Source: Haloprofundus salinisoli
Lineage (GTDB): Archaea > Halobacteriota > Halobacteria > Halobacteriales > Haloferacaceae
Direction: 5' to 3'
Length of the DNA: 64,000 bases
Assembly (NCBI RefSeq): GCF_020097815.1
Contig: NZ_CP083663.1
Coordinates: forward strand, 558,001-622,000
Shown: positions 1 through 64,000 of the stretch, in pieces
Position numbering within the stretch: the first letter of the stretch is position 1
Layout of the letters: every line of letters begins with the position of its first letter
Position numbers and translations under genes: made by a program
The notes under the pieces: model-generated
Database searches by the model: none
What the model was told of the DNA's origin: nothing
Seen by the model: only the letters and a program-made list of their open reading frames with translations

Positions 1-217
1 GGATCTCCTCAGCGGGGTCAAAGATTCGGACATCGTATCCGGCCTCTGTCGTGTCAGGCGATTCGATGAACGTCGCTTCGGAGAAGTTTGTCTCACGGGT
101 GAAAGCGAGCATCTCATCAGTAGACAAGTTCGATGCGTCACGGACGACTGCCAGTTGGTTTCCTGTGTACTTCCCTTGAGCGAATACATCGACGAAATGA
201 ACTCGGTTAGTCGACAT
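1..217 (-). CDS. PhzF-family isomerase/epimerase-like protein, N-terminal part
   Basis: The gene runs off the left edge of the window; only about 72 N-terminal residues are present. They begin MSTNRVHFVDVFAQGKYTGN and continue with a QLAVV stretch and a later TNFSEATFI segment. This is the typical start of PhzF/YddE-type proteins: a VDVF strand, a G-N-QLAVV loop and an 'NxSEtxF' segment holding the catalytic Glu. Family members isomerise small metabolites; the substrate here cannot be told. The ATG is at 217. The rest of the protein lies outside the window. Identification rests on the N-terminal motif only, but that motif is distinctive. Confidence 0.8.
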   Translation of the reverse strand, partial: MSTNRVHFVDVFAQGKYTGNQLAVVRDASNLSTDEMLAFTRETNFSEATFIESPDTTEAGYDVRIFDPAEEI

Positions 218-293
218 TTGCGTCTATCGGTGTACGGTACATGAATATTTGTAGCGATTCTGACGAGGTTAAATCGTGGCGGTCTCTGTGAAC

Positions 294-368
294 GATATGC
301 GCCCTGTATTCAGCACGCTTGCTGAAACCTACCCAATCCTTGTCAGAAACAGTATGCGAGATACAGAG
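294..368 (+). repeat. Imperfect direct repeat, copy A
   Basis: About 75 bp that match 922-996 in order and orientation. Shared blocks are CTGTATTCAGCA near the left end, a CTACC core, CAGAAACA, and TGCGAGATACAGA at the right end. The copies flank the small membrane-protein gene at 458-805. Neither copy lies in a convincing gene. This may be a footprint of a small mobile element or part of a duplicated flank; no terminal inverted repeats were recognised. Confidence 0.55.
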
Positions 369-457
369 AATGCATCTCTCACGGAGACCTCGTTTATTCC
401 GTCTCATCGGGGCTGAACTAACTGCGAGTAGAGCGTGCGCACCGAGTGATTTGGCAT

Positions 458-805
458 TTAGTGCACTTCGGCTTGCTTCCTGCTCTGGAATCTGCTCCTT
501 GCGAAATATAGACCCATGAGTACGACTCCGATTACGAGCCCCGCCATGAGATTGACCAAAAGCCACTCACGAGGATGAACCGCGATTGGTCGGGGTTTCA
601 GTACCTGAAAGTACAGGTATCGTAGTTCCTGCGAAAACACGTATGGGACGAGGAAACTACCGAAACTGCCCCCACCACAAACGAGTGCCCGTACGAAGCG
701 ACTGGTTGATGAGACTCCCCGTCTCACACAGGCGAGATACACGAGAACAGCTACAGCTACCCCGACAACAAGTCCGGTTCCGAACAGAATTTCGAGGAGA
801 GTCAT
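458..805 (-). CDS. Small three-helix membrane protein, unknown
   Basis: About 115 residues from the ATG at 805; an ATG at 820 would add five residues. The protein has a long N-terminal hydrophobic helix (MTLLEILFGTG and onward), a middle segment with Cys and Gly, and a third helix near residues 75-98. It ends in a short basic tail (RSRFQSRKQ). I do not recognise the family. The gene sits alone in the minus direction between the two ~75-bp direct repeats. Base composition is typical of the island. It is likely a real gene because the frame is open and strongly hydrophobic in three blocks. Confidence 0.5.
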   Translation of the reverse strand: MTLLEILFGTGLVVGVAVAVLVYLACVRRGVSSTSRFVRALVCGGGSFGSFLVPYVFSQELRYLYFQVLKPRPIAVHPREWLLVNLMAGLVIGVVLMGLYFARSRFQSRKQAEVH

Positions 806-921
806 AGCGTCGGCGTACACGACAGACTATCTCGATTCGTATAAGATGTTTCGTCTGAGTGACCAGTGCAATATCTATACGGAGCAGTTCGACTCCCCAC
901 ATCCAGATCGAACTTATAACC

Positions 922-996
922 GATACGCGCTCTGTATTCAGCAGCACCTCTGCGAACTACCAAGGTTCAGCCAGAAACACCGTGCGAGATACAGAA
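922..996 (+). repeat. Imperfect direct repeat, copy B
   Basis: Partner of 294-368. Alignment needs only small gaps; the ends (GATAYGCGCYCTGTATTCAGCA on the left, TGCGAGATACAGA on the right) are nearly identical. It lies upstream of the broken ORF at 1074-1233. Confidence 0.55.
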
Positions 997-1073
997 GCTC
1001 GATTCAGTACGACCAAAACCGTGGACTCACACGGTTACAGCTCTGGGTCAGGTTTTGTGCTTTACACCGAGTC

Positions 1074-1233
1074 TCAATAGAAGCCGGGTTTCCAATCCTT
1101 CACCAGCTCAATCTCAGCCAAGTACAGAGACGGCAATTCCGTCTCATCATCTACCATCTGATACTGCGGCCACCACATATCCCTGTTAAAGTTCAGCGAG
1201 CGTCTCCAATTCATCAGGCGTGAGTGCGTCCAT
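1074..1233 (-). pseudogene. Frameshifted small ORF, unknown family
   Basis: From the ATG at 1233 the minus strand reads MDALTPDELETLAEL and then hits a stop. The next frame continues smoothly as NRDMWWPQYQMVDDETELPS and ends with DWKPGFY at a stop at 1074. Removing one base from the TTT run (AAA at 1188-1190 on the plus strand) joins the two parts into one ~52-residue protein with LAEL-NRDM at the seam. Both halves look coding: acidic and Trp/Tyr-rich. This is therefore either a +1 frameshift pseudogene or a single-base sequencing error. The function is unknown. Confidence 0.5.
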
Positions 1234-1281
1234 AGCGATCTCGGAGAATACGAGTCTAGAGCCTCACCAGACTCAACTGAT

Positions 1282-1600
1282 GTGAAAATAAGCACGCAAC
1301 AGGACCTAAACTCCGAACTGTGGGGGCTCCTCGGTATCGCGTGGTTCGCGTTCGTCCTCGGGTTCGCACACGAGGAGAAGTTCGAGATCATCGCGCTCTG
1401 TACCGGGTCGAACTACTGCCTCGAACTCATGAGTGCGTGGTCTCACGGTCATCGTGGGTATCGTCGGACTGACGATGCTGTTGATTGCAGGCTACCACCA
1501 CTCCGAAAAACTGGTCGTGCGGTACACGCCGTATCTCCCCGCGTTCTCCGCTGCCGTTCTCACCATTATGGGCGTTGGTTTCATCGCAGGGGTCTTCTGA
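1282..1600 (+). pseudogene. Broken NicO-like nickel/cobalt transporter, C-terminal half
   Basis: Frame 1 reads LWGLLGIAWFAFVLGFAHEE and then a segment with ALCTGSNYCLELMSAW. After about 1440 the sense shifts to another frame, giving LTVIVGIVGLTMLLIAGY, then TPYLPAFSAAVLTIMGVGFI and a stop at 1598-1600. A single missing base near 1440 explains this. The pattern of a helix with a HEE-type metal motif followed by paired Gly-rich helices fits the C-terminal half of NicO/RcnA-type metal exporters. The N-terminal helices are missing as well: the open frame starts only at 1282 with a GTG. The gene is thus both 5'-truncated and frameshifted and cannot make a full transporter. Confidence 0.65.
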
Positions 1601-1703
1601 GGAGGATTGAACAAGGTGGAGCAAAGGAGCCAAAGATAATCGAAAACGCCATTCTACGTGCCGTCGGTAGAAAGTTACGCGAGAGTTCTTATCCTATCAA
1701 ATA

Positions 1704-2297
1704 TCACCTACCGAACCTAAAGTTCCAAAGATGTCGCAATTGACCTCGAAGACTAGCTGAGACAGCTCCATTGAGATACTGACGTCCGAGCGCCGTTATC
1801 CGGTATTTCCCCCGGTCGACTTTAGTCACGAACCCACGCTTTTCCAACTCAATGAGTCTGCGGTTCACCTCGTCACGGCTGTAATCGATGTTATGAGCAA
1901 TGATCGACGGGGTCAAGACGAGATCCGCTGAGTCGAACAGATTCAGAACTGTATCGTCAATCGGCAACATCCAGTCGGCGGGCTCGCGAACTTGGCTTGG
2001 CTCTTTGAGAAGAATGTTGGTCCAAGCATCGTGGCGAATATCCCGCGTCACTGGATTGTACAGACCTAAAATCACCAGTATGGATGCAAGTCCGTGAACC
2101 CAGTGGACCAGTTCAGGGGCGAGTAGTTCGGTGAGTGGTCCACCGACAAGAAACAGGAGTAGCCCGATTATGGTGACAAAGAGGAACTGATGATATTCGA
2201 CGATAGCCGGTTTAAGGAAAAGGAAATAAATCACGCCGACGCCCGTAATAATGCCGATCAATAAATTGTAAACCGTAATGTGAATAGGCTCTATCAT
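1704..2297 (-). CDS. Membrane-anchored winged-helix protein
   Basis: 197 residues. The N-terminal ~95 residues hold three hydrophobic helices (ITVYNLLIGIITGVGVIYFL, then FVTIIGLLLFLVG, then WVHGLASILVILGL). The C-terminal ~75 residues look like a winged helix-turn-helix: SIIAHNIDYSRDEVNRRLIE is the recognition region and KVDRGKYRITALGRQYL the wing. Such proteins in haloarchaea may be membrane-bound transcription factors, but that role is inferred. The start ATG (2297) lies 7 bp past the stop of the upstream gene at 2304-2606, so the two form a two-gene unit on the minus strand. Confidence 0.7.
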   Translation of the reverse strand: MIEPIHITVYNLLIGIITGVGVIYFLFLKPAIVEYHQFLFVTIIGLLLFLVGGPLTELLAPELVHWVHGLASILVILGLYNPVTRDIRHDAWTNILLKEPSQVREPADWMLPIDDTVLNLFDSADLVLTPSIIAHNIDYSRDEVNRRLIELEKRGFVTKVDRGKYRITALGRQYLNGAVSASLRGQLRHLWNFRFGR

Positions 2298-2303
2298 GAG
2301 TAT

Positions 2304-2606
2304 TCACCCTCCTGTTGCAGTACGCTTGAGCTGCTGATGTGTCGCAATCACCAGCCAAATGAAAATGGCGAGAATCGTGTAAAGTGCACTTCGGAGCGCA
2401 TCAAGAAAGAACGAGTCCGGCGCAAACAGGAATAAGACGACATGATAGATAATCATCCCGGACATCGCCATTGAGAGTAATGCAACGAGGGTGCCGAATG
2501 GTGAGTCGTGGGCGACTCGCCAGAATAAGATGGACAACAGCCCGGCACCCGTTCCACTAACGATGGCGAACAGGACGCTGAGAATGTGGACTGCCGAATC
2601 GACCAT
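2304..2606 (-). CDS. Small multi-helix membrane protein, unknown
   Basis: 100 residues with three or four hydrophobic stretches: VHILSVLFAIVSGTGAGLL, TLVALLSMAMSGMIIYHVVL and LYTILAIFIWLVIA. It ends in a short basic tail. No catalytic motif is visible. It is the first gene of a two-gene minus-strand unit with the membrane-anchored winged-helix protein, so it may be that protein's sensor or partner. This role is inferred only from spacing. Confidence 0.6.
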   Translation of the reverse strand: MVDSAVHILSVLFAIVSGTGAGLLSILFWRVAHDSPFGTLVALLSMAMSGMIIYHVVLFLFAPDSFFLDALRSALYTILAIFIWLVIATHQQLKRTATGG

Positions 2607-2883
2607 ACAAACGGTACAGCATGAAGCGTCTTTACGCTACGGGCAGCCCAGAGTTCGATTCTGTCCAGCCCTCAAGAAGTATATGAGACCCACTATTTCA
2701 ATTTCCTTACCACAAAATGACCTAAGAATCAATTCCTGATGAAAGAGTCCTCATACCGCTCATTTCGACCCATCTCATCATTCCGCTTCTCAGATATATC
2801 CTCCATTACCACCATCTCATTAATCCGCCTTCAGCCTTGGCCACCGAGTAACAAAGCCCGTCAACCGAGAAAGGGCTCTTGTA

Positions 2884-3231
2884 ATGGCGCTAACTCAGAT
2901 CGACCACGTAGAGGGGACGATGGAAGAGTGCATTGACAACTGTCTCGAAGCCGTGCAGGCGTGTGAATGGTGTGCGGATGAGTGTGCAGGTGAAGGCGAA
3001 GAGATGGCAGAATGCCTGCGGCTCTGCCGTGACGTTGCAGACCTTGCGTCACTCAATGCACGGTTCATGGTCCGTAACTCGAACTACAGTACGCAACTTG
3101 CTGAGGCCACTGCCGGGGCTGCCGAGGAGTGTGCTGAAGAGTGCAAGCGTCACGACGCCGAACACTGTCAGGTTTGTGCGAAGGTTCTGCGCGAATGCGC
3201 TGAATCCTGCCGCGAAATGGCTTCCTCCTAA
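2884..3231 (+). CDS. Cys-rich four-helix copper-storage-type protein (DUF326/Csp-like)
   Basis: 115 residues with 13 cysteines at 16, 20, 27, 30, 34, 44, 48, 83, 87, 95, 98, 105 and 109. They are mostly spaced CxxxC or CxxC along amphipathic helices (EECIDNCLEAVQACEWCADE; CAEECKRHDAEHCQVCAKVL). This is the pattern of DUF326/Csp3 proteins, which form four-helix bundles that hold many Cu(I) ions inside the core. There is no signal peptide, so it should act in the cytosol. The CopB-type copper ATPase 5 kb downstream and the Met-rich SHOCT protein make copper buffering the natural reading; metal identity is inferred. It lies 41 bp upstream of the SPW gene on the same strand. Confidence 0.85.
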   Translation: MALTQIDHVEGTMEECIDNCLEAVQACEWCADECAGEGEEMAECLRLCRDVADLASLNARFMVRNSNYSTQLAEATAGAAEECAEECKRHDAEHCQVCAKVLRECAESCREMASS

Positions 3232-3272
3232 TAGCAGCTCGGACATCATCGGTTCGGCTTCCAACTATTTCC

Positions 3273-3650
3273 ATGGAATCCCCAACAAAGTGGACGGTGG
3301 CGGTGACCGCAGTTCTAGGGCTCTGGTTGTTCGTTGCCCCATCTGTCCTCGGAGCACCAGTCGTGAGCCAGTGGAATAATGTCGTCGTCGGTAGTGTCAT
3401 CTTGGTCATTTCAGGCTACAACTACTCTCGAGAGCAGAGACGAGAAATGCTCGATAGACGTGCAGCAGCCGTTAACGGTCTGCTCGGGGGGTGGTTGCTC
3501 GTTGCTCCGTTTGTATTCGGGGTTCCTGGTCTTTTCTTATGGAACAACGTCATTGTCGGGATTGGAGTTACCTCGCTCGCGTTGTACAACATCTATGCTG
3601 CACCTCGTGTCCGGAGAGTGAATACGCAGACATACCCTGAGGACGCATAG
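3273..3650 (+). CDS. SPW-repeat membrane protein
   Basis: 125 residues with two SPW repeats. Each is a pair of helices with the pattern LWLFVAPSVLG...WNNVVVGSVI and LLVAPFVFG...WNNVIVGIGV. The repeats are separated by a charged linker (YNYSREQRREMLDRR), so the protein should cross the membrane four times. SPW proteins have no known activity. The same repeats flank the VKOR domain in the gene at 5712-7088, which suggests that the two proteins work in the same membrane system. It begins 41 bp after the copper-storage gene and is probably co-transcribed with it. Confidence 0.8.
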   Translation: MESPTKWTVAVTAVLGLWLFVAPSVLGAPVVSQWNNVVVGSVILVISGYNYSREQRREMLDRRAAAVNGLLGGWLLVAPFVFGVPGLFLWNNVIVGIGVTSLALYNIYAAPRVRRVNTQTYPEDA

Positions 3651-3789
3651 AAAAATGTCATTGAAAAGAAAAAAGACTACAAAATTAGGACAGAGATGAC
3701 AATGGAAGACTTCGCGCTTGATTCGACCGGCGAACAGACAAGCTACGGTCACACAACGACCAGCGAATCTATCACCCAATGGTGAAACT

Positions 3790-5715
3790 GTGAGCGCCCC
3801 AGAGGAGTTCTCTAGAAACGGAGGAAACACGCACAAACCACTCGAGGAATACGGTGTCATAGGAAACCTCGAAACAGTCGCGCTTATCGGAAACGACGGA
3901 GCGATTGACTGGTGTTGCTTCCCTCACGTAGAGTCCCCTTCCATCTTCGCTCGGATTCTCGACACTCAACGCGGGGGGCATATGACTATCAAACCAGCTC
4001 GATCGTTCGAGTCAGGGCAGACGTACATAGACCGAACGAACGTCTTACAGACTCGGTTTCGAACGTCCAACGGACACGCAACGGTGACGGATTTTATGCC
4101 GATCCCTAAGCGGACGACCTCCGACGGTCATCGAGCGATCTTTCGGCGAATCGTCTGCGATAGTGGAGCAGTCGAGTTCGTCGCCAACTTCGAACCTCGA
4201 TTTGACTACGCCAGGGAAATGCCGACCGTTGAACAGACCAAGAACGGAGTCGTCGCTCGTGGCAACAATGAGTCGGTATTCCTCTCAAGTACTGCTCCGT
4301 TCGAGGTCACAGGCGAGGCAGCCAGCGCCTCGTTCACACTGGCAGACGACGAAGAGCAGTGGTTTGTCCTTAGCTACAACGAAGATACTCAGAACCGACC
4401 AGACGACCACTACAAACAGCTCAAAGCAGTCGTCGATTACTGGCAAAACTGGGCCCACTCATGCCCTGACACGTCCTCATGCTCGGTCGGTAGTAGATGG
4501 CACCACCTCGCGGTCCGATCGGGACTCATATTGAAGCTCTTGATCCACCGGGAAACAGGGACAATCTGTGCAGCCCCGACTACGTCACTTCCTGAGGTTA
4601 TCGGCGGGGTTCGAAATTGGGATTACCGGTATAATTGGATACGTGACTCAGCGTTCGCGGTTCAGGCACTTGCCGAACTAGGTCACCTCGAGGAGGCGGT
4701 AGACTACTTTGAGACGTGTCTCGACCACTGTTCGAAAGGAACGCCTGCCGAGATGCAACCCCTCTACGGCCTGCACGGAGAGACAGATCTCGACGAGCAG
4801 ACCTTAGACAACTTGTCAGGGTACCGTGACTCGGCACCAGTTCGAATCGGAAACGAAGCGGCGACACAGCGCCAGCTCGACGTGTACGGCGAGCTCGTCG
4901 TCGGCGTTTACCAGACGGTTCAGTACGGCGCTGACCACCTCGAGAATCACTGGACCCTAATTCGCGACATTGCCGATCACGTCTGCGACGTCTGGCAAGA
5001 ACCAGACGTCGGTATCTGGGAGGTGCGGAGCGGCCCAGAACAGTTCGTGTACTCGAAGGTGATGTGCTGGGCGGTCCTCGACCGAGCTATCAAGTTCGTC
5101 GATGAAACCGATGTTGAGGGACCGACCGAGCGCTGGTGTGAAGAGCGGAAACGAATCCGTGAAACGGTACTGGAACGCGGATACAACAATCAACTTGAGA
5201 GCTTCGTCCGGTCGTTCGAAGAGGACGAGAAACTAGACGCTGCGACCCTCCGGCTCCCCATCGTCGGATTTCTTCCGCCAGATGATCCGAGAGTTCAAGG
5301 AACGATAGACGCAATCATCGACCGGCTCCTCTCACCGAACGGATTAGTGAAGCGTCTCGAAGGTGACGATGGCCTCCCCGGCGAGGAAGGGGCGTTCGTC
5401 GTCTGTTCGTTCTGGTTGATCAACGCGCTCGCGCTCGCCGGACGCGTCGACAAGGCAACTGAAGTCTTCGAGAAGGTTTCACAGTTCATCAGCCCGCTCG
5501 GACTCCTCGCAGAGGAGATTGATCCGGAATCGGGCAAACAGATCGGCAATTACCCGCAAGCGTTCAGTCACATCGGACTTATCACGAGCGTCCTCTACCT
5601 CGAAGGTCAGCAGACGACACTTGACGTTGAGATCGGCGCAGAAGAGAGTTCTCCTGATCGATCTCTTGACGCGCACAGTACCGAATCGACAGATAGCAAT
5701 CATCGAAAAAAATGA
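3790..5715 (+). CDS. GH15 family glycosidase (glucoamylase/trehalase-like)
   Basis: 641 residues from the GTG at 3790, chosen because GGTGA at 3781-3785 sits five bases ahead; an in-frame ATG at 3718 would add 24 residues. The N-terminal beta-sandwich domain begins PLEEYGVIGNLETVALIGND. The (alpha/alpha)6 catalytic domain carries the GH15 hallmark NWDYRYNWIRD (about residues 276-286), a GIWEVR block, and the second acid region EEGAF (about 532-536), followed by QIGNYPQAFSHIGL. The family hydrolyses alpha-glucosides, including trehalose in mycobacteria and Thermoplasma; substrate is unproven here. There is no signal peptide, so it is cytosolic. Its stop overlaps the start of the VKOR-SPW gene by 4 bp, implying coupled translation. 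Confidence 0.88.
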   Translation: MSAPEEFSRNGGNTHKPLEEYGVIGNLETVALIGNDGAIDWCCFPHVESPSIFARILDTQRGGHMTIKPARSFESGQTYIDRTNVLQTRFRTSNGHATVTDFMPIPKRTTSDGHRAIFRRIVCDSGAVEFVANFEPRFDYAREMPTVEQTKNGVVARGNNESVFLSSTAPFEVTGEAASASFTLADDEEQWFVLSYNEDTQNRPDDHYKQLKAVVDYWQNWAHSCPDTSSCSVGSRWHHLAVRSGLILKLLIHRETGTICAAPTTSLPEVIGGVRNWDYRYNWIRDSAFAVQALAELGHLEEAVDYFETCLDHCSKGTPAEMQPLYGLHGETDLDEQTLDNLSGYRDSAPVRIGNEAATQRQLDVYGELVVGVYQTVQYGADHLENHWTLIRDIADHVCDVWQEPDVGIWEVRSGPEQFVYSKVMCWAVLDRAIKFVDETDVEGPTERWCEERKRIRETVLERGYNNQLESFVRSFEEDEKLDAATLRLPIVGFLPPDDPRVQGTIDAIIDRLLSPNGLVKRLEGDDGLPGEEGAFVVCSFWLINALALAGRVDKATEVFEKVSQFISPLGLLAEEIDPESGKQIGNYPQAFSHIGLITSVLYLEGQQTTLDVEIGAEESSPDRSLDAHSTESTDSNHRKK

Positions 5716-7088
5716 CTGACGGTCAACACCCTAACAACGACTCAGGGTCCGCCAACGGCGAACAGCACGACAAAAACAGAGAGCAGGAGCCGGGTGACAT
5801 GATGCTCATGCACCCGCTGAAGGAGCCGTGGATTCAGTACGCCGTCATCGCCCTCGGTCTCTGGCTCGTGACGAGTCCAATGTCGCTCGGCTACGAGAGT
5901 ACGTGGATGACTTGGAGCGACATCATTACAGGCCTCGTGGTGATTGGACTCGCTGGACTCACACTATACCGGGATAATCCGTGGGCGTCATATGCCAACG
6001 GCTTCGTGGGGCTGTGGTTGCTGATGGCGCCGCTCGTGTTCCACGCACCGACGGCGGCGGCATACCTCAACGACTCGCTCGTCGGCATCATGGTGATTAC
6101 CTTTTCGATCATTATCATGATGCGTATGGAGATGGAGGGGGCAGCCGTCCCCGATGGCTGGTCTTACAATCCATCAACGGCGGCCCAGCGGGCGCCGATC
6201 ATCGCCCTCGGCCTTTTCGGCTTCTTCGTCTCGCGGTACATGGCCGCCTACCAGCTCGGCTACATCGACTTCGTCTGGGACCCGTTCTTCGGAAACGGTA
6301 CCGTCCAGATTCTCGATTCGAGAGTCTCAGAGGCGTTTCCTGTATCGGATGCCGGGTTAGGTGCCGTCGCATACGCACTCGAATCGCTCATGGGGCTCAT
6401 GGGCGACAAGAGCCGCTGGCGGACGATGCCGTGGATGGTCACGTTCTTCGGCATTGTCGTCATTCCTCTGGGATTCGTTCAGGTATTGCTAGTCATTTCC
6501 CAACCAATTCTTGTCGGAACGTGGTGTACGCTGTGTCTGCTCTCGGCGTTTGGGATGCTCTGGATGATCGCCCTCTCCTTCGACGAGGTGGTCGCCATGG
6601 GTCAGCTACTGAAGCGGCGGACAAGTGAGGGTGTCTCGCTCTGGCACGCATTCTGGATGGGAGGAAAGCTCTCCGAGGAAGATGCGGGGATCGCCGACAA
6701 AACGCGGAGCGACCGCGACCGGCCCGCTGGAATGTTTTGGGGAATCTCAATTCCGTGGTATCTCCTCGGAGCGATGGCACTCGGCTTCTGGCTGATGCTG
6801 TCGCCGACCGTCTTCGGGACACAGGGACTACTCGCGGACAGCAGTCACCTCGTCGGCGCTCTCGTCGTCTCGTTCGCAGTTATCGCAACGGCTGAACCTG
6901 CCCGTGCAATCCGCTTTCTCAACATTCCGTTGGGGGTGTGGGTAATCGCGGCCCCGTGGGTTCTTGGCCCTGCTCCGACGCTAGCAGCATGGAGCGGTGT
7001 CATCGTCGGGGTGCTGCTCGTCGCCCTCAACATTCCGAAAGGAACGATCAGGGATCAGTACGGCTTCTGGCAGGAATACATCGTCTGA
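5712..7088 (+). CDS. SPW-VKOR-SPW membrane fusion protein
   Basis: 458 residues. After a polar N-tail come two SPW-type helix pairs (IALGLWLVTSPMSLGYESTW; GLWLLMAPLVFHAP). Next is a VKOR-like four-helix core with FPVSDAGLGAVAYALE and the redox motif W-C272-T-L-C275, then a linker, then two more SPW units (LGFWLMLSPTVFG; LGVWVIAAPWVLG). VKOR enzymes reoxidise or reduce quinones while making protein disulfides. The second, loop Cys pair of classic VKORs is not seen: that region reads DPFFGNGTVQILDSRVSEAF. A partner thiol protein would then be needed, or another acceptor is used; that is inference. It overlaps the GH15 gene by 4 bp and lies 18 bp before the SDR. Confidence 0.82.
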   Translation: MTDGQHPNNDSGSANGEQHDKNREQEPGDMMLMHPLKEPWIQYAVIALGLWLVTSPMSLGYESTWMTWSDIITGLVVIGLAGLTLYRDNPWASYANGFVGLWLLMAPLVFHAPTAAAYLNDSLVGIMVITFSIIIMMRMEMEGAAVPDGWSYNPSTAAQRAPIIALGLFGFFVSRYMAAYQLGYIDFVWDPFFGNGTVQILDSRVSEAFPVSDAGLGAVAYALESLMGLMGDKSRWRTMPWMVTFFGIVVIPLGFVQVLLVISQPILVGTWCTLCLLSAFGMLWMIALSFDEVVAMGQLLKRRTSEGVSLWHAFWMGGKLSEEDAGIADKTRSDRDRPAGMFWGISIPWYLLGAMALGFWLMLSPTVFGTQGLLADSSHLVGALVVSFAVIATAEPARAIRFLNIPLGVWVIAAPWVLGPAPTLAAWSGVIVGVLLVALNIPKGTIRDQYGFWQEYIV

Positions 7089-7106
7089 GAGATACACAAA
7101 CTAAAC

Positions 7107-8147
7107 ATGTCTAAGAGAAACACCACATCCGAGTCCGAAGTTGTCGTGATCACCGGTGCATCAGCCGGCGTCGGACGGGCAACCGCTCGTGCCTTCGCCG
7201 AACAGGGCGCACAGATCGGCCTCCTAGCCCGAGGAGAGGCCGGGCTCGAAGGTGCGCGTCAGGACGTCGAAGAAGCAGGAGGTGAGGCGCTTACGGTCCA
7301 GACTGACGTTTCAGACCCAGAACAGGTCGAGGGGGCGGCTGACGCCGTGGAGGACGTGTTCGGCCCAATCGACGTTTGGGTGAACTGCGCGATGACGTCA
7401 GTGTTCTCGCCGGCAGCGGAGATGGAATCCGACGAGTACCGGCGGGTGACCGAGGTCACGTACCTCGGATACGTGTATGGGACGCAGGCCGCGCTTGACC
7501 GGATGCGCCCTCGGGACGAGGGTACGATCGTTCAGGTCGGATCGGCGCTCGCATATCGTGGTATTCCGTTGCAGTCTGCGTACTGCGGGTCGAAGCACGC
7601 CATCCAAGGGTTCACCGAATCGGTCCGTACCGAGTTGCTTCACGACGAGAGTAGTATCCAGTTGTCGATGGTCGAGATGCCGGCGCTCAACACACCTCAG
7701 TTCGAGTGGGTAAGAAGCCGGTTACCGAAGAAGGCACAACCCGTCCCGCCAATCTATCAACCAGAGGTCGCTGCCGACGCCATCGTCTGGACGGCGCATC
7801 ACGACCGCGACGAACTATGGGTAGGGAGTTCGACGGTGAAAGCAATTCTCGGAAACCGCATCATCCCACGGCATCTTGATCGAATGCTAGCCGAGTCTGG
7901 GGAGAGTTCACAGATGGTCGAAGAACCGGCGGACTCGAATCGAGAGGACAATCTCTGGGACCCCGTAGACGATGACACGGACTACGGGGCTCACGGGAAT
8001 TTCGACGATCGAGCACGGAATCGGAGCTACCAACTCTGGCTAACCACACACCGGCGACAACTTCTCTCTGCTGTATTTGTGTTGTTTTCACTCGCCATTA
8101 CTGCTGTTTTGCGGTTGAGAGGCCAAGAAGAGTCATTAGAGGTCTGA
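7107..8147 (+). CDS. Short-chain dehydrogenase with C-terminal membrane anchor
   Basis: 346 residues. The Rossmann start is [12 protein letters not shown] (TGxxxGxG), and the catalytic set is S146, Y159 and K163 (AYCGSKHA). After the SDR domain (~250 residues) comes an acidic linker and a C-terminal hydrophobic helix ([17 protein letters not shown]), so the enzyme is tethered to the membrane next to the SPW/VKOR protein. The asparagine of the usual NNAG motif is present but altered (VNCAM), which may affect the active site. The substrate is unknown. It is part of the same plus-strand run, 18 bp after the VKOR gene and 10 bp before the copper ATPase. Confidence 0.85.
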
Positions 8148-8157
8148 GTTACGAACT

Positions 8158-10401
8158 ATGAACGACCGCCACACAGCCGACGACCGAACTGACAATCACA
8201 CCGGTCACGAGGAACACGACTCGATGGCCAACCATCACAAAACCGACCGGGGTGATGACTCGGAGGAATCGCGAACGGAGCAGTCGCTCCTTGAGACTGA
8301 AGCGGACGCCACTGGTGCTGCGGAACACGTTAAACAGAAGGAGGGGAAGCACAATCACAGCAACTCCCATGGTGATCATGGCGGGATGCACGAGGGTCAC
8401 GAACAAATGTTCCGACGGCGCTTTTTCGTCTCGACACTCCTCTCCATTCCGGTCCTCCTCTACAGCGAGATGCTTCAGGAGTGGCTCGGGTTTTCGGTGC
8501 CTGCGTTCCCTGGTAGTGAGTGGATCAACCCGGTTTTCGCGGTAATCGTCTTTGCCTACGGTGGGGTTCCGTTCCTGAAGATGGCCGCCCCGGAACTCCG
8601 GAATTACTCGCCTGGAATGATGACGCTCATCTCCATGGCGATCACCGTCGCGTTCGTCTACAGCTTAGCGAGCGTGATCTTTCCGACGACGTCGGCGTTC
8701 TTCTGGGAACTCGTGACGCTCATCGATATCATGCTGTTGGGCCACTGGATCGAGATGCGTAGTGTCCGCCGGGCCTCTAGCGCGCTCGACGAACTCGCCA
8801 AGTTGGTTCCAGACACCGCCGAACGCATCATCGACAACGGTGAGACCGAAGAAGTGCCCGTCAGAGACCTCGAAGAGGGAGATCTCGTTCTCGTACGGCC
8901 CGGTGCGAGCGTGCCCGCAGACGGCGTCGTCGAGGAGGGCGACTCCGACGTGAACGAGGCGATGATCACCGGCGAGTCCAGAGCCGTCTCGAAGGAGCCT
9001 GGTGACGAAGTCATCGGCGGGACTATCAACGGCGACGGGAGCCTTCGTATCCGTATCAGCGCGACAGGCGAGGAGACGACACTAGCGGGAATCATGCGAC
9101 TCGTCGAAGAGGCTCAGCAGAGCAAGTCGAAGACGCAGGCGCTCGCGGACCGCGCGGCGGGGTGGCTCTTCTACGTCGCCGTTGCGTCAGCCGTACTTAC
9201 CGCCATCGCGTGGACGATTGCGACCTCCTTCGGTGCGCCCGTCATCGAGCGCGTGGTGACTGTGCTGGTAATCGCCTGTCCCCATGCGCTCGGACTTGCA
9301 ATCCCGTTGGTAGTCGCTATCAACACGTCGTTGGCAGCTCGAAACGGGATGCTCGTTCGGGACCGCATCGCAATGGAGCGAGCACGAGAACTCGACACAA
9401 TCATCTTCGACAAAACCGGGACCCTCACAGAAGGTGAACAGGGCGTCGTCGATGTTGCGACAGCGAGCGACGTCACCGGAGAGGAAGCCCTCGCGTTCGC
9501 TGCCGCCGTCGAGAGTGACTCGGAGCACATGATCGCGGAAGCGATCCGCGAGGCAGCCGACGAACGCGGTGTTACGATTCCGAAAGCATCGAACTTCGAG
9601 GCGCTCAAAGGGCGCGGCGTGCGAGCGACCGTGAACGGCGAGACGGTGTACGCCGGGGGACCGAACCTCCTCTCACACCTCGACAGCGATGTACCGGACG
9701 AGCTCACCATGTTCGCCGACCAAGCCGGTGAGAACGCACAGACTGTCGTGTATCTCGTTCGTGACGACGAGCCGGTGGCCGCCTTCGCGCTCGCAGATGT
9801 CATCCGCGAGGAGAGTTATCAGGTCGTGGACGCGCTTCACGACCTCGACATCGAGGTCGCGATGTTGACCGGTGACTCGGCGGACGTCGCTCACGCGGTT
9901 GCTGACGAGCTCGGAATCGATACAGTGTTCGCCGAAGTCCTCCCGGAGGACAAGGACAAGAAGGTTCGTGAACTCCAGGACCAAGGCAAACTCGTGGCCA
10001 TGGTCGGAGACGGGGTGAATGACGCCCCCGCACTCACGCGATCCGACATCGGTATCGCCATCGGGAGTGGTACAGACGTCGCCGTCCAGTCCGCAGACAT
10101 CATCCTCGTACAGAACAACCCACTCGACGTTGTCCGGCTCGTCAAACTGAGCAAGGCGAGTTACCGGAAGATGCAGGAGAACCTCGTCTGGGCCGCCGGC
10201 TACAACGTCTTCGCCATTCCGCTCGCTGCGGGCGTTCTTGCACCGATTGGAATCCTCCTTTCGCCTGCCGTCGGGGCACTCCTTATGTCACTCAGTACGG
10301 TCATCGTTGCCATCAACGCACAGTTCCTCCGTCGCGTCGATCTGGACCTTCCATCCCTTCCTGGAGTCTCTTCATCGGGTAGTCTTCAACCAGCGGACTG
10401 A
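8158..10401 (+). CDS. copB: CopB-type P1B copper-transporting ATPase
   Basis: 747 residues. The N-terminal ~80 residues are His-rich ([20 protein letters not shown]) and lack a CxxC heavy-metal domain. The membrane metal motif is C374-P375-H376, typical of the CPH (P1B-3, CopB) subgroup rather than CPC. The phosphorylation site is DKTGT (D418), the TGE-type loop is ITGESRAV, and the hinge is GDGVND (near 617-622). In the nucleotide domain the usual HP dipeptide reads SEHMIAEA. The enzyme should export copper from the cytosol using ATP; CPH pumps are linked to Cu(II) or Cu(I) export. It follows the membrane-tailed SDR by 10 bp and closes the copper/redox run that begins with the copper-storage gene. 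Confidence 0.92.
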
Positions 10402-10519
10402 CCGAAGATCACATCTCTCTTCCTCGGTCTCGAAAGGCAAAGCCGAAGTCGATGTGAACGGCAAAGTCCAAAGGTCGATTTTATGACTATCTCGTGCCTA
10501 TACCATAGAGGTTTCCACA

Positions 10520-10879
10520 ATGTCCACTCAACAGCAAGGCAATTTGCTACTCCGGATAGTCCTCATTGTACTTGCCGTCATCATATTCGTTCCGTTATTG
10601 ATGATGGTATTTGCGATGCCGATGATGGGAATGATGGGGTGGTGGGGTGGTAGCCCTGGCGCGGGGATCACACCAGTTTGGGGCATCGGTATGATGCTTC
10701 TCTTTCTTCTTGCCCTACTCGGTGTCGGATACCTTCTCTACCGTGGTCTCGTGAGCGGTCAGATTCTCGAACACGACCATGCACTCAAAGAGTTGCGAAC
10801 CGCGTATGCCCGCGGGGACCTGAGTGATGAGGAGTTTGAACATCGGCGACAGCGCCTTCAGAGAGACTGTAGACATTGA
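10520..10879 (+). CDS. Met-rich two-TM SHOCT-domain protein
   Basis: 119 residues. The first helix (LLRIVLIVLAVIIFVPLLMM) runs into a Met-rich loop, MPMMGMMGWWGG, and a second helix follows (IGMMLLFLLALLGVGYLLY). The C-terminus is a SHOCT domain (ALKELRTAYARGDLSDEEFE and then HRRQRL), a short helical oligomerisation motif. Met-rich membrane loops often bind Cu(I), and the gene follows the CopB ATPase by 118 bp, so a copper role is likely but inferred. The last residues (RDCRH) are unusual for the family, and the 3' end is overlapped by the 5' end of the next, truncated ORF, which hints at a deletion join. Confidence 0.8.
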   Translation: MSTQQQGNLLLRIVLIVLAVIIFVPLLMMVFAMPMMGMMGWWGGSPGAGITPVWGIGMMLLFLLALLGVGYLLYRGLVSGQILEHDHALKELRTAYARGDLSDEEFEHRRQRLQRDCRH

Positions 10880-11132
10880 GTTCGAGGTACGCCAAGATGG
10901 CGGTGTCGCTCACCTTGACCCGTATCTCGGCGCACTCGGTCACCTCGTTGCGCTTCGAAATGGAGACCTCGCATATCTACACGTACATCCCGAAGAAACG
11001 GACCCAGAGGACGGTGTCGTTCGGTTTGCCGTCCGCTTCCCAACTGCTGGTCGATATCGCCTCTTCCTGCAAGCGAAACCCAATGGAGAGCTGATCACAA
11101 CATCATTCGACGTACAAACTGAGGACCACTAG
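10824..11132 (+). pseudogene. 5'-truncated remnant of a predicted secreted, LHVHPE-type protein
   Basis: The homologous part starts at about 10869: VDIEFEVRQDG, then DPYLGALGHLVALRNGDLAY, LHVHPEE, and FPTAGRYRLFLQ. This is the C-terminal beta-domain of a larger protein seen in bacterial and archaeal metal-related loci, recalled by its LGALGHLVALR..LAYLHVHP signature. The family name is uncertain. The normal signal peptide and N-terminal half are missing. The frame opens inside the SHOCT gene, whose own C-terminus looks replaced. A deletion joining the end of the SHOCT gene to the middle of this gene would explain both. It could still be translated by coupling, but without export signals. Confidence 0.5.
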
Positions 11133-11191
11133 GTCCTACAGGGCGCAAAACAGCCTCAAGGGTTATTGAAACGGGCATAGAACTACAGGCT

Positions 11192-11482
11192 ATGAGTTCA
11201 CGAACACCGGAGGAATGTGTTGAGCTCGCCGTTGATACCTCCGCAGACCCTGATAATCGTGAAGACGCCATTCACGCGCTCAAAATGGCAAACGAATGTG
11301 ACGAACTCGCCGATCTCGTGTCAAACGATGATATCGAAGACCAATATCGGGAACAGGCGCTTCACTCTCTTGGCACACCACAATGTGATTCGACGCTCCA
11401 ACAACTCGTCGAACAGCAATCCCTCGATTCATCCCTCCAAGAGACAGCGGAGAAACTTCTCCAGAAGATAAATGATAATTAA
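11192..11482 (+). CDS. Small HEAT-like repeat protein
   Basis: 96 residues with helical pairs resembling short HEAT/ARM repeats: EDAIHALKMANECDELADLV, then YREQALHSLGT and DSTLQQLVEQQSL. It is acidic with two cysteines. Proteins of this size with one or two HEAT units are frequent in haloarchaea and probably act as protein-binding adaptors; no function can be given. It starts 60 bp after the truncated ORF, with its own ATG and plain spacing. Confidence 0.65.
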   Translation: MSSRTPEECVELAVDTSADPDNREDAIHALKMANECDELADLVSNDDIEDQYREQALHSLGTPQCDSTLQQLVEQQSLDSSLQETAEKLLQKINDN

Positions 11483-11845
11483 ATAATCGACAATCAAGGA
11501 GTGTGACCGCCTGTATTGTATCCCTCACGAGCGGATGAAATGAGGTGATCGGCCTCCTACTGGTCGGCAGCGTGAAGCGACGGAACCGCCGTCTGGACGT
11601 GGTTGTTCTCCTCTGGACCGTCTAGTTCATTTTCGCAAAACAATGAGCCCTTTCTGTCCCGAAGGCGTCTGTTCTGACGTGACAGCTTTCCGTTTAGCCA
11701 AGAGCAGCACGTCGCTCTTACGTATAACGCATCTCTGCTGTAGCGTTACCCGCCACAGTGACGGTCTTACGACAGCAGTTCAGTCACGTAGTGGTGTTTC
11801 ATTCGGCGAAAGTGACCCTGTCAACGATTCACGGGTGACGAGACG
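11483..11845. other. Intergenic stretch with possible decayed coding
   Basis: No convincing gene is present. On the minus strand, from about 11640 down to 11557, one frame reads ENELDGPEENNHVQTAVPSL followed by HAADQ and a stop. The PSLHA element recalls PAP2-type phosphatases, so this may be a gene fragment, but no start and no further domain can be seen. The plus-strand frame at 11643-11849 has no protein-like features. Confidence 0.35.
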
Positions 11846-12847
11846 GTGAACTCGATATACTTCGTTGCGGGAGTGCTCGCTCTCGTCACTGTAAGCGTCG
11901 ATCTCCTGTGGACGACGTTGTGGATTCAGGGAAGTGCAGGACCTCTCACCTCGCGATTGATGAAATCGGAGTGGCAGGTGCTGCGGCAGACAGTTGGCGA
12001 TCGGCAGCGGGTGTTGTCACTCTCAGGACCGATAATTCTCATCACTAGCCTTGCCGTCTGGATTGCGCTCCTCTGGGGCGGGTGGACACTGCTGTTTGCT
12101 GGCGGTGAGAACGCCCTCCTAGACACCCGCAACACCGGTCCCATCTCCTGGAGCGAGCGGTTCTACTACGTCGGATACACGCTATTCACTATGGGGAACG
12201 GAGATTTCACCCCACAAGGCAGCCTTTGGCAGATTGCGACTGCACTTATGGCAGGATCTGGTATGCTCTTCATCACGCTGAGCGTCACGTATATCCTCTC
12301 GGTCCTTGACGCAGTCACCCAGAAACGCGCCTTCGCGAGTGGTGTGAGCGGTCTCGGCGAGCAAAGTGACGAGATTCTCCGTGAAAGCTGGAACGGCGAG
12401 GAGTTCGAGGGACTTGAGTTACCCCTGAATTCGCTCACAGCTGAGCTAAACACTCTCACGTCGAACCATAAGGCGTATCCGATCCTTCACTACTTCTATA
12501 GTCCCAAGGCTAAACATGCACCTGCGGTGAGCGTTGTCGTGTTCGACGAGCTGTTGAGGGTGCTTCGATTCGGGACGCCAGACCAGCATCGACCCGACAA
12601 TCTCATCGTCGGCAATGCACGGTCGAGTGTGGAGGATTACCTGGAAACGCTTCACGACGCGTTTATCGATCCTGCAAACCGTCTACCGCCCGCGCTCGAA
12701 CTTGACTCACTTCGTGAAGCTGGTGTACCCACGGTCTCTGACGAAGAGTTTGCTGACTCCCTCGACACTGAAGAGGACCGCCGACGGCAGTTACTGGGGC
12801 TGATTGACTCGGACCTTCGCGAGTGGCCAAACGGTGACGATGGATGA
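11846..12847 (+). CDS. Two-TM ion channel (potassium-channel-like)
   Basis: 333 residues from a GTG at 11846. Hydrophobic segments are at the N-terminus (YFVAGVLALVTVSVDLLW), about residues 60-85, and 125-155. A pore loop between the last two reads TLFTMGNGDFTP (T115-D120). This corresponds to the K+-channel filter TVGYGD, but with Met and Asn at two positions, so selectivity may differ. The long soluble C-terminal half (~180 residues) is acidic and has no recognisable RCK fold. The protein may be a regulated cation channel; ion identity is not shown by the sequence. It is followed by about 270 bp without a clear gene, holding a short ACTAA-TCGG-TTAGT palindrome. Confidence 0.75.
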   Translation: MNSIYFVAGVLALVTVSVDLLWTTLWIQGSAGPLTSRLMKSEWQVLRQTVGDRQRVLSLSGPIILITSLAVWIALLWGGWTLLFAGGENALLDTRNTGPISWSERFYYVGYTLFTMGNGDFTPQGSLWQIATALMAGSGMLFITLSVTYILSVLDAVTQKRAFASGVSGLGEQSDEILRESWNGEEFEGLELPLNSLTAELNTLTSNHKAYPILHYFYSPKAKHAPAVSVVVFDELLRVLRFGTPDQHRPDNLIVGNARSSVEDYLETLHDAFIDPANRLPPALELDSLREAGVPTVSDEEFADSLDTEEDRRRQLLGLIDSDLREWPNGDDG

Positions 12848-13117
12848 CGTTCTCGACTCATTTATATGCACCCGCGTCTCAGCCCCTTTCTCCGCGAAAT
12901 CCATACACCATCTTCCAGCAGAAACTAATCGGTTAGTACTCCGGCCTGACAAACGTCTCGCAGCGCTCATTGGTGGCTACCACCGGTGAGAACACCCCTA
13001 CAGAGGCTCCTGGATCGCCTCATGGGCAGGGTACTCCCGGGGCTCGTGCTGTAGAATCTGACTTACGATACTGGATCATCGAATTGCTAGTCGTCGGTCA
13101 TGTGTTGGCCATCGAAT

Positions 13118-13471
13118 TCAGAGCCAGTCGTCGCCCCACTCGTCTAATACGTCGAAGACGGGACAGAGCGCACTGCCTTTCTCAGTCAGGCTGTAATAGC
13201 TTGCGACCGGCGATTCGAACTCCTTTCGGTTCTCGATGAATCCCTCCTCCTCCAAGTCGTCAAGCACGCGCGAGAGCGTGTACGAACTCGCGCTTGTCGA
13301 TCGCTTGAGCTCGTTGAACCGCTTTTCGTCGTCTCGCAGATCGTTGAGGATGATGAGCTTCCACTTCGACCCGATCTCCTCAATCGACCCCACGACATTG
13401 CAAACATCTGCATTCCGTTGCTCGATTTCCGATTCTGTATCTGATTCAGACGTCGGTGGTTGGGTCGCCAT
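13118..13471 (-). CDS. HxlR/DUF24-family redox-type regulator (intact copy)
   Basis: 117 residues. After a polar N-tail, an N-terminal cysteine (C24, in ADVCNVVGSIEEIGSKWKLI) sits just ahead of the first helix of the winged helix, as in the thiol-sensing YodB, CatR and HypR proteins. HTH residues are KRFNELKRSTSASSYTLSRV and the wing contains SPVASYYSLTEKG. It likely represses the divergent SDR-DoxX genes by binding the 62-bp space between them, which contains inverted arms and one TATA element. The ATG is at 13471. A truncated near-identical copy lies at 14904-15121 and a more distant paralogue at 19188-19526. Confidence 0.85.
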   Translation of the reverse strand: MATQPPTSESDTESEIEQRNADVCNVVGSIEEIGSKWKLIILNDLRDDEKRFNELKRSTSASSYTLSRVLDDLEEEGFIENRKEFESPVASYYSLTEKGSALCPVFDVLDEWGDDWL

Positions 13472-13533
13472 TACTTGGTTACACTATTGTTGCCTGAAGT
13501 ATATATAGGTTTGGGAGACAACTAGGTAATGTA
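13472..13533. promoter_or_regulatory. Shared divergent promoter/operator between HxlR and SDR
   Basis: A palindromic TATATATA near 13500-13507 lies about 27 bp ahead of the SDR ATG (13534) and about 30 bp ahead of the HxlR ATG (13471), so one box could serve both directions. It is flanked by roughly inverted arms: TTACACTATTGTTG (13479-13492) and CAACTAGGTAATGTAA (13519-13534). These are the best candidates for the regulator's binding sites. The same block is preserved almost base for base at 15122-15183. Confidence 0.6.
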
Positions 13534-14235
13534 ATGGAACTACAAAACTCGACGGTGCTTGTGACCGGTGCGACCGGCAACCTAGGCCCGTACGTGACGG
13601 ACCAGCTCGTTGACCAAGGTGCCGAAGTGATCGGCACTTACGTCACGGAAACCGAGGGAGACAATGTCGAAACCCGCGCTGAGTACGCCGACGCGGTGTC
13701 ATACCACCAAGTCGATCTCACCGACCAGCCGGCGGTTGAGGCCTTCGCTGAGACCATCACCGAGGAGCACGACTCGGTCGATCACATCGTCGGCCTCGCT
13801 GGCGGGTTCTCGATGGGCGGCATCAGTGAAACCGATGGAGATGCGTTCGAAACTGCGCTCAATCGCCACGCGACGACGGCGTTCCTGACTGTCAAGGCGT
13901 TCGCGGACCAGCTCGATGAACACAGTGGTATTGTGCTGTTCAGCTCTGACCGGGCGATTGATCCGGTGCCGGGCACGCTGGCCTACAACGTGGGTAAGGG
14001 TGCAGTCCGGACGTTGACCGAGTCGCTCGACGTCGAACTCGATGCTCGTGTTAACGCGATTGCCCCGTTCCTCATCGACGTGCCGGGGAACCGCGAGGCG
14101 ATGCCCGACGCCGACTTCTCCGAGTGTACGGCCCCTGCGGCGGTCGTCGATGAAGTGGTCAACCTGCTCTCGAACGAGGGTGTGACGGGCCAGATCATCC
14201 AGATGACTGGGGGTCAGCCGGAGGTGGAGGAATAA
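13534..14235 (+). CDS. Short-chain dehydrogenase (classical SDR)
   Basis: 233 residues. The Rossmann motif is LVTGATGNLG, and the catalytic pattern is S (LFSSDR), Y and K (LAYNVGKGAV). A C-terminal SDR block, VTGQIIQMTGGQ, is also present. NAD(P)-linked; substrate unknown, though context with HxlR, DoxX and VOC genes suggests carbonyl or quinone detoxification. The start is leaderless, about 27 bp from the shared TATA box. The stop overlaps the DoxX ATG by one base (taATG). Two 12-bp direct repeats inside the gene (13594-13605 and 14182-14193, GTGACGGNCCAG) are 588 bp apart; the damaged second copy lacks exactly this interval. Confidence 0.88.
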   Translation: MELQNSTVLVTGATGNLGPYVTDQLVDQGAEVIGTYVTETEGDNVETRAEYADAVSYHQVDLTDQPAVEAFAETITEEHDSVDHIVGLAGGFSMGGISETDGDAFETALNRHATTAFLTVKAFADQLDEHSGIVLFSSDRAIDPVPGTLAYNVGKGAVRTLTESLDVELDARVNAIAPFLIDVPGNREAMPDADFSECTAPAAVVDEVVNLLSNEGVTGQIIQMTGGQPEVEE

Positions 14236-14726
14236 TGGCTCAGACCGAATCACGTCAACTGTCGTCCGAGACGACTGCGCGGTGGGGCCCGACCCTCGTT
14301 CGACTCGCCCTTGGGATTCCGATGCTAATCGCAGGCGTCGGCAAAGTCTTCGGAGTCGGACCGAAACCGATGGGTATCTCGGGCTTCGCAGGGTTCTTGG
14401 CGAGCCTTGGCGTTCCATTTCCCACAATTGCTGCGTGGGGAGTCGGTCTGGTCGAACTTGTCGGCGGCATCTTGTTGCTAGTCGGCTTGGCCGTTCGACT
14501 CACAAGCGCGGTGATCGCCATCGACATGCTCGTCGCTACTGTCCTGTACCACCTTCCCAATGGGTATCCGGTCACGAGTAACGGGATCGAATTGACGCTC
14601 ACACTAACCCTGATCGCAGTAGCGCTCGTCCTAAGCGGCCCTGGAGCGTTCTCGATCCAGCATGCACTGTTCGACCAAGAGGACCGCTCCACTGACTCGT
14701 CTCAGTCGAGGGGCATAGACGGATAA
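14235..14726 (+). CDS. DoxX-family membrane protein, first copy
   Basis: 163 residues with four predicted helices: LVRLALGIPMLIAGVGKVFG, TIAAWGVGLVELVGGILLLV, SAVIAIDMLVATVLYHLP and LTLTLTLIAVALVLSG. This is the DoxX fold, with the conserved 'GVGKxF' first helix and the E in the second. DoxX/CatD-type proteins sit in redox and electrophile-stress operons and are thought to act with quinone- or thiol-reactive enzymes in the membrane. It shares one base with the SDR stop codon. It is only distantly similar to the second DoxX gene at 15297, although the surrounding HxlR and SDR copies are close. Confidence 0.85.
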   Translation: MAQTESRQLSSETTARWGPTLVRLALGIPMLIAGVGKVFGVGPKPMGISGFAGFLASLGVPFPTIAAWGVGLVELVGGILLLVGLAVRLTSAVIAIDMLVATVLYHLPNGYPVTSNGIELTLTLTLIAVALVLSGPGAFSIQHALFDQEDRSTDSSQSRGIDG

Positions 14727-14762
14727 GCAGCGCTCGCGTTTATTTTGACAGCCTCAAGGAAA

Positions 14763-14903
14763 GTAGACGAAACGCCTCTCCTCGCCCTCAAGGAGGATGC
14801 AGACGCCCTCGCACGCCATGGGTCGGGCACCGGGTTCTACCACAATGCATTCAGAGTGCCCTCACGTGATACGCTCGGTGACGCGCTCGGTCGGATACGA
14901 GAA
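14763..14903 (+). pseudogene. Fragment of a VOC (CatE-like) gene
   Basis: About 47 codons matching residues 57-101 of the intact VOC protein at 15724-16584: VDETPLLALKEDADALARHG, then SGTGFYHNAFRVPSR and LGDALGRIR. The DNA is nearly identical over the second half. At about 14903 the match stops and the next bases match the HxlR gene in reverse orientation. There is no start codon in a sensible place and no metal-site domain. It is the leftover of the VOC gene that once followed the first DoxX gene. Confidence 0.8.
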
Positions 14904-15121
14904 CAGTCGTCAAGCACACGCAAGAGGGTGTAGGAGCTAGCCCCTGTCGAGCGCGTGAGTTCGTTGAACCGCTTCTCACTGTCACGCAAACCATTGAGAA
15001 CAATGAGGTTCCACTTCACCCCCATCTCCTTGACAGCCCCGATGACGTTACAGATGTTTGCATTTCGCCATTTGACCTCGGTGTCTTCGTTAGCCTCTGT
15101 CGGGGGTGGTTGGGTCGCCAT
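14904..15121 (-). pseudogene. 3'-truncated HxlR regulator copy
   Basis: From the ATG at 15121 the protein follows the intact HxlR: MATQPPPTEANEDTEVKWRN, NICNVIGAVKEMGVKWNLIV, then the HTH through SSYTLLRVLDD. It keeps the sensor cysteine but loses the wing and dimerisation helix. At about 14904 the frame runs into the VOC fragment's antisense. It could still bind DNA weakly but probably is a dead copy. Confidence 0.85.
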
Positions 15122-15183
15122 TCCTTGGTTACACTATTGTTGCCTGAAGTATATATAGGTTTGAGAGCCAACTAGGTAATGTA
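15122..15183. promoter_or_regulatory. Copy of the divergent HxlR/SDR promoter
   Basis: Same layout as 13472-13533, with only a few base changes: TTGGTTACACTATTGTTGCC, then TATATATAGG, then CAACTAGGTAATGTAATGG. It now drives the second DoxX-VOC pair through the shrunken SDR remnant. Its strong conservation, next to damaged genes on both sides, suggests it is still in use. Confidence 0.6.
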
Positions 15184-15297
15184 ATGGAACTACAAAATTC
15201 GACGGTGCTTGTGACCGGTGCGACCGGTAACATGGCCCTGCACGTGACAGACCAGATTATCCAGATGACTGGCGGTCAGCCGGAGGTGGAGGAATAA
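15184..15297 (+). pseudogene. SDR remnant with exact in-frame internal deletion (37 codons left)
   Basis: Reads MELQNSTVLVTGATGNMALH, VTDQ, then IIQMTGGQPEVEE and stop. The first 24 residues match the start of the SDR at 13534 and the last 13 match its end. In the intact gene, the join corresponds to recombination between two 12-bp direct repeats 588 bp (196 codons) apart, and 233 minus 196 is 37. The frame is intact, so the one-base stop/start overlap with DoxX (taATG at 15297) is kept. The product cannot be an enzyme; it may survive as a translated leader peptide. Confidence 0.88.
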
Positions 15298-15713
15298 TGG
15301 CTCTGGAGACTGCCGGTGGTGGGCTGGCCTTCTTGGTTGGCCGCCTCATCTTTGGTGCGGTGCTCGGGTTCATGGGGCTGAACCACTTCATCGGGCTGGA
15401 GGGAATGAGTGGCTACGCTGCGTCAAAGGGTATCCCCGCCCCCCGGCTGTCCGTTGCGGGGTCCGGCCTCATACTCGTGGTGGGCGGGCTCGCCATCATC
15501 CTCGGAGTGTACCCACTCATCGGCGCGGCGGCCCTCATCCTATTCTTCCTGGGCGTAACGCCGGTCATGCACGACTTCTGGAACGCGCCCGAGGAGGAGG
15601 TCCAGTCCGAGATGACGAACTTCCTGAAGAACGCTGCGCTCTTCGGAGCCGCGCTCGTATTCGTGTCGCTTAGTGGAACCGACTGGCCCTACGCACTCAA
15701 CATCGGACTCTAA
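15297..15713 (+). CDS. DoxX-family membrane protein, second copy (CatD-like)
   Basis: 138 residues with four helices: LAFLVGRLIFGAVLGFMGLN, LSVAGSGLILVVGGLAIILG, LIGAAALILFFLGVTPVMHD and a last one near residues 110-128. The GLNHF and HDFW elements are typical of the short DoxX subgroup that includes Bacillus CatD. It overlaps the SDR remnant's stop by one base and is followed, after a good Shine-Dalgarno, by a VOC gene of CatE size. The DoxX-VOC pair under an HxlR-type promoter is the same order as catD-catE in Bacillus, where it protects against catechol and quinones. The role here is inferred from that parallel. Confidence 0.85.
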   Translation: MALETAGGGLAFLVGRLIFGAVLGFMGLNHFIGLEGMSGYAASKGIPAPRLSVAGSGLILVVGGLAIILGVYPLIGAAALILFFLGVTPVMHDFWNAPEEEVQSEMTNFLKNAALFGAALVFVSLSGTDWPYALNIGL

Positions 15714-15723
15714 GGAGGCACAG

Positions 15724-16584
15724 ATGACCACGCAAGCGAATTCAGAGAATTCAGATGCACTCCCGGAAGGAACCCGTATCGGTCGGACTGCCCTTCGGGT
15801 CGCCGACATGGAGGAGATGACCGGATTCTACCGGGATGTCGTCGGCCTCAGTGTGCTCCATACAGCCGACACGACCGCCGTTCTCGGGGTTGACGATACG
15901 TCACTGCTCGTCCTGGAGGAAGAGCAAGATGCCCTGAAGCGTCACCGATCGGGCACCGGGCTCTACCACAATGCATTCAGAGTGCCCTCACGTGAGGCGC
16001 TCGGTGACGCGCTCGGTCGGATACGAGACCACTGGCAGCTCGGGGGAGCTTCTGACCATGGCGTCAGCGAGGCGCTGTATCTCACAGACCCCGAGGGGAA
16101 CGGCGTTGAGATCTACCGCGACTTCCCACGCGACGAGTGGTCCATCGACGACGATGGGAGGATCAGAATCGGCTCCGAACGCCTCGATCTCGACAGGATC
16201 GAATCCGCTGGTAGTGGTAGAGCTCGGGCACCGCCGGGCACAGACGTCGGCCACGTCCATCTCGAAGTCTCCTCGATTGACGCATTCAGGGACTTCTACG
16301 TAGACACTCTCGGATTCGAGGTGAAAGCAACCTGGCCAGACGCACACTTCGTATCTGCCGGAGGGTACCACCATCACATCGGGGCGAACACATGGCACCA
16401 TCGTACAAACCCGAGCAATGGCCGAGGATTAGCCTGGTTTGAGGTGGTCCTCCCGGGGACAGAAACGCTCGACGCACTTCGAGATCGACTCGCTGGGAGC
16501 GAATCCACCGTGACTGAAACGGATGAGGGGATCGTAGTCAGGGATGCAGACGATATCGAGATTCGATTCCGAGTCGAGACCTAA
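15724..16584 (+). CDS. Two-domain VOC protein (CatE-like extradiol dioxygenase/glyoxalase)
   Basis: 286 residues from the ATG at 15724, chosen over an upstream ATG at 15673 because AGGAGG (15713-15718) lies five bases ahead. Two vicinal-oxygen-chelate modules are visible: residues ~20-133 and ~174-284. Likely metal ligands in the second are H177 (VGHVHLE), H216-H218 (GGYHHHIGANTW) and E279 (DIEIRF). Length and two-domain build match Bacillus CatE (YfiE), a catechol 2,3-dioxygenase-like enzyme of about 285 residues. Reaction unproven. It starts 10 bp after the DoxX stop and is clearly in the same unit. A fragment of a second copy lies at 14763-14903. Confidence 0.87.
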   Translation: MTTQANSENSDALPEGTRIGRTALRVADMEEMTGFYRDVVGLSVLHTADTTAVLGVDDTSLLVLEEEQDALKRHRSGTGLYHNAFRVPSREALGDALGRIRDHWQLGGASDHGVSEALYLTDPEGNGVEIYRDFPRDEWSIDDDGRIRIGSERLDLDRIESAGSGRARAPPGTDVGHVHLEVSSIDAFRDFYVDTLGFEVKATWPDAHFVSAGGYHHHIGANTWHHRTNPSNGRGLAWFEVVLPGTETLDALRDRLAGSESTVTETDEGIVVRDADDIEIRFRVET

Positions 16585-16712
16585 TTCTTCGTTCCACCGT
16601 TGCTTACTCGTTGCTCCACTGGAAGCGGTAGCTGCCCTGGATAATCCTGTAGGATCTGTCGATAGAGCAGCGAGGGACAATGGTTTATCCCGCTGCCGGA
16701 CGACATCTGAAT

Positions 16713-17135
16713 ATGGAGTCGATCCCCTCTGATTTCGAAGACCTCTTTGAGAGGCCGTCATACGGCGTCCTTGCGACCCTGCTCCCCAACGGCATCCCTC
16801 ACCAAACCGTCGTCTGGGTCGATTATGACGGCGAACACGTCCGCATCAACACGGCTCGTGGACGCCGAAAGGTAGCTAACATACAGCAAGATCCCCGCAT
16901 TGCGTTGTGTGTGATCGACCCCGATGTCCCGTATCGCTACCTTTCGCTCCATGGTGAGGTGACAGCCGTCACCGAGGAAGGGGCGATGGACCACATCGAC
17001 GCTCTCGGCCAGCGGTACCAAAACGTCGAGAGCTGGTCGGATCGGTACGACGACGACGTTGTCAGAGTGATACTCGAGATCGAACCAGAAGGCGTGTTCA
17101 CCCGCGAGCCGTACGGCATCGAGCAGGAGGAGTAA
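16713..17135 (+). CDS. Pyridoxamine-phosphate-oxidase-like flavin/F420 protein
   Basis: 140 residues from the ATG at 16713 (MESIPSDFEDLFERPSYGVL). An upstream in-frame ATG at 16680 would give an unlikely 11-residue extension. It is a split-barrel fold: LATLLPNGIPHQTVVWVDYD, then VRINTARGRRKVANIQQDPR and LSLHGEVTAV. The 'RxRKVANIQQDPR' stretch resembles F420-binding PPOX families (TIGR03618-like). Such proteins reduce quinones, biliverdin or other electrophiles with F420H2 or flavin, which fits the neighbouring detoxification genes. Cofactor is inferred. It begins 129 bp after the VOC gene. Confidence 0.83.
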   Translation: MESIPSDFEDLFERPSYGVLATLLPNGIPHQTVVWVDYDGEHVRINTARGRRKVANIQQDPRIALCVIDPDVPYRYLSLHGEVTAVTEEGAMDHIDALGQRYQNVESWSDRYDDDVVRVILEIEPEGVFTREPYGIEQEE

Positions 17136-17256
17136 GTCTCACACGCTCGGAAGCACACGCCACCACGAGCATGAGACGACCGCGGACCGGAGACCGATTG
17201 ATCTGCTCCCAACTCGACGCACACACATTCAACCAGATCTGAGTATCTGTGGACTC

Positions 17257-18363
17257 TCAGGCGTCTCCCACGCGCAGAACGGGTTTGATCGCCTCACCGT
17301 TCTCTGAATCTTCAACGGCCTGTTGGATGTCCTCGAAGTCGTAGTAGGTGATGAGTTCGTCGAACGGGAATTTCCCTTGTCGATACAGCTCGATCAGGTC
17401 GGGGATGAACTGCTGGGGGTCAGAATCACCTTGAACGATACCGGTGATGCTCCGCCCGCCCAAGATGTGGTCGTTCACGTCGTAACTGGCCCTCGTCCCA
17501 AGCGACGGGGCGCCAATGATGCCGAGTTCCCCGAACTGTGTGAGGGTATCGGTTGCCTGTTCAGCGACATCTGGCACGCCAGTCGTCTCCAGTGCGTAGT
17601 CAACACCCCCTGTGAGTTCCTGAATCTTGTCAACTACGTCGTCTACCTCCTTTGGGTTCACGGTCTCCGTAGCACCGATTTCCAACGCCTTCTCTAAGCG
17701 GCTCGCTTGGAGGTCGACGGAAATAATGTCGGTACATCCTTTGAGGTTAGCTGCCATGACGGCGGCTAAGCCGACGCCACCCGCACCAAAGATAGCGATC
17801 GATGAACCTGCTTGCGCGTTCAACACGTTGATGACGGCACCGGCTCCCGTCTGGATGCCACACCCGAGAGGGCCAAGCATCTCGAGCGGCACGTCGTCTC
17901 CGACGGGGACGGCGTTTCGTTCAGATGCAATCGCGTACGTGGCGAACGACGATTGACCGAAGAAGCGGCCACTTATCTCTTCCCCGTCGAGTGAGATCGG
18001 TGATGATCCGTCCTCCGGTCTGACGCCCCCGAAGCAATAGTCGAAAGCCCGCTCACAATATGCTGGGTGGCCATCTCGACATGGTGTGCAGGTGTCGTCG
18101 TAGTCGAAGCTCATGACCACGTGATCACCAGGCTCAACGTTGGTCACGTCCTCACCAACCTCCTCGACGACTCCAGCACCCTCGTGCCCAAGCACTGCCG
18201 GCAAGGGAGTCGGATACATCTGGTCCCGTACGATTAAATCAGTGTGGCAGATACCGACACCGACCACATGGACCAGAACCTCGTCGTTGCGTGGTTCGTC
18301 TAGTTCGACTTGTTGGATTTAGAACGGTGCTCCCTCCTCCTTTGTAATGGCTGCCTCTATTTG
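17257..18363 (-). pseudogene. Zinc alcohol dehydrogenase with premature stop
   Basis: The open frame from a GTG at 18267 gives 336 residues. These include the catalytic-zinc region GICHTD and GHEGAGVV, the structural-zinc cysteine loop (DTCTPCRDGHPAYCERAFDY) and the Rossmann motif FGAGGVGLAA. Family members carry about 30 more residues ahead. They can be read in the same frame upstream: IQIEAAITKEGAPF, then a TAA stop (18319-18321), then IQQVELDEPRNDEVLVHVVG. The expected start codon position (18363) reads ATA, not ATG. The native N-terminal beta strands are therefore cut off by a nonsense codon and a lost start. A shortened protein from the GTG is possible but would lack part of the catalytic fold. 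Substrate class: primary or benzylic alcohols. Confidence 0.7.
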
Positions 18364-18423
18364 TATAGGTGTGTGTGAAAGGTTATCAAGGGCTATAAAA
18401 TTGGCCCGGTCATCTGTCCCGTC

Positions 18424-19053
18424 TTAGTAGCCGACGGCGAGCTGGGTGTGAATCTCGTCGCTGTTTTCGAGTTCGTCAACGAAGGCGACAGCGAAGTCCT
18501 CCATTGAAATGTAACTTTCTCCGTCCTCGCTGGCGACGAGTTGTCCTTCCGCCGTTCGGTACTCGCCCGTCCGCTCCCCTGGCTCAATCTGTGCCGGCGG
18601 TGCGATATACGACCACTGGAGGTCATCAACTTCGCGGATGACTTCCCAGGCGTCGATGTGTGCCTCCGCCAGCGGCACAAGTTCGTCCGGGAACTCATCG
18701 GTTTCGACGACCTGTGTGTCCGGGCCGACGTTCAGACCGCCCGCACCGCCCGTCCAGACGAACCGATCAACGTCTGTCTGTCGGAGTCCCTCAATAAGTG
18801 CCTCCGCCATTTCAGGAACGATTTCGACGCCTTCCCCTCCAGATGGGCCGAGCGCCGATGCGACGGCATCGTGGCCCTCAGCGAGTTCCGCAATCTTAGC
18901 AGGGTCGGTCGCATCGCCAGCGACCGCCTTGAAGTCCGCGTCGTCGATTTCACCGCTTCGGGAGACGCCAGTCACCTCGTGGCCGCGTTCGAGGAGTTCG
19001 TTTGCAATTCGTTGCCCGATTCGACCGCTCGCACCGAGTAGTAGTACGTTCAT
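18424..19053 (-). CDS. NAD(P)-binding oxidoreductase (atypical SDR, YwnB-like)
   Basis: 209 residues from the ATG at 19053 (MNVLLLGASGRIGQRIANEL); an upstream ATG would add 21 polar residues that do not fit the family. The N-terminal GASGRIG is the atypical SDR dinucleotide motif. The rest (VWTGGAGGLNVG; YIAPPAQIEPGERTGEYRTA) fits the NmrA/YwnB group, whose members bind NAD(P)H and act as reductases or redox sensors. It is divergent from the HxlR-type gene at 19188 with 134 bp between them, the usual layout for a regulator and its target. Confidence 0.85.
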   Translation of the reverse strand: MNVLLLGASGRIGQRIANELLERGHEVTGVSRSGEIDDADFKAVAGDATDPAKIAELAEGHDAVASALGPSGGEGVEIVPEMAEALIEGLRQTDVDRFVWTGGAGGLNVGPDTQVVETDEFPDELVPLAEAHIDAWEVIREVDDLQWSYIAPPAQIEPGERTGEYRTAEGQLVASEDGESYISMEDFAVAFVDELENSDEIHTQLAVGY

Positions 19054-19187
19054 TGGGTTGTGTGGATTGTTAGTAGTCGTCTGGCAATTCGTGACGGGTA
19101 CCGCAGCCTCGGTCACACCTTCACACTTGGTATTAGAGCGTGACCTTGATAAGGTTCAGCCAACAGAGGTATGACCAGGTCACATCA

Positions 19188-19526
19188 ATGTCATCGGACT
19201 CCTCCCTCGAAGCAAAATACGATAGCTGCCCCGTACTCAGGACCCTCGAAGAAGTCGGCTCTCGGTGGCGAATGTCCGTCATACACGTCCTCCGAGAGGG
19301 AGATCTCCGATTTAACGAGATCAAGCGAGCGACAGATGCGAACTCACAAACCTTGTCTCGCGTACTGGACGATCTCGAAGAGAAAGAATACGTTGAACGT
19401 CGGGTGGAAGAAGAAAGTCCAGTCGCGGTGTATTATTCGTTGACGACAAAGGGTGAAGATCTTCTCTCTGCGTTCGACGAAATTTATGAGTGGGGTGAAA
19501 AATGGCTTGACAGCCAGAGTGAGTAA
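19188..19526 (+). CDS. HxlR/DUF24-family regulator, second type
   Basis: 112 residues from the ATG at 19188; the 16-residue extension to 19140 is not protein-like. A CPV motif (YDSCPVLRTLEEVGSRWRMS) precedes the winged helix, as in classical HxlR proteins; this Cys is the redox sensor in YodB-like members. The HTH is DLRFNEIKRATDANSQTLSR and the wing is SPVAVYYSLTTKG. It probably controls the divergent YwnB-like gene. It is a paralogue of the regulator at 13118-13471, not a recent copy. Confidence 0.87.
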   Translation: MSSDSSLEAKYDSCPVLRTLEEVGSRWRMSVIHVLREGDLRFNEIKRATDANSQTLSRVLDDLEEKEYVERRVEEESPVAVYYSLTTKGEDLLSAFDEIYEWGEKWLDSQSE

Positions 19527-19602
19527 GTACACACTCTGCATTGCGTGGTCGATGAACGGAATGGAAAAGCCGCCACCACGGTACAGACCATCCGTGTCGA
19601 AA

Positions 19603-19622
19603 CGCTAGCCGGTCGGCTAGCG
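19603..19622. repeat. Perfect 8-bp inverted repeat with 4-base loop
   Basis: CGCTAGCC, loop GGTC, GGCTAGCG. It stands 77 bp past the HxlR gene and just beyond the end of the minus-strand remnant at 19633. It could act as a terminator hairpin or be an element-border palindrome; no T-run follows. Confidence 0.5.
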
Positions 19623-19632
19623 CGGCCTGGGG

Positions 19633-19788
19633 TTAGTCCGGGAAGACGATGATTTGCTCTGCGCGCTCACCAGACTCGTTCCCAATCCGGTAGTACCAAT
19701 CATGTTCATTCGACGCTACGACTATCGCCACGTACGGCAACTTGCGGCGATTATTGCCGCAGAAAAGAGGATTCGTGCCTTTTTGGGT
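19633..19788 (-). pseudogene. Headless coding remnant abutting the tRNA-Gln 3' end
   Basis: One minus-strand frame is open for about 51 codons with protein-like composition: GTNPLFCGNNRRKLPYVAIV, then VASNEHDWYYRIGNESGERA and EQIIVFPD, stop at 19633. No ATG or GTG start exists in frame between the tRNA end and the reading frame. It may be the 3' end of a gene cut by insertion at the tRNA, or a short gene using TTG (19740). The family is not recognised. Confidence 0.4.
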
Positions 19789-19789
19789 A

Positions 19790-19862
19790 TAGTCCCGGGC
19801 GGATTCGAACCGCCGTCAATGGCTCCAAAGGCCATTATGATTGGCCACTACACCACGGGACT
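19790..19862 (-). tRNA. trnQ: tRNA-Gln (anticodon UUG)
   Basis: 73 nt on the minus strand. The acceptor stem pairs AGTCCCG with CGGGACT and ends with A as discriminator. The anticodon arm is ATGGC-CTTTGGA-GCCAT with TTG in the middle, and the T arm is GGCGG-TTCGAAT-CCGCC. CCA is not encoded and no intron is seen. Its 3' end faces the G+C-poorer left half of the window, the common orientation of a tRNA used as an integration target. Confidence 0.93.
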
Positions 19863-19944
19863 GGACCGAGTCGGTCGGTTCCGACTACGTGAAATCGGTC
19901 GTCCTCCGTGTATTAGTGATTTCCGCTCTCGGTCCGGCTGCCGG

Positions 19945-20097
19945 TCACTCGCGTCGTCTCTCCACCGCGTAACTGCCACAGTTGGGGCAGACGTGATACT
20001 GCACGTCGTACCCTGTTTCGCACGACAAGCAGACGTACGGGAGCTCCTCCTCCGGGGTGAGTCCCGCCAACCGCTTGAGTCTGCTCAGCGTGCTCAT
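19945..20097 (-). CDS. Small zinc-ribbon protein
   Basis: 50 residues from the ATG at 20097; in-frame ATGs at 20109 and 20154 would add 4 or 19 residues. Four cysteines at 23, 26, 37 and 40 (VCLSCETGYDVQYHVCPNCG) form a zinc ribbon. The N-terminus is a basic helix (MSTLSRLKRLAGL). Tiny zinc-finger proteins are abundant in haloarchaea and some affect growth and biofilm; the role here is unknown. It lies downstream of the DtxR-type gene on the same strand, with 75 bp between. Confidence 0.75.
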   Translation of the reverse strand: MSTLSRLKRLAGLTPEEELPYVCLSCETGYDVQYHVCPNCGSYAVERRRE

Positions 20098-20172
20098 GGT
20101 CCCACCCATGAGTCGGGCCTCACACTGGACGTGCTTAGTTCTATGTTCGTTCACCTCCGGCGACAGAACAGT

Positions 20173-20607
20173 TCAGTCGGCGAGGTTCTCCGACTCTACT
20201 TCGAGATAGCGGCAGGCGTCGGTCTCGGGGTCGAAACAGTCCGGGCATTCGCTGTTCCGGTCGATGATGGTGTCGAGCCGCTCGGCGACGGTGTCGTCGA
20301 TGACGCTCTCTAGTTCGCGAGCCTCTCCCCGGAAATCTTCGACTTCGAGGACGTTCGTGAGGAACCGCTCGATGATGCAGTACGTCTGGAGCGCGTCGCG
20401 AGCGCGGACGATTCCCTCGTCGGAGAGGCGGACGCCTTTGTACTTCTCGTGTTCGGCGAGACCGCGGTCTTCGAGTTTGCCGATCATCTCGTTGGCGCTG
20501 GCGGGACTCACGTCGAGCATCTTCGCGAGCGCTCCCGTCGCCGCCGGGCCGTCCTCCATCTCCTGGATGAGGTAGATCGCTTTCAGATACTGGTCTGCCG
20601 TGTTCAT
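20173..20607 (-). CDS. DtxR/MntR-family metal-dependent regulator
   Basis: 144 residues. The N-terminal winged helix is typical: TADQYLKAIYLIQEMEDGPA, MLDVSPASANEMIGKLEDRG, and GVRLSDEGI. The metal-binding and dimerisation helices follow, with FLTNVLEVEDFRGEARELES, and a C-terminal SECPDCFDPETDACRYLE block carries the extra cysteine ligands seen in archaeal Idr/SirR proteins. It senses Fe(II) or Mn(II) and represses uptake genes. It is 13 bp downstream of a ferritin-like gene and close to the suf genes, which supports iron as the signal. Confidence 0.9.
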   Translation of the reverse strand: MNTADQYLKAIYLIQEMEDGPAATGALAKMLDVSPASANEMIGKLEDRGLAEHEKYKGVRLSDEGIVRARDALQTYCIIERFLTNVLEVEDFRGEARELESVIDDTVAERLDTIIDRNSECPDCFDPETDACRYLEVESENLAD

Positions 20608-20620
20608 CGGTTCACTCCCC

Positions 20621-21163
20621 TCATTCTCGTGTCTCCATGATCTTCGTCACCTCTTGGACGCCCTCGGCCTCTTCGGCGCGGATGTCGCGGAGGACTGAGA
20701 GCAGTCGGTCGTGGTCGACGGAGAACGACGCGTCGCTCGCCTCGATGCCCTCGATGAGGTCGTCGTAGAACTTGTACGCGGTCTCTTCGTTGCAGAGTTG
20801 GTCGTAGAGGACGCCGTCGAAGTCGTCGGGTTTCGTTTTCCCGTAGCGCGCTTCGACGAGCGTCTCGATGTCCTCGAACGGGATGCTCTCGGCGTCGAGT
20901 TCGTCGATGATCGCCTCCAGTCGCTGGCGGTGCTCGGCGGACTCGTCGGCGGCGTGTTCCAGCAGTTGCTCTAGCTCCGCGTCGAGTTCACGCTCGTCGG
21001 CGGACAGGGACTGATAGTGGTGGTACGCGCGGGCTTCGACCACCTCTTCCAGGACGATCCCGATCTGGAGCAGGCGTGCGAGTTGGTGGTCCGAACCCAC
21101 TCGGTGGCCGACGCTCACGGGGTCGGCCCTCCGCTTCTGTTCGATACCCTGTCGGTCATACAC
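20621..21163 (-). CDS. Ferritin-like helical-bundle protein
   Basis: 180 residues. After about 35 residues of uncertain N-terminus comes a four-helix, carboxylate-rich region: LQIGIVLEEVVEARAYHHYQ, EQLLEHAADESAEHRQRLEA, then NEETAYKFYDDLIEGIEASD. ExxH-like pairs (EEVVEARAYHH; ESAEHRQ) suggest a di-iron site of the rubrerythrin/ferritin-like class. Activity, whether iron storage, peroxide reduction or otherwise, cannot be assigned. It is co-directional with the DtxR-type gene 13 bp downstream, forming an iron-homeostasis pair. Confidence 0.75.
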   Translation of the reverse strand: MYDRQGIEQKRRADPVSVGHRVGSDHQLARLLQIGIVLEEVVEARAYHHYQSLSADERELDAELEQLLEHAADESAEHRQRLEAIIDELDAESIPFEDIETLVEARYGKTKPDDFDGVLYDQLCNEETAYKFYDDLIEGIEASDASFSVDHDRLLSVLRDIRAEEAEGVQEVTKIMETRE

Positions 21164-21291
21164 CTTGGTCGGCGGGTGACGAACTTAAGCGGTTCCCTCC
21201 GCCTTCCGGAGCGGTCAGACCGGCTTCGCGGGGAGAGGCGACGCTCACGAGGGGTGAGAAAAGAGAGAGAGAGAACGCAGACCGCTACGTT

Positions 21292-22509
21292 TCAGTTCAG
21301 ACGCGCCTTGATGAGATCGTCGAGGTCGTCGCGGAACTCGTCGACTTCGATCTCCTCGAGGACGGGTACGAAGAAGCCCTCCACGAGCATGTCGCGCGCC
21401 GTCTCCGGGTCGATGGACCGGGAGATCATGTAGAACAGCTCCTCTTGGTCCACCTGACCGACCGTCGCCGAGTGCGACGCTTCGGTGTCGTGGTTGTGGA
21501 TGATGAGCTTCGGCGAGGCGTCGGCCTCGGACTCGTCGGAGAGCATCAGCGTGTTCTCGCGCTGGTAGGAACTCGTGTCCCACGCGTCCTCGCCGACGTC
21601 CTGGACGCCCTCGTACACCGAGCGCGCCTCGTCGTCGAGCACGCCGCGCGTGATGAGGTCGGCGGTCGTGTGCTCGGCCTCGTGCCAGACGCGGGCGTTG
21701 ACGTCGAAGTGCTGGTCGTTGTGGCCGAAGAACGCGCCGACGATCTTCGTCTCCGAGGAGTCGCCGACGAGGTTCGTCTCCACGTCGGAGCGCGTCAGCC
21801 GGGAGCCGAGGTTACCCTCGATCCAGTTGATCGTCGCGTACGTGCCGGCGTGGCCGCGCTTCAGCGTGAAGTGGTACGTCTCCTCGTCGAGGTTCTGCAG
21901 CGAGCCGTACTGGACGTAGCTGTTCTCGCCAGCGGCGACTTCGACGAGGTTGCTGAAGTAGCGCTCGCCCTCGATCTCCTCGCTTCCGGTGCCCGTCTCG
22001 GTGCCTTCCAGAATCGTCGTCGACGCCGACTTCTCGGTGACGACGAGCGTCTGGCTGAACAGCGAGCGGGAGTTCATCTCCGCGCGGATCTTCACATCGC
22101 CGGCGTCGACGCCCTCGGGGACGTAGACGAACGTGCCGGTGGTGAACAGCGCGGCGGACAGCGCCGTGAGGTAGTTCGTCTCGGGGTCGAGCACCGTACC
22201 GAAGTGCTCGCGGACGAGCTCCTCGCGCTCGTCGAGCGCCTCCGTAAAGGAGAGGACGACGGCGTCGCCCTCGGCGGTGCGCTCGGTCTCGTCGGACTGG
22301 TTCAGCGGGTCGACGAGGTTCTCGAAGTCGAGCGCTTCGAGGTTCGTCCAGCGGCGGCCGGGCGTCTGGATGACGTCCGGCAGCGGCAGGTCGTCGAGCG
22401 CCTCGAACGCGTCGAGGCGTCGCTGGAGCAGCCAGTCGGGTTCGTCTCGCTCTTCGGAGATCTCGCGGATGGTCTCCGCCGAGAGGCTGGATGGGAGTTG
22501 CACGCTCAT
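21292..22509 (-). CDS. sufD: SufD, Fe-S cluster scaffold subunit
   Basis: 405 residues, the right-handed beta-helix core of SufB/SufD: GDVKIRAEMNSRSLFSQTLV, VEVAAGENSYVQYGSLQNLD, then HFDVNARVWHEAEHTTADLI and SASHSATVGQVDQEELFYMI near the end. The C-terminal histidine region is shared with SufB. It acts in the SufBCD complex that assembles Fe-S clusters with SufC ATPase energy. Its ATG follows the SufB stop with no gap (tagATG), implying coupled translation. Third gene of sufC-sufB-sufD. Confidence 0.93.
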   Translation of the reverse strand: MSVQLPSSLSAETIREISEERDEPDWLLQRRLDAFEALDDLPLPDVIQTPGRRWTNLEALDFENLVDPLNQSDETERTAEGDAVVLSFTEALDEREELVREHFGTVLDPETNYLTALSAALFTTGTFVYVPEGVDAGDVKIRAEMNSRSLFSQTLVVTEKSASTTILEGTETGTGSEEIEGERYFSNLVEVAAGENSYVQYGSLQNLDEETYHFTLKRGHAGTYATINWIEGNLGSRLTRSDVETNLVGDSSETKIVGAFFGHNDQHFDVNARVWHEAEHTTADLITRGVLDDEARSVYEGVQDVGEDAWDTSSYQRENTLMLSDESEADASPKLIIHNHDTEASHSATVGQVDQEELFYMISRSIDPETARDMLVEGFFVPVLEEIEVDEFRDDLDDLIKARLN

Positions 22510-23940
22510 CTATCCGAGGCTCCCCTCCATCTCGAGTTCGACGAGGCGGTTGAGTTCGACCGCGTACTCGATGGGCAGCTCCTCCGTGATGGGCTCGATG
22601 AAGCCCGAGACGATCATCTGCTTGGCGTCGTCGTCGTCGAGACCGCGCGACTGGAGGTAGAAGATGTCCTCGTCGCCGATCTTGCCGACGGTCGCCTCGT
22701 GGGCGACGTCGACGCGCGACTCGTTGATCTCCATGTACGGCATCGTGTCCGAGGTGGACTCGTTGTCGAACATCAGCGCGTCACACTCGACGGCCGTCGA
22801 GGAGTCGTGCGCGCCGTCGGCGATGTGGACGAGACCGCGGTAGTTCGTCCGGCCGCCGTCCTTCGAGATGGACTTGGACTCGATGGTCGACTTCGTCTCG
22901 GGGGCGTTGTGGTACACCTTCGCGCCGGTGTCGATGTTCTGGCCCTCGCCCGCGAACGCGATGGTGATGTGGTTGTCGGACGCGCCGCGGCCCTTCAGGA
23001 TGGACGCGGGGTAGAGCATCGTCGCCTTCGAGCCCATGGAGCCGGAAATCCACTCCATGCGGCCGCCCTTCTCGACGATGGCGCGCTTGGTGTTGAGGTT
23101 GTAGGTGTTCTTCGACCAGTTCTGCACGGTGGAGTACTGGACGTGAGCGTCCTCGCCGACGAACACTTCGACGCCGCCGGAGTGGAGGTTGAACGCCGAG
23201 TACTTCGGCGCGGAACAGCCCTCGATGTAGTGGACCTCCGAGCCCTTCTCCGCGACGATGAGCGTGTGCTCGAACTGGCCCATCCCCTCGGAGTTCATCC
23301 GGAAGTACGCCTGCACGGGCATGTCGACGGTGGTGTCCTCGGGGACGTAGACGAACGACCCGCCGGACCAGATCGCGCCGTGGAGCGCGGCGAACTTGTT
23401 GTCGCTCGGGGGGACGCACTTCGTCATGAAGTACTCCTTGACGATGTCCTCGTGCTCCTGGACCGCCTGGTCCATGTTCATGAAGACGACGCCCTTCTCC
23501 TCCCACTGCTCCTGCATGTTCTGGTAGACGACCTCGGACTCGTACTGCGCGCCGACGCCCGAGAGCGCGTTCTTCTCGGCTTCCGGGATGCCGAGTTTGT
23601 CGAACGTGTCCTTGATCTCGTCCGGCAGGTCCGTCCAGTCGTCGACGCTGCCGCGCGTCTCGACGTCCGGTCGGATGTACGGGATGATCTGGTTGACGTC
23701 GACCTCCGAGAGGTCCGGCTGGCCGGGCCAGTCGGTCGGCATCGGCATCTTCTGGAACTGCTTGAGCGCGCGGAGACGCCGCTGCAGCATCCACTCGGGC
23801 TCGTCTTTGTCTTCGGAGATGACCCGGATGGTCTCCTCCGTGAGACCCTTGTCGGCTTGGAAGGAGGACTTCTGCTCCTTCTTGAACTCGAAGCGGGCCT
23901 CGGTGTCTGTCTCTTTCAGGTGGTCTTGTTCTGAACTCAT
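22510..23940 (-). CDS. sufB: SufB, Fe-S cluster scaffold
   Basis: 476 residues, the usual length. N-terminal TEETIRVISEDKDEPEWMLQ is the SufB signature. The central beta-helix contains PVQAYFRMNSEGMGQFEHTL and HYIEGCSAPKYSAFNLHSGG, with the conserved Cys. The C-terminal part reads VAHEATVGKIGDEDIFYLQS. SufB carries the nascent Fe-S cluster, with SufC and SufD as partners. It follows sufC by 34 bp and abuts sufD. As usual in haloarchaea, no sufS or sufE is in the operon. Confidence 0.95.
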   Translation of the reverse strand: MSSEQDHLKETDTEARFEFKKEQKSSFQADKGLTEETIRVISEDKDEPEWMLQRRLRALKQFQKMPMPTDWPGQPDLSEVDVNQIIPYIRPDVETRGSVDDWTDLPDEIKDTFDKLGIPEAEKNALSGVGAQYESEVVYQNMQEQWEEKGVVFMNMDQAVQEHEDIVKEYFMTKCVPPSDNKFAALHGAIWSGGSFVYVPEDTTVDMPVQAYFRMNSEGMGQFEHTLIVAEKGSEVHYIEGCSAPKYSAFNLHSGGVEVFVGEDAHVQYSTVQNWSKNTYNLNTKRAIVEKGGRMEWISGSMGSKATMLYPASILKGRGASDNHITIAFAGEGQNIDTGAKVYHNAPETKSTIESKSISKDGGRTNYRGLVHIADGAHDSSTAVECDALMFDNESTSDTMPYMEINESRVDVAHEATVGKIGDEDIFYLQSRGLDDDDAKQMIVSGFIEPITEELPIEYAVELNRLVELEMEGSLG

Positions 23941-23974
23941 GGTTAGTTAGATTGGTGTAGCTGGCGCAGCCTTA

Positions 23975-24886
23975 TCAGGCTGTCTCGTAGGTCTGCTCAC
24001 GGACCCAGTCGTATCCCTTGTCCTCGAGTTTGACGGCGAGCTCCGGGCCGCCCTCCATGACGACCTGGCCGTCGAGCATGATGTGGACGACGTCGGGTTC
24101 GACGTAGTCGAGGATGCGCTGGTAGTGCGTGATCTGCAGGATACCGGTGCCTTGCTCGTCGCGAAGCGCGTTGATACCCTCGGAGACGTCCTGCAAGCGG
24201 TCGATGTCGAGACCGGAGTCGATCTCGTCGAGCACGGCGAGAGAGGGCTCGAGAATCGCTGCCTGCAGCACCTCGTTCTGCTTCTTTTCGCCGCCGGAGA
24301 AGCCCGCGTTGAGGTAACGCTGGGCGAACTTCTCGTCCATGTCGAGCAGTTCCATCTTCTCCTTCAGGAGCTGCTGGAACTCGGCAACACCGACTTCGCC
24401 CTCGTCGGCGGGGCCCTCCATCGGGGAGGTGTCGTAGCCCGACTCCTCTTCTTCGCCGTCGTCTCCTTCCGCTTCTTCGAACAGCTCCTCGCGCTCTTCG
24501 AGTTTGGCGTTGAGCGCCTGGCGGAGGAAGTTCGTCATCGTGACGCCCTCGATCTCGGCGGGATACTGGAAGCCGAGGAAGATGCCGAGCGCCGCGCGCT
24601 CGTTCGGTTCCAGTTCGAGCAGATTCCACGTGCGCTTGTCCTCGGGAATCTCGAAGTCGTCGCCGAACTCGTTCTCGCCGAGGTGGAGCAGAATCTCGCC
24701 GTCGGTGACCTCGTAGGCGGGGTGCCCGGCGATGATCTTCGCCGTGGTCGATTTCCCCGACCCGTTCGGCCCCATCAGGGCGTGTATCTCGCCGGATTTG
24801 ACTTCCAAGTCGACGCCCCGGAGAATCTCCTCTCCGTCCTCGACCGCGACCTCTGCATGGAGGTTCTTGATTTCGAGTGTTGCCAT
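23975..24886 (-). CDS. sufC: SufC, ATPase of the SufBCD complex
   Basis: 303 residues; bacterial SufC is about 250. Walker A is GPNGSGKST (residues 39-47), the ABC signature FSGGEKKQNEV and Walker B LAVLDEIDSGLDID. The extra length is an acidic insert of about 45 residues (EEAEGDDGEEEESGYDTSPM) in the helical region, typical of haloarchaeal copies. It powers conformational change in SufB-SufD. First gene of the operon; a 226-bp space separates it from polB. Confidence 0.95.
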   Translation of the reverse strand: MATLEIKNLHAEVAVEDGEEILRGVDLEVKSGEIHALMGPNGSGKSTTAKIIAGHPAYEVTDGEILLHLGENEFGDDFEIPEDKRTWNLLELEPNERAALGIFLGFQYPAEIEGVTMTNFLRQALNAKLEEREELFEEAEGDDGEEEESGYDTSPMEGPADEGEVGVAEFQQLLKEKMELLDMDEKFAQRYLNAGFSGGEKKQNEVLQAAILEPSLAVLDEIDSGLDIDRLQDVSEGINALRDEQGTGILQITHYQRILDYVEPDVVHIMLDGQVVMEGGPELAVKLEDKGYDWVREQTYETA

Positions 24887-25112
24887 TGTTATGTGTTCCT
24901 CGTGTTCGAGCGTGGGGGCTTGCGCCCATTAATGCTTACGCATTCACCCCCTACCGCTTCCGCTGTGAGAAAATTTGTTTTCGGTATCGGAAATCCTCGA
25001 CGACAGAATCTCTGTCCGAGGGTTACCCCGTCGGAAGCGAGGACAGTGCACGCCGAGCGACCGCACGCGCGACGCCGGCGTGAGGACGAGTGGGCGTTCT
25101 CTACCGAGAGTT

Positions 25113-27824
25113 TCAGCCGAACTGCCCGAGGCCGGTCTGCTGCTGACCGCTTTTCACCTCGTCCCACGAGAGGCCGATGGCGTCGAGGACGCGACCGAGC
25201 GGGTTCTCCAGCGTCTTCTCCAGCATCGTCTCCCAGTCGACCTCGAACTCGTCGGGCACCTGGTCGGCGTACTCGAAGCAGATGACGTCCGGGTTGCGCT
25301 TGAACTCGCCGTACAGCGGGTCGGTCCGGGCGTCGAAGCCGCGCTCCCCCTCCATCTGGCGGAAGAACGCCGGGTGCACTTTCTTCAGGTAGAGTCGCTT
25401 CGGCTTCGACCCGCGCTGGAAGTTCGTCCCTAACAGCAGGTTGGCGTACTTCGCGCCGCGGACCTGCGCGCCGGCGGTGTCGTAGCTCTCGAGGCGCTTG
25501 CCGATACCGCCGGGGATGCCGATCTGGTCGAGATCGGCGTTCTGGTTCTGGAACTCGCGAATCTGGTCGTGGACGTACTCCTTGATCTCTGGCGCGTCCT
25601 CGCCGGTGACGATCATCTCGATGACCTGTTTCTGGACCCGTTTCGTGATGGGCGCGATGTCCGAGCGTTTGTACTCGAAGCCGGTGATGTCGATGTCGTC
25701 GACGTCTTTGCCCTCTTTCCAAACGATGTGGCCGGCGTAGCGCTTCTTGCGGCCCGCCTGGAAGAATCGGCGGTAGAGCTTCTCGAACTCGATCTGGAAG
25801 CGGTGCTCGTCCGCATCTAATTCTTCGCGCGCGAAGTCGTCGTAGCGGGCGTTGATGTGCTCTTCTATCTCGAACGACTGCTCGATGGCCTCCGTTTTCG
25901 AGACATCGGGGCCGAGCGCGAGCATGACGGAGTCGGTGTCGCCGTAGGCGACCTCGTAGTCGATTTCGTTCGCGGCGGTCTGCGTGAAGTCGATGACCTC
26001 CCGACCCGTCGCGGTGATGGCCGCGGCGTTCTCCTTGTCGTAGAGTCGGAACCGGTCCCAGCCCGACACCCCGTACAGCGAGTTCATGATGACTTTCACC
26101 GCCGCCTGCTGGCGGTCGTACTGCTCGTACGCGGAGGAACCGGGGTTGTGCTCGTTCCGGAGCGTCTTCTTCTCCTCGCGTTCGGTCAGCAGGTCGTCGA
26201 TCATCTCGCGCATCATCCCGTCGGGTTCGCGGCGGAAGCGCGTCCCGTTGGGCGCGCGGTACGTCTCGCCCTCGTAGTCGGGGCCGACCTTCGTCTCCGG
26301 CGAGGCGTTGATGGTCACCATGCACATCGGGTACAGCGACTTCAGGTCGAGCACCGTGACGTTCTCCTTGACGCCCGTGATGGGGTCGAACACCGCGCCG
26401 CCCTCGAACTCCTCGGCCTCCTGTTGGCCCTTCGTCGGGAGGACGAACTCGCCGTGGGCCTTGTGGAGCACGTAGACGTCCACCGCGTCGCCCGCGGTGG
26501 GGGCGTCTTCGAGCAGACAGCCGACGAACGTCCGCACCTCGTCCCAGAAGGGGATGACCTCCTGTTTCCGGTCGATTTCGACGCAGAGCTCCACGTCGCG
26601 GACGTTGTATTCGAGCAGTCGCGTCGGGTCTTCTTCCCACAGGTCGCCGATGCTGCCGGCGTAGCGCTCCTTCCCCACGTCGAGTTCGAGTTCGCCGACG
26701 GCGTCCAGGCGGTAGGACTCCAGTTCGCTGAACTGCGTCTTCTTGTAGGCGTACAACAGGTCGAAGACGACGCGACCTTTGACGTTGGGACCGCCCCAGC
26801 CGCTGCGCCACACTTCGTTCACGCGCGAGAGGCGCTCGATGCGGAGATCGTAGTCGGTGAACGCGTCGAGTTTCTCCAGTCGGTCGAGGAAGTACGGCGC
26901 GTCGAAGTCCTCGAAGTTCCAGCCGGTGAGCACGTCGGGGTCGGTCTCCTCGATGTAGGAGACGAAGGCGTCGAGCATCGCCTCCTCCTCGTCGAACGTG
27001 CGCACGTCGATGTCGGTCCTCTCGTCGTACGGCGCGTAGTCGGCGAGCGCGTCCGGAGTTTGGCCGTCGCCGTCGGGCGCTTCGTACAGCCACGCGACGT
27101 ACTCGTCGCGGTAGCTGTCGTGGCTCGTCAGACAGATGATGGGCTCTTCGCCGTCTTCGGGGAAGCCGTTGCGGTCGTCGACCTCGATGTCGAACGTGTT
27201 GACGCGGAGGTCGGCGTCGACGTCGGCGGCGACGACCTCACCGTGGGCGACCTGGAGAACGTTGTCGTCGAGACGGCGGTCGGGAACCCGGATGCCGCCG
27301 TTGATGTCCTTGTCGATGAGAAAGCGGTTCGGAAAGAGGATGTCGGCCTCGAAATGGTCGAACTCGTCGCGCATCTGCCCCACGTCTCGGGGCGTCCGGC
27401 CGACGATTTTCGTCAGTTCCTCGCCGCGGATGCTCTCGTAGCCGGCTTCGGTTCGGAGGATACTGTCCCGAGCGAGCAGTTCGTCGGTGAGCGTCTCCGT
27501 CGGCGCGTAGAAGTACGGTTCGAAGCCGAGCACGCGGACGTGCATCGGGTCGTTGTCCGGCGTCCGTCCGAACACGTGGACGACTGGGTACTCGTCGCGG
27601 CCCTGCCCCTCGACGGTGTAGTTCACCTGCGACACCATCAGTTCGAGCGTTCCGTCGGCGTCGGGGTATCTGAGTTCGTGTCTGTCGACGATCTCGTTCA
27701 CCCGCTGGCTCACGTCGCCAGCGACGGCGGCCGCTTCCGTCGTCGGTCGGCCGTCGTCGCCGTCGTCCGCCGCGTCGCTGTCCCCACCCCCGGCCCCGTA
27801 GTCGGAGAGCCCTGCCTGAGTCAT
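25113..27824 (-). CDS. polB: Family B DNA polymerase
   Basis: 903 residues, no intein. N-terminal domain; 3'-5' exonuclease with FDIEVDDRNG (ExoI) and TGWNFEDFDAPY (ExoII); polymerase motif A LDLKSLYPMCMVTINA, motif B VKVIMNSLYGVSG, and motif C AYGDTDSVML. This is the replicative or repair PolB of Euryarchaeota, acting with PCNA in the nucleus-free cytoplasm. Stop at 25113. Monocistronic by position; the upstream space holds the divergent promoter shared with the small gene at 27965. Confidence 0.95.
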   Translation of the reverse strand: MTQAGLSDYGAGGGDSDAADDGDDGRPTTEAAAVAGDVSQRVNEIVDRHELRYPDADGTLELMVSQVNYTVEGQGRDEYPVVHVFGRTPDNDPMHVRVLGFEPYFYAPTETLTDELLARDSILRTEAGYESIRGEELTKIVGRTPRDVGQMRDEFDHFEADILFPNRFLIDKDINGGIRVPDRRLDDNVLQVAHGEVVAADVDADLRVNTFDIEVDDRNGFPEDGEEPIICLTSHDSYRDEYVAWLYEAPDGDGQTPDALADYAPYDERTDIDVRTFDEEEAMLDAFVSYIEETDPDVLTGWNFEDFDAPYFLDRLEKLDAFTDYDLRIERLSRVNEVWRSGWGGPNVKGRVVFDLLYAYKKTQFSELESYRLDAVGELELDVGKERYAGSIGDLWEEDPTRLLEYNVRDVELCVEIDRKQEVIPFWDEVRTFVGCLLEDAPTAGDAVDVYVLHKAHGEFVLPTKGQQEAEEFEGGAVFDPITGVKENVTVLDLKSLYPMCMVTINASPETKVGPDYEGETYRAPNGTRFRREPDGMMREMIDDLLTEREEKKTLRNEHNPGSSAYEQYDRQQAAVKVIMNSLYGVSGWDRFRLYDKENAAAITATGREVIDFTQTAANEIDYEVAYGDTDSVMLALGPDVSKTEAIEQSFEIEEHINARYDDFAREELDADEHRFQIEFEKLYRRFFQAGRKKRYAGHIVWKEGKDVDDIDITGFEYKRSDIAPITKRVQKQVIEMIVTGEDAPEIKEYVHDQIREFQNQNADLDQIGIPGGIGKRLESYDTAGAQVRGAKYANLLLGTNFQRGSKPKRLYLKKVHPAFFRQMEGERGFDARTDPLYGEFKRNPDVICFEYADQVPDEFEVDWETMLEKTLENPLGRVLDAIGLSWDEVKSGQQQTGLGQFG

Positions 27825-27940
27825 GGCGACTGCTTGGTCACACCCGGGTAAAAAGCTCGGCTTTTCGCCGAGAGCGCCGTCTGCGGCGACACCGGACCGA
27901 CTGCCGCAATTCCGGTCACGACGGAAAAGGCTTTACCGTG

Positions 27941-27946
27941 TTATAT
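27941..27946 (+). promoter_or_regulatory. TATA-like box for the gene at 27965
   Basis: TTATAT about 24 bp ahead of the ATG at 27965, a distance fitting a leaderless transcript in haloarchaea. This supports 27965 over the upstream ATG at 27953. Confidence 0.45.
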
Positions 27947-27964
27947 CATACCATGGGTGTGACG

Positions 27965-28153
27965 ATGTCCGACCGGAGAGACGACCAGTGGTGGGACAGC
28001 GCAGATACTACGCAGCAGTCGCTGCAAGCGCCCGACGGCGTCGATAACGTCGAGACGTATCGGGTAGACGACGGCGTCGTCTTCTACGACGCACAGAACC
28101 CCCTCGCGTGGATGCAGACGACGCGAGCCGTCACGCTGCGAGAGCAGGCATAG
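27965..28153 (+). CDS. Small haloarchaeal protein, unknown
   Basis: 62 residues from the ATG at 27965 (MSDRRDDQWWDSADTTQQSL). It continues with VETYRVDDGVVFYDAQNPLA and ends TTRAVTLREQA. It is acidic with paired tryptophans. This is a small conserved haloarchaeal family of unknown function (probably the one listed as DUF7331, from memory). It is divergent from polB and 56 bp ahead of the WGDP-repeat gene. Confidence 0.7.
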   Translation: MSDRRDDQWWDSADTTQQSLQAPDGVDNVETYRVDDGVVFYDAQNPLAWMQTTRAVTLREQA

Positions 28154-28180
28154 CCCGACCGAACTTCGAACCCCGAACCC

Positions 28181-28186
28181 TTATTC
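28181..28186 (+). promoter_or_regulatory. TATA-like box for the gene at 28210
   Basis: TTATTC at 24-29 bp ahead of the GTG at 28210. It decides the start, because an ATG at 28108 lies inside the preceding gene. Confidence 0.45.
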
Positions 28187-28209
28187 TCGACGCCCGCTTC
28201 GACCGTTCT

Positions 28210-28740
28210 GTGCCCTTCGACCTGCGGTCCGACGATTCGGACGAGACGGACGAGTCCGACCCCGAAGACCGCTGGGGCGATCCCGAGAAGGAACTGAACC
28301 GCTGGGGTGACCCCGAGGAGAAGTGGAAGCGGTGGGGCGACCCCGAACGGGACCTTCCGAACGTCCCCGAGGCACCGAAACCCGCCACGCCCGAGGGCGA
28401 AGCCGACTCCGAACTCGCCACGACGTTCTGGGTGAGCGTCGTCCTCGTCAACGTGGGCGTCGGCGCGCTCTCACTCGGCGCGATGTTCGCCTACTTCCGC
28501 GGGCAGTGGCGACTCGGCGGGGGCCTCGTCGTCGTCGGCCTGTTCCTGCTCCTCCGAACGTACCAGCGGTACAAACAGTTCCGCGAGGAGCGGGCGGCGA
28601 ACGACGACGTCCCCTCGGTGGAGACCGACGAGGGCGACAGGGGTGACGAAGACGACGAAAACGACGGAGGCGACGAGGACGACGAAGACGACGAGAGCGC
28701 GGAACTCTCCCCCGAGACGTCCGAGAACCCCGACTCGTAG
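28210..28740 (+). CDS. WGDP-repeat two-TM acidic protein
   Basis: 176 residues from a GTG at 28210. The cytosolic head has three exact 10-residue repeats, RWGDP at residues 21, 31 and 41 (RWGDPEKELN, RWGDPEEKWK, RWGDPERDLP). Two helices follow (TTFWVSVVLVNVGVGALSLG; LGGGLVVVGLFLLLR). The tail is extremely acidic (GDEDDENDGGDEDDEDDES). Known only from haloarchaea; function unknown. The repeated Trp-Gly-Asp-Pro head is a likely protein-binding array. Confidence 0.75.
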   Translation: MPFDLRSDDSDETDESDPEDRWGDPEKELNRWGDPEEKWKRWGDPERDLPNVPEAPKPATPEGEADSELATTFWVSVVLVNVGVGALSLGAMFAYFRGQWRLGGGLVVVGLFLLLRTYQRYKQFREERAANDDVPSVETDEGDRGDEDDENDGGDEDDEDDESAELSPETSENPDS

Positions 28741-28825
28741 GCGTCGCATCCGCCGCCCACGGCGGTTCCCGGTCCACTGTGCCGCGGACGAAATCGCTAA
28801 TCCGCTCGACGTTGACAGTCCACTC

Positions 28826-29251
28826 ATGCAGACCGTCCGCGACGAGGATGGACGACGGTATCTTCTGTTAAAACGGTCGAGCGAATCGAGCCGCGTCCGC
28901 GACCCCGAGACCGGCGAGGAGCGGCACCTCTCCAACGACACGTTCGAGGTCGTCGACGAGGAGTCGCCGCTGGTCGACGCCGCGTCGAGCGTCCCCGAGT
29001 CGGTTCGCCGCGTGCTCTCGGCCACACACGACGACCGCTCGCTCGGACTGCTCGTCGAACTCGTCGACCGCGGACCGCTGTCGGTGCTCGAACTACTGGA
29101 TTCGTACGACTTCTGCGAGAGCGACCTCCTCGGTCTGCTCACCGAGTTCCGCGCCGCTGGTCTCGTCGACGAAGCCGAGAGCTACGGCGAACGCGGATAC
29201 GACGCTACAGAACTGGCCCGCGAGGGCGTCACACGGATTCGAGACGACTGA
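28826..29251 (+). CDS. Winged-helix-like haloarchaeal protein, unknown
   Basis: 141 residues from the ATG at 28826; the much longer open frame upstream (from 28643) overlaps the preceding gene's acidic tail and is not protein-like. The N-terminal 40 residues form a beta-rich cap (TVRDEDGRRYLLLKRSSESS; VRDPETGEERHLS). The C-terminal 70 residues resemble a helix-turn-helix (SVLELLDSYDFCESDLLGLL; GLVDEAESYGERGYDATEL). It is convergent with rad50 with an 8-bp gap. Possibly a regulator, but this is inferred from fold only. Confidence 0.7.
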   Translation: MQTVRDEDGRRYLLLKRSSESSRVRDPETGEERHLSNDTFEVVDEESPLVDAASSVPESVRRVLSATHDDRSLGLLVELVDRGPLSVLELLDSYDFCESDLLGLLTEFRAAGLVDEAESYGERGYDATELAREGVTRIRDD

Positions 29252-29258
29252 ACGCGAC

Positions 29259-31958
29259 TCAGTCGTCGGCGACCGATTCGACGGCCGAGAGCCCGGCCGT
29301 CTCCTCGTGGCGAACCGTCGAGCGGTTGCTCGTCGGGTTCTTCTCGACGGTCACGAGGTCGTCGGCCGCGCCGACGAGTTCGTCGTCGTGGCTGACGATG
29401 ATTATCTGCCGGACGCCGAAGCCGCGCATCTCCTCGACCAAGTCGACCAGACGGCCGACGTGCCCCGAGTCGAGGAAGACGGTCGGTTCGTCGAGGATGA
29501 GCGGCGGCGTCGGAGCCGCCCCCTCGATACCCTCGGCCAAGAGGCGGTAGATGGCGCACCGAAGCGAGAGGTTGAACAGCGCGCGCTCACCGCCGGATAG
29601 CTGCTCGGGGTCGAGCGCCCGACCGTCTTTCTGGTAGACGGTGAGTTCGTACTCGCCGTCGAGGCGGATTCGGGCGTAGGCGTCGTTGGCGTAGACGAGG
29701 TCGAACGTCTCGTTGAGCATCCGTTCGAGCGTCTCCACGTTGCGCTGGCGGAGTTCCGCGCGCAGGTCGCCGTACATCGCCTCCAGCTCCTCGGTCTCCT
29801 CGTGGAGCGATTCGAGCGCCTCGACGCGTTCGGCGACGTGGCCGCGCTTCTCCCGCAGCTCTTCGAGGCGCTCGATATCGGTCTTTGCGCCGCCGATGTC
29901 GTTGTCGAGTTTCGTTCGCTTTTCGGCCAGCGACGCCAGTTCGTTGTCGACCTGTTCGAGGTACTGTTCGGCGTTCGACCTCCGCTCTTTGGCCTGTTGA
30001 ATCTGGGACTCGTCGACGCCGTCGCGGAGTTCGCGGCGGCGACGCTGCTTCTCCGTCAAACGCTCTCGCCGCTCGTCGTTGAGTTCGTCGAGGTCCGACC
30101 GCCGCTCGGAGAGACGGTCGAGTCTCGCTTCGGCGTCCGCGATCTCGCCGCGGAGCGACTGGACGCGTTCGAGGCGCTCTTCGCTCGCCTTCACGCCCTC
30201 TCGTTCCGTCTCCAGTTCCGCGATGTTCTCGCGAGTCTCCTCGGCGCGCGACGCCGTCTGCTCGGCGGCCTCTCGGAGTTCTTCGGCTTTCTCCCCGTGT
30301 TCTTCCGCCGCGCTTCGCGCCGTCTCCGCCTGCTCGACTTTCTCGGCGAGCGTGTTCTCGCGTTGGTCGATGAGGCTCGTGACGCTGTCGCGGCGCTCGC
30401 GCAGCCGCCCGAGTTCGTTCTCGGCTTCGACGAGCTTCTCCGCGCCGTCGATGTCGCCGTCGAGCGACGCGATCTCCGCTTCGAGCGCCTCGCGTTCGGC
30501 GTCGAGTTCTTCGACGCGAGCGCGGTCCTCGTCGAGGGTATCGACGTGCGGCGAGTCGTCGACGGGCTGCCCGCACTCGGGGCATTTCCCCTCGTCCAAC
30601 AGCCGGCGTGCCTCCTCGACGCGCTGACGGGTCGACCGGAGCTTCGTCCGAACCGTCTCGAGGTCGTCGCGGAGCGACGACTTCTCCTCACGAAGGTCGG
30701 CGAGGTGCGCCGAGGCGTCGCCGCGGTCGACGGGCGCCTCCTCGAACGTCGCTTCGAGGTCGTCTATCTGTGTGTCGATCTCGCCGAGCGCCTCCCGGCG
30801 GTCGTCGAGTTCGGATTCGCCCGTCTCGTGCTCTGCCTCCAGTTCCTCGGCGCGCGTCCGCTTCTGTTCGGCACGCGATTCGAGGTCCGTCGCTTTCTCC
30901 GCGAGGTTCGACGACTGGTTCTCGAACCCCTGGGCGTTCTCGCGCAGTTCCTGTATCGACTCGGTGAGTTCCTCGTTGCGCGTCGAGAGCGCGGTCAGTC
31001 GCGCGGAGATGGCGTCGTCGTCAACGGCGTCCAACTCGCTCTCGGCGACTGCGTCGGTGACCGTCGATGTCAGTTCGTCGGCCCGCTCTCGCACCTCCCG
31101 CGCGTTCTCGCGGAGCGTCTCTCGTTTCTCCTCCGTCTCGGCGATGTCGGATTTCAGCGACTCGATGTCGTCGGCGAGTTCTGCGAGTTCGGCCCGTTTT
31201 TCCTCGTAGTCGTCGAGCGTCTCGACGGCTTCGTCCCGGCTCTTCTTTGCCTTCTCGCGCTGGGTCTCGTACCGTTCGATGGCCGCCTTGAGTTCGCCCA
31301 GTTCCGTCTGCAGCGCGTTCAGTCGGTCGTAGGGGTTCGTCTCCTCTTTCTCTTCGACCTGCGACGAGAGTTCGCGGAGACCACCGCGTTTGTCGCCGAG
31401 GACGTCCTCGACGCCGAGACGCGCGCTCCGCGCCCGTTCGCGGTACTCCTCCAGTTTTCCCAACTGGAGCAGGTCGTCTATCATGTCCTGGCGCTCGCCC
31501 GGCGACGCGTTGATGAGTTTGTTCACCTCGCCCTGGCGGACGTATGCGCAGTTGACGAACGCGTCCGCGTCCATCCGCAGCAGGTTGACGACGAACTTCC
31601 GCACATCGCGTGCGCCGTCGACGCTGCCGTCGGGGACCGCCGAGCCTTCGAGAACGCACTTTGCCGTCGTCGCCCGGTCGCCCGAGAGACGAATCCGGCG
31701 TTCGACGTGGTAGCTCTCACCCGCGTGCGTGAACCACAGTTCGACTTCGGACTCCTCTTCGCCGTTCGTCACCACGTCTTCGAGCGTTTGGGTGCTGTCG
31801 AGCGCTTTCGACCCGTAGAGCGCGAAGAAACACGCCTCCAAGAGCGAGGACTTCCCGCTGCCGTTGAGGCCGTGGATGACAGTCACGCCCTCGTCGAGTT
31901 CGAGGTCGGTGTCGGCGTACGGTTTGAAGTTTTTCAGCCGGATGCGGTCGAATCTCAC
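29259..31958 (-). CDS. rad50: Rad50 double-strand-break repair ATPase
   Basis: 899 residues. Walker A at G30-S38 (GLNGSGKSS); long coiled coils with EEKEE/ELEAE runs on both sides of a zinc hook C459-P-E-C462 (GKCPECGQPVDD); signature LSGGERALFNLSLR; Walker B LILDEPTVFLD; D-loop region. With Mre11 it tethers and processes DNA ends; in haloarchaea it restrains homologous recombination and compacts the nucleoid after damage. Its ATG overlaps the mre11 stop by 4 bp, so the two are translationally coupled. Confidence 0.96.
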   Translation of the reverse strand: MRFDRIRLKNFKPYADTDLELDEGVTVIHGLNGSGKSSLLEACFFALYGSKALDSTQTLEDVVTNGEEESEVELWFTHAGESYHVERRIRLSGDRATTAKCVLEGSAVPDGSVDGARDVRKFVVNLLRMDADAFVNCAYVRQGEVNKLINASPGERQDMIDDLLQLGKLEEYRERARSARLGVEDVLGDKRGGLRELSSQVEEKEETNPYDRLNALQTELGELKAAIERYETQREKAKKSRDEAVETLDDYEEKRAELAELADDIESLKSDIAETEEKRETLRENAREVRERADELTSTVTDAVAESELDAVDDDAISARLTALSTRNEELTESIQELRENAQGFENQSSNLAEKATDLESRAEQKRTRAEELEAEHETGESELDDRREALGEIDTQIDDLEATFEEAPVDRGDASAHLADLREEKSSLRDDLETVRTKLRSTRQRVEEARRLLDEGKCPECGQPVDDSPHVDTLDEDRARVEELDAEREALEAEIASLDGDIDGAEKLVEAENELGRLRERRDSVTSLIDQRENTLAEKVEQAETARSAAEEHGEKAEELREAAEQTASRAEETRENIAELETEREGVKASEERLERVQSLRGEIADAEARLDRLSERRSDLDELNDERRERLTEKQRRRRELRDGVDESQIQQAKERRSNAEQYLEQVDNELASLAEKRTKLDNDIGGAKTDIERLEELREKRGHVAERVEALESLHEETEELEAMYGDLRAELRQRNVETLERMLNETFDLVYANDAYARIRLDGEYELTVYQKDGRALDPEQLSGGERALFNLSLRCAIYRLLAEGIEGAAPTPPLILDEPTVFLDSGHVGRLVDLVEEMRGFGVRQIIIVSHDDELVGAADDLVTVEKNPTSNRSTVRHEETAGLSAVESVADD

Positions 31959-33385
31959 GAGTAGTCCTCCATGGAGAGTTGGCCGTCGGTCGCCGTCTCC
32001 TCTGCGGTCACCGCTTCGGCTGCCTCGGTGGTCTCTGCGGTCTCGGCGGACTCTGCGGTCTCGGTCGACTTATCGGACTCGTCAGAGCCGTCGGACTCGG
32101 CAGACTCGGCGGATACGGCTGGGGACTCGCTCGTATCGTCGGTGGCCCCTTCGCCGTTCGCCGCCGGCTGCGACGTGTCGGTGTCGACTTCGCCGTCGCT
32201 GGTGTCGTCTCCGCCGACGTTCACGTCCGGTTCGGGGTCGGTCTCCGCTCCGCTCTCGTCGTCCTCACGAGCCTCCGCGCGCGCGAAGTTGTCGAGTCCG
32301 TCTTCGACGAGGGTCGCAACGCGCTGTTTCACCTCGTCGCGGACGTTCGAGTCGGCCGTCTTGCTCGCGCGAACCGTCTCGTCGACGTCGAGAGCGGCGG
32401 CGGAGAGTCCGAGGTCGGCGATGCGCTCGCGCACCGCGTCGTCGGGGTCGGCGAAACTCACCGAGAGGTCGGATTCGACCTCGATCTCCCGGCGGTCGGT
32501 GACGCGGGCGACGAGCGCGCCGCGTTCGGCGACGAACTCCTCGACGCTCGCGGGCGTGACCGGTTCGCCGTCGCTGGTCACTTCGACGACGACGACGGCG
32601 TCTTCGAGGTCGTGTTGGCGGATCTGCTCGCGGACCCGCGCTTCGCCCTCTCCTTCGCTTAGTTCGACGGAGACGAAGACGAACGGCCGCGTATCGAGCG
32701 CTCGCTGGCGGATGTCCACCTCGCCGTCGAACTCGACGATATTGTAGCCGCGACCCTCGCGTTCGCTCGTACTCGCGCGCTCGGTCGACCCGCAGTACGT
32801 GACCGGGGTCTCCCGAACCTCGGCGGTGCCGGCCTCGTGGTTGTCGCCGAGCAGCACGACGTCGAAGTCGACGTTCGACCCGTCGAGCACGGACTCAGTC
32901 TCCCAGTCGGCGTGGGCGAAGGGGGTAAAGAGGCCGTGGCTGACGAGCGCCGAATGGGTGGCGTCGTGCGGTTCGAACTGATAGTCGAGCTCGTCACGTC
33001 TCGATTTGGGGACGTGGTCCAGACCGTAGAAGGCCGTCTCGCCGACGACGTGCGGGTCGGGACCCAGGCGCGTCGCCAGACCGAGTCGCTCGAAGAGGTC
33101 GAGCCACTGCCCGCCCCGGGTCGACTCGTGGTTGCCGACGACCGCCAGAAACGGGATGTCAGCGTCCTGGAGGGTCCGAAGCGCCGAAAGCGTTCCGAGG
33201 AGGTCCTGCAGTTCGGGGCGGCGGTCGTGAAACAGGTCGCCGGCGTGGACGACGGCGTCCACGTCGTCGTCGACGGCGTCCGCGAGCACCTGCTCGAACG
33301 CCGTCAGAAAGTCCCGTCGTCGCGCCGGCGAGTGGTACTGTTGATACCCGATGTGGGTGTCGCCGGTGTGTATCACCCGAGTCAT
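31955..33385 (-). CDS. mre11: Mre11 nuclease
   Basis: 476 residues. The N-terminal phosphoesterase motifs are VIHTGDTHIGYQQY (D9, H11), VHAGDLFHDRRP and VVGNHESTRGG, with LGDNHEA further on. A capping domain follows. The last ~100 residues are a low-complexity acidic tail rich in Asp, Ser, Thr, Glu and Ala (ESDGSDESDKSTETAESAET), likely haloadaptation. Works with Rad50 as end-processing nuclease. ATG overlaps the stop of the small gene upstream by 4 bp. Confidence 0.95.
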   Translation of the reverse strand: MTRVIHTGDTHIGYQQYHSPARRRDFLTAFEQVLADAVDDDVDAVVHAGDLFHDRRPELQDLLGTLSALRTLQDADIPFLAVVGNHESTRGGQWLDLFERLGLATRLGPDPHVVGETAFYGLDHVPKSRRDELDYQFEPHDATHSALVSHGLFTPFAHADWETESVLDGSNVDFDVVLLGDNHEAGTAEVRETPVTYCGSTERASTSEREGRGYNIVEFDGEVDIRQRALDTRPFVFVSVELSEGEGEARVREQIRQHDLEDAVVVVEVTSDGEPVTPASVEEFVAERGALVARVTDRREIEVESDLSVSFADPDDAVRERIADLGLSAAALDVDETVRASKTADSNVRDEVKQRVATLVEDGLDNFARAEAREDDESGAETDPEPDVNVGGDDTSDGEVDTDTSQPAANGEGATDDTSESPAVSAESAESDGSDESDKSTETAESAETAETTEAAEAVTAEETATDGQLSMEDYS

Positions 33386-33798
33386 CTGTCCGCCCGTTGG
33401 CCGTCCCCTCCTAAATGCGTACCGACGCGCCGCGTCACAACGTCTCCGCTCGACTCGGTGCAGGTGTCGACGTCCGACCGCGGCGGCGAGACCGTCTCGG
33501 GGTCAACCTCGACGCCGGCCGCACGACGATAGCGTTCGACGATTCCCAGCGCCCTCTCTCCCTCGCGGCGGACTGTCGGCTCCTCCGCGCGCGAGAAGAC
33601 GCCGACGGCGTCGCGCAGACGTTCGACTCCTCCGTCGGCGAAAAACGCCGCCGCTGATTCCACGTCGCCCAACGCCTCGACGGCCTCTCGGATCGTCTCA
33701 CGTGCGGTGGTTACTGTCGCTCCTTCTTGGCCGTCGCCGCGTCGATCTCCGGTCGCGAGCGTGCGGAGCGCGCGCCTGACCGCTCTCGGTGATGCCAC
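33382..33798 (-). CDS. Small protein leading the mre11-rad50 operon
   Basis: 138 residues from a GTG at 33798 (VASPRAVRRALRTLATGDRR). Helical: TTARETIREAVEALGDVESA and AAFFADGGVERLRDAVGVFS. No known domain recognised. The stop overlaps the Mre11 ATG by 4 bp, so this, mre11 and rad50 form a tightly coupled three-gene unit. A conserved first gene in such a unit may be an accessory repair factor; that is inference from context. Confidence 0.7.
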   Translation of the reverse strand: MASPRAVRRALRTLATGDRRGDGQEGATVTTARETIREAVEALGDVESAAAFFADGGVERLRDAVGVFSRAEEPTVRREGERALGIVERYRRAAGVEVDPETVSPPRSDVDTCTESSGDVVTRRVGTHLGGDGQRADR

Positions 33799-33917
33799 GC
33801 GGCGCAGTGGCTCCGTCTTCGGTGATAAAGGTTCACGGGAGATACAGAGATCACGAGAGATGCAGTGAGCGCGACGGCCGTGGACCGTCGGTGTGTTCAG
33901 CCGCCGGTGTGTTCTGA

Positions 33918-34175
33918 TCAGACCGTCAGCGTGTACAGTCGTTTCCGTGCGTCCGAGAACGAAAAGCGGGAGTCGACGACGTCCTGTTCTTCGAGTCGCG
34001 TCAGCGCGTAGCGAACCGTCCGCGGCGGCAGCAGCGTCTCTTCGGCGAGCTGGCTCTGGGTCATCGTCTCGTTGTAGTCGAGGACTTTCGCAACGAGTTT
34101 CGCGCTCGGGGGCAGGTCACGGATCGATTCCCACCGGTCGGTCGAATCGGTGGCGGCTACCTCGGTGCAACTCAT
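33918..34175 (-). CDS. MarR-like winged-helix regulator
   Basis: 85 residues from the ATG at 34175 (MSCTEVAATDSTDRWESIRD); an ATG at 34196 would add seven. The HTH is SAKLVAKVLDYNETMTQSQL and LLPPRTVRYALTRLEEQD, and the wing is VDSRFSFSDARKRLYTL. It is one of the short haloarchaeal MarR-like regulators. It is divergent from the PAN gene with 128 bp between and might control it, but no operator is obvious. Confidence 0.75.
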   Translation of the reverse strand: MSCTEVAATDSTDRWESIRDLPPSAKLVAKVLDYNETMTQSQLAEETLLPPRTVRYALTRLEEQDVVDSRFSFSDARKRLYTLTV

Positions 34176-34275
34176 GGATATCTGTGTCTGTGGCATACAG
34201 CCAGATAATATTTGCTATGTGTGGATATTACTGTCAGAAATTTGCTTCGGCGAGTCGACCCGCGACCCGAAGCCT

Positions 34276-34281
34276 CTTATG
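34276..34281 (+). promoter_or_regulatory. TATA-like box for the PAN gene
   Basis: CTTATG at 23-28 bp ahead of the ATG at 34304, consistent with leaderless transcription. Confidence 0.45.
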
Positions 34282-34303
34282 AACTTGCGACCTAATCCGT
34301 CCG

Positions 34304-35524
34304 ATGACCGATACTGTGGATGACGTCGACTTACCCTACGAAGAGGAGACGGCGTCACAGCAGGAGAAAATCGAGGCGTTGGAAGAACGCCTCGAGGTCC
34401 TCGAAGCTCAAAACGAGGAGATGCGGGACAAACTCCTCGACGCAAACGCCGAGAACAACAAGTACCAGCAGAAGCTGGAGCGACTGACCCACGAGAACAA
34501 GAAGCTCAAACAGTCGCCGCTGTTCGTCGCCACCGTCCAGGAGATAAACGAAGACGGCGTCGTCATCAAACAGCACGGCAACAACCAAGAGGCCCTCACC
34601 GAAGTGACCGACGAGATGCGGGACGACTTAGAACCCGACGCCCGCGTCGCCGTCAACAACTCTCTCTCCATTGTCAAGAAGCTCGAAAAGGAGACCGACG
34701 TGCGCGCACGCGTCATGCAGGTCGAACACAGCCCCGATGTCACCTACGAGGACATCGGCGGACTCGAAGAGCAGATGAACGAGGTGCGCGAGACGGTCGA
34801 GATGCCGCTTGACCGCCCGGAGATGTTCTCCGAGGTCGGCATCGATCCGCCGTCTGGCGTCCTCCTCTACGGCCCGCCGGGCACCGGCAAGACGATGCTC
34901 GCCAAGGCCGTCGCCAACCAGACCGACGCCACCTTCATCAAGATGGCCGGCTCCGAACTCGTCCACAAGTTCATCGGCGAGGGCGCGAAACTCGTCCGCG
35001 ACCTCTTCGAGGTGGCCCGCGAGAACGAGCCCGCCGTCCTCTTCATCGACGAGATCGACGCCATCGCCTCCAAGCGGACCGATTCGAAGACCTCCGGCGA
35101 CGCCGAGGTCCAGCGGACGATGATGCAGTTGCTCAGCGAGATGGACGGCTTCGCCGACCGCGGCGAGATCCGCATCATCGCGGCGACGAACCGCTTCGAC
35201 ATGCTCGACCCCGCCATCCTCCGGCCGGGTCGGTTCGACCGCCTCATCGAGGTGCCCAAGCCGAACGACGAGGGTCGTGAGATCATCTTCCAGATCCACA
35301 CGCGCAACATGAACGTCTCCGACGACGTGGACTTCGCGGAGCTCGCCGAGATGGCCGACGATGCCTCCGGTGCCGACGTCAAAGCCGTCTGCACCGAGGC
35401 GGGGATGTTCGCCATCCGCGACGACCGCACCGAGATATTCATGCAGGACTTCGTCGACGCCTGGGAGAAGATTCAAGCCGAAGACGCCGACATCGACGCC
35501 GACGCGTCGCGCGCGTTCGCCTAG
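34304..35524 (+). CDS. pan: Proteasome-activating nucleotidase (PAN)
   Basis: 406 residues. N-terminal coiled coil (KIEALEERLEVLEAQNEEMR) and OB domain (LFVATVQEINEDGVVIKQHG); the AAA+ core has Walker A GPPGTGKT, Walker B LFIDEIDAI, and SRH ATNRFDMLDPAILRPGRFDR. It unfolds proteins and feeds them to the 20S proteasome. The C-terminal residues end SRAFA: the HbYX gate-opening motif (hydrophobic-Tyr-any) reads Ala-Phe-Ala here. Haloarchaea often have two PAN paralogues; which one this is cannot be told. Confidence 0.94.
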   Translation: MTDTVDDVDLPYEEETASQQEKIEALEERLEVLEAQNEEMRDKLLDANAENNKYQQKLERLTHENKKLKQSPLFVATVQEINEDGVVIKQHGNNQEALTEVTDEMRDDLEPDARVAVNNSLSIVKKLEKETDVRARVMQVEHSPDVTYEDIGGLEEQMNEVRETVEMPLDRPEMFSEVGIDPPSGVLLYGPPGTGKTMLAKAVANQTDATFIKMAGSELVHKFIGEGAKLVRDLFEVARENEPAVLFIDEIDAIASKRTDSKTSGDAEVQRTMMQLLSEMDGFADRGEIRIIAATNRFDMLDPAILRPGRFDRLIEVPKPNDEGREIIFQIHTRNMNVSDDVDFAELAEMADDASGADVKAVCTEAGMFAIRDDRTEIFMQDFVDAWEKIQAEDADIDADASRAFA

Positions 35525-35663
35525 AGCGGACCGCCCGCGCGTATCACTTGTTAGACCCGACCCGCCATCGAGAGACGCTTCTCTCGCGTTCGACTCGCGG
35601 CGCTACAGCTCGGTCTTCGGAAGAACGCGCGTCCGCACTCGTACCGAGCGAACGCGTCGCCCG

Positions 35664-35810
35664 CTACGGGGAGACGAACACGCCGAACACGGCCAGCGGG
35701 ACGAGAAACAGGAGAACGAACATTACCAGGAGAATCACGCCGTAGCCCGCGCCGACGCCCGCGACGGTCAGCCACGATGGATGGTCGAATCGGTCGAGAT
35801 CGAGGCTCAT
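35664..35810 (-). CDS. Small single-span membrane protein
   Basis: 48 residues from the ATG at 35810 (MSLDLDRFDHPSWLTVAGVG). The rest is one long hydrophobic helix (YGVILLVMFVLLFLVPLAVF and GVFVSP). The upstream extension to 35963 is Arg/Ser-rich and not credible. Haloarchaea encode many such short membrane proteins near core genes; function unknown. It is convergent with PAN (3' ends 140 bp apart) and divergent from the nth gene. Confidence 0.7.
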   Translation of the reverse strand: MSLDLDRFDHPSWLTVAGVGAGYGVILLVMFVLLFLVPLAVFGVFVSP

Positions 35811-35987
35811 ACCCTGTTTTCGGACCGACGGCGACATAAGTGTGACCGTCGGGCGGCTGTGGCTGTCCCGAATCGTCGCGGTCCACTCTGGAGGACGCGA
35901 CGACTCCGGACTGCCGCGGACCCCGCCTCGTCGGGAGGCTCCGCGCCGAACCACAGTACTCAATTCCGCCCGCTCGCAGGGGAGGAT

Positions 35988-36671
35988 ATGGGAGAGCCAC
36001 TACCGTCGCGCGAGGAGCAGGCGTTGGAAGTCCTCGACCGGCTGTACGAGGAGTATCCGGACACGACTATCTCGCTGAACTTCTCGAACCGCCTCGAACT
36101 GCTCATCGCCGTGATGCTGTCGGCGCAGTGCACCGACGAGCGGGTGAACAAGGTAACCGCCGACCTCTTCGAGACGTACCGCACGCCCGAGGAGTACGCG
36201 AACGTGCCGCAGGAGGAGATGGCCGAGGCGATTTCCTCTATCACTTACTACAACAACAAGGCGAAGTACATCCGGTCTGCGGCCGCCGACATCGTCGAGA
36301 AACACGACGGCGCGGTGCCGGACACGATGACGGAACTGACCGACCTCGCGGGTGTCGGCCGGAAGACAGCGAACGTCGTCCTCCAGCACGGTCACGACGT
36401 CGTCGAGGGGATCGTCGTCGACACTCACGTCCAGCGCATCAGTCGCCGGCTCGGCCTCACCGAGGAGGAGTACCCGGAGCGAATCGAGGAGGACCTGATG
36501 TCCGTCGTCCCCGAGGAGGACTGGCAGCAGTACACCCACCTGTTCATCAGCCACGGCCGGGCGGTCTGCACGGCGCGCAACCCCACGTGTTCGGACTGCG
36601 CGCTCGAAGAGATCTGTCCCTCCTCGAAACTCGATCACGATGTCGACCTCGCCAGCGGCGACCCCTGGTGA
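35988..36671 (+). CDS. nth: Endonuclease III (DNA glycosylase/AP lyase)
   Basis: 227 residues from the ATG at 35988, with GGGGAGG just ahead (35979-35985). The open frame extends far upstream, but that part is antisense-like and rich in Arg. Helix-hairpin-helix TDLAGVGRKTANVVLQ carries the catalytic Lys; VDTHVQRISRR carries the catalytic Asp. The iron-sulfur cluster motif C-x6-C-x2-C-x5-C is VCTARNPTCSDCALEEIC. It removes oxidised pyrimidines. Fe-S cluster supply links it to the Suf genes. Confidence 0.94.
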   Translation: MGEPLPSREEQALEVLDRLYEEYPDTTISLNFSNRLELLIAVMLSAQCTDERVNKVTADLFETYRTPEEYANVPQEEMAEAISSITYYNNKAKYIRSAAADIVEKHDGAVPDTMTELTDLAGVGRKTANVVLQHGHDVVEGIVVDTHVQRISRRLGLTEEEYPERIEEDLMSVVPEEDWQQYTHLFISHGRAVCTARNPTCSDCALEEICPSSKLDHDVDLASGDPW

Positions 36672-36764
36672 ACGAGGACGCGGGGCCCGAACGATCGTCT
36701 CCGCGACGTATCAGAATCTGTGACGGCCAACACCACTATTTGACTGTCGGTCGTACGGGGAGAC

Positions 36765-37004
36765 ATGGCCAAAGACGAACACGGCATCGACCTCGAGGAG
36801 GACACCGAACTCGACGTTCAGAGCGACGACGCCGACGACGAGGAAGAAGCCGAGGCGGAGGCCGAACAGCAGGAGGCTGAGGAGGCAGCCGAAGAGGCCG
36901 AACGGAAGCAGGACGTAGAGCAGAAGTCGACCGACCGCGAGACCGACGCCCAAGAGCAGGAGAACATCGACAACCACCGCGACGAAGAGCCGTTCAACAG
37001 CTAA
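36765..37004 (+). CDS. Small acidic protein, likely disordered
   Basis: 79 residues, nearly all Asp, Glu, Gln, Ala and Lys: EEDTELDVQSDDADDEEEAE and AEAEQQEAEEAAEEAERKQD. No fold is expected beyond a coiled helix. It ends EEPFNS. Such proteins are common in haloarchaea, but the composition alone also occurs in spurious frames. It is likely real, because the antisense frame is hydrophobic by chance and there is an ordinary ATG. Confidence 0.55.
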   Translation: MAKDEHGIDLEEDTELDVQSDDADDEEEAEAEAEQQEAEEAAEEAERKQDVEQKSTDRETDAQEQENIDNHRDEEPFNS

Positions 37005-37056
37005 CTCGGTCGGCTTCTCGGTCGACGCCGCCGTCGTTTTTCTTTCGCCGCGCGAG

Positions 37057-37533
37057 TCAGAGATACATCGTCACGTAGCGAATCACGCCGATGACGTACG
37101 CGCCGATCCAGAACAGCACGTAGCCGAGGACGCCGAGTCGGAGCCGGCCGCGCCACGCACCCATGTTCTCGTGGAGGTCGTTCAGGTCGATCTCCCGGTC
37201 GGGGTTGTGATAGAGGTCGGCGTTGCGCTTGGCCTGAAAGATGCGGACGATACCCGTGAGCGCGAAGATCAGCATCGCGTACGCCTGCAGGCCGAGGATG
37301 GCGTGCAGCGCCGACAGGCCGCCGAGTTGGTCGAGCAGGCGCGGAACCATCCAGACGACGACCGGAATCGTGTTCAGCGCGAGGCCGGTGACGATGAACT
37401 TCAGATGGTAGACGAGCACGTCCCACGTCACCGTCTCGGTGTCAATCATGATCCAGGCACCGTAGAGATAGAACGGGAAACTCGCGGTCACCATCAGCGC
37501 GGCGAGCGTCGCGATGGCGGTCTCGCTTACCAT
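37057..37533 (-). CDS. Four-helix membrane protein near the cytochrome b operon
   Basis: 158 residues from the ATG at 37533 (MVSETAIATLAALMVTASFP); the 36-residue upstream extension is Arg-rich and unlikely. Helices: IATLAALMVTASFPFYLYGA, YHLKFIVTGLALNTIPVVVW, LSALHAILGLQAYAMLIFAL, RLGVLGYVLFWIGAYVIGV. Conserved histidines (YHLKF, LHAIL, YHNPD) could bind heme, but this is unproven. Known from haloarchaea only (probably the family listed as DUF7321). It faces the 37686 gene and likely serves the same respiratory cluster. Confidence 0.75.
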   Translation of the reverse strand: MVSETAIATLAALMVTASFPFYLYGAWIMIDTETVTWDVLVYHLKFIVTGLALNTIPVVVWMVPRLLDQLGGLSALHAILGLQAYAMLIFALTGIVRIFQAKRNADLYHNPDREIDLNDLHENMGAWRGRLRLGVLGYVLFWIGAYVIGVIRYVTMYL

Positions 37534-37685
37534 TAGTCCGCCTAGACCCGGTGTCGCCCTAAATGACCCGACTTTCGTCCGCAGTGACCGGCGGAGGTGA
37601 AGCGACGGGCCGACGTGGCGACAGCGAGCGATGGCCCTCACCTAGTGTCGGAAAGCTAAAACCGCTGTATCGACTACTGTGAGTG

Positions 37686-38540
37686 ATGTCCGACCCGTCA
37701 TCCGCGTCGGCAGACAGTCCCGACGAGCCGAGCGACCGACGGTCCGACGCCGACGAGTTGGACGCGCTTCGCCGCGAAGTCGAGTCGAAGTACGACTTCG
37801 ACAACTTCGGCCCAAGGGAGATGGCGGAGATGTCGCTCGAAGAGTGGGAGGTCGCCTTCGACAGCGACTCGTGGATAACCGGTCCGGAACTGCTCGACAG
37901 AGTCGAGAAGGAGCTTCGCTCGCGCGTCGCCAGCCGCGAGGTGTTCGCCGTCGTCGAACGCGTCCGCGAAGACGGCGAAGACCGAGTCGTCGCCTACTCC
38001 GACGAGGGGTTCGCCGTCGTGTACGACGACGGGAGCGTCGAGGGCCGCGGCACGGTTCTCAGAGACGTGAAACCCACCGTCGCGCTCTGCTCGATGGACG
38101 ACTACGAGGTCGAGGAGCCGCCGCTGGACGCCTCGCTGCCGAAACCCGAGGACGTCCCCGAAGGGACGGGCCAACTCGGCAACAACATGTTGCAGGTCGT
38201 CGCGGGCGTCCAGATTCTCGCCGCGGTCGGCCTCCTCATCCTCTGGTCGCCGTTGACGCCGCTCATCCCGTTCGCGTCGGCCGGCCAGATGAACTTCGCG
38301 CCGCCGGCCGTGGCGTTCTTCTTCCTGCTCGTCGGCCTATTCCTCTTCATGACCGTCGCCAACGCGCGGCTCTCGGACCGATTCCGCGCCGAGGAGTACC
38401 GAAACCGGTTGCGGGCGCTCGACCCCGAGCAGGTCGACCGGCCGGAGTTTCTCCCCGGCGGCAACGAGTCGACGCGGCCGGCAGTCGACGCCGGCGAGAA
38501 CGCCGAGAAACGGCCCGCCGACCGACCCGAGCGCGAGTAG
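37686..38540 (+). CDS. Haloarchaeal membrane protein ahead of the cytochrome b operon
   Basis: 284 residues from the ATG at 37686; a GTG is at 37683. The N-terminal ~145 residues are soluble and acidic: EVESKYDFDNFGPREMAEMS, VVERVREDGEDRVVAYSDEG, AVVYDDGSVEGRGTVLRDVK. Two helices follow (LQVVAGVQILAAVGLLILWS; PPAVAFFFLLVGLFLFMTVA), then an acidic tail. It is conserved next to the cytochrome bc genes of haloarchaea (family probably listed as DUF7319). Function unknown; likely an assembly factor or subunit. Confidence 0.75.
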   Translation: MSDPSSASADSPDEPSDRRSDADELDALRREVESKYDFDNFGPREMAEMSLEEWEVAFDSDSWITGPELLDRVEKELRSRVASREVFAVVERVREDGEDRVVAYSDEGFAVVYDDGSVEGRGTVLRDVKPTVALCSMDDYEVEEPPLDASLPKPEDVPEGTGQLGNNMLQVVAGVQILAAVGLLILWSPLTPLIPFASAGQMNFAPPAVAFFFLLVGLFLFMTVANARLSDRFRAEEYRNRLRALDPEQVDRPEFLPGGNESTRPAVDAGENAEKRPADRPERE

Positions 38541-38580
38541 AGATACCGCCGCGTATCGCGGTACGACGGCCAGTCGGAGG

Positions 38581-38587
38581 CTTTAAG
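38581..38587 (+). promoter_or_regulatory. TATA-like box for the halocyanin-cytochrome b operon
   Basis: CTTTAAG at 27-33 bp ahead of the ATG at 38614. It is the best candidate promoter for the run 38614-41965. Confidence 0.45.
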
Positions 38588-38613
38588 CGCGTCCCTTCCT
38601 GACTCCCACATGT

Positions 38614-39243
38614 ATGAAAAGGCGGGACTTTCTGAGAGCGGCCGGTGGCTCGGCTGCCGCCGCAGCCGCCGCATCCGGCACCGCCGCCGCCGCGGAGGAA
38701 GGAGGCGGGGGAGGCGGACAGCAACCCGACTTCGGCAGTTGGCTCTCCGGCGTCGAGGGTGGCTATCAGGACATGCGAGGACAGAGCGAAGTGACCGTAC
38801 AGGTCGGTGCAGACGGCAACGGCGGGGCGTACGCCTTCCAGCCCGCCGGTATCTGGGTCGACTCGGGTACGAAGGTCATCTGGGAGTGGACCGGCGAAGG
38901 TGGCGGTCACAACGTCGCCCACCAAGGCGGACCCGGTGACTACACCTCCGAGACGTCGAGCGAGGCGGGCTTCACGTTCGAGTACACCTTCGAGGAGGGC
39001 GGCATCAGCGAGTATCACTGCGAACCACACGCCGGCCTCGGGATGAAAGGAGCCGTCGCCGTCGGCGGCGACGTTCCGACCACCGCAGCGGGCGGCGGCG
39101 AGAAGGACCTCCACGAACTCGGCGTACCGGTGCAGGCGCACTGGGTGGGGTCGGCGACCATCCTCGGCATCCTCGTCACCATCATCTACTCGTTCTACAT
39201 CCTGAAGTACGGCGAGTCCGCAAACACCGGGAGGGGTCGATAG
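38614..39243 (+). CDS. Tat-exported halocyanin with membrane anchor
   Basis: 209 residues. A Tat signal (KRRDFLRAAGGSAAAAAAA) is followed by a Gly linker. The type I copper domain carries ligands H99, C136, H139 and M144 (GGGHNVAH; YHCEPHAGLGM). A C-terminal helix (176-198) anchors it in the membrane, with the copper site outside. It is the first gene of the cytochrome b unit, so it most likely accepts electrons from cytochrome b. No Rieske protein is encoded in the unit. The next gene begins immediately after its stop (stop 39241-39243, ATG 39244). Confidence 0.92.
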   Translation: MKRRDFLRAAGGSAAAAAAASGTAAAAEEGGGGGGQQPDFGSWLSGVEGGYQDMRGQSEVTVQVGADGNGGAYAFQPAGIWVDSGTKVIWEWTGEGGGHNVAHQGGPGDYTSETSSEAGFTFEYTFEEGGISEYHCEPHAGLGMKGAVAVGGDVPTTAAGGGEKDLHELGVPVQAHWVGSATILGILVTIIYSFYILKYGESANTGRGR

Positions 39244-39630
39244 ATGTCCTCCTCCGGGAGTACCTACGGCGACATCCACCGATACGAACCGGCGCGCGAG
39301 AGCACCGCCGCGGCCATCGCCATCGTCCTCCTGACGATTATCGAGGTGTTGTTCGTGTTCCTGTTCACGTACGGGCTCGTCTCCGGGTGGGGTTTGACTG
39401 ACATCGGGAACATGTTCCTCGGCGGCGTGCTCACCGTCATTTTCGTCGACCTGGCGTTCATCCTCGCACTGTACCGCAAGGAGTTCTTGCCCGACGTGAT
39501 GATCGTAAAGAAGCGCCGTCGCAAGTGGGAGGATCTCTACGTCCGCGAAGAACAGGCAGACGGTGAAACCATCGGAACCGGCGCGTGGGACACCCTCAAA
39601 CGCGCGGTCTACCCCTACTACAAGAGGTAA
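39244..39630 (+). CDS. Cytochrome b complex-associated two-TM protein
   Basis: 128 residues with two helices (AAIAIVLLTIIEVLFVFLFT; IGNMFLGGVLTVIFVDLAFI) and a basic, cytosolic C-terminal part (MIVKKRRRKWEDLYVREEQA). No known cofactor motif. It always sits ahead of cytochrome b in haloarchaea (probably listed as DUF7318), so it is likely a structural subunit. Abuts the halocyanin gene with no gap and lies 3 bp before cytochrome b. Confidence 0.75.
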   Translation: MSSSGSTYGDIHRYEPARESTAAAIAIVLLTIIEVLFVFLFTYGLVSGWGLTDIGNMFLGGVLTVIFVDLAFILALYRKEFLPDVMIVKKRRRKWEDLYVREEQADGETIGTGAWDTLKRAVYPYYKR

Positions 39631-39633
39631 CGA

Positions 39634-40428
39634 ATGAGCTTAGAACGAAAAGACGACTACGACCACGACGCGTGGCTGAAGGAGAAGGACCTCTCGCCCG
39701 TCGAGACGACGTTCCTCACCGCGCTCATCTGGATGGACAAGCGACTCCGCATCGTGGACTATCTGGAGATTCTGGAGACGCTCTACTACAGAGTGAACCT
39801 CCAGATGCCGAAGAGTCACACCGAACAGTACAACCTCGACAACAAGTTCTGGTACTGGTACCCGCTGTACACGCTGGGACTGTTCTCGACGCTCGCGTAC
39901 ATCGTCGCCGCGGTGAGCGGGGCCTTACTGGGCTTTTACTACTCGCCGGCGACCACGGGCGACCCGACGACGGCGTACGGTCAGATCGAGTTTATCATGA
40001 CCGAACTCCAGTTCGGGTTCTTCCTCCGCAGCCTCCACCGCTGGGCGGCACAGGTGATGGTCGCGGCGGTGTTCCTGCACATGCTCCGCGTCTACTTCAC
40101 CGGCGCGTACAAGGAACCGCGCGAACTCAACTGGATACTCGGTATCATCCTCATCAGCCTGACGATGGGGTTCGGGTACACCGGCTACCTGCTCCCGTGG
40201 GACCAGCTCGCCTTCTGGGCGGGTCAGATCGGCGTCGAGATGGCGCTGTCGGTCCCGCTGATCGGCGAGTGGGCCGCCCAGCTGGTGTTCGGCGGCTTCA
40301 CGCTGAGCCAATCGACGCTGCAACGCATGTACATCCTCCACGTGTTCCTGCTCCCGTTCGTGGTGACGACGCTCATCGCCATCCACATCGGCATCGTCTG
40401 GGTGCAGGGCATCGCGGAACCGCACTAA
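39634..40428 (+). CDS. petB: Cytochrome b, N-terminal domain subunit (b6-like)
   Basis: 264 residues. Heme-binding pairs are seen in two helices: LHRWAAQVMVAAVFLHMLRV (H-x13-H) and HVFLLPFVVTTLIAIHIGIV (H-x14-H). The latter is the longer spacing of b6f-type cytochromes, as opposed to mitochondrial-type. WILGIILISLTMGFGYTGYL and PWDQLAFWA carry the quinone-site residues. It oxidises menaquinol in the membrane. The first ~65 residues are an extended cytosolic domain. It is split from the C-terminal domain, as in plastids. Confidence 0.9.
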   Translation: MSLERKDDYDHDAWLKEKDLSPVETTFLTALIWMDKRLRIVDYLEILETLYYRVNLQMPKSHTEQYNLDNKFWYWYPLYTLGLFSTLAYIVAAVSGALLGFYYSPATTGDPTTAYGQIEFIMTELQFGFFLRSLHRWAAQVMVAAVFLHMLRVYFTGAYKEPRELNWILGIILISLTMGFGYTGYLLPWDQLAFWAGQIGVEMALSVPLIGEWAAQLVFGGFTLSQSTLQRMYILHVFLLPFVVTTLIAIHIGIVWVQGIAEPH

Positions 40429-40441
40429 TCGAGGTAACACA

Positions 40442-41203
40442 ATGACAGACAACGACAACACGACCGCGGAAACGGACGGCGGCACGGGCATCGTCGCCCC
40501 CGACGACGAGACGCCGACGTGGAGCGAGCGCAAGGCTCGCAAAACCGGCCTCTCTCGGCTCACCTACGAGTATTTCGAGCGCTCGCGCCGCGAAGACCAA
40601 GACCTTCGGACGGAGTCCGACTACGTCGAACGCGACGTGCTCGGCTTCCCCACTTGGCCGCACGAGACGGTGCGTAACCTCTCTATCGCCAGTTTCTTCG
40701 TCGGAATGATCTTCTTCCTCTCGGCGACGCTCCCGCCGCACATCGGGTCGCCCGCGAACCCGAGTTCGACGCCGGCGATCATCCTGCCCGACTGGTATCT
40801 GTACTGGTCGTTCGGCCTGCTGAAACTCAGCCCGGTCAACCCCGAACTGTCCATCCTCGGCGGACAGAAGCTGATGGCCGACCGGACGTACGGCGTGCTG
40901 GCGAACGTCGTCGTCGTCGGGTTCATCGCCATCGTTCCGTTCCTCAACAAGGGGAGCGCCCGTCGCCCCGTCGAACAGCCGTTCTGGGCGGCCGTCGGCG
41001 TCGGCGGCGTCGTCTTCGCGTTCACCATCAGCGTGCTCGCGGTTCAGAACCTGGTACCGATGAACATCGACCTGCTGTTCGACCTGACGTTCCTGCTGCC
41101 CATCGTCGCAGGTACCATCACCTACGCGGTGCTCAAGACGATGCGCGAGGGGTACATGTACGACCTCAACCGTCGGTACTACCGGCTTCGGCCGCCGCGC
41201 TAG
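40442..41203 (+). CDS. petD: Cytochrome b, C-terminal domain subunit (subunit IV-like)
   Basis: 253 residues. A ~75-residue acidic head is followed by VLGFPTWPHETVRNLSIASF and PPHIGSPANPSSTPAIILPD, the PDWYLYW stretch corresponding to PEWY of the quinol-oxidation site (Asp replaces Glu). Further helices: LANVVVVGFIAIVPFLNKGS, FWAAVGVGGVVFAFTISVLA, LTFLLPIVAGTITYAVL. Forms one complex with the gene upstream, 13 bp away. The PDWY change is worth noting for quinone chemistry. Confidence 0.88.
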   Translation: MTDNDNTTAETDGGTGIVAPDDETPTWSERKARKTGLSRLTYEYFERSRREDQDLRTESDYVERDVLGFPTWPHETVRNLSIASFFVGMIFFLSATLPPHIGSPANPSSTPAIILPDWYLYWSFGLLKLSPVNPELSILGGQKLMADRTYGVLANVVVVGFIAIVPFLNKGSARRPVEQPFWAAVGVGGVVFAFTISVLAVQNLVPMNIDLLFDLTFLLPIVAGTITYAVLKTMREGYMYDLNRRYYRLRPPR

Positions 41204-41226
41204 CGGCGTTCGCCGTCCATCCTTCT

Positions 41227-41697
41227 ATGAGTTCAGATACGAACAGTGATACCGCCGACGAGCGTGCGACCGCAAGCAGCGACGTAACCGCCGACAGCGA
41301 CGTAACCGCCGACAGCGACGCGGCCGCCGGCGAGAGGACGGGCGGAGACGACGCACGCGCGTCCGGGTCGGGTCGACGAGACGTCGTCGTTCCGATGCGA
41401 CTGTACAAGACGATAACGGTGTTCTCGACGCTCATCGCCGTCGTCTCCGTCGTTATCGGCTTCGTGCTCATCGACGCGGCGACCATCCAGTTCAGTTTTC
41501 TCAGACAGGCTATCACCGGCGCGCTGGGGGCGGTCGGTCTCAGCGTCGCGCCGGGGATTCTCGGCGCGGTGCTCGCGTTCGTCGGAATCACCGTCATCGG
41601 CATCGGCGCGGGCGTGTACGTTCTCGGAACCCGGTTCCGCGCCCGCGGAATGGGAAACTCTCAAGAGGACTCCAACGAACTCTCGGATAATGGCTGA
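41227..41697 (+). CDS. Two-TM subunit-like protein of the cytochrome b unit
   Basis: 156 residues. The N-terminal ~55 residues are low-complexity and acidic with a repeat (SDVTADSDVTADSDAAAG). Helices: ITVFSTLIAVVSVVIGFVLI, then AVGLSVAPGILGAVLAFVGI and TVIGIGAGVYVLG. A haloarchaeal-only family found in this operon (probably DUF7315). Its 3' end overlaps the next gene by 8 bp, so it is a part of the same transcription unit. Confidence 0.72.
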   Translation: MSSDTNSDTADERATASSDVTADSDVTADSDAAAGERTGGDDARASGSGRRDVVVPMRLYKTITVFSTLIAVVSVVIGFVLIDAATIQFSFLRQAITGALGAVGLSVAPGILGAVLAFVGITVIGIGAGVYVLGTRFRARGMGNSQEDSNELSDNG

Positions 41698-41965
41698 CGA
41701 GTTCATGAAGGGGTTGACCATCGCCACCGCCGGCGGACTCGGTTGGATGGTGCTGGCGGGCTGGTACCGCACGAGCAGTTTCGAGAGCGCCGCGCAGTTG
41801 GTCGAACCCGTGACCGTCGAGGGACCCGACCTGTTCAACGGCATCGCCATCGCGCTGATGGACGTGCTGCTCTGGTTTGCGATCCTCGGCGCGTTCACGT
41901 TCTGGGTGCTCATCCCGCTCGGCCGCGAACTCCGCGCGTCCTACAGCGAGCGCCGCTCGCAGTAG
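41690..41965 (+). CDS. Two-TM subunit-like protein of the cytochrome b unit
   Basis: 91 residues with helices LTIATAGGLGWMVLAGWYRT and GIAIALMDVLLWFAILGAFT with FWVLIPLG. A short basic tail follows. Haloarchaea only (probably DUF7314). Overlap of 8 bp with the preceding gene. It closes the unit; the next 356 bp contain no gene. Confidence 0.72.
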   Translation: MADEFMKGLTIATAGGLGWMVLAGWYRTSSFESAAQLVEPVTVEGPDLFNGIAIALMDVLLWFAILGAFTFWVLIPLGRELRASYSERRSQ

Positions 41966-42321
41966 TCGCCTCGCCCCGAGCCCCGCGGGCCGCTGTCTCT
42001 GTTTTCTCGCCGCCGTCGACGAGCCGTTCGCTTACGCGGTGCGTTCGCCGCCGACATTCGATAGAGTGCGAGAGCCGTCGGGTCGGAGTCGCTGACGCGC
42101 GCAGACGGGATGCGGTGCGTCGAATCGCCGTTCACGGCGACTGCGGGGCTGTCACCGGTCGCGCGTCGGAGCTACCGCGAAGAGACGGCGAAGAGCGCGG
42201 CGACCGCAACGACGAGACGATCGCGGTCGTCTCGACGCCGTTTCCGTCGAATCGTCTCACTGGTCGCTCGGAGCACGGCCTATTGGGGATGTGAGCGGTA
42301 TCGAGGGCTGCAGCAGCCGAC
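41966..42321. other. Intergenic stretch, no gene seen
   Basis: 356 bp between the convergent 3' ends of the cytochrome b unit and the gene at 42322. G+C-rich with a small hairpin (CGCCG-TTCA-CGGCG, 42126-42139). No frame has protein-like content, and no RNA gene is recognised. Confidence 0.4.
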
Positions 42322-42759
42322 TCAGACGATCTGCGTCCAGATGTCGGCGACGAGGAAGAAGAGACTCTGGAACGCCGCGTACAGGAGCACGAGCACCGAC
42401 GCCGCGAGACCGCCCTTCGGCCGCTCGACGGGCATTCCGTTGCGCGCTTCGACCTGCCGGGCCTCGAACTCGAAGAAGTCCGTGAGGAACATCCCGACGA
42501 CGAGCACCGACATCACCATCCCGCCGTGCGGTTCGACGATGAGAAAGAGGAACGACGCGACGACGAGCGCGACGCTCGTCAGCGAGTGCGGCGTGTACCG
42601 GGTAATCTCCTCGTCGTCACGGGCTTGGCGGGCGTGCGCGCGGTGGCCGAGGAAGCGCGTCGCCATGTTTGCCAGCACGAGCACTAGGATGACGGCGGGC
42701 AGCGCCGGGGCGATTGCCTCGAGGCCGTCGAGCGGCACGATGAACTGCAGCGGTTGCAT
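42322..42759 (-). CDS. Four-helix membrane protein, haloarchaeal
   Basis: 145 residues. Helices: EAIAPALPAVILVLVLANMA, SLTSVALVVASFLFLIVEPH, VMSVLVVGMFLTDFFEFEAR, LAASVLVLLYAAFQSLFFLV. A His-rich cytosolic loop (FLGHRAHARQARDD) lies after helix 1. No cofactor motif known; probably the family listed as DUF7313, found beside cytochrome bc genes. It faces the cytochrome b unit and may be another accessory subunit. Confidence 0.72.
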   Translation of the reverse strand: MQPLQFIVPLDGLEAIAPALPAVILVLVLANMATRFLGHRAHARQARDDEEITRYTPHSLTSVALVVASFLFLIVEPHGGMVMSVLVVGMFLTDFFEFEARQVEARNGMPVERPKGGLAASVLVLLYAAFQSLFFLVADIWTQIV

Positions 42760-42854
42760 ACCCGAATATCGGAAGGTGACTCATTAGAGTTTTTCCAATC
42801 CCGCGCGCCGTCTCACCGGGTCGGCGCGGCGACCGGGTCGGACGCCGGAACGGC

Positions 42855-43583
42855 TCACTCCGACGCGGGCGGGCGAAGCAGCGTCACTTCGGCGGTGGGT
42901 TCGACGCGGACGGGCACGTGCGGGTCGACGGCCGTCGTCCGCTCGCCGTCGACGACGAGCGAGACGGCCCCCTCGTCGCGCTCGACCGACAGCGACACGT
43001 CGCCGTCGACGACCCAGGTGTCCCAGCGCGTCGAAAACGGCGAAACGGGGACGACGCCGACGCCCGTGCCGGGGGTGACTATCGGCCCGCCCGCCGCGTG
43101 CGCGTAGCCGGAGCTTCCGAGCGGCGTCGCGACGACGACGCCGTCGGCCCGAAACGCGTCGAGGGCGTCGTCGCCGGTTCGGACGGCGTACTCGGAGATG
43201 CGCGCCGGTTCGTTCGTGACGAGCATCGCGTCGAAGACGGCGTCGGCCACGGGTTCGTCGCCGACGGCGACCGACAGCAGCGGGTGGTCGACGGTCGGGT
43301 GGTCGACGGTCCGGCGGTCGTCCTCGGCGAGCGCGGCGAACGCGTCGTCGAGTGCCGACGGCGACACCGAGTGTCGCCCGCCGATGCCGACGGGGAGAAT
43401 CAGACCGTTCGGGCGCTCGCGGACGGCGTCGACGACGGCGCGTTCGCCGACGGCGACGACGAACGACGCCTCCTCGGGGTCGGTGAGCGCGAACTCGGCG
43501 GCGCGAAGCGCGCGCTCGACTCGGCCGTCGTCGTCGCCGCGAAGCGAAACCGCCATCTCCGCGTCGTCGCGCGCTCCACTCAT
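42855..43583 (-). CDS. NAD kinase-like protein lacking the GGDG motif
   Basis: 242 residues. The C-terminal half carries the NAD kinase signature in the form TPLGSSGYAHAAGGPIVTPG, followed by VVPVSPFSTRWDTWVVDGDV (NAD-binding beta-sandwich). The N-terminal catalytic GGDGTxL loop is not seen: the equivalent region reads ASFVVAVGERAVVDAVRE. The catalytic Asp is therefore missing, and NAD kinase activity is doubtful. It may be a regulatory or divergent paralogue. Initiates at the ATG 43583, with the stop at 42855 giving 95 bp to the membrane gene. Confidence 0.8.
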   Translation of the reverse strand: MSGARDDAEMAVSLRGDDDGRVERALRAAEFALTDPEEASFVVAVGERAVVDAVRERPNGLILPVGIGGRHSVSPSALDDAFAALAEDDRRTVDHPTVDHPLLSVAVGDEPVADAVFDAMLVTNEPARISEYAVRTGDDALDAFRADGVVVATPLGSSGYAHAAGGPIVTPGTGVGVVPVSPFSTRWDTWVVDGDVSLSVERDEGAVSLVVDGERTTAVDPHVPVRVEPTAEVTLLRPPASE

Positions 43584-43724
43584 TGCCCGATTGTTACTCG
43601 CCGGCCGCTAAAAGTCTGCGCGGTTCGGTGACGGATCGACGCGCCGTCGTCGCGGCGGAACCCCGCGTCGGCCCCGACGAACCGGGATGGCGGCGAGCGC
43701 CGCAGCGGCGGGCGGGTGTCCCGC

Positions 43725-45032
43725 TCAGTACGGCCAGTCGCCGGTTATCTTCATCCCCGGCGCGTAGTCTTCGGCTTCGATGCGCTCGGCTATCTCTTCG
43801 GGCGCTTTGTGCGCAATCTCGGTTTCCTCGTCGGCGAGATCGACGGCGAGTTCCGCCAGCAGCACTGCCTGCTCGCGGAACGTCCGCGCTTCGAGCTTGT
43901 CGAGCGTGTCGGCGTAGGTGTGGCCCCACCCGCGGCCGCGGCCTTGCGTCTCGCTGCCGACCATGTAACCCGGGACGCCCCACTGGACGAACGGCCAGTG
44001 GTCCGAGTGCGGCAACTGCTCGGGAACGACGCTCACGGGGTGGCCGAACCGGTCGCCGACGCCCTCGGCGGCGGTCTCGAGCTCGTCGAAGTCGTGGGTG
44101 TGGAACCGCAGCGTCCGCCCGTTGGCGACGCCGTCGAAGTTCACGATGGCCTTTATCGACTCGAAGTCGGCCTGCTCGGCTTTGTGTGCCGAGCCGACGA
44201 GACCGACCTCCTCAGCGCCGAAGGCGACGAACCGGATTCGGGTGTCGAGTTCATCTTCCCGGTCGGCGAGGATGCGCGCGAGTTCGACGACCATGGCGGT
44301 TCCCGTCCCGTTGTCGGCGGCCCCCTCGGCGATGTCGTGGGCGTCGAGGTGGCTCGTGACGAGTATCTCGTCTCCCGATTGGGGGCCGACGAGGGCGTGG
44401 ACGTTACCGCTCGTCGCGTCGGGGGTGTCGCAGTCGACCGAGACGGAGACGGTGTCGCCCTCGAACCGGCGGGCGAGGCGCGCGCCGACCTCGGCGCTCA
44501 CGCCGACGGCCGGGATGTCGCCGATGGGCGCGTCGGGGGTGCCGACGCTGCCGGTCGGCGGGAGACAGCCTTCGACGTGGTTTCTGAAGACGAACGCGGC
44601 CGCGCCCGCCTCGACGGCGTAGTAGTACTTCTCGCGGCGGTGGATGAAGCGGTCGTAGTGGTCGGGCACCGTCGAGGAGACCATCACGACCTTGCCGTCG
44701 AGGTTGGCGTCGAACTCCTCGGGGAGGCCGTAGCCGAGGTCGACGAGGTCGCCCGTCGCGGCGTCGGCGGGGCTTCGCGGCAGCGCGATGCAGTCTTGGG
44801 TAGTGTCGCCCGCTTCGATTGCGCTGTCGCCGCGGACCCAACCTTGAATCTCGAACTCGTCGATGCGGGCGTCGCGCGCGCCGACGTCGCTCAGTGCGTC
44901 CCGCGTTCGCTCCATCGCCTCGCGTTCGCCCGCCGTTCCAGCCATCCGATTGCCGATGTCGACGAGCGTTTCGAGGTGGTCCCACCCGGTGTCGCTCGTG
45001 AACGTTTCGCCGATCCAGTCAGTCTCTTCCAT
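43725..45032 (-). CDS. M28-family zinc peptidase with PA domain
   Basis: 435 residues. A PA (protease-associated) domain insert lies in residues ~90-220 (KVVMVSSTVPDHYDRFIHRR; FVFRNHVEGCLPPTG). The M28 core has SHLDAHDIAEGAADNGTGTA (H, D metal ligands), FGAEEVGLVGSAHK (catalytic and metal Glu), VNFDGVAN (Asp) and SDHWPFVQWGVPG (final His). It removes amino acids from peptides; no signal peptide is seen, so it acts in the cytosol. It is divergent from the thiolase gene. Confidence 0.9.
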   Translation of the reverse strand: MEETDWIGETFTSDTGWDHLETLVDIGNRMAGTAGEREAMERTRDALSDVGARDARIDEFEIQGWVRGDSAIEAGDTTQDCIALPRSPADAATGDLVDLGYGLPEEFDANLDGKVVMVSSTVPDHYDRFIHRREKYYYAVEAGAAAFVFRNHVEGCLPPTGSVGTPDAPIGDIPAVGVSAEVGARLARRFEGDTVSVSVDCDTPDATSGNVHALVGPQSGDEILVTSHLDAHDIAEGAADNGTGTAMVVELARILADREDELDTRIRFVAFGAEEVGLVGSAHKAEQADFESIKAIVNFDGVANGRTLRFHTHDFDELETAAEGVGDRFGHPVSVVPEQLPHSDHWPFVQWGVPGYMVGSETQGRGRGWGHTYADTLDKLEARTFREQAVLLAELAVDLADEETEIAHKAPEEIAERIEAEDYAPGMKITGDWPY

Positions 45033-45188
45033 GGTTTCGGCTGACGCGGAGTCGCGGTAACCGTTGGGGTCCCCGCGGTCGCTCTCCGGTTCGTTCTGTC
45101 GGCTCCGTGTTCACTACTTTCGTACGCAAAACCGCGAGCAAACGACGGATTCGGCAGGTCTTTACCGGAACATAATGTATGTTCGTGC

Positions 45189-46355
45189 ATGACTTCCGTA
45201 CGCGTCGCCGGTGTCGGTCTCACGCAGTTCGGCCGCCACCCCGACCGGACCGGACGGGACCTGTTCGCGGAGGCCGCACTCGCCGCCCGAGCGGACGCGG
45301 GCGTTCCCCGTCAGGACATCGAAGCCCTCCACTACGGGAACTTCATGGGGGCGCTCGCAGAGCACCAAGCCCACCAGGGCCCGCTCGTCGCCGAGGCGGC
45401 AGGGCTCTCCTGTCCGGCGACCCGCTACGAGCAGGCGTGTGCCTCGGCGGGCGTCGCCGCTCGGCAGGCGATAAAAGACGTCCGCAACGGCGAGAACGAC
45501 GTCGTCCTCGTCGGCGGGATGGAACGGATGACGAACCTGGAGACGGCCGAAGTCACGGAGTCGCTGGCTATCGCGGCCGACGAACTGTACGAGGTTCGCG
45601 CGGGCATCACCTTCCCCGGCGCGTACGGGCTGATGGCGCAGGCGTACTTCTCGCAGTTCGGCGGCGACCGCGAGGATCTCGCGCACATCGCCGCGAAAAA
45701 TCACCGGAACGCCGTCAACAACGAGTTCGCCCAGTACCAGCGCGAGGTGTCGGTCGAGGAGGCGCTCGATAGCCCGCCCGTCGCCGAACCGCTGCATCTG
45801 TTCGACGCCTGTCCCATCACCGACGGCGCGAGCGCGCTCGTCCTCGTCAGCGACGAGTACGCCGAGGAACACGACATCGACGCGCCCGTCGAGATCACCG
45901 GCACCGGACAGGGGGGCGACAAGATGGCGCTGCAGGACCGCGACCACCTCGCGCAGACTCCCGCGGCGACGAAGGCCGCCGAGGAGGCGTACGCCGACTC
46001 GGGACGTACCCCCGACGACATCGACGTCGCCGAGGTCCACGACTGCTTCACCATCGCCGAGGTGCTCGCGCTCGAATCGCTCGGCTTCTACGAACCCGGC
46101 GAGGCCATCGGCGCGGCCCGCCGCGGCGAGACCACCCGAGACGGCGACAGACCCATCAACCTCTCCGGTGGGTTGAAGGCGAAAGGCCACCCCGTCGGCG
46201 CGACGGGCGGCAGCCAGCTCGTCGAGATGACGCGACTGCTCCGCGGCGACCACCCGAACAGCGACGTCGTCGCCGACGCCGAAATCGGTCTGACGCACAA
46301 CGCGGGCGGCACCGTCGCCAGCGCCGTCGTCCACGTACTGGAGGTGGTGAACTGA
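45189..46355 (+). CDS. Thiolase (acetyl-CoA acetyltransferase, archaeal SCP-x-like)
   Basis: 388 residues. Active-site Cys C84 in YEQACASAGVAAR, a His in EVHDCFTIAE and the terminal Cys/His region LKAKGHPVGATGGSQLVEM; the second half ends GLTHNAGGTVASAVVHVLE. It joins or splits acyl-CoA units. Its stop (tgATGg) overlaps the ATG of the DUF35 protein, matching the archaeal thiolase-DUF35 pairs of mevalonate and beta-oxidation pathways in which the DUF35 protein stabilises the complex. Pathway here is uncertain. Confidence 0.9.
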   Translation: MTSVRVAGVGLTQFGRHPDRTGRDLFAEAALAARADAGVPRQDIEALHYGNFMGALAEHQAHQGPLVAEAAGLSCPATRYEQACASAGVAARQAIKDVRNGENDVVLVGGMERMTNLETAEVTESLAIAADELYEVRAGITFPGAYGLMAQAYFSQFGGDREDLAHIAAKNHRNAVNNEFAQYQREVSVEEALDSPPVAEPLHLFDACPITDGASALVLVSDEYAEEHDIDAPVEITGTGQGGDKMALQDRDHLAQTPAATKAAEEAYADSGRTPDDIDVAEVHDCFTIAEVLALESLGFYEPGEAIGAARRGETTRDGDRPINLSGGLKAKGHPVGATGGSQLVEMTRLLRGDHPNSDVVADAEIGLTHNAGGTVASAVVHVLEVVN

Positions 46356-46729
46356 TGGCCGACACGGGATACGACGACTGGATAGAGACCGTCGAAGCGG
46401 GCGAGGGGTACTACCTCGAATGCCCGAAGGGGCACGGGTCGTTGCCGCCGCGGCGCACCTGCCCGCACTGCGGCGCGTTCGAGCTGGAAGAAGAACCGCT
46501 CCCCGAGTCGGGGAACGTAGAGACGTTCAGCGTCATTCACGTCGCCACACCGTCGTTCGACGGCGACACGCCGTACGCGACGGCCGTCGTCGACTTCGGC
46601 CCGGTGCGACTCACGGGCGTGGTTCGCGGCGTCGAGTTCGACGACCTCGACGTCGGGATGTCGGTCGGCGCGACCGTCGAAGAACACGAGACGACCGGCG
46701 ACCCCGTCGTCGTCTTCAGACCGCGGTAG
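46355..46729 (+). CDS. DUF35 zinc-ribbon OB-fold partner of the thiolase
   Basis: 124 residues. N-terminal rubredoxin-like zinc ribbon with C-x13-C-x2-C: YYLECPKGHGSLPPRRTCPHCGAF; then an OB fold (VETFSVIHVATPSFDGDTPY; VRLTGVVRGVEFDDLDVGMS). Homologues hold the thiolase and HMG-CoA synthase together or help CoA binding. It overlaps the thiolase stop by one base, and its 3' end overlaps a tiny minus-strand ORF at 46716. Confidence 0.88.
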   Translation: MADTGYDDWIETVEAGEGYYLECPKGHGSLPPRRTCPHCGAFELEEEPLPESGNVETFSVIHVATPSFDGDTPYATAVVDFGPVRLTGVVRGVEFDDLDVGMSVGATVEEHETTGDPVVVFRPR

Positions 46730-46805
46730 CGACGCCGGGCGCGGTCGCCAGCGCTACCGCGACCACGAGGACGACCGCTAGCAGTGACTGAACGTCTCGT
46801 CTCAT
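46716..46805 (-). CDS. Putative 29-residue hydrophobic peptide
   Basis: ATG at 46805 then MRRDVQSLLAVVLVVAVALA, TAPGVATAV, stop. It has a basic start, a hydrophobic helix and an AxA-like end, so it resembles a lone signal peptide or a one-span membrane peptide. It overlaps the DUF35 gene's 3' end by 14 bp in reverse. A weak TAAAAA motif lies about 15-20 bp ahead, nearer than usual. It may be real or chance. Confidence 0.3.
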   Translation of the reverse strand: MRRDVQSLLAVVLVVAVALATAPGVATAV

Positions 46806-47010
46806 CGGGAGAGAAGATTTTTAGCCTACAAGTAACTGCGGCTAGCGCTCTCCAGAACGGGCAGTAGAACGTCCGAGAGAGCCACACAGCGTGTCTGAAA
46901 CCCAAGCAGATGCCGAGTTTCGTCGTCGAACGTCCCACTAGCCGCCCGCAGAGTGAGCACCTCAGCGGCGCAACGACAGCAGCGGAGACACGGTGAGCGA
47001 CGTCCCGTGG

Positions 47011-47940
47011 TTACGCCGTTTCCGCGAGTTCCTCGCGGACGGTCCGGAGGAACGACTCGGGGTGTTCGACGTGCGGTAGCAGCATCGCGTCGTCGAAGAC
47101 GACGAGTCGGGCGTCGGCCTCGTCGGCGAGCGCTCGGCCGTCCGACAGCGGCGTCACGTCGGCTTCGCGGCCCCAGACGAGCGTTACGGGCACGTCTAAC
47201 TCGGCGAGCGTCTCGCCGAGGTCGATATCCGAGTTGAGGTAGCCGCTGACGAACGAGGCGGGCGCGAAGCGGGCGTTCTTCTGGTGGGTCGTCCGCCACT
47301 GGTAGTCGAGCCACTCGTCGGAGAGCTTCGACGCGTCGTAGTAGCCGTGGTCGGCGCTGAAGTAGCGAAGCGAGCGCCGAGCGGTGATGAGGTTGTACGC
47401 GGCCGACCCGAGAAGCGGCGCGCGGACCAGTTCCCGAAGCGCCTGTTTCGGTTCAGGCCCCGCTTTCGCCGTCGGGCAGACGAGAATCAACTGCGAGACG
47501 GGCGTGTCGCGGGCCGCCGCGGCGGCGTACGCGGCCGAAAGCGACGACGCCAGCACCGCGGGTTCGTCGAACTCGCCGAGAAAGTCGGTGACGAAGTCCT
47601 CGTACAGCGCCGCCGAGTAGCGAAGCGGCGGACGGTCCGACCGACCGAATCCGGGTAGGTCGGGGGCGACGACGTGGTACTCCGACGCGAGTTCGGAGAA
47701 GAGTTCGCGGAACTCGCCGCTGGACGCGGCGGCGTTGATGCCGTGCAGGAGGACGAGGTCCGGGTCGTCGGGGTCGCCCGCCTCGGTGTAGGCGACGTTC
47801 GTCCCGCGCCAGCGATACGTGCGCTGCTCGCCGATGAGCCCCGGTTCGAGTTCACCCGCGGCCTGCGTGAGCATCCGGTTCGCGGCCGCGACTGCACCGA
47901 TACCGAGGACGGCACCGCCGATGGCTCGTCGGAGTGTCAT
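47011..47940 (-). CDS. Alpha/beta hydrolase with altered nucleophile elbow
   Basis: 309 residues. It starts with a hydrophobic segment ([19 protein letters not shown]) that may be a membrane anchor. The oxyanion region is [20 protein letters not shown]; the nucleophile region reads [17 protein letters not shown], where the usual G-x-S-x-G is A-S-S-L-S or S-S-L-S-A. The Asp is near [10 protein letters not shown] and the His in [12 protein letters not shown]. Substrate unknown. Weak elbow could mean a non-classical hydrolase or a lyase-type member. Confidence 0.75.
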
Positions 47941-47992
47941 ACCGACTCGACGGGGGCGAGAGACTTGATAGCTACGCCCATCTGCGCGAAGC

Positions 47993-48895
47993 TCAGTCGA
48001 CGACGGTCACGTCGAACGTCGAGCGCCAGCGGTAGCGCCGACCGCCCCACCGGAACGTCGGCACGACGAGCGCGTAGCAAAAGGCCAGTGAAACGAGCAG
48101 CGCCGACGGGTACGCCAACAGCCACGTCGAGCGGTCGACGCCGAAGAACCGGTACGCGAGGTACGTCGCCGCAGTCAGCGTCGCGGCGGCGACAATCGGC
48201 GCGACCAGGCAGAACAGCGCGACGAGCGAGACGGACGCGAACGCGACGACACCGCCGACGGGGTTCGGGACGGTGACGATCTTGACGAACCGGACCAGCC
48301 GGTCGTGGACCGTCCGCGGGTCGCCTTCGACCGGCACGAGCGTCAGCTCCGAACGGAGCGTCGTCAGTTCGTCGCCGAGGTACTCCCACAGCAGGCCGTC
48401 GTCGCTGACGGTCCGGCGCAGATCCGAGACGTACGCGTCGAGGTCCAGTTGGTCGCGCCGGAAGGTGACGCCGCCGCCCCACGGGGCGTTCGCCACCCAC
48501 ACCGCGAGCGTGACGGCGAACACGAGAAACGGTTCGACCGCCCGCCAGTAGCCGTCGCCGACGAACACCGGGAGCGCCGACACCGCGCCGTGCTCCTCGC
48601 CGAGCGCCTTCATCCGGTTCAGCCACTCGTCGTCGCGCGGCACGTCGTCGTCGGTGAGGACGAGTCGCTCTTGGTCCGCCCGTTCGAGCGCGTACGCCAG
48701 CGCGTTGGCCTTCGCCGAGCAGCCGACCGGGTCGCCCGCGACGAGGATACGGACGCCGTCGGGAGCGTCGTGACTCGCCACCGGGTCGGTCGGCCGGTCG
48801 CAGACGACGAACAGTTCGTCGTCGGGACCGAGTTGGGCGGCGAGCGACTCGCAGGAGTCGGTCCACGTCGTCGTCGGGAGGATGACACTCGCCAT
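47993..48895 (-). CDS. Family 2 glycosyltransferase with membrane segment
   Basis: 300 residues from the ATG at 48895 ([20 protein letters not shown]); the ATG at 48910 is five codons upstream. GT-A motifs: [18 protein letters not shown] (DxD), and [13 protein letters not shown] (acceptor acidic). Helices near 120-140 ([16 protein letters not shown]) and two at 228-275 ([37 protein letters not shown]). It adds a sugar from a nucleotide donor to a lipid or surface acceptor. Convergent arrangement with nothing; single gene. Confidence 0.82.
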
Positions 48896-48976
48896 TACCC
48901 GAACCTGCATCGGAGAGGACCAAAAAGTCGAGCGTCGGACGAGGAACGCTGTCGGCGGGACCGGTCGCCCCCGAAC

Positions 48977-50068
48977 TCACTCGCCGTTTTCGAGACAGTC
49001 GCGCAGCGGTTCGACCAACTCGTCGGCGACGGTGTAGGGGTCGGTCTTCCTGTCGACGACGGCGTCGACGAACGACTCCATGCCGCCGCGACGGTCGATT
49101 TCGTCCTCCAACAGCGCGCCGGTGTCCTCGCGCAACAGCGTCCGAATCTCCTCGGCGTAGCGCGTCCGCGCCTTCTCCGTGAGACGACCCGAGCGTTCGA
49201 GGTACTCGCGGTGTGCCGCCAGCGTCTCGACGAGTTCGTCGACGCCGTCGCCGGAGGTGGCGACCGTCTCGACGACCTGGTCGGTCCAGCCGCCGTCTCC
49301 GTCGCCCTCGCCGTTCTCCTCGTTCTCCCCGTTCTCTCCGGGGCCGTCGGCGACTTCGGGGGCGTCGAACCCGCCGCCGGCCGTGTGGTGACCCAAGTCG
49401 AGGTTCGCCGTCGGGTCGCCCTGGAGGTGAATCATCTCTTCGAGGTCGGCGACGGTTTTCGACGCGCCGCTCATGTCGGCTTTGTTGACGACGAACACGT
49501 CGCCGATTTCGAGGATGCCGGCCTTGAGCATCTGCACGTCGTCGCCGCTGCCCGGTTGGACGAGCACGACGACGGTGTCGGCGGTCCGGACCACGTCGAT
49601 TTCGTTCTGGCCCGCGCCGACCGTCTCGATGATGACCTTGTCCTTGCCGAACGCGTCGAGGGCCTTCACGGCGTCGCCGGTGGCCGTCGAGAGGCCGCCG
49701 AGGGTGCCGCGGGCGCTCATCGACCGGAAGAACACGTCCATGTCGCCGACGTTCGACGCCATCCGGATACGGTCGCCCAGAACGGAGCCACCGGTGTACG
49801 GCGAGGACGGGTCGACGGCGATGACGCCGACGGTTTCGCCGCGGTCGCGGTAGCTTTTGGCGAGTTTGTCGACGAGCGTCGACTTGCCCGCGCCCGGACT
49901 GCCCGTGATGCCGATGACTTCGGCGTCGCCGGTGTGCTCGTGCAGCGCCGACACCAGGCCTCGGTAGCCCGGCGAGCGGTTCTCAATCTTCGTGATGGTC
50001 CGCGCGAGCGCGCGGTGGTCGCCGTCGAGCAGACGGTCGACGAGGTCGGCTTCTTCCGTTCGACTCAT
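48977..50068 (-). CDS. meaB: MeaB/ArgK GTPase of methylmalonyl-CoA mutase
   Basis: 363 residues. Walker A in ITGSPGAGKSTLVDKLAKS; switch and base residues in DPSSPYTGGSVLGDRIRMAS and FVVNKADMSGASKT; KVIIETVGAGQNEIDVVRTA. It loads and protects adenosylcobalamin on methylmalonyl-CoA mutase using GTP. There is a long Gly/Asn/Glu-rich insert (DGPGENGENEENGEGDGDGG). ATG overlaps the end of the mutase small subunit gene by 4 bp, so they are coupled. Confidence 0.94.
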   Translation of the reverse strand: MSRTEEADLVDRLLDGDHRALARTITKIENRSPGYRGLVSALHEHTGDAEVIGITGSPGAGKSTLVDKLAKSYRDRGETVGVIAVDPSSPYTGGSVLGDRIRMASNVGDMDVFFRSMSARGTLGGLSTATGDAVKALDAFGKDKVIIETVGAGQNEIDVVRTADTVVVLVQPGSGDDVQMLKAGILEIGDVFVVNKADMSGASKTVADLEEMIHLQGDPTANLDLGHHTAGGGFDAPEVADGPGENGENEENGEGDGDGGWTDQVVETVATSGDGVDELVETLAAHREYLERSGRLTEKARTRYAEEIRTLLREDTGALLEDEIDRRGGMESFVDAVVDRKTDPYTVADELVEPLRDCLENGE

Positions 50069-50484
50069 GCGCGGTCGGGCGCGTTGTTACGGACGAACTC
50101 GATAGTGTCGGCCATCGGCGTCCCGGGACCGAACACCTCGGCGACGCCCATCTCTTTCAACTCTTCTTTGTCGTCGTCGGGCACGATGCCGCCGACGAGG
50201 ATGAGCGTGTCCTCGAACGCGCCGTACTCCTTCAGGCCGTCGATGACTTTCGGGACGAGCGTGTTGTGCGCCCCCGAGAGAATGGAGATACCGAGGACGT
50301 CGACGTCCTCCTGCACCGCGGCCTGGACGATTTCGTCCGGTGCGCGGTGGAGTCCCGAGTAGATGACCTCGAACCCGGCGTCGCGGAAGGCGCGCGCGAT
50401 GACGTGTGCCCCGCGGTCGTGGCCATCGAGTCCGACCTTCGCCACGAGACACCGAATCGCTCTCTGGTCTGCGTCTACGCTCAT
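50065..50484 (-). CDS. Methylmalonyl-CoA mutase B12-binding subunit
   Basis: 139 residues, the cobalamin-binding domain only. DGHDRGAHVIARAF carries the DxHxxG lower-ligand motif; SILSGAHNTLVPKVIDGLKE and VGGIVPDDDKEELKEMG are the SxL and GG motifs. The large substrate subunit is not in this window. It pairs with MeaB downstream by 4-bp overlap. It isomerises methylmalonyl-CoA to succinyl-CoA, which in haloarchaea serves propionate and branched-chain breakdown. Confidence 0.94.
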   Translation of the reverse strand: MSVDADQRAIRCLVAKVGLDGHDRGAHVIARAFRDAGFEVIYSGLHRAPDEIVQAAVQEDVDVLGISILSGAHNTLVPKVIDGLKEYGAFEDTLILVGGIVPDDDKEELKEMGVAEVFGPGTPMADTIEFVRNNAPDRA

Positions 50485-50631
50485 GGGGTCGGATTCGCTA
50501 TCCGCCGCTTTGACTCTAACGGATATTCACGAAAAATCGGCGGCGTAGCCCGCCTGAGGTTTACTCGTTCCGTAGCAAAATCCCCGGAGCGCCGCGCCGG
50601 TGGGGCGTTGGTCCGGATTCGGGCAGACGGC

Positions 50632-51108
50632 TTAGCGCCGCCCGACTCTGACCACGTCGCCGTCGATCTCCGCCGAGTCGGCGACCTCGACCGTCCCCCC
50701 TCTGACGTTACCGTCTATCTCGGCGTCTTCGCGGACGACGACGCGGCGCGGTCCGACGACGTTGCCGTCGATCTCCGCTCCGGGGCCGACGTAGACGCCG
50801 CGTCCGGCGCGGACGTTGCCGTCGATTTCCGCCTCTCGCCACACATCGACTCGTTGCCTCGCCATGAGGTCCCCGTCGATTTCTGCGTTCTGGCTGACTC
50901 TGATGCGGCCGCCCGAGTTGATATTGCCGTCGACCTCGACGCCGGGGGCGACGACGACGCTTCGCCGAGTCCGGATGTCCCGGTCGGCGTCGCGTCGAAT
51001 CACGAGCGCCCCCTGCTGTTGGCTGCTTCCGAGTTGGCCGGTCAGCCCGCCCGCTACCGCGACGCCTCCAACGCCGAGGAGGCGTCTACGAGAGATGGTT
51101 TTTTCCAC
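50632..51108 (-). CDS. Tat-exported bactofilin-like repeat protein
   Basis: 158 residues. Signal: SRRRLLGVGGVAVAGGLTGQ (twin arginine). The rest is a series of beta-helix coils around the motif (A/V)E(I/V)DG(N/D): Asp at residues 60, 78, 96, 114, 132 and 149, that is a regular 18-residue step with a final 17. This is the layout of bactofilin/polymer-forming domains, here exported rather than cytosolic. No polymerisation is proven. It lies alone between the mutase gene and the ZIP transporter. Confidence 0.75.
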   Translation of the reverse strand: MEKTISRRRLLGVGGVAVAGGLTGQLGSSQQQGALVIRRDADRDIRTRRSVVVAPGVEVDGNINSGGRIRVSQNAEIDGDLMARQRVDVWREAEIDGNVRAGRGVYVGPGAEIDGNVVGPRRVVVREDAEIDGNVRGGTVEVADSAEIDGDVVRVGRR

Positions 51109-51256
51109 AAAATTAAGTGGACCTCGGGCGGGGATAACCCTTTTTCGGCGTTTCGTGAGACTCCGCGTTTCCGGACGTTCGCGGCCGCGAGTCGAACTGG
51201 CGGCTTCGGTCGAAACCGCGCCGTGAGACGAGTGACGCGTGAAGTCGCGAGTCGGC

Positions 51257-52075
51257 CTACCCGAGCGTCACGTCCAGATACAGCATCACCACGACGCCCA
51301 ACATCGTTCCGAGCGTCGCTATCCGCTCGTGGCCGCGGGCGTGCGTCTCCGGGACGATCTCGTCGCTGATGACGAACAGCATCCCGCCGGCGGCGAAGCC
51401 CATCGCGTAGGGGAGAATCGGCGCCGCGACACCGACGGCCCACGCGCCGAAGACGGCGAGCGGAATCTCGACCAGGCCGGCGCGGACGCCCGTCAGCGCC
51501 GCGTAGAAGTACCGGCTGAGTCCGGCGTTCAGCGCCGCGACGGAGACGGCGAGGCCCTCGGGGATGTTCTGGATTCCGATGGCGAGCGTCAGCGCCAGCG
51601 CGTTGCCGAGGTTCCCGGAACCGAACGAGACGCCGACGGCCAACCCCTCCGGCATGTTGTGGAGCGTGATGGCGACGATGAAGAGGATAACCGAGGCCGT
51701 CCGCGGGTTCCCCCGCCCGGGGTCCTCGCGGACCCGACCGGTGATGACGAGGTGGACGTGCGGCACCCAACTGTCGGCTCTGTCGAGCACCGCGACGCCG
51801 AGGACGATACCGACGACGACGGGGACGACGCCGCCGATGTCGATGCCGGGAAGGATGAGACTCGTGAAACTCGCCGACAGCATCACGCCCGCGGCGAAGC
51901 CGAGCGCGCCGTCGAGCGCTCGTTCGGTCGGATTTCGCCAGACGAGGACGACGAGCGCGCCGAGCGTGTTGAGCACCGCGATGACGACGCCGCCGGCGAG
52001 TCCCTGTACGACGGGGTTCGTCCCGACTATCTCGACGAACAGCTCTTCGAACGTCACCATCTCGAATCGTGTCAC
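51257..52075 (-). CDS. ZIP-family metal transporter
   Basis: 272 residues with eight helices. Metal sites: ITLHNMPEGLAVGVSFGSGN and GIQNIPEGLAVSVAALNAGL (the HNxPEG and QNxPEG motifs of the GufA subgroup). It has the short His-poor loop between helices 3 and 4 (ITGRVREDPGRGNPRTA). ZIP proteins bring Zn, Fe or Mn into the cytosol. An ATG at 52060 (MVTFEELF) is an alternative start. Direct neighbours do not identify the metal. Confidence 0.88.
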   Translation of the reverse strand: MTRFEMVTFEELFVEIVGTNPVVQGLAGGVVIAVLNTLGALVVLVWRNPTERALDGALGFAAGVMLSASFTSLILPGIDIGGVVPVVVGIVLGVAVLDRADSWVPHVHLVITGRVREDPGRGNPRTASVILFIVAITLHNMPEGLAVGVSFGSGNLGNALALTLAIGIQNIPEGLAVSVAALNAGLSRYFYAALTGVRAGLVEIPLAVFGAWAVGVAAPILPYAMGFAAGGMLFVISDEIVPETHARGHERIATLGTMLGVVVMLYLDVTLG

Positions 52076-52143
52076 CGAGAGAACGGTGCGCTGGCGGATA
52101 AATTCGGGTGTCGAAGCGGGGCGGACGGTTCCCCCGAGACGGC

Positions 52144-53982
52144 TCAGGCCTTCGACCCGACGTGTTCGTCGAGGAACTCCACGACGGCGGCGTAGGCGGT
52201 CTTTCGGTTCTCGAGCTTCGAGAAGCCGTGGCCCTCGTCCTCGAAGATGAGTTCGCGCACCGGCACGCCCCGCTCGCGCGCCCGTTCGACGATCTGGTGG
52301 GCCTCGCCGACGGGCACCCGCGGGTCGTTCTCGCCGTGAAGGACGAACAGCGGCGCTTCGATTCGGTCGATGTTGTGAATCGGCGAGATAGATTCGAGGA
52401 ACTCCCTATCTTTCTCGAGGCTGCCGTACTCGGCCTCGCGGAGTTCGCGCCGCCACTCGCCGGTGTTTTCGAGGAACGTGACGAAGTTGGCGATGCCGAC
52501 GATGTCGATCGCGGCGGCCCACAGTTCGGGGTACTCCGTCACCGACGCGAGCACCATAAACCCGCCGTAGGAGCCGCCCATAGCGACGATGCGGTCGGGG
52601 TCGACCGAGGGGTGGTCGTGGAGCCACCCGACGGCCGTCTCGATATCTTTCACCGAGTCCATCCGTCTCTCGACGTCATCGAGGTGGCCGTAGGCTTTCC
52701 CGTAGCCCGCGGAGCCGCGGACGTTCGGCTCGAAGACGGCGTAGCCGTGGTTGAGCAGGAACTGCTTGACGCCGTTGAAGGAGGGGCGGCGCTGGGCCTC
52801 CGGACCGCCGTGGATGTCGACGACGACGGGCGTCTTCGACTCGTCGCCGGCGCGTTCGGGCAGGGTGAAAAAGGCCGGGATGTCGCGGCCGTCGAACGTC
52901 GGGTAGTGAACGAGCTCGGGTTCGACGAACGTGTCACGGGGGATACCCGCCGTCGACGCGCTGGTCCACCGCTCGGTTTCGCCCGTCTCCACGTCGACGA
53001 CGTGGACGTTCGTGTTGTCGGTGCTGCGCGTCGCGGTGATGGCGAACCGCTCGGCGTCGGGGCTGAAACTCACGCCGCCGGCGACGCCCTTCGGCAGGTC
53101 CGGGTCCGGCAGCGGGTCGATGCTGTCGGGGCCGTCGAGCGTGCCGACCGAGAGTTCGGTGTAACCGTCGACGTTGCGCGAGTAGACGATACGGCCGGTG
53201 TCCTCGTCGATAGCGACGCCGTCGATGTTCCACCGCTCGTCGCGTTCGACGACGGTGAATTCCAGGGTTTCGAGGTCCAGTCGAGCCAGATCGAGCGTGT
53301 CGCTGTCGCGGTCGGTGACGAGATAGAGACTCTCGCCGTCGGGCGACCACTCGACGCTCTGGTAGCGAACGTTGCCCTCGTGCGGTGTCACGTGTTCGAG
53401 GTCGCCGGTTTCGAGGTCCAACACGGAGACGTCCATGTCGAAGTTCGAGTACGCCTCGTGGACGACGAGTCGGTCGTCGTCGGGCGACCAGCCGCCGAGG
53501 GTGAGCCACCCGCTGCCCTCGTGGACGAGCGTTGCGTCGTCGCCGACCTCTTCGCGGCCCTGGACGTACACGTCGAAGACGGACTCGTCGCGGCGGTTCG
53601 AGGTGAACGCGAACCGCTCGCCGTCGTGGCTCCACCCGCCCCAGCGGTGTTTGGCCTCCGGCATCGCGGTGAGCTCCGTAATCTGGCCGTTGACGGCGTC
53701 GAGCAGGTAGAGCTGCTGACGCTCGTTGCCGCCCTCGTCCATGCCGAAGACAAGTTCCGGTCGCTCGGGCGACCACGAGGCGAAGGTGACGCGCTCGTCG
53801 AAGAACGTGTGCTGTTCGGGCCACTCGCCGGGCGCGCCGACGCTCCACACCTGCGGGGTGCCGGTCGTGTCCATCAGGAAGGCGATGCGCTCGCCGTGCC
53901 CGTCGAAGACCCCCTCGGGGCCGAACGACGCACCCCCGGCGCTGCGGACGTTGAGATACCGCTCGATGTCGTACGTCTCCAT
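52144..53982 (-). CDS. S9-family peptidase (acylaminoacyl/dipeptidyl peptidase)
   Basis: 612 residues from the ATG at 53982 (METYDIERYLNVRSAGGASF); the 60 upstream residues are Arg/Ser-rich and spurious. N-terminal beta-propeller with repeated SPDG/SWSP blades (VEWSPDGESLYLVTDRDSDT). C-terminal alpha/beta hydrolase: Ser in AMGGSYGGFMVLAS, Asp in GENDPRVPVGEA, His in DEGHGFSKLENR. It cleaves short peptides in the cytosol. There is no signal peptide. Confidence 0.92.
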   Translation of the reverse strand: METYDIERYLNVRSAGGASFGPEGVFDGHGERIAFLMDTTGTPQVWSVGAPGEWPEQHTFFDERVTFASWSPERPELVFGMDEGGNERQQLYLLDAVNGQITELTAMPEAKHRWGGWSHDGERFAFTSNRRDESVFDVYVQGREEVGDDATLVHEGSGWLTLGGWSPDDDRLVVHEAYSNFDMDVSVLDLETGDLEHVTPHEGNVRYQSVEWSPDGESLYLVTDRDSDTLDLARLDLETLEFTVVERDERWNIDGVAIDEDTGRIVYSRNVDGYTELSVGTLDGPDSIDPLPDPDLPKGVAGGVSFSPDAERFAITATRSTDNTNVHVVDVETGETERWTSASTAGIPRDTFVEPELVHYPTFDGRDIPAFFTLPERAGDESKTPVVVDIHGGPEAQRRPSFNGVKQFLLNHGYAVFEPNVRGSAGYGKAYGHLDDVERRMDSVKDIETAVGWLHDHPSVDPDRIVAMGGSYGGFMVLASVTEYPELWAAAIDIVGIANFVTFLENTGEWRRELREAEYGSLEKDREFLESISPIHNIDRIEAPLFVLHGENDPRVPVGEAHQIVERARERGVPVRELIFEDEGHGFSKLENRKTAYAAVVEFLDEHVGSKA

Positions 53983-54222
53983 ACCTCGGTGTGTCCCGCC
54001 CCTACCAAAACGGTTCGCCTCGCGGAACCAGTAACGGAGAATTTCTGCGCGAGAGTCGCCGATTCGGCGCAATTCGCCGACTCTACTCGTTTCCCTGGAC
54101 GAGTACTCGCCGACACCGGACAGTCGCCCCTTCGGAACCCTCGGGGCCGCTGTCGGGACCACGCTGCGATTTCCTGTGTGTTGTTAGCAAATAACAATGA
54201 CTCGGATTTTCGTCTACCGCCC

Positions 54223-57200
54223 ATGTACACACCCCGACAACGGCGAGCGTCGAAGTACGCCATCGGTGCAGTCGTCCTCGCGCTTCTCGCCGGGACGGTG
54301 TTCGCGGGCGTCGGTCCCCTTGCGGCGCTGGGGATCCAACCGCAGGAAACGACGGCGGAGGCGACACAGACACAGCAGACGGGCGACCCCTTCGGCGGAA
54401 CCGTCGAGGGTGACCGGAATCTCTCGACGGCGAACACCACCGTCGTCGGACAGAACGCCACCGACCGAACCGGGTGGCGCGTCGTCCCGGCGGGTGACGT
54501 GAACGGCGACGGCGAAGGCGACGTGCTCGTCAGCGCCCCGCGCGCCGACCGCGGCAACGCGACGAACGGGACGCCGAACGTCGGTCCCGACGCTGGCGCG
54601 GTCTACCTCTTCTACGGTCCCGTCGACGCCGAACGGCTGAACGTCTCGGAGGCGAACGCCACCCTCGTCGGGGTCGAAGGCGGCGACCTCGCCGGGTCGA
54701 GCATTACTGCGGGCGACGTCGACGGCGACGGACTGAGCGACGTCGTCGTCGGCGCGCCGGGCGTCGACGGCAGCACCGGAGCGGTCTACGTCCTGTTCGG
54801 CTCGGAGGACCGCTCGGGCGTCGTCTCACTGGCCGACGCGAACGTCACCGTCACGGGTCCGGCGACCGGCGACGAGTTCGGTCGGTCGCTGGCGGTCCTC
54901 GGCAACGGGAGCGACAGGTTCGCCAACGCGACGAACGCGACGGTCCTGCTCGTCGGCGCGCCGTACAACGACAGCGCCGAGACCGACGCGGGTGCAGCAT
55001 ACTCGTTCGACGCCACCGCGCTCGCGGCGGACGCGTTCGAGAACGCGACGAACGCGAACGCGACATACGTCGGCGAGGGGACGAACGACCGGGCGGGGTG
55101 GTCGCTCTCGCCGGCGGGCGACTTCGACAACGACAGTCGAGTCGACTTCCTCGTCGGCGCTCGCGGCAACAACAGCAGCGACGGCGCTATCGACGCCGGG
55201 GCCGCGTACGTCGTCACCGACGCCGCCGACGCGCTCGACGACGAGGCGGGCGAGCGCTCGCTCTCGAACGCGACGCTGAAACTCGGCGGCGCGGGCGAGG
55301 GCGACAACGCCGGCTTCGCCGTCTCCGACGCGGGTGACGTGAACGCGGACGGCTTCGACGACGTGCTGGTCGGCGCGCCCGGCAACGACACGAACGGGTC
55401 GAACGCCGGCGCGGCGTACATCGTCTTCGGCGAGAGCGGCGAGGGCAGCGACAGTGACGATGCGGTGCCCGAGACGCGCCCGCTGAGTGACGCGAACGCG
55501 ACGCTGTACGGCGTCGGCGACGGCGACCAGGCCGGGTGGTCGGTCTCCGGTGCCGGTTCGGGCGACGTGAACTGCGACGAGTTCGACGACGTGTTGGTCG
55601 GCGCACCCCGCAACGGGACGAACGGGTCGAACGCCGGGGCGGCATACCTCGTCTACGGCGACGACGCGCTTGCCGGTCCGCAGAGCCTCGCCGACGCGAA
55701 CGCGACGTTCCGCGGCGCGAGTCCGAACGACCGGGCCGGATTCTGGGTCTCCGAGGCGGGTGACCTCAGCGGCGACGACAGAGAGGACATCCTCGTCGGC
55801 GCGCCGTACGCCGACGGCGTCGAAGCCGGCGCAGGGGCGGCGTACCTGATTCAGGGTCGCTGCGAAGTCGAGCAACCGCCGGAACCCTCCGTCGGCGACG
55901 GAACCGACCGACCGGGCGGGCCGAGCGGCGGCGACGGCGACACCGGTGACGGGCCGCGCGACACGCCGACCGAGCGGCCGGGACCGACGGTGCAGTCGGT
56001 GTCCGCGGAGTCGCTCGACTGCGAACAGCTCAGATTCACCAACCCGAACGATTTCGCGGTGAACGTGAGCTACACCGTCGTCTACGACACCGAGGGCGTT
56101 CCGGACGCGGAGACGGAGTACGTCGTCCTCTCGCCGGGGGAGACGCGCCTCGTCAACGACTCGGCTATCGGCGCGGACTCGTTCAACCAGTCGACGATAC
56201 GCGTCACCGCCGAACGCGATGGCGGCAACGCCGAGCGGGTGCCGGTGAACGGCGACCAAGAGGCCCGCCTCGACGGCATCCGTTGCGGCGGCGACCCGAA
56301 CATCAACGTGACAGCGGCCGACTGCGGGGAGTTCGTCCTCGAAAGCTCGAAGCCGTACGCGGTGAACGTGACCTACGACATCGTCGTCGAAAACGACTCC
56401 GTGGCGACCCGGAACGTCACGCTCGCGCCGAACGAGACGCGTGTCGTCAACGACAGCGAACTCTCGCCGCCGAACCCGAACGCGAGTGTGGTGGTCGAAC
56501 TGACTGCCGAGCGAGTCGACAACGGAGCGGTCGTGTTCGTCAACGGGAACGAGACTGAGTCGGTGCGAATAACGCCCTGCCCGCCCGAGCAGCCCGAAAT
56601 TCAGTCACTCACCGTGGTTTCTGAGGCGTGCGAGCAGTACACCATCACGAACCCGAACAACTTCTCGGTCAACGTCTCGGTCGTCCCGAATCTCGACGGA
56701 CCGCCGATCCAGTTCGTCGAACTCGGGCCGAACGAGTCGGTCACGGTAGAGAACGCCGAACCGACCGACACTCGGTTCGCGGCGTACTCCTACGAGATCG
56801 ACGCGCGCGTGCCGGTCAACGGCGTCGAGCAGTCGGACGTCGAAATCGCGCCGTGTCCGGAACCACAGGACATCGTCGTCGAATCGACCGACTGCGAGGT
56901 CGTGACCGTGACCAACCCCAACGAACTGAACGCGACGGTCCGCTATCGCCTCTCGAACTCCGAGGAGGTCCGCTCGGTCGAACTCGCGCCCGGCGAGACG
57001 AGCGTTCTCGAAGATCCGACCTTCGGCGGCGAGACGGTGGTGTTCTCGGCGGTCCGCGGTGACGGCTACCGACTACAGGTCAACGGTGCGGACACCGCGG
57101 AGATAGCGGTAGCGGAGTGCGCGGAGACGCCAACGGAGACCGCGACCGGGACGCCGACGGAAACCACGACTGAAACCCCAACAGCGACAGAAACCGACAC

Positions 57201-57426
57201 CGAAACGCCAACGGAAACCACGACAGAGACTCAGACGGAAACGGACACTCCGACTGAAACGGCGACCGAAACGCCGACCGACGAAGAGACGGAGACGCCG
57301 ACGGAAGACGACACTACGACGACAGCCGAACTGCTCGCCAGTTCGGTCAGTACGTCCGCGAACGCACTTCCGTGGGCGCTGTTGGTCGCGCTTCCGTTGC
57401 TGGCATTGCGACGCCGCTCAGGGTAG
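54223..57426 (+). CDS. Giant FG-GAP surface protein with Thr-rich stalk and C-terminal anchor
   Basis: 1067 residues from the ATG at 54223. An N-terminal hydrophobic segment (YAIGAVVLALLAGTVFAGVG) is the export signal. About seven FG-GAP repeats follow, each with a Ca-binding DxDxDG-type motif (DVNGDGEGD, DVDGDGLSD, DFDNDSRVD, DVNADGFDD, DVNCDEFDD) and a VGAP element, as in integrin alpha propellers. The next ~430 residues hold four related Cys-bearing beta modules, each with an (N)PN-x-(F/Y/L)-x-V/A-N-V/A-(S/T) strand. Then comes a Thr/Glu/Pro-rich stalk and a final helix (ALPWALLVALPLLALRRRSG). It is exposed at the cell surface, probably in adhesion. Confidence 0.88.
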   Translation: MYTPRQRRASKYAIGAVVLALLAGTVFAGVGPLAALGIQPQETTAEATQTQQTGDPFGGTVEGDRNLSTANTTVVGQNATDRTGWRVVPAGDVNGDGEGDVLVSAPRADRGNATNGTPNVGPDAGAVYLFYGPVDAERLNVSEANATLVGVEGGDLAGSSITAGDVDGDGLSDVVVGAPGVDGSTGAVYVLFGSEDRSGVVSLADANVTVTGPATGDEFGRSLAVLGNGSDRFANATNATVLLVGAPYNDSAETDAGAAYSFDATALAADAFENATNANATYVGEGTNDRAGWSLSPAGDFDNDSRVDFLVGARGNNSSDGAIDAGAAYVVTDAADALDDEAGERSLSNATLKLGGAGEGDNAGFAVSDAGDVNADGFDDVLVGAPGNDTNGSNAGAAYIVFGESGEGSDSDDAVPETRPLSDANATLYGVGDGDQAGWSVSGAGSGDVNCDEFDDVLVGAPRNGTNGSNAGAAYLVYGDDALAGPQSLADANATFRGASPNDRAGFWVSEAGDLSGDDREDILVGAPYADGVEAGAGAAYLIQGRCEVEQPPEPSVGDGTDRPGGPSGGDGDTGDGPRDTPTERPGPTVQSVSAESLDCEQLRFTNPNDFAVNVSYTVVYDTEGVPDAETEYVVLSPGETRLVNDSAIGADSFNQSTIRVTAERDGGNAERVPVNGDQEARLDGIRCGGDPNINVTAADCGEFVLESSKPYAVNVTYDIVVENDSVATRNVTLAPNETRVVNDSELSPPNPNASVVVELTAERVDNGAVVFVNGNETESVRITPCPPEQPEIQSLTVVSEACEQYTITNPNNFSVNVSVVPNLDGPPIQFVELGPNESVTVENAEPTDTRFAAYSYEIDARVPVNGVEQSDVEIAPCPEPQDIVVESTDCEVVTVTNPNELNATVRYRLSNSEEVRSVELAPGETSVLEDPTFGGETVVFSAVRGDGYRLQVNGADTAEIAVAECAETPTETATGTPTETTTETPTATETDTETPTETTTETQTETDTPTETATETPTDEETETPTEDDTTTTAELLASSVSTSANALPWALLVALPLLALRRRSG

Positions 57427-57500
57427 CCGCTCGACGCTTTCGCCGCGGCGTATCAGCCGAATGGCATGGATTTTTATCACCGCCCGACATTCCGCTTCGT

Positions 57501-58556
57501 ATGCGTGTCGCGTTCGTCTCGATGCTCACGACGCATCACGAGGAGACGCCCGAAACTCGGCGAACGCGACGGACGATTCGATTTCTCCAGAGCCGCGGCC
57601 ACGAGGTGGTCGTGCTCTGTGCGCAGTGGTGGGGCGGCGACGTCTCCGAGTTCGACCACGAGGAGATAACCTACCGACGGGTGACCGACGAGCCGACGAC
57701 TCGCGGATTCGTCTCGAAACTCCCGTTCGCGCTCCGAAAAGCCGGTGCGGACGTGATTCACGCGACGAACAGCCCGCCCGGACAGGTCACCGCCGCGAAG
57801 GCGGCCGGTCGGTTCCTCCGGACGCCCGTCGTCGTCGACTGGTGGGACGACGTCGGCTACGCCCGTTCGGGCTACCGCCGCGCCGCCAAGCGCGCCGATC
57901 TGGTCGTCGTACCGTCGCAGACGGTAAAGACGCAGGTCAGAGAGTACGGCACCTCCGAGAGCGACATCGAAGTCGTCCCCGAGTGCATCGACACGTCGCT
58001 CGTCCGCGAGACCGACGCCGACGAACGGGCGCAGTTAGTTTACGCGCGCCACCTCGACGAGCACGCGAACGTCGAGTCGTTCCTGCTCTCGCTGGCGGAG
58101 CTGCGCGACAGAGACTGGTCGGCCGTCGTCGTCGGCGACGGCCCCGAACGCGGCCGTGCCGAGCGAACCGCTCGGGACCTCCGAATCGACGACCGAGTGG
58201 CGTTCCTCGGCGAACTCTCGGACGCCGACCTCGTCTCGGTGCTGAAGGGCGCGCACGTGTTCGTCCAGACCGCAGAGCGCGAACCGTTCGCGCGGAACCT
58301 CCTGTGGGCGCTCGCCTGTGGCTGCGTCAGCGTCGTGGAGTACCAGGTCGGATCGAGCGCGCACGAACTCGTCGAAGGCCGCGAGCGGGGGTCGCTGGCG
58401 ACCAGTCCCCAGGAGATCGCCGAACGCATCGCCGCCGCCGGCGCGTTCGACCACTGGACGTACGACGAGGCGTTCGACGGGTACGATTGCGAGAACGTGC
58501 TCGGACGCTACGTCGACTGTTACGAGCGCGTCGTCGACGGCTACGGGCTGTTCTGA
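57501..58556 (+). CDS. GT4-family glycosyltransferase
   Basis: 351 residues from the ATG at 57501 (MRVAFVSMLTTHHEETPETR). GT-B fold: FLQSRGHEVVVLCAQ, HATNSPPGQVTAAKAAGRF, SQTVKTQVREYGTSESDIEV, VVVGDGPERGRAERTARDL, and C-terminal LGELSDADLVSVLKGAHVF with FARNLLWALACGCVSVVEYQ (the E-x7-E region, weak). It transfers sugar from a nucleotide donor to a lipid- or protein-linked glycan. It follows the surface protein by 74 bp in the same direction, so it may glycosylate it. Confidence 0.88.
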   Translation: MRVAFVSMLTTHHEETPETRRTRRTIRFLQSRGHEVVVLCAQWWGGDVSEFDHEEITYRRVTDEPTTRGFVSKLPFALRKAGADVIHATNSPPGQVTAAKAAGRFLRTPVVVDWWDDVGYARSGYRRAAKRADLVVVPSQTVKTQVREYGTSESDIEVVPECIDTSLVRETDADERAQLVYARHLDEHANVESFLLSLAELRDRDWSAVVVGDGPERGRAERTARDLRIDDRVAFLGELSDADLVSVLKGAHVFVQTAEREPFARNLLWALACGCVSVVEYQVGSSAHELVEGRERGSLATSPQEIAERIAAAGAFDHWTYDEAFDGYDCENVLGRYVDCYERVVDGYGLF

Positions 58557-58605
58557 CCGGTTCTCCGGTCGACTCGTAAAACGCGAGCGGTACGAGCGGG
58601 TTCGT

Positions 58606-59274
58606 CTACGACTCGTAGTCGCCGCCGTACTTGATGAAGAAGTAACCGAGACCGAGCGTCGCGACCATCGAGAACGTCGTCGCAACGCCGAGGGATTTGG
58701 CGCTGTCGGGGACCGACGGAGCACTGGACCCGCCGCCGCCGCCACCGCCGCCGCCGCTTCCGGCGTCTTGGCTGACCTCTATCGTCCCGACCATCCCGGC
58801 GTCCTCGTGCGGTTCGCAGACGTACTCGTACGTCGCCTCCTCCTCGAACGTGTGCTCGAATGAGTAGCCCTCGTCGTGAATCTCCTCCTCGCCCCAGTCG
58901 CCCTCGTTTGGAACGACGTTGTGGCCGTTGGAAGCCCACTCGAAGACGACCGTCGTCCCCGGTTGGATGGAGAGTTCGGAGGGGTCGAACGAGAGGCCGT
59001 CGCTTCCGGCACCGACCGTGACAGTCTCCGTGCCGCCGCCACCACCGGAGCCGCCCGCGGACTCGTTGCCGGACGATTCGTTTCCAGCGGACCCGTTGCC
59101 GGACGACTCGTTTCCGGCGGACTCGTTACCCGCGGTTTCGTTGCCGGACGACTCGTTTCCGGCAGTTCCGTTTCCGTCCTCTTGAGCGGCCGCGGTCGTC
59201 GCCCCCGCAACTGTCGCGGTCGCACCGGCCGTTGCCCGGAGGAACGTGCGCCGCGAGATAGCGTCCTTGCTCAT
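58606..59274 (-). CDS. Halocyanin with sequon-repeat stalk and membrane anchor
   Basis: 222 residues. Tat signal SRRTFLRATAGATATVAG. Then eight N-x-(S/T) sequons at residues 35, 40, 45, 50, 55, 60, 65 and 70, exactly five apart (GNESSGNETAGNESAGNESS), forming a probable N-glycan-dense stalk. Type I copper domain: H118, C153, H156 and M161 (NGHNV; YVCEPHEDAGM). A Gly-rich run and C-terminal helix (TTFSMVATLGLGYFFI) anchor it. It carries electrons outside the membrane. Convergent with the GT4 gene with 49 bp between. Confidence 0.92.
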   Translation of the reverse strand: MSKDAISRRTFLRATAGATATVAGATTAAAQEDGNGTAGNESSGNETAGNESAGNESSGNGSAGNESSGNESAGGSGGGGGTETVTVGAGSDGLSFDPSELSIQPGTTVVFEWASNGHNVVPNEGDWGEEEIHDEGYSFEHTFEEEATYEYVCEPHEDAGMVGTIEVSQDAGSGGGGGGGGGSSAPSVPDSAKSLGVATTFSMVATLGLGYFFIKYGGDYES

Positions 59275-59489
59275 GATGGCGAGTTAGAAACGGGCGGTAG
59301 TGAATACTTTGGTTCGCACCCGCCCCACGGACGGAGATTCATATGCGAAGACGGGACCATCGCGGCCGTGCGCTGAGAATCACCGCGGCCGAACGAGGCG
59401 AGTGTGCGGCCCACCGACCGCGGAGTCGACGCTGTGGCCGCCTGTACGCCAGCACTCGTCAGCCGACGGGAGTCCGACGAGCGACCTGT

Positions 59490-60536
59490 TCAGAGCGTGT
59501 AGTCGTGCTTGCCGGTCTCGGTCTCCAAGAACGCCGTCAGGAGATCGATAGTCGCCGACACGTCGTCGACGTGGGCACTCTCGGTGACCGTGTGGAGGTA
59601 GCGGGTCGGAATCGACAGCGCACCAACCGGCTTCGCGCCGTGAGTGTTCTGGAAGCCGGCGGTGTCCGTCCCGCCCGCGGGGAGGATCTCCAGTTGGTAC
59701 GGAATTTCCCGGTCTTCGGCCACAGAACGGAGTCGCCGGTGGACCTTCGGGTTCGTGATGACGCTCGAATCCTTGAGTTTGATCGCCGTCCCCTCGCCGA
59801 GCTCGGTGACGTAGTCGGCGTCGTCGAAGTCCGGCACGTCGTTTGCGACGGTGACGTCGAGCGCGACGGCCAGATCGGGGTCGAGGTCGCCGCCGAGCGC
59901 CGTCGCGCCGCGGATGCCGACCTCCTCCTGTACCGTCGCCGCGAAGTGAATCGTCACCTCGGGGTTCTCGATGCGACGGGCCGCCTCCAGCATCGTAAAC
60001 ACGCAGATGCGGTCGTCGAGCGCCTTCCCCGTCACGTGGTCGCCGAGTTCGACGGTCGTCTGGTCCATCGTCACGAGGTCACCGCGAGAGACGCGCTCGC
60101 GGACGTCGTCGCCGGAGAGACCGAGGTCGACGTGGACGTCCTCGACTTTCTCTTTCTTCTCGCGCTGCTCCTCGGAGAGCGTGTGTGGGGGAACGGACCC
60201 GATGACGCCCGGCAGGTCGCCGTCTTCGGTGTGGACGGTGACGCGCTGGGCGCGGAGGACGCGGGCGTCGAAGCCGCCGAGGGGGTCGAGCTGAAGGAAG
60301 CCCTCGTCGGTGATGTGGCGGACCATGAAGCCGATTTCGTCCATGTGGGCCGCGATGGCGACGCTGTAGTCGCTCTCTCCCTCGATAGTGCCGACGACGT
60401 TGCCCATGGCGTCGGAGCTGACGCGGTCGGTGCTCGCTTCGAGTTCGCGGCGGACGAGCTCTCGGATTCGGTCCTCGTACCCGGGGACGCCGCTCGTCTC
60501 CGTGAGTTCCTGCAGAAGTTCGAAGTCGAAATCCAT
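59490..60536 (-). CDS. M42-family aminopeptidase (TET-type)
   Basis: 348 residues from the ATG at 60536 (MDFDFELLQELTETSGVPGY); an ATG at 60599 adds 21 doubtful residues. Metal ligands: IAAHMDEIGFMVRHI (H, D), GKALDDRICVF (D), VQEEVGIRGATALG (E, E), LDVTVAND (D), TRYLHTVTESAHVDD (H). It forms 12-mer shells that trim peptides from the proteasome. It is cytosolic, with no signal. Confidence 0.93.
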   Translation of the reverse strand: MDFDFELLQELTETSGVPGYEDRIRELVRRELEASTDRVSSDAMGNVVGTIEGESDYSVAIAAHMDEIGFMVRHITDEGFLQLDPLGGFDARVLRAQRVTVHTEDGDLPGVIGSVPPHTLSEEQREKKEKVEDVHVDLGLSGDDVRERVSRGDLVTMDQTTVELGDHVTGKALDDRICVFTMLEAARRIENPEVTIHFAATVQEEVGIRGATALGGDLDPDLAVALDVTVANDVPDFDDADYVTELGEGTAIKLKDSSVITNPKVHRRLRSVAEDREIPYQLEILPAGGTDTAGFQNTHGAKPVGALSIPTRYLHTVTESAHVDDVSATIDLLTAFLETETGKHDYTL

Positions 60537-60660
60537 GCTGGTGGTGACCGACCCGGGAGGAAAAGCACATGGGTCCCGGCGGTCGGTGCCGTGAAACAAC
60601 TCACAACTCGTTCTTCATGGTTCCGGAACGTTTTTGCGCCGGATACGTCCATGGATAGCT

Positions 60661-60924
60661 ATGGCAGACGACTCTACCGAAGCGGAACTCCGCGCGCAGC
60701 TGCAGGAAGCCTTCGAGGGCGCAGACTACCCGGTCAGCAACCAGATGGACCTCGTTCCCGCGCTTCCCAACGGGCCGGGCACGCGCTTCGAGGCGGGCGA
60801 CGTGAGCTTCACCGCGATGGAGATGGCGGCGAAACTCGGGAGCCACCAGAACTTCCCGTACGACAACGCCGAGAGCCTCGTCGACGACGTGATGGAAGGC
60901 CTGCGCGCCGAAGGGATGCTCTAA
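60661..60924 (+). CDS. MTH865-like small protein
   Basis: 87 residues from the ATG at 60661 (MADDSTEAELRAQLQEAFEG). Contains ADYPVSNQMDLVPALPNGPG and TRFEAGDVSFTAMEMAAKLG, the signature of the archaeal MTH865 family, an all-helical fold of unknown function related to an EF-hand-like shape. Single gene, divergent from the M42 peptidase. Confidence 0.88.
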   Translation: MADDSTEAELRAQLQEAFEGADYPVSNQMDLVPALPNGPGTRFEAGDVSFTAMEMAAKLGSHQNFPYDNAESLVDDVMEGLRAEGML

Positions 60925-60975
60925 TATCCGGGAGTTGCTTCCGATTTTCTTCTGTGACCAGCGGCGCGTAGCGGC

Positions 60976-61224
60976 TCAGTCGCCGCGTCGCTTCCGACCG
61001 TGTCCCTCACAGAGCACCTCGCCCGCCTCGGAGTCGAGATAGAACGGGTCACCGGTCTCGATGGCACGGCCGCACACCGCACAGCCGTCGTCGTGCCGAA
61101 GGAAGTACTTCCCCTCTGCGCGGCCGGTTTCGAGACGCTCGGCTTCGACCGCAGGACGCGTGAGTCCCTCGCCGATTTGGGTGCGCTCGGGACTGTCCGC
61201 CGCCTCGAATCGGATGATTGTCAC
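60976..61224 (-). CDS. Small protein with HIT/zinc-finger-like Cys-His motif, unknown
   Basis: 82 residues from a GTG at 61224 (VTIIRFEAADSPERTQIGEG); no ATG is in a sensible place, and other GTGs lie further upstream. C-terminal part: FLRHDDGCAVCGRAIETGDP, FYLDSEAGEVLCEGHGRKRR; CxxC plus a Cys-x2-His, which fits a treble-clef or zinc finger. It is a haloarchaeal family; function unknown. Divergent from the J-domain gene with 73 bp between. Confidence 0.65.
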   Translation of the reverse strand: MTIIRFEAADSPERTQIGEGLTRPAVEAERLETGRAEGKYFLRHDDGCAVCGRAIETGDPFYLDSEAGEVLCEGHGRKRRGD

Positions 61225-61297
61225 AGCGTCGCTACGACCGCGGCCGACAAAGCTTCCCGGGCGAGCGATTCTTAATCGCTCGCGCCCAACCACGAGT

Positions 61298-61897
61298 GTG
61301 CTTTCGGAGTGGCTCGCTCTGTTTCCCCCGTGGCTGCTCGTCGGCCTCTTCTTCGGAGCGGTGGCTTCGGTGTTCGCCGCCGGCGTGTTCGTCGTCGGCG
61401 GACGACTGTTTCCGACGGCCCCCGTCGACGAGAGCGCGAAAACCGACGGAACGACCCGACGCCGCGCCGAGATTCGGGAGTACCTCACCGCCATCGGCGA
61501 ACCGTTTGCTGAGGACCACCCGGTCCACGGACAGACAGTCGCCTTCTACCTCCCTTCACGGGACGTCGCCATCACGTTCGACGCGCAAGCGTACTTCCGC
61601 ATCGAACGCGCCGGAACCTACGCCGTGCTCTGCGAACACGAGATGCCCGGCGCGCAGCTCGGGCGGCGACTCCCGTTCGAGGTGCCGGAGCTCGAACCCG
61701 AACTGGCCGACCTCGACGATCCCATCGCCGAAGCGTTCGAGCGCCTCGGCCTCCCGGCGACGGCCAGCGCCGACGACGTGAAGGCCGCGTACCGCTCGCA
61801 AGTCAAACGCGCCCACCCCGACCACGGCGGCAACGAGGCGGAGTTCAAACGCGTCCGAGAGGCGTACACGACGGCGAAAGACCACACCGAAGCGTGA
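61298..61897 (+). CDS. Membrane-anchored J-domain protein
   Basis: 199 residues from a GTG at 61298, supported by TTAATC at 61272-61277, about 26 bp ahead. An N-terminal helix (LLVGLFFGAVASVFAAGVFV) anchors it; the middle domain is beta-rich (AVLCEHEMPGAQLGRRLPFE). The C-terminal J domain (ASADDVKAAYRSQVKRAHPD and HGGNEAEFKRVREAYTT) has the HPD triad that stimulates DnaK. Location of the J domain on the cytosolic side is expected. It may recruit DnaK to the membrane. Confidence 0.85.
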   Translation: MLSEWLALFPPWLLVGLFFGAVASVFAAGVFVVGGRLFPTAPVDESAKTDGTTRRRAEIREYLTAIGEPFAEDHPVHGQTVAFYLPSRDVAITFDAQAYFRIERAGTYAVLCEHEMPGAQLGRRLPFEVPELEPELADLDDPIAEAFERLGLPATASADDVKAAYRSQVKRAHPDHGGNEAEFKRVREAYTTAKDHTEA

Positions 61898-61912
61898 ACA
61901 CGGGGAGAGAAC

Positions 61913-62701
61913 TCAGCGGCCGTCGAGCTCTTTGACCTCGTGTGAGATATCCTCGTCTCGGAGCGCGTCGGTGACGCGGCCGACGGCGTCCATCGTGGCG
62001 ACGACGAGAACGGACTGCCCGCGCGCCGCGGCGGCGGCGGCGACTTCGCCCGCGGCGACGGTGACCGCGGGCTCGACGCCCGCCGAGCGGAGCGCGACGG
62101 TCGCTTCGACGCCCGAGGCGACGACGACGTCGACGTCGCCGCACCGTTCGGCGAGCGCGTCCGCGTCGACGGCGCGACTGCCGCCCGTTCGAACCGCCGG
62201 CACTTGGACGACGGTGACGCCTCCGGCATCCATCTCGATGACGCCCTCGAACCCGGTGACGCCCACGTCGGTTCCGGCCTCGGCGGCAGTCGTCGCAACC
62301 CCCGTCGCCGGGCCTTCGTCGCCGGGTGTCGCGTGCAGCAACCCCCCGCGAATCGACAGCGAGACGGGGTCGCCGACCTCGACGTCGTCGGTGGCGATGG
62401 CGGCGTCCTCCTGGACGCTCTCCAGGACGTCCTCGGTCACGTGTTCGGCGTAGCGCCGCAGCGACTTCGCCTCCCGAAAGAGCCAGTCGACGCCCTCCTT
62501 CGTCACGCGGTAGCGCGACCGGCCCTCCTTGTCGACGAGCCCCTCGTCGACGAGCTCGCGGATGTACTCCGAGACGGCTTGGCTGGTGACGCCGACCGCC
62601 GAGGCGATCTCGCCCTGGCTCACCGCCGGTTGTCGGTCCGCGATTTCGGCGAGGATTCGGAATCGCGTGGCCGTGCGTTTGTCCTGCAGGGCGTCGCTCA
62701 T
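61913..62701 (-). CDS. MarR/TrmB-type winged-helix regulator with C-terminal sensor domain
   Basis: 262 residues from the ATG at 62701 (MSDALQDKRTATRFRILAEI). HTH: QPAVSQGEIASAVGVTSQAV and SEYIRELVDEGLVDKEGRSR; wing YRVTKEGVDWLF. The C-terminal ~160 residues are beta-rich with Gly (GDPVSLSIRGGLLHATPGDE; VVQVPAVRTGGSRAV) and a nucleotide-binding-like VVVASGVEATVALRSAG. It is a conserved haloarchaeal regulator with unknown signal. Divergent from the phosphoesterase gene. Confidence 0.8.
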   Translation of the reverse strand: MSDALQDKRTATRFRILAEIADRQPAVSQGEIASAVGVTSQAVSEYIRELVDEGLVDKEGRSRYRVTKEGVDWLFREAKSLRRYAEHVTEDVLESVQEDAAIATDDVEVGDPVSLSIRGGLLHATPGDEGPATGVATTAAEAGTDVGVTGFEGVIEMDAGGVTVVQVPAVRTGGSRAVDADALAERCGDVDVVVASGVEATVALRSAGVEPAVTVAAGEVAAAAAARGQSVLVVATMDAVGRVTDALRDEDISHEVKELDGR

Positions 62702-62801
62702 GTCGCCAGGGTAGACCGGCGGCGTGAAAAAGTCACCGTCGCGGCGGCGCTCTCGACCGGAGAACAGCACCGATTTGACGACCGCGGTTCTCTCCGCTCA
62801 C

Positions 62802-63518
62802 GTGCCCGAGTTCGTCGTCGGCGACCGCGCGGTTTTCTTCCCCGCGAGCGGGACGCTCGTCGTCGCCGACCTCCACGTCGGACGCGACGAAGCCTCCGAC
62901 GTGGAGTTCCCGCTGGGTGAACGCGAGGATCTCCGCGCCAGACTCACCGCGCTGCTCGACCGGTTCTCGCCCACCGAGGTCGTCTTCGCGGGCGACGTGC
63001 TCCACTCGTTCGGTCGCGCGTCTGCGGCGACGGCGGAGAGCCTCGACGGGCTGGCCGCCGCCTGCCGCGACCGCGGCGCTCGGCCCGTCCTCGTCGCCGG
63101 GAACCACGACGCGATGCTGTCGTCGGTGTGGGAGGGACCGATTCACGACGAGTACCGACCCGGCGGCGAACGCGACGACGACGGTGACGAGGAGATACTC
63201 GTCTGCCACGGCCACGAGGAACCCGAGGGGGTCGCCGACTGCTACGTCGTCGGACACGACCACCCGACCATCGCTATCGAAGGCCAGCGCCGACCCTGCG
63301 CCCTCTACGGACCCGGAGCCTACCGCGGAAGCGACGTGGTGATGCTCCCGGCGTTCAACCGCCTCGCGCCGGGCGTCGAGATCAACGGGATGCGGACCCG
63401 CGACTTCCAGTCGCCGTTGGTCACGAACGCCGACGCGCTTCGACCGCTGGTCTACGACGAAGCGTCGGACGAGGCGCTGCAGTTTCCCCCGCTCGGAAAG
63501 TTACGGCGACTGCTCTGA
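62802..63518 (+). CDS. Calcineurin-like metallophosphoesterase
   Basis: 238 residues from a GTG at 62802 (VPEFVVGDRAVFFPASGTLV); start uncertain, since a TTG at 62775 and an ATG at 62724 are in frame. The ATG extension reads MKKSPSRRRSRPENSTD and overlaps the divergent gene's promoter, so it is unlikely. Motifs: VADLHVGRDEAS (D, H), VFAGDVLHSF (D), LVAGNHDAMLS (N, H), CHGHEEPEGV (H), VGHDHPTIAIEG (H). It is a haloarchaeal form of the YfcE/YbbB-like fold; substrate unknown. Confidence 0.85.
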   Translation: MPEFVVGDRAVFFPASGTLVVADLHVGRDEASDVEFPLGEREDLRARLTALLDRFSPTEVVFAGDVLHSFGRASAATAESLDGLAAACRDRGARPVLVAGNHDAMLSSVWEGPIHDEYRPGGERDDDGDEEILVCHGHEEPEGVADCYVVGHDHPTIAIEGQRRPCALYGPGAYRGSDVVMLPAFNRLAPGVEINGMRTRDFQSPLVTNADALRPLVYDEASDEALQFPPLGKLRRLL

Positions 63519-63566
63519 GCCGACCTGTTTTCGAATCGGAACCTCGTTTCGCGCAGAGCGAACTGG

Positions 63567-63572
63567 TTTATG
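63567..63572 (+). promoter_or_regulatory. TATA-like box for the glycerol dehydrogenase gene
   Basis: TTTATG at 23-28 bp ahead of the ATG at 63595. Confidence 0.45.
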
Positions 63573-63594
63573 ACCCTCCGTTGGCCCATCACCC

Positions 63595-64000
63595 ATGGCA
63601 CGAGTGTTCAAATCTCCGGCCAGCTACGTACAGGGAGCAGGCGTCGCCGAGCAACTCGGCGAGCACACCTCCGAGTTCGGCGAGTCGGCGCTGCTGCTCG
63701 CCGACGAAATCGTCCTCGACATCGTCGAGGAGACGGTGCGGTCGAGCCTCGAAGACGCCGACATCGAGCTCTCGACGGTCACGTTCGAGGGCGAAGCGTC
63801 CGAGACGGAGATAGAGCGAGTCACCGACGAAGCCGAAGCGCAGGGCGTCGATTTCATCGTCGGCGCAGGCGGCGGGAAGACGCTCGACACCGCGAAAGCC
63901 GTCAAGGAGGACGCGAACATCCCCGTCGTCTCGATGCCGACCGTCGCCTCGACGGACGCGCCGACGAGCAGCCTCTCGGTCATCTACAGCGAACACGGCG
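63595..64000 (+). CDS. gldA: Glycerol dehydrogenase (GldA family), N-terminal part
   Basis: 135 residues are visible before the right edge. MARVFKSPASYVQGAGVAEQ is the GldA start; VDFIVGAGGGKTLDTAKAVK is the NAD-binding GGGKxxD loop; MPTVASTDAPTSSLSVIYSE carries the metal/nucleotide contacts. Oxidises glycerol to dihydroxyacetone with NAD. Related glycerol-1-phosphate dehydrogenase has other motifs (GGxxxD without the KTLDTAKA block), so GldA is preferred. Rest of the gene is outside the window. Confidence 0.88.
   Translation, partial: MARVFKSPASYVQGAGVAEQLGEHTSEFGESALLLADEIVLDIVEETVRSSLEDADIELSTVTFEGEASETEIERVTDEAEAQGVDFIVGAGGGKTLDTAKAVKEDANIPVVSMPTVASTDAPTSSLSVIYSEHG

Follow-up and report, generated by a model that had tools for sequence, protein, structure and literature searches.

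Electrophile sensing by HxlR/DUF24-family regulators and detoxification by CatE-type enzymes are already known in Firmicutes. CatD and CatE are both required for catechol resistance in Bacillus subtilis (PMC6212828), and quinones are sensed by YodB via Cys6 together with C-terminal cysteines and by QsrR via Cys5 (PMC6798810). In pneumococcus, CatE and YwnB belong to one quinone-responsive regulon, and the Fe(II) catechol 2,3-dioxygenase activity of CatE and the quinone reductase activity of YwnB have been measured (PMC9218516). A full-text literature search found no paper joining haloarchaea with HxlR and DoxX, or DoxX with VOC and HxlR. Comparative sequence analysis of a 64,000-nucleotide stretch of Haloprofundus salinisoli DNA (hereafter, the window) makes it probable, in our moderately confident estimate, that haloarchaea carry a variant of the known bacterial system, a thiol-switched catechol/quinone detoxification cassette composed of an HxlR gene and the divergent genes (SDR)-DoxX-VOC.

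An earlier note on this DNA had drawn attention to a DoxX gene (138 aa) followed on the same strand by a gene for a two-domain VOC protein (286 aa), and open reading frames and Pfam profiles agree in upholding this pair. The DoxX score of 42.9 bits stands against a cut-off of 23.6, two Glyoxalase stretches give the VOC protein 72.6 bits, the DoxX gene lies directly upstream of the VOC gene with a 10 bp gap, and AAGGAGG immediately precedes the VOC ATG. Repeat analysis revealed that the pair is part of a larger structure, in which 13118-16584 comprises two tandem copies of one cassette, HxlR divergent from SDR-DoxX-VOC, that have undergone complementary, partial decay (Table 1). Copy A (13118-14905) has kept HxlR, SDR and DoxX, with the SDR stop overlapped by the DoxXa start, and retains a 143-bp scrap of VOC; copy B has kept DoxX and VOC, its HxlR gene is cut off, and its SDR gene has been reduced by an in-frame internal deletion to a remnant between promoter and DoxX gene, the stop of which overlaps the DoxXb start (TAATG).

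Table 1. Features of the tandem cassette locus and its neighbours (positions in the window)
Feature	Position	Strand	Evidence
HxlRa, intact HxlR/DUF24 regulator, 117 aa, Cys24 and Cys103	13118-13471	-	Pfam HxlR 71.7 bits
Copy A divergent promoter/operator (putative), 62 bp	13472-13533	.	Spacer conservation across 12 cassettes
SDR oxidoreductase, intact, 233 aa	13534-14235	+	adh_short_C2 92.5 bits
DoxXa, 163 aa, HvfX/MhqP-like DoxX	14235-14726	+	DoxX 70.3 bits
VOC remnant of copy A, ~codons 51-103	14763-14905	+	Repeat D2, 83% to 15889-16031
HxlRb pseudogene, first ~72 codons only	14905-15121	-	Repeat D1, 78%; HxlR 20.1 bits, below cut-off
Copy B promoter/operator (putative), 62 bp, retained	15122-15183	.	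59/62 identical to copy A
SDR remnant, 37 codons, in-frame internal deletion	15184-15297	+	Repeat D3
DoxXb, 138 aa, membrane DoxX-family protein	15297-15713	+	DoxX 42.9 bits, HR_lesion 32.1 bits
CatE-type two-domain VOC ring-cleavage dioxygenase (predicted), 286 aa	15724-16584	+	CatE reciprocal best match, invariant residues
F420-dependent PPOX-class oxidoreductase, neighbour	16713-17135	+	TIGR03618 104.2 bits, cut-off 79.05
YwnB-like NAD(P)H-binding protein, neighbour	18424-19056	-	Best B. spizizenii match E 6.5e-29
HxlRc, second intact HxlR regulator, divergent from the YwnB-like gene	19188-19526	+	HxlR 75.8 bits

The proposed likeness of the VOC protein to CatE is borne out by a reciprocal best match with Bacillus spizizenii CatE (43% identity, E 1.1e-59, the next Bacillus match being at E 0.023; in the reverse search, the best CatE match in the window genome is this protein, E 6.5e-59) and by common candidate catalytic residues (H82, Y119, E129, H177 and H216-H218). 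The CatE query served solely as bait for finding Bacillus loci; all comparisons use the retrieved sequences, among which the nearest share 91-95% identity with the bait. The protein has two VOC domains and the His/Tyr/Glu set conserved in CatE, and H82, Y119, E129, H177, H179 and H216-218 show little or no variation across haloarchaeal and Firmicute CatE rows. A glyoxalase or thiol-transferase acting on dicarbonyls or other electrophiles, rather than a ring-cleaving dioxygenase, could be imagined from the similar domain pairing of the fused VOC proteins maize glyoxalase I and GLOD4; this reading appears quite improbable given the reciprocal match and the His/Tyr/Glu set, and a check for closer similarity to unrelated glyoxalases left CatE far ahead, with other Bacillus VOC proteins scoring E 0.02 or worse. 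With the VOC sequence alone as query, phmmer returned just one weak PDB match, and a profile was required; in the profile alignment, H82 and E129 of the N-domain match the C-domain region of homoprotocatechuate 2,3-dioxygenase in which its metal ligands His214 and Glu267 are located. Judged by its distance from the following FY motif, H177 would correspond to the first His ligand in BphC. Both the activity of the VOC protein as an Fe(II) catechol-cleaving dioxygenase and its substrate are predicted.

The predicted structure (pLDDT 91.5) is closest to 1zsw, the PcpA hydroquinone dioxygenase (4huz) and the B. subtilis putative dioxygenase 3oaj (Z 21-23), and its domain pairing appears to resemble theirs rather than that of BphC; comparison of this predicted model with canonical type I extradiol enzymes (BphC/C23O) gave a full-length TM of ~0.32-0.36. 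The fold being equally near PcpA, a chlorohydroquinone 1,2-dioxygenase, and SDR, ADH-like and PPOX genes lying nearby, the protein might alternatively function in catabolism, as a ring-cleaving or hydroquinone dioxygenase that supports growth on aromatics, with HxlR sensing a metabolite instead of electrophile stress. We consider this unlikely, though worth keeping in mind: no downstream meta-cleavage genes were seen to belong to the conserved cassette, the HxlR cysteine is invariant, and the CatE relatives of known role serve detoxification (PMC6212828, PMC9218516). Nor did the genes inspected around the pair include any of a meta-cleavage pathway.

The surrounding genes had been interpreted in the earlier note as an SDR/PPOX/YwnB-like detoxification island. 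The genes are present and the YwnB similarity is real, but PPOX, ADH and the YwnB-like gene are not conserved with the cassette: the wider PPOX-ADH-YwnB island was looked for in the cassettes found via SDR and did not recur there. The best B. spizizenii match of the YwnB-like protein adjoins an Rrf2 gene and urease, neighbours that presumably identify it as ywnB. By analogy, the pairing of CatE with YwnB in pneumococcus supports a detoxification setting here.

Assignment of the membrane component is less specific. Sequence comparison did not place DoxXb closest to CatD, and orthology to CatD was not supported, since DoxXb has no clear preference between CatD (BLAST E 8e-4, phmmer 2e-5) and the MhqP-like DoxX L121 (7e-5 and 1e-4, respectively); the latter is also the closest Bacillus DoxX of DoxXa. 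Thus, the likeness to catD-catE claimed at the outset persists in DoxX-VOC order, CatE size and HxlR/DUF24 regulator class, and does not extend to a CatD-specific DoxX.

Two further loci of the same genome contain related genes. A second operon with HxlR divergent from DoxX-VOC (L213 861-2933; C1:176.9-178.9 kb) encodes a VOC protein of one domain only (161 aa) together with a flavin reductase, and its HxlR also has an N-terminal Cys. On C2 (L142 1900-6169), a full-length VOC paralogue (17320-18165, 72% identical) is divergent from a 1030-aa response-regulator/PAS/GAF/BAT/HTH_10 regulator, not from HxlR.

The 62-bp spacer of the cassette shows strong conservation. Across 12 cassettes found via SDR, not via the spacer, mean spacer identity is 89% vs. 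60% at four-fold degenerate SDR sites and exceeds four-fold-site identity in all 66 of the 66 cassette pairs, which places the spacer under strong constraint. It contains one TATATATA, ~30 nt from both start codons; judging by what is generally known of haloarchaeal promoters, transcription would be leaderless in both directions. A search for an operator palindrome gave nothing beyond chance, since the top inverted repeats of the spacer consensus do not surpass those of shuffled sequences, and it did not locate the operator. Searched for across 391 genomes of the class, the spacer turned up in 30, which represent 18 of the 86 genera.

The two spacers of the window differ at 3 of 62 bases, whereas the HxlR copies are only ~72% identical over the remaining part. 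This disparity bears on whether copy B is a decaying, unregulated relic whose DoxXb-VOC genes depend on readthrough from copy A or show scarcely any expression, its spacer merely reflecting recent duplication. Such a relic would fit the broken HxlRb and SDR genes of copy B and the presence of a paralogous full-length VOC elsewhere in the genome; we nevertheless regard it as improbable, given that the spacers have stayed nearly identical beside diverged HxlR copies, that DoxXb and VOC are intact, and that locus L148 of another genus has also kept promoter, in-frame SDR remnant and DoxXb-VOC. There, HxlR-SDR-DoxXa is followed by a retained spacer and an SDR remnant open in frame (together 8994-9230) and then by DoxXb-VOC, the second HxlR being gone. 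Other SDR remnants stand behind HxlR and spacer at L193, L194 and L195. The recurrence of this promoter-sparing decay, in cases that may share an origin, argues that the second promoter is in use.

The regulatory anatomy is where the earlier note went wrong, its enzyme call being real and sensible. It had placed the pair under an HxlR-type divergent promoter; the promoter is retained, and the conservation of HxlR and its spacer beside these genes in many genomes makes HxlR control plausible, but the adjacent HxlR is truncated. The ORF directly upstream of the pair (14837-15121) resembles HxlR only over its first ~72 codons, the remainder being antisense of the VOC fragment; its Pfam match (20.1 bits vs. 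a cut-off of 20.8) covers positions 2-34 of 91, and homology stops abruptly at 14905. This ORF, ending in antisense VOC sequence, is therefore a pseudogene. With the intact HxlRa 1.8 kb upstream and no intact HxlR directly beside the pair, the likely controller of the copy B promoter is HxlRa of copy A acting in trans, and it would probably control both promoters.

Retention of an N-terminal Cys at the sensor position, also proposed, was confirmed (C24 in HxlRa, C14 in HxlRc), and among 28 cassette HxlR proteins Cys24 is present in 28 and Cys103 in 25. Since six of nine Bacillus HxlR proteins have an N-terminal Cys as well, however, it is not diagnostic of CatR or YodB. Orthology of HxlRa to these two was rejected: its top Bacillus matches are two other HxlR proteins (3e-18 and 7e-17), followed by YodB (E 1e-16) and CatR (E 2e-15), and the likeness would thus be one of mechanism. 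The best Bacillus match of HxlRc is YodB (E 2e-21).

A search with SDR over 119 genomes of the family yielded 15 places, among them the window, spread over 13 genomes. In each of the 15 cassettes HxlR is divergent, the distance being 61-62 bp in nearly every case, and the VOC gene is complete in 13; two markedly dissimilar DoxX proteins alternate in the DoxX slot, the type varying even among cassettes with VOC 86-90% identical to that of the window. The loci fetched via the spacer include layouts with and without SDR, with and without DoxX, with VOC alone and with DoxX alone. At L191, L196, L202 and L203, HxlR is divergent from a lone DoxX with the spacer motif shared and no SDR or VOC nearby.

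Copies of the cassette occur on plasmids of Natrinema and Haladaptatus, and the VOC genes of L012 and L190, from genomes of two different families, are separated by zero branch length, pointing to a very recent transfer; together, these observations suggest that the cassette moves. Going further, we tentatively entertain, as a possibility that falls somewhat short of an even expectation, a mobile and modular haloarchaeal quinone/catechol defence cassette with a thiol-switched HxlR on a short bidirectional promoter, whose tandem copies merge and lose genes, leaving a single regulator to serve two promoters, and whose DoxX types are exchanged among near-identical cassettes.

In the probable detoxification cassette outlined above, the VOC protein would act as a CatE-family Fe(II) extradiol dioxygenase opening catechols or quinone-derived adducts, DoxX would be its membrane partner, and SDR may serve to reduce intermediates of quinone or aldehyde type. 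HxlR would repress the common 62-bp divergent promoter and release it upon alkylation or oxidation of Cys24 by quinones. In the window, copy A would provide the regulator, SDR and one DoxX, and copy B would add the dioxygenase, a further DoxX and a second promoter of the HxlR type. Repression, thiol switch, induction and regulation in trans are what we infer for this scheme. With its compact 62-bp spacer, a conserved cassette of this kind in archaea would make the thiol-switch model testable there, and would point to a function for haloarchaeal genes that carry no annotation beyond 'VOC', 'DoxX' or 'helix-turn-helix'.

Overall, one of the closest described systems is catDE of the B. subtilis group (CatD DoxX and CatE catechol 2,3-dioxygenase under CatR/YodB control), which is alike in DoxX-VOC order, CatE size, conserved catalytic residues, reciprocal best match and regulator of the HxlR/DUF24 class. 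The present cassette differs in being archaeal, in often having SDR first in the operon, in a divergent and adjacent regulator (an HxlR gene adjoining catDE was not found in the B. subtilis-group loci), in a DoxX that is not CatD-specific and, at this locus, in duplication and partial decay. In loci of Bacillus haynesii and Rossellomorea marisflavi, a divergent HxlR adjoins DoxX-CatE as in the haloarchaeal cassette, although these are bacterial, have no SDR between regulator and DoxX, and their CatE is only ~35-40% identical. The SifR regulon of Streptococcus pneumoniae combines CatE and YwnB under a single-Cys quinone sensor (PMC9218516); unlike HxlR here, SifR belongs to the Rrf2 family, and the pneumococcal genes are scattered. 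Finally, two-domain ring-cleaving dioxygenases of the MhqO/PcpA type share the overall domain pairing of the predicted VOC model at low sequence identity (11-16%), but differ from the CatE family, whose conserved residues fall within the later half of the N-domain and the earlier half of the C-domain.
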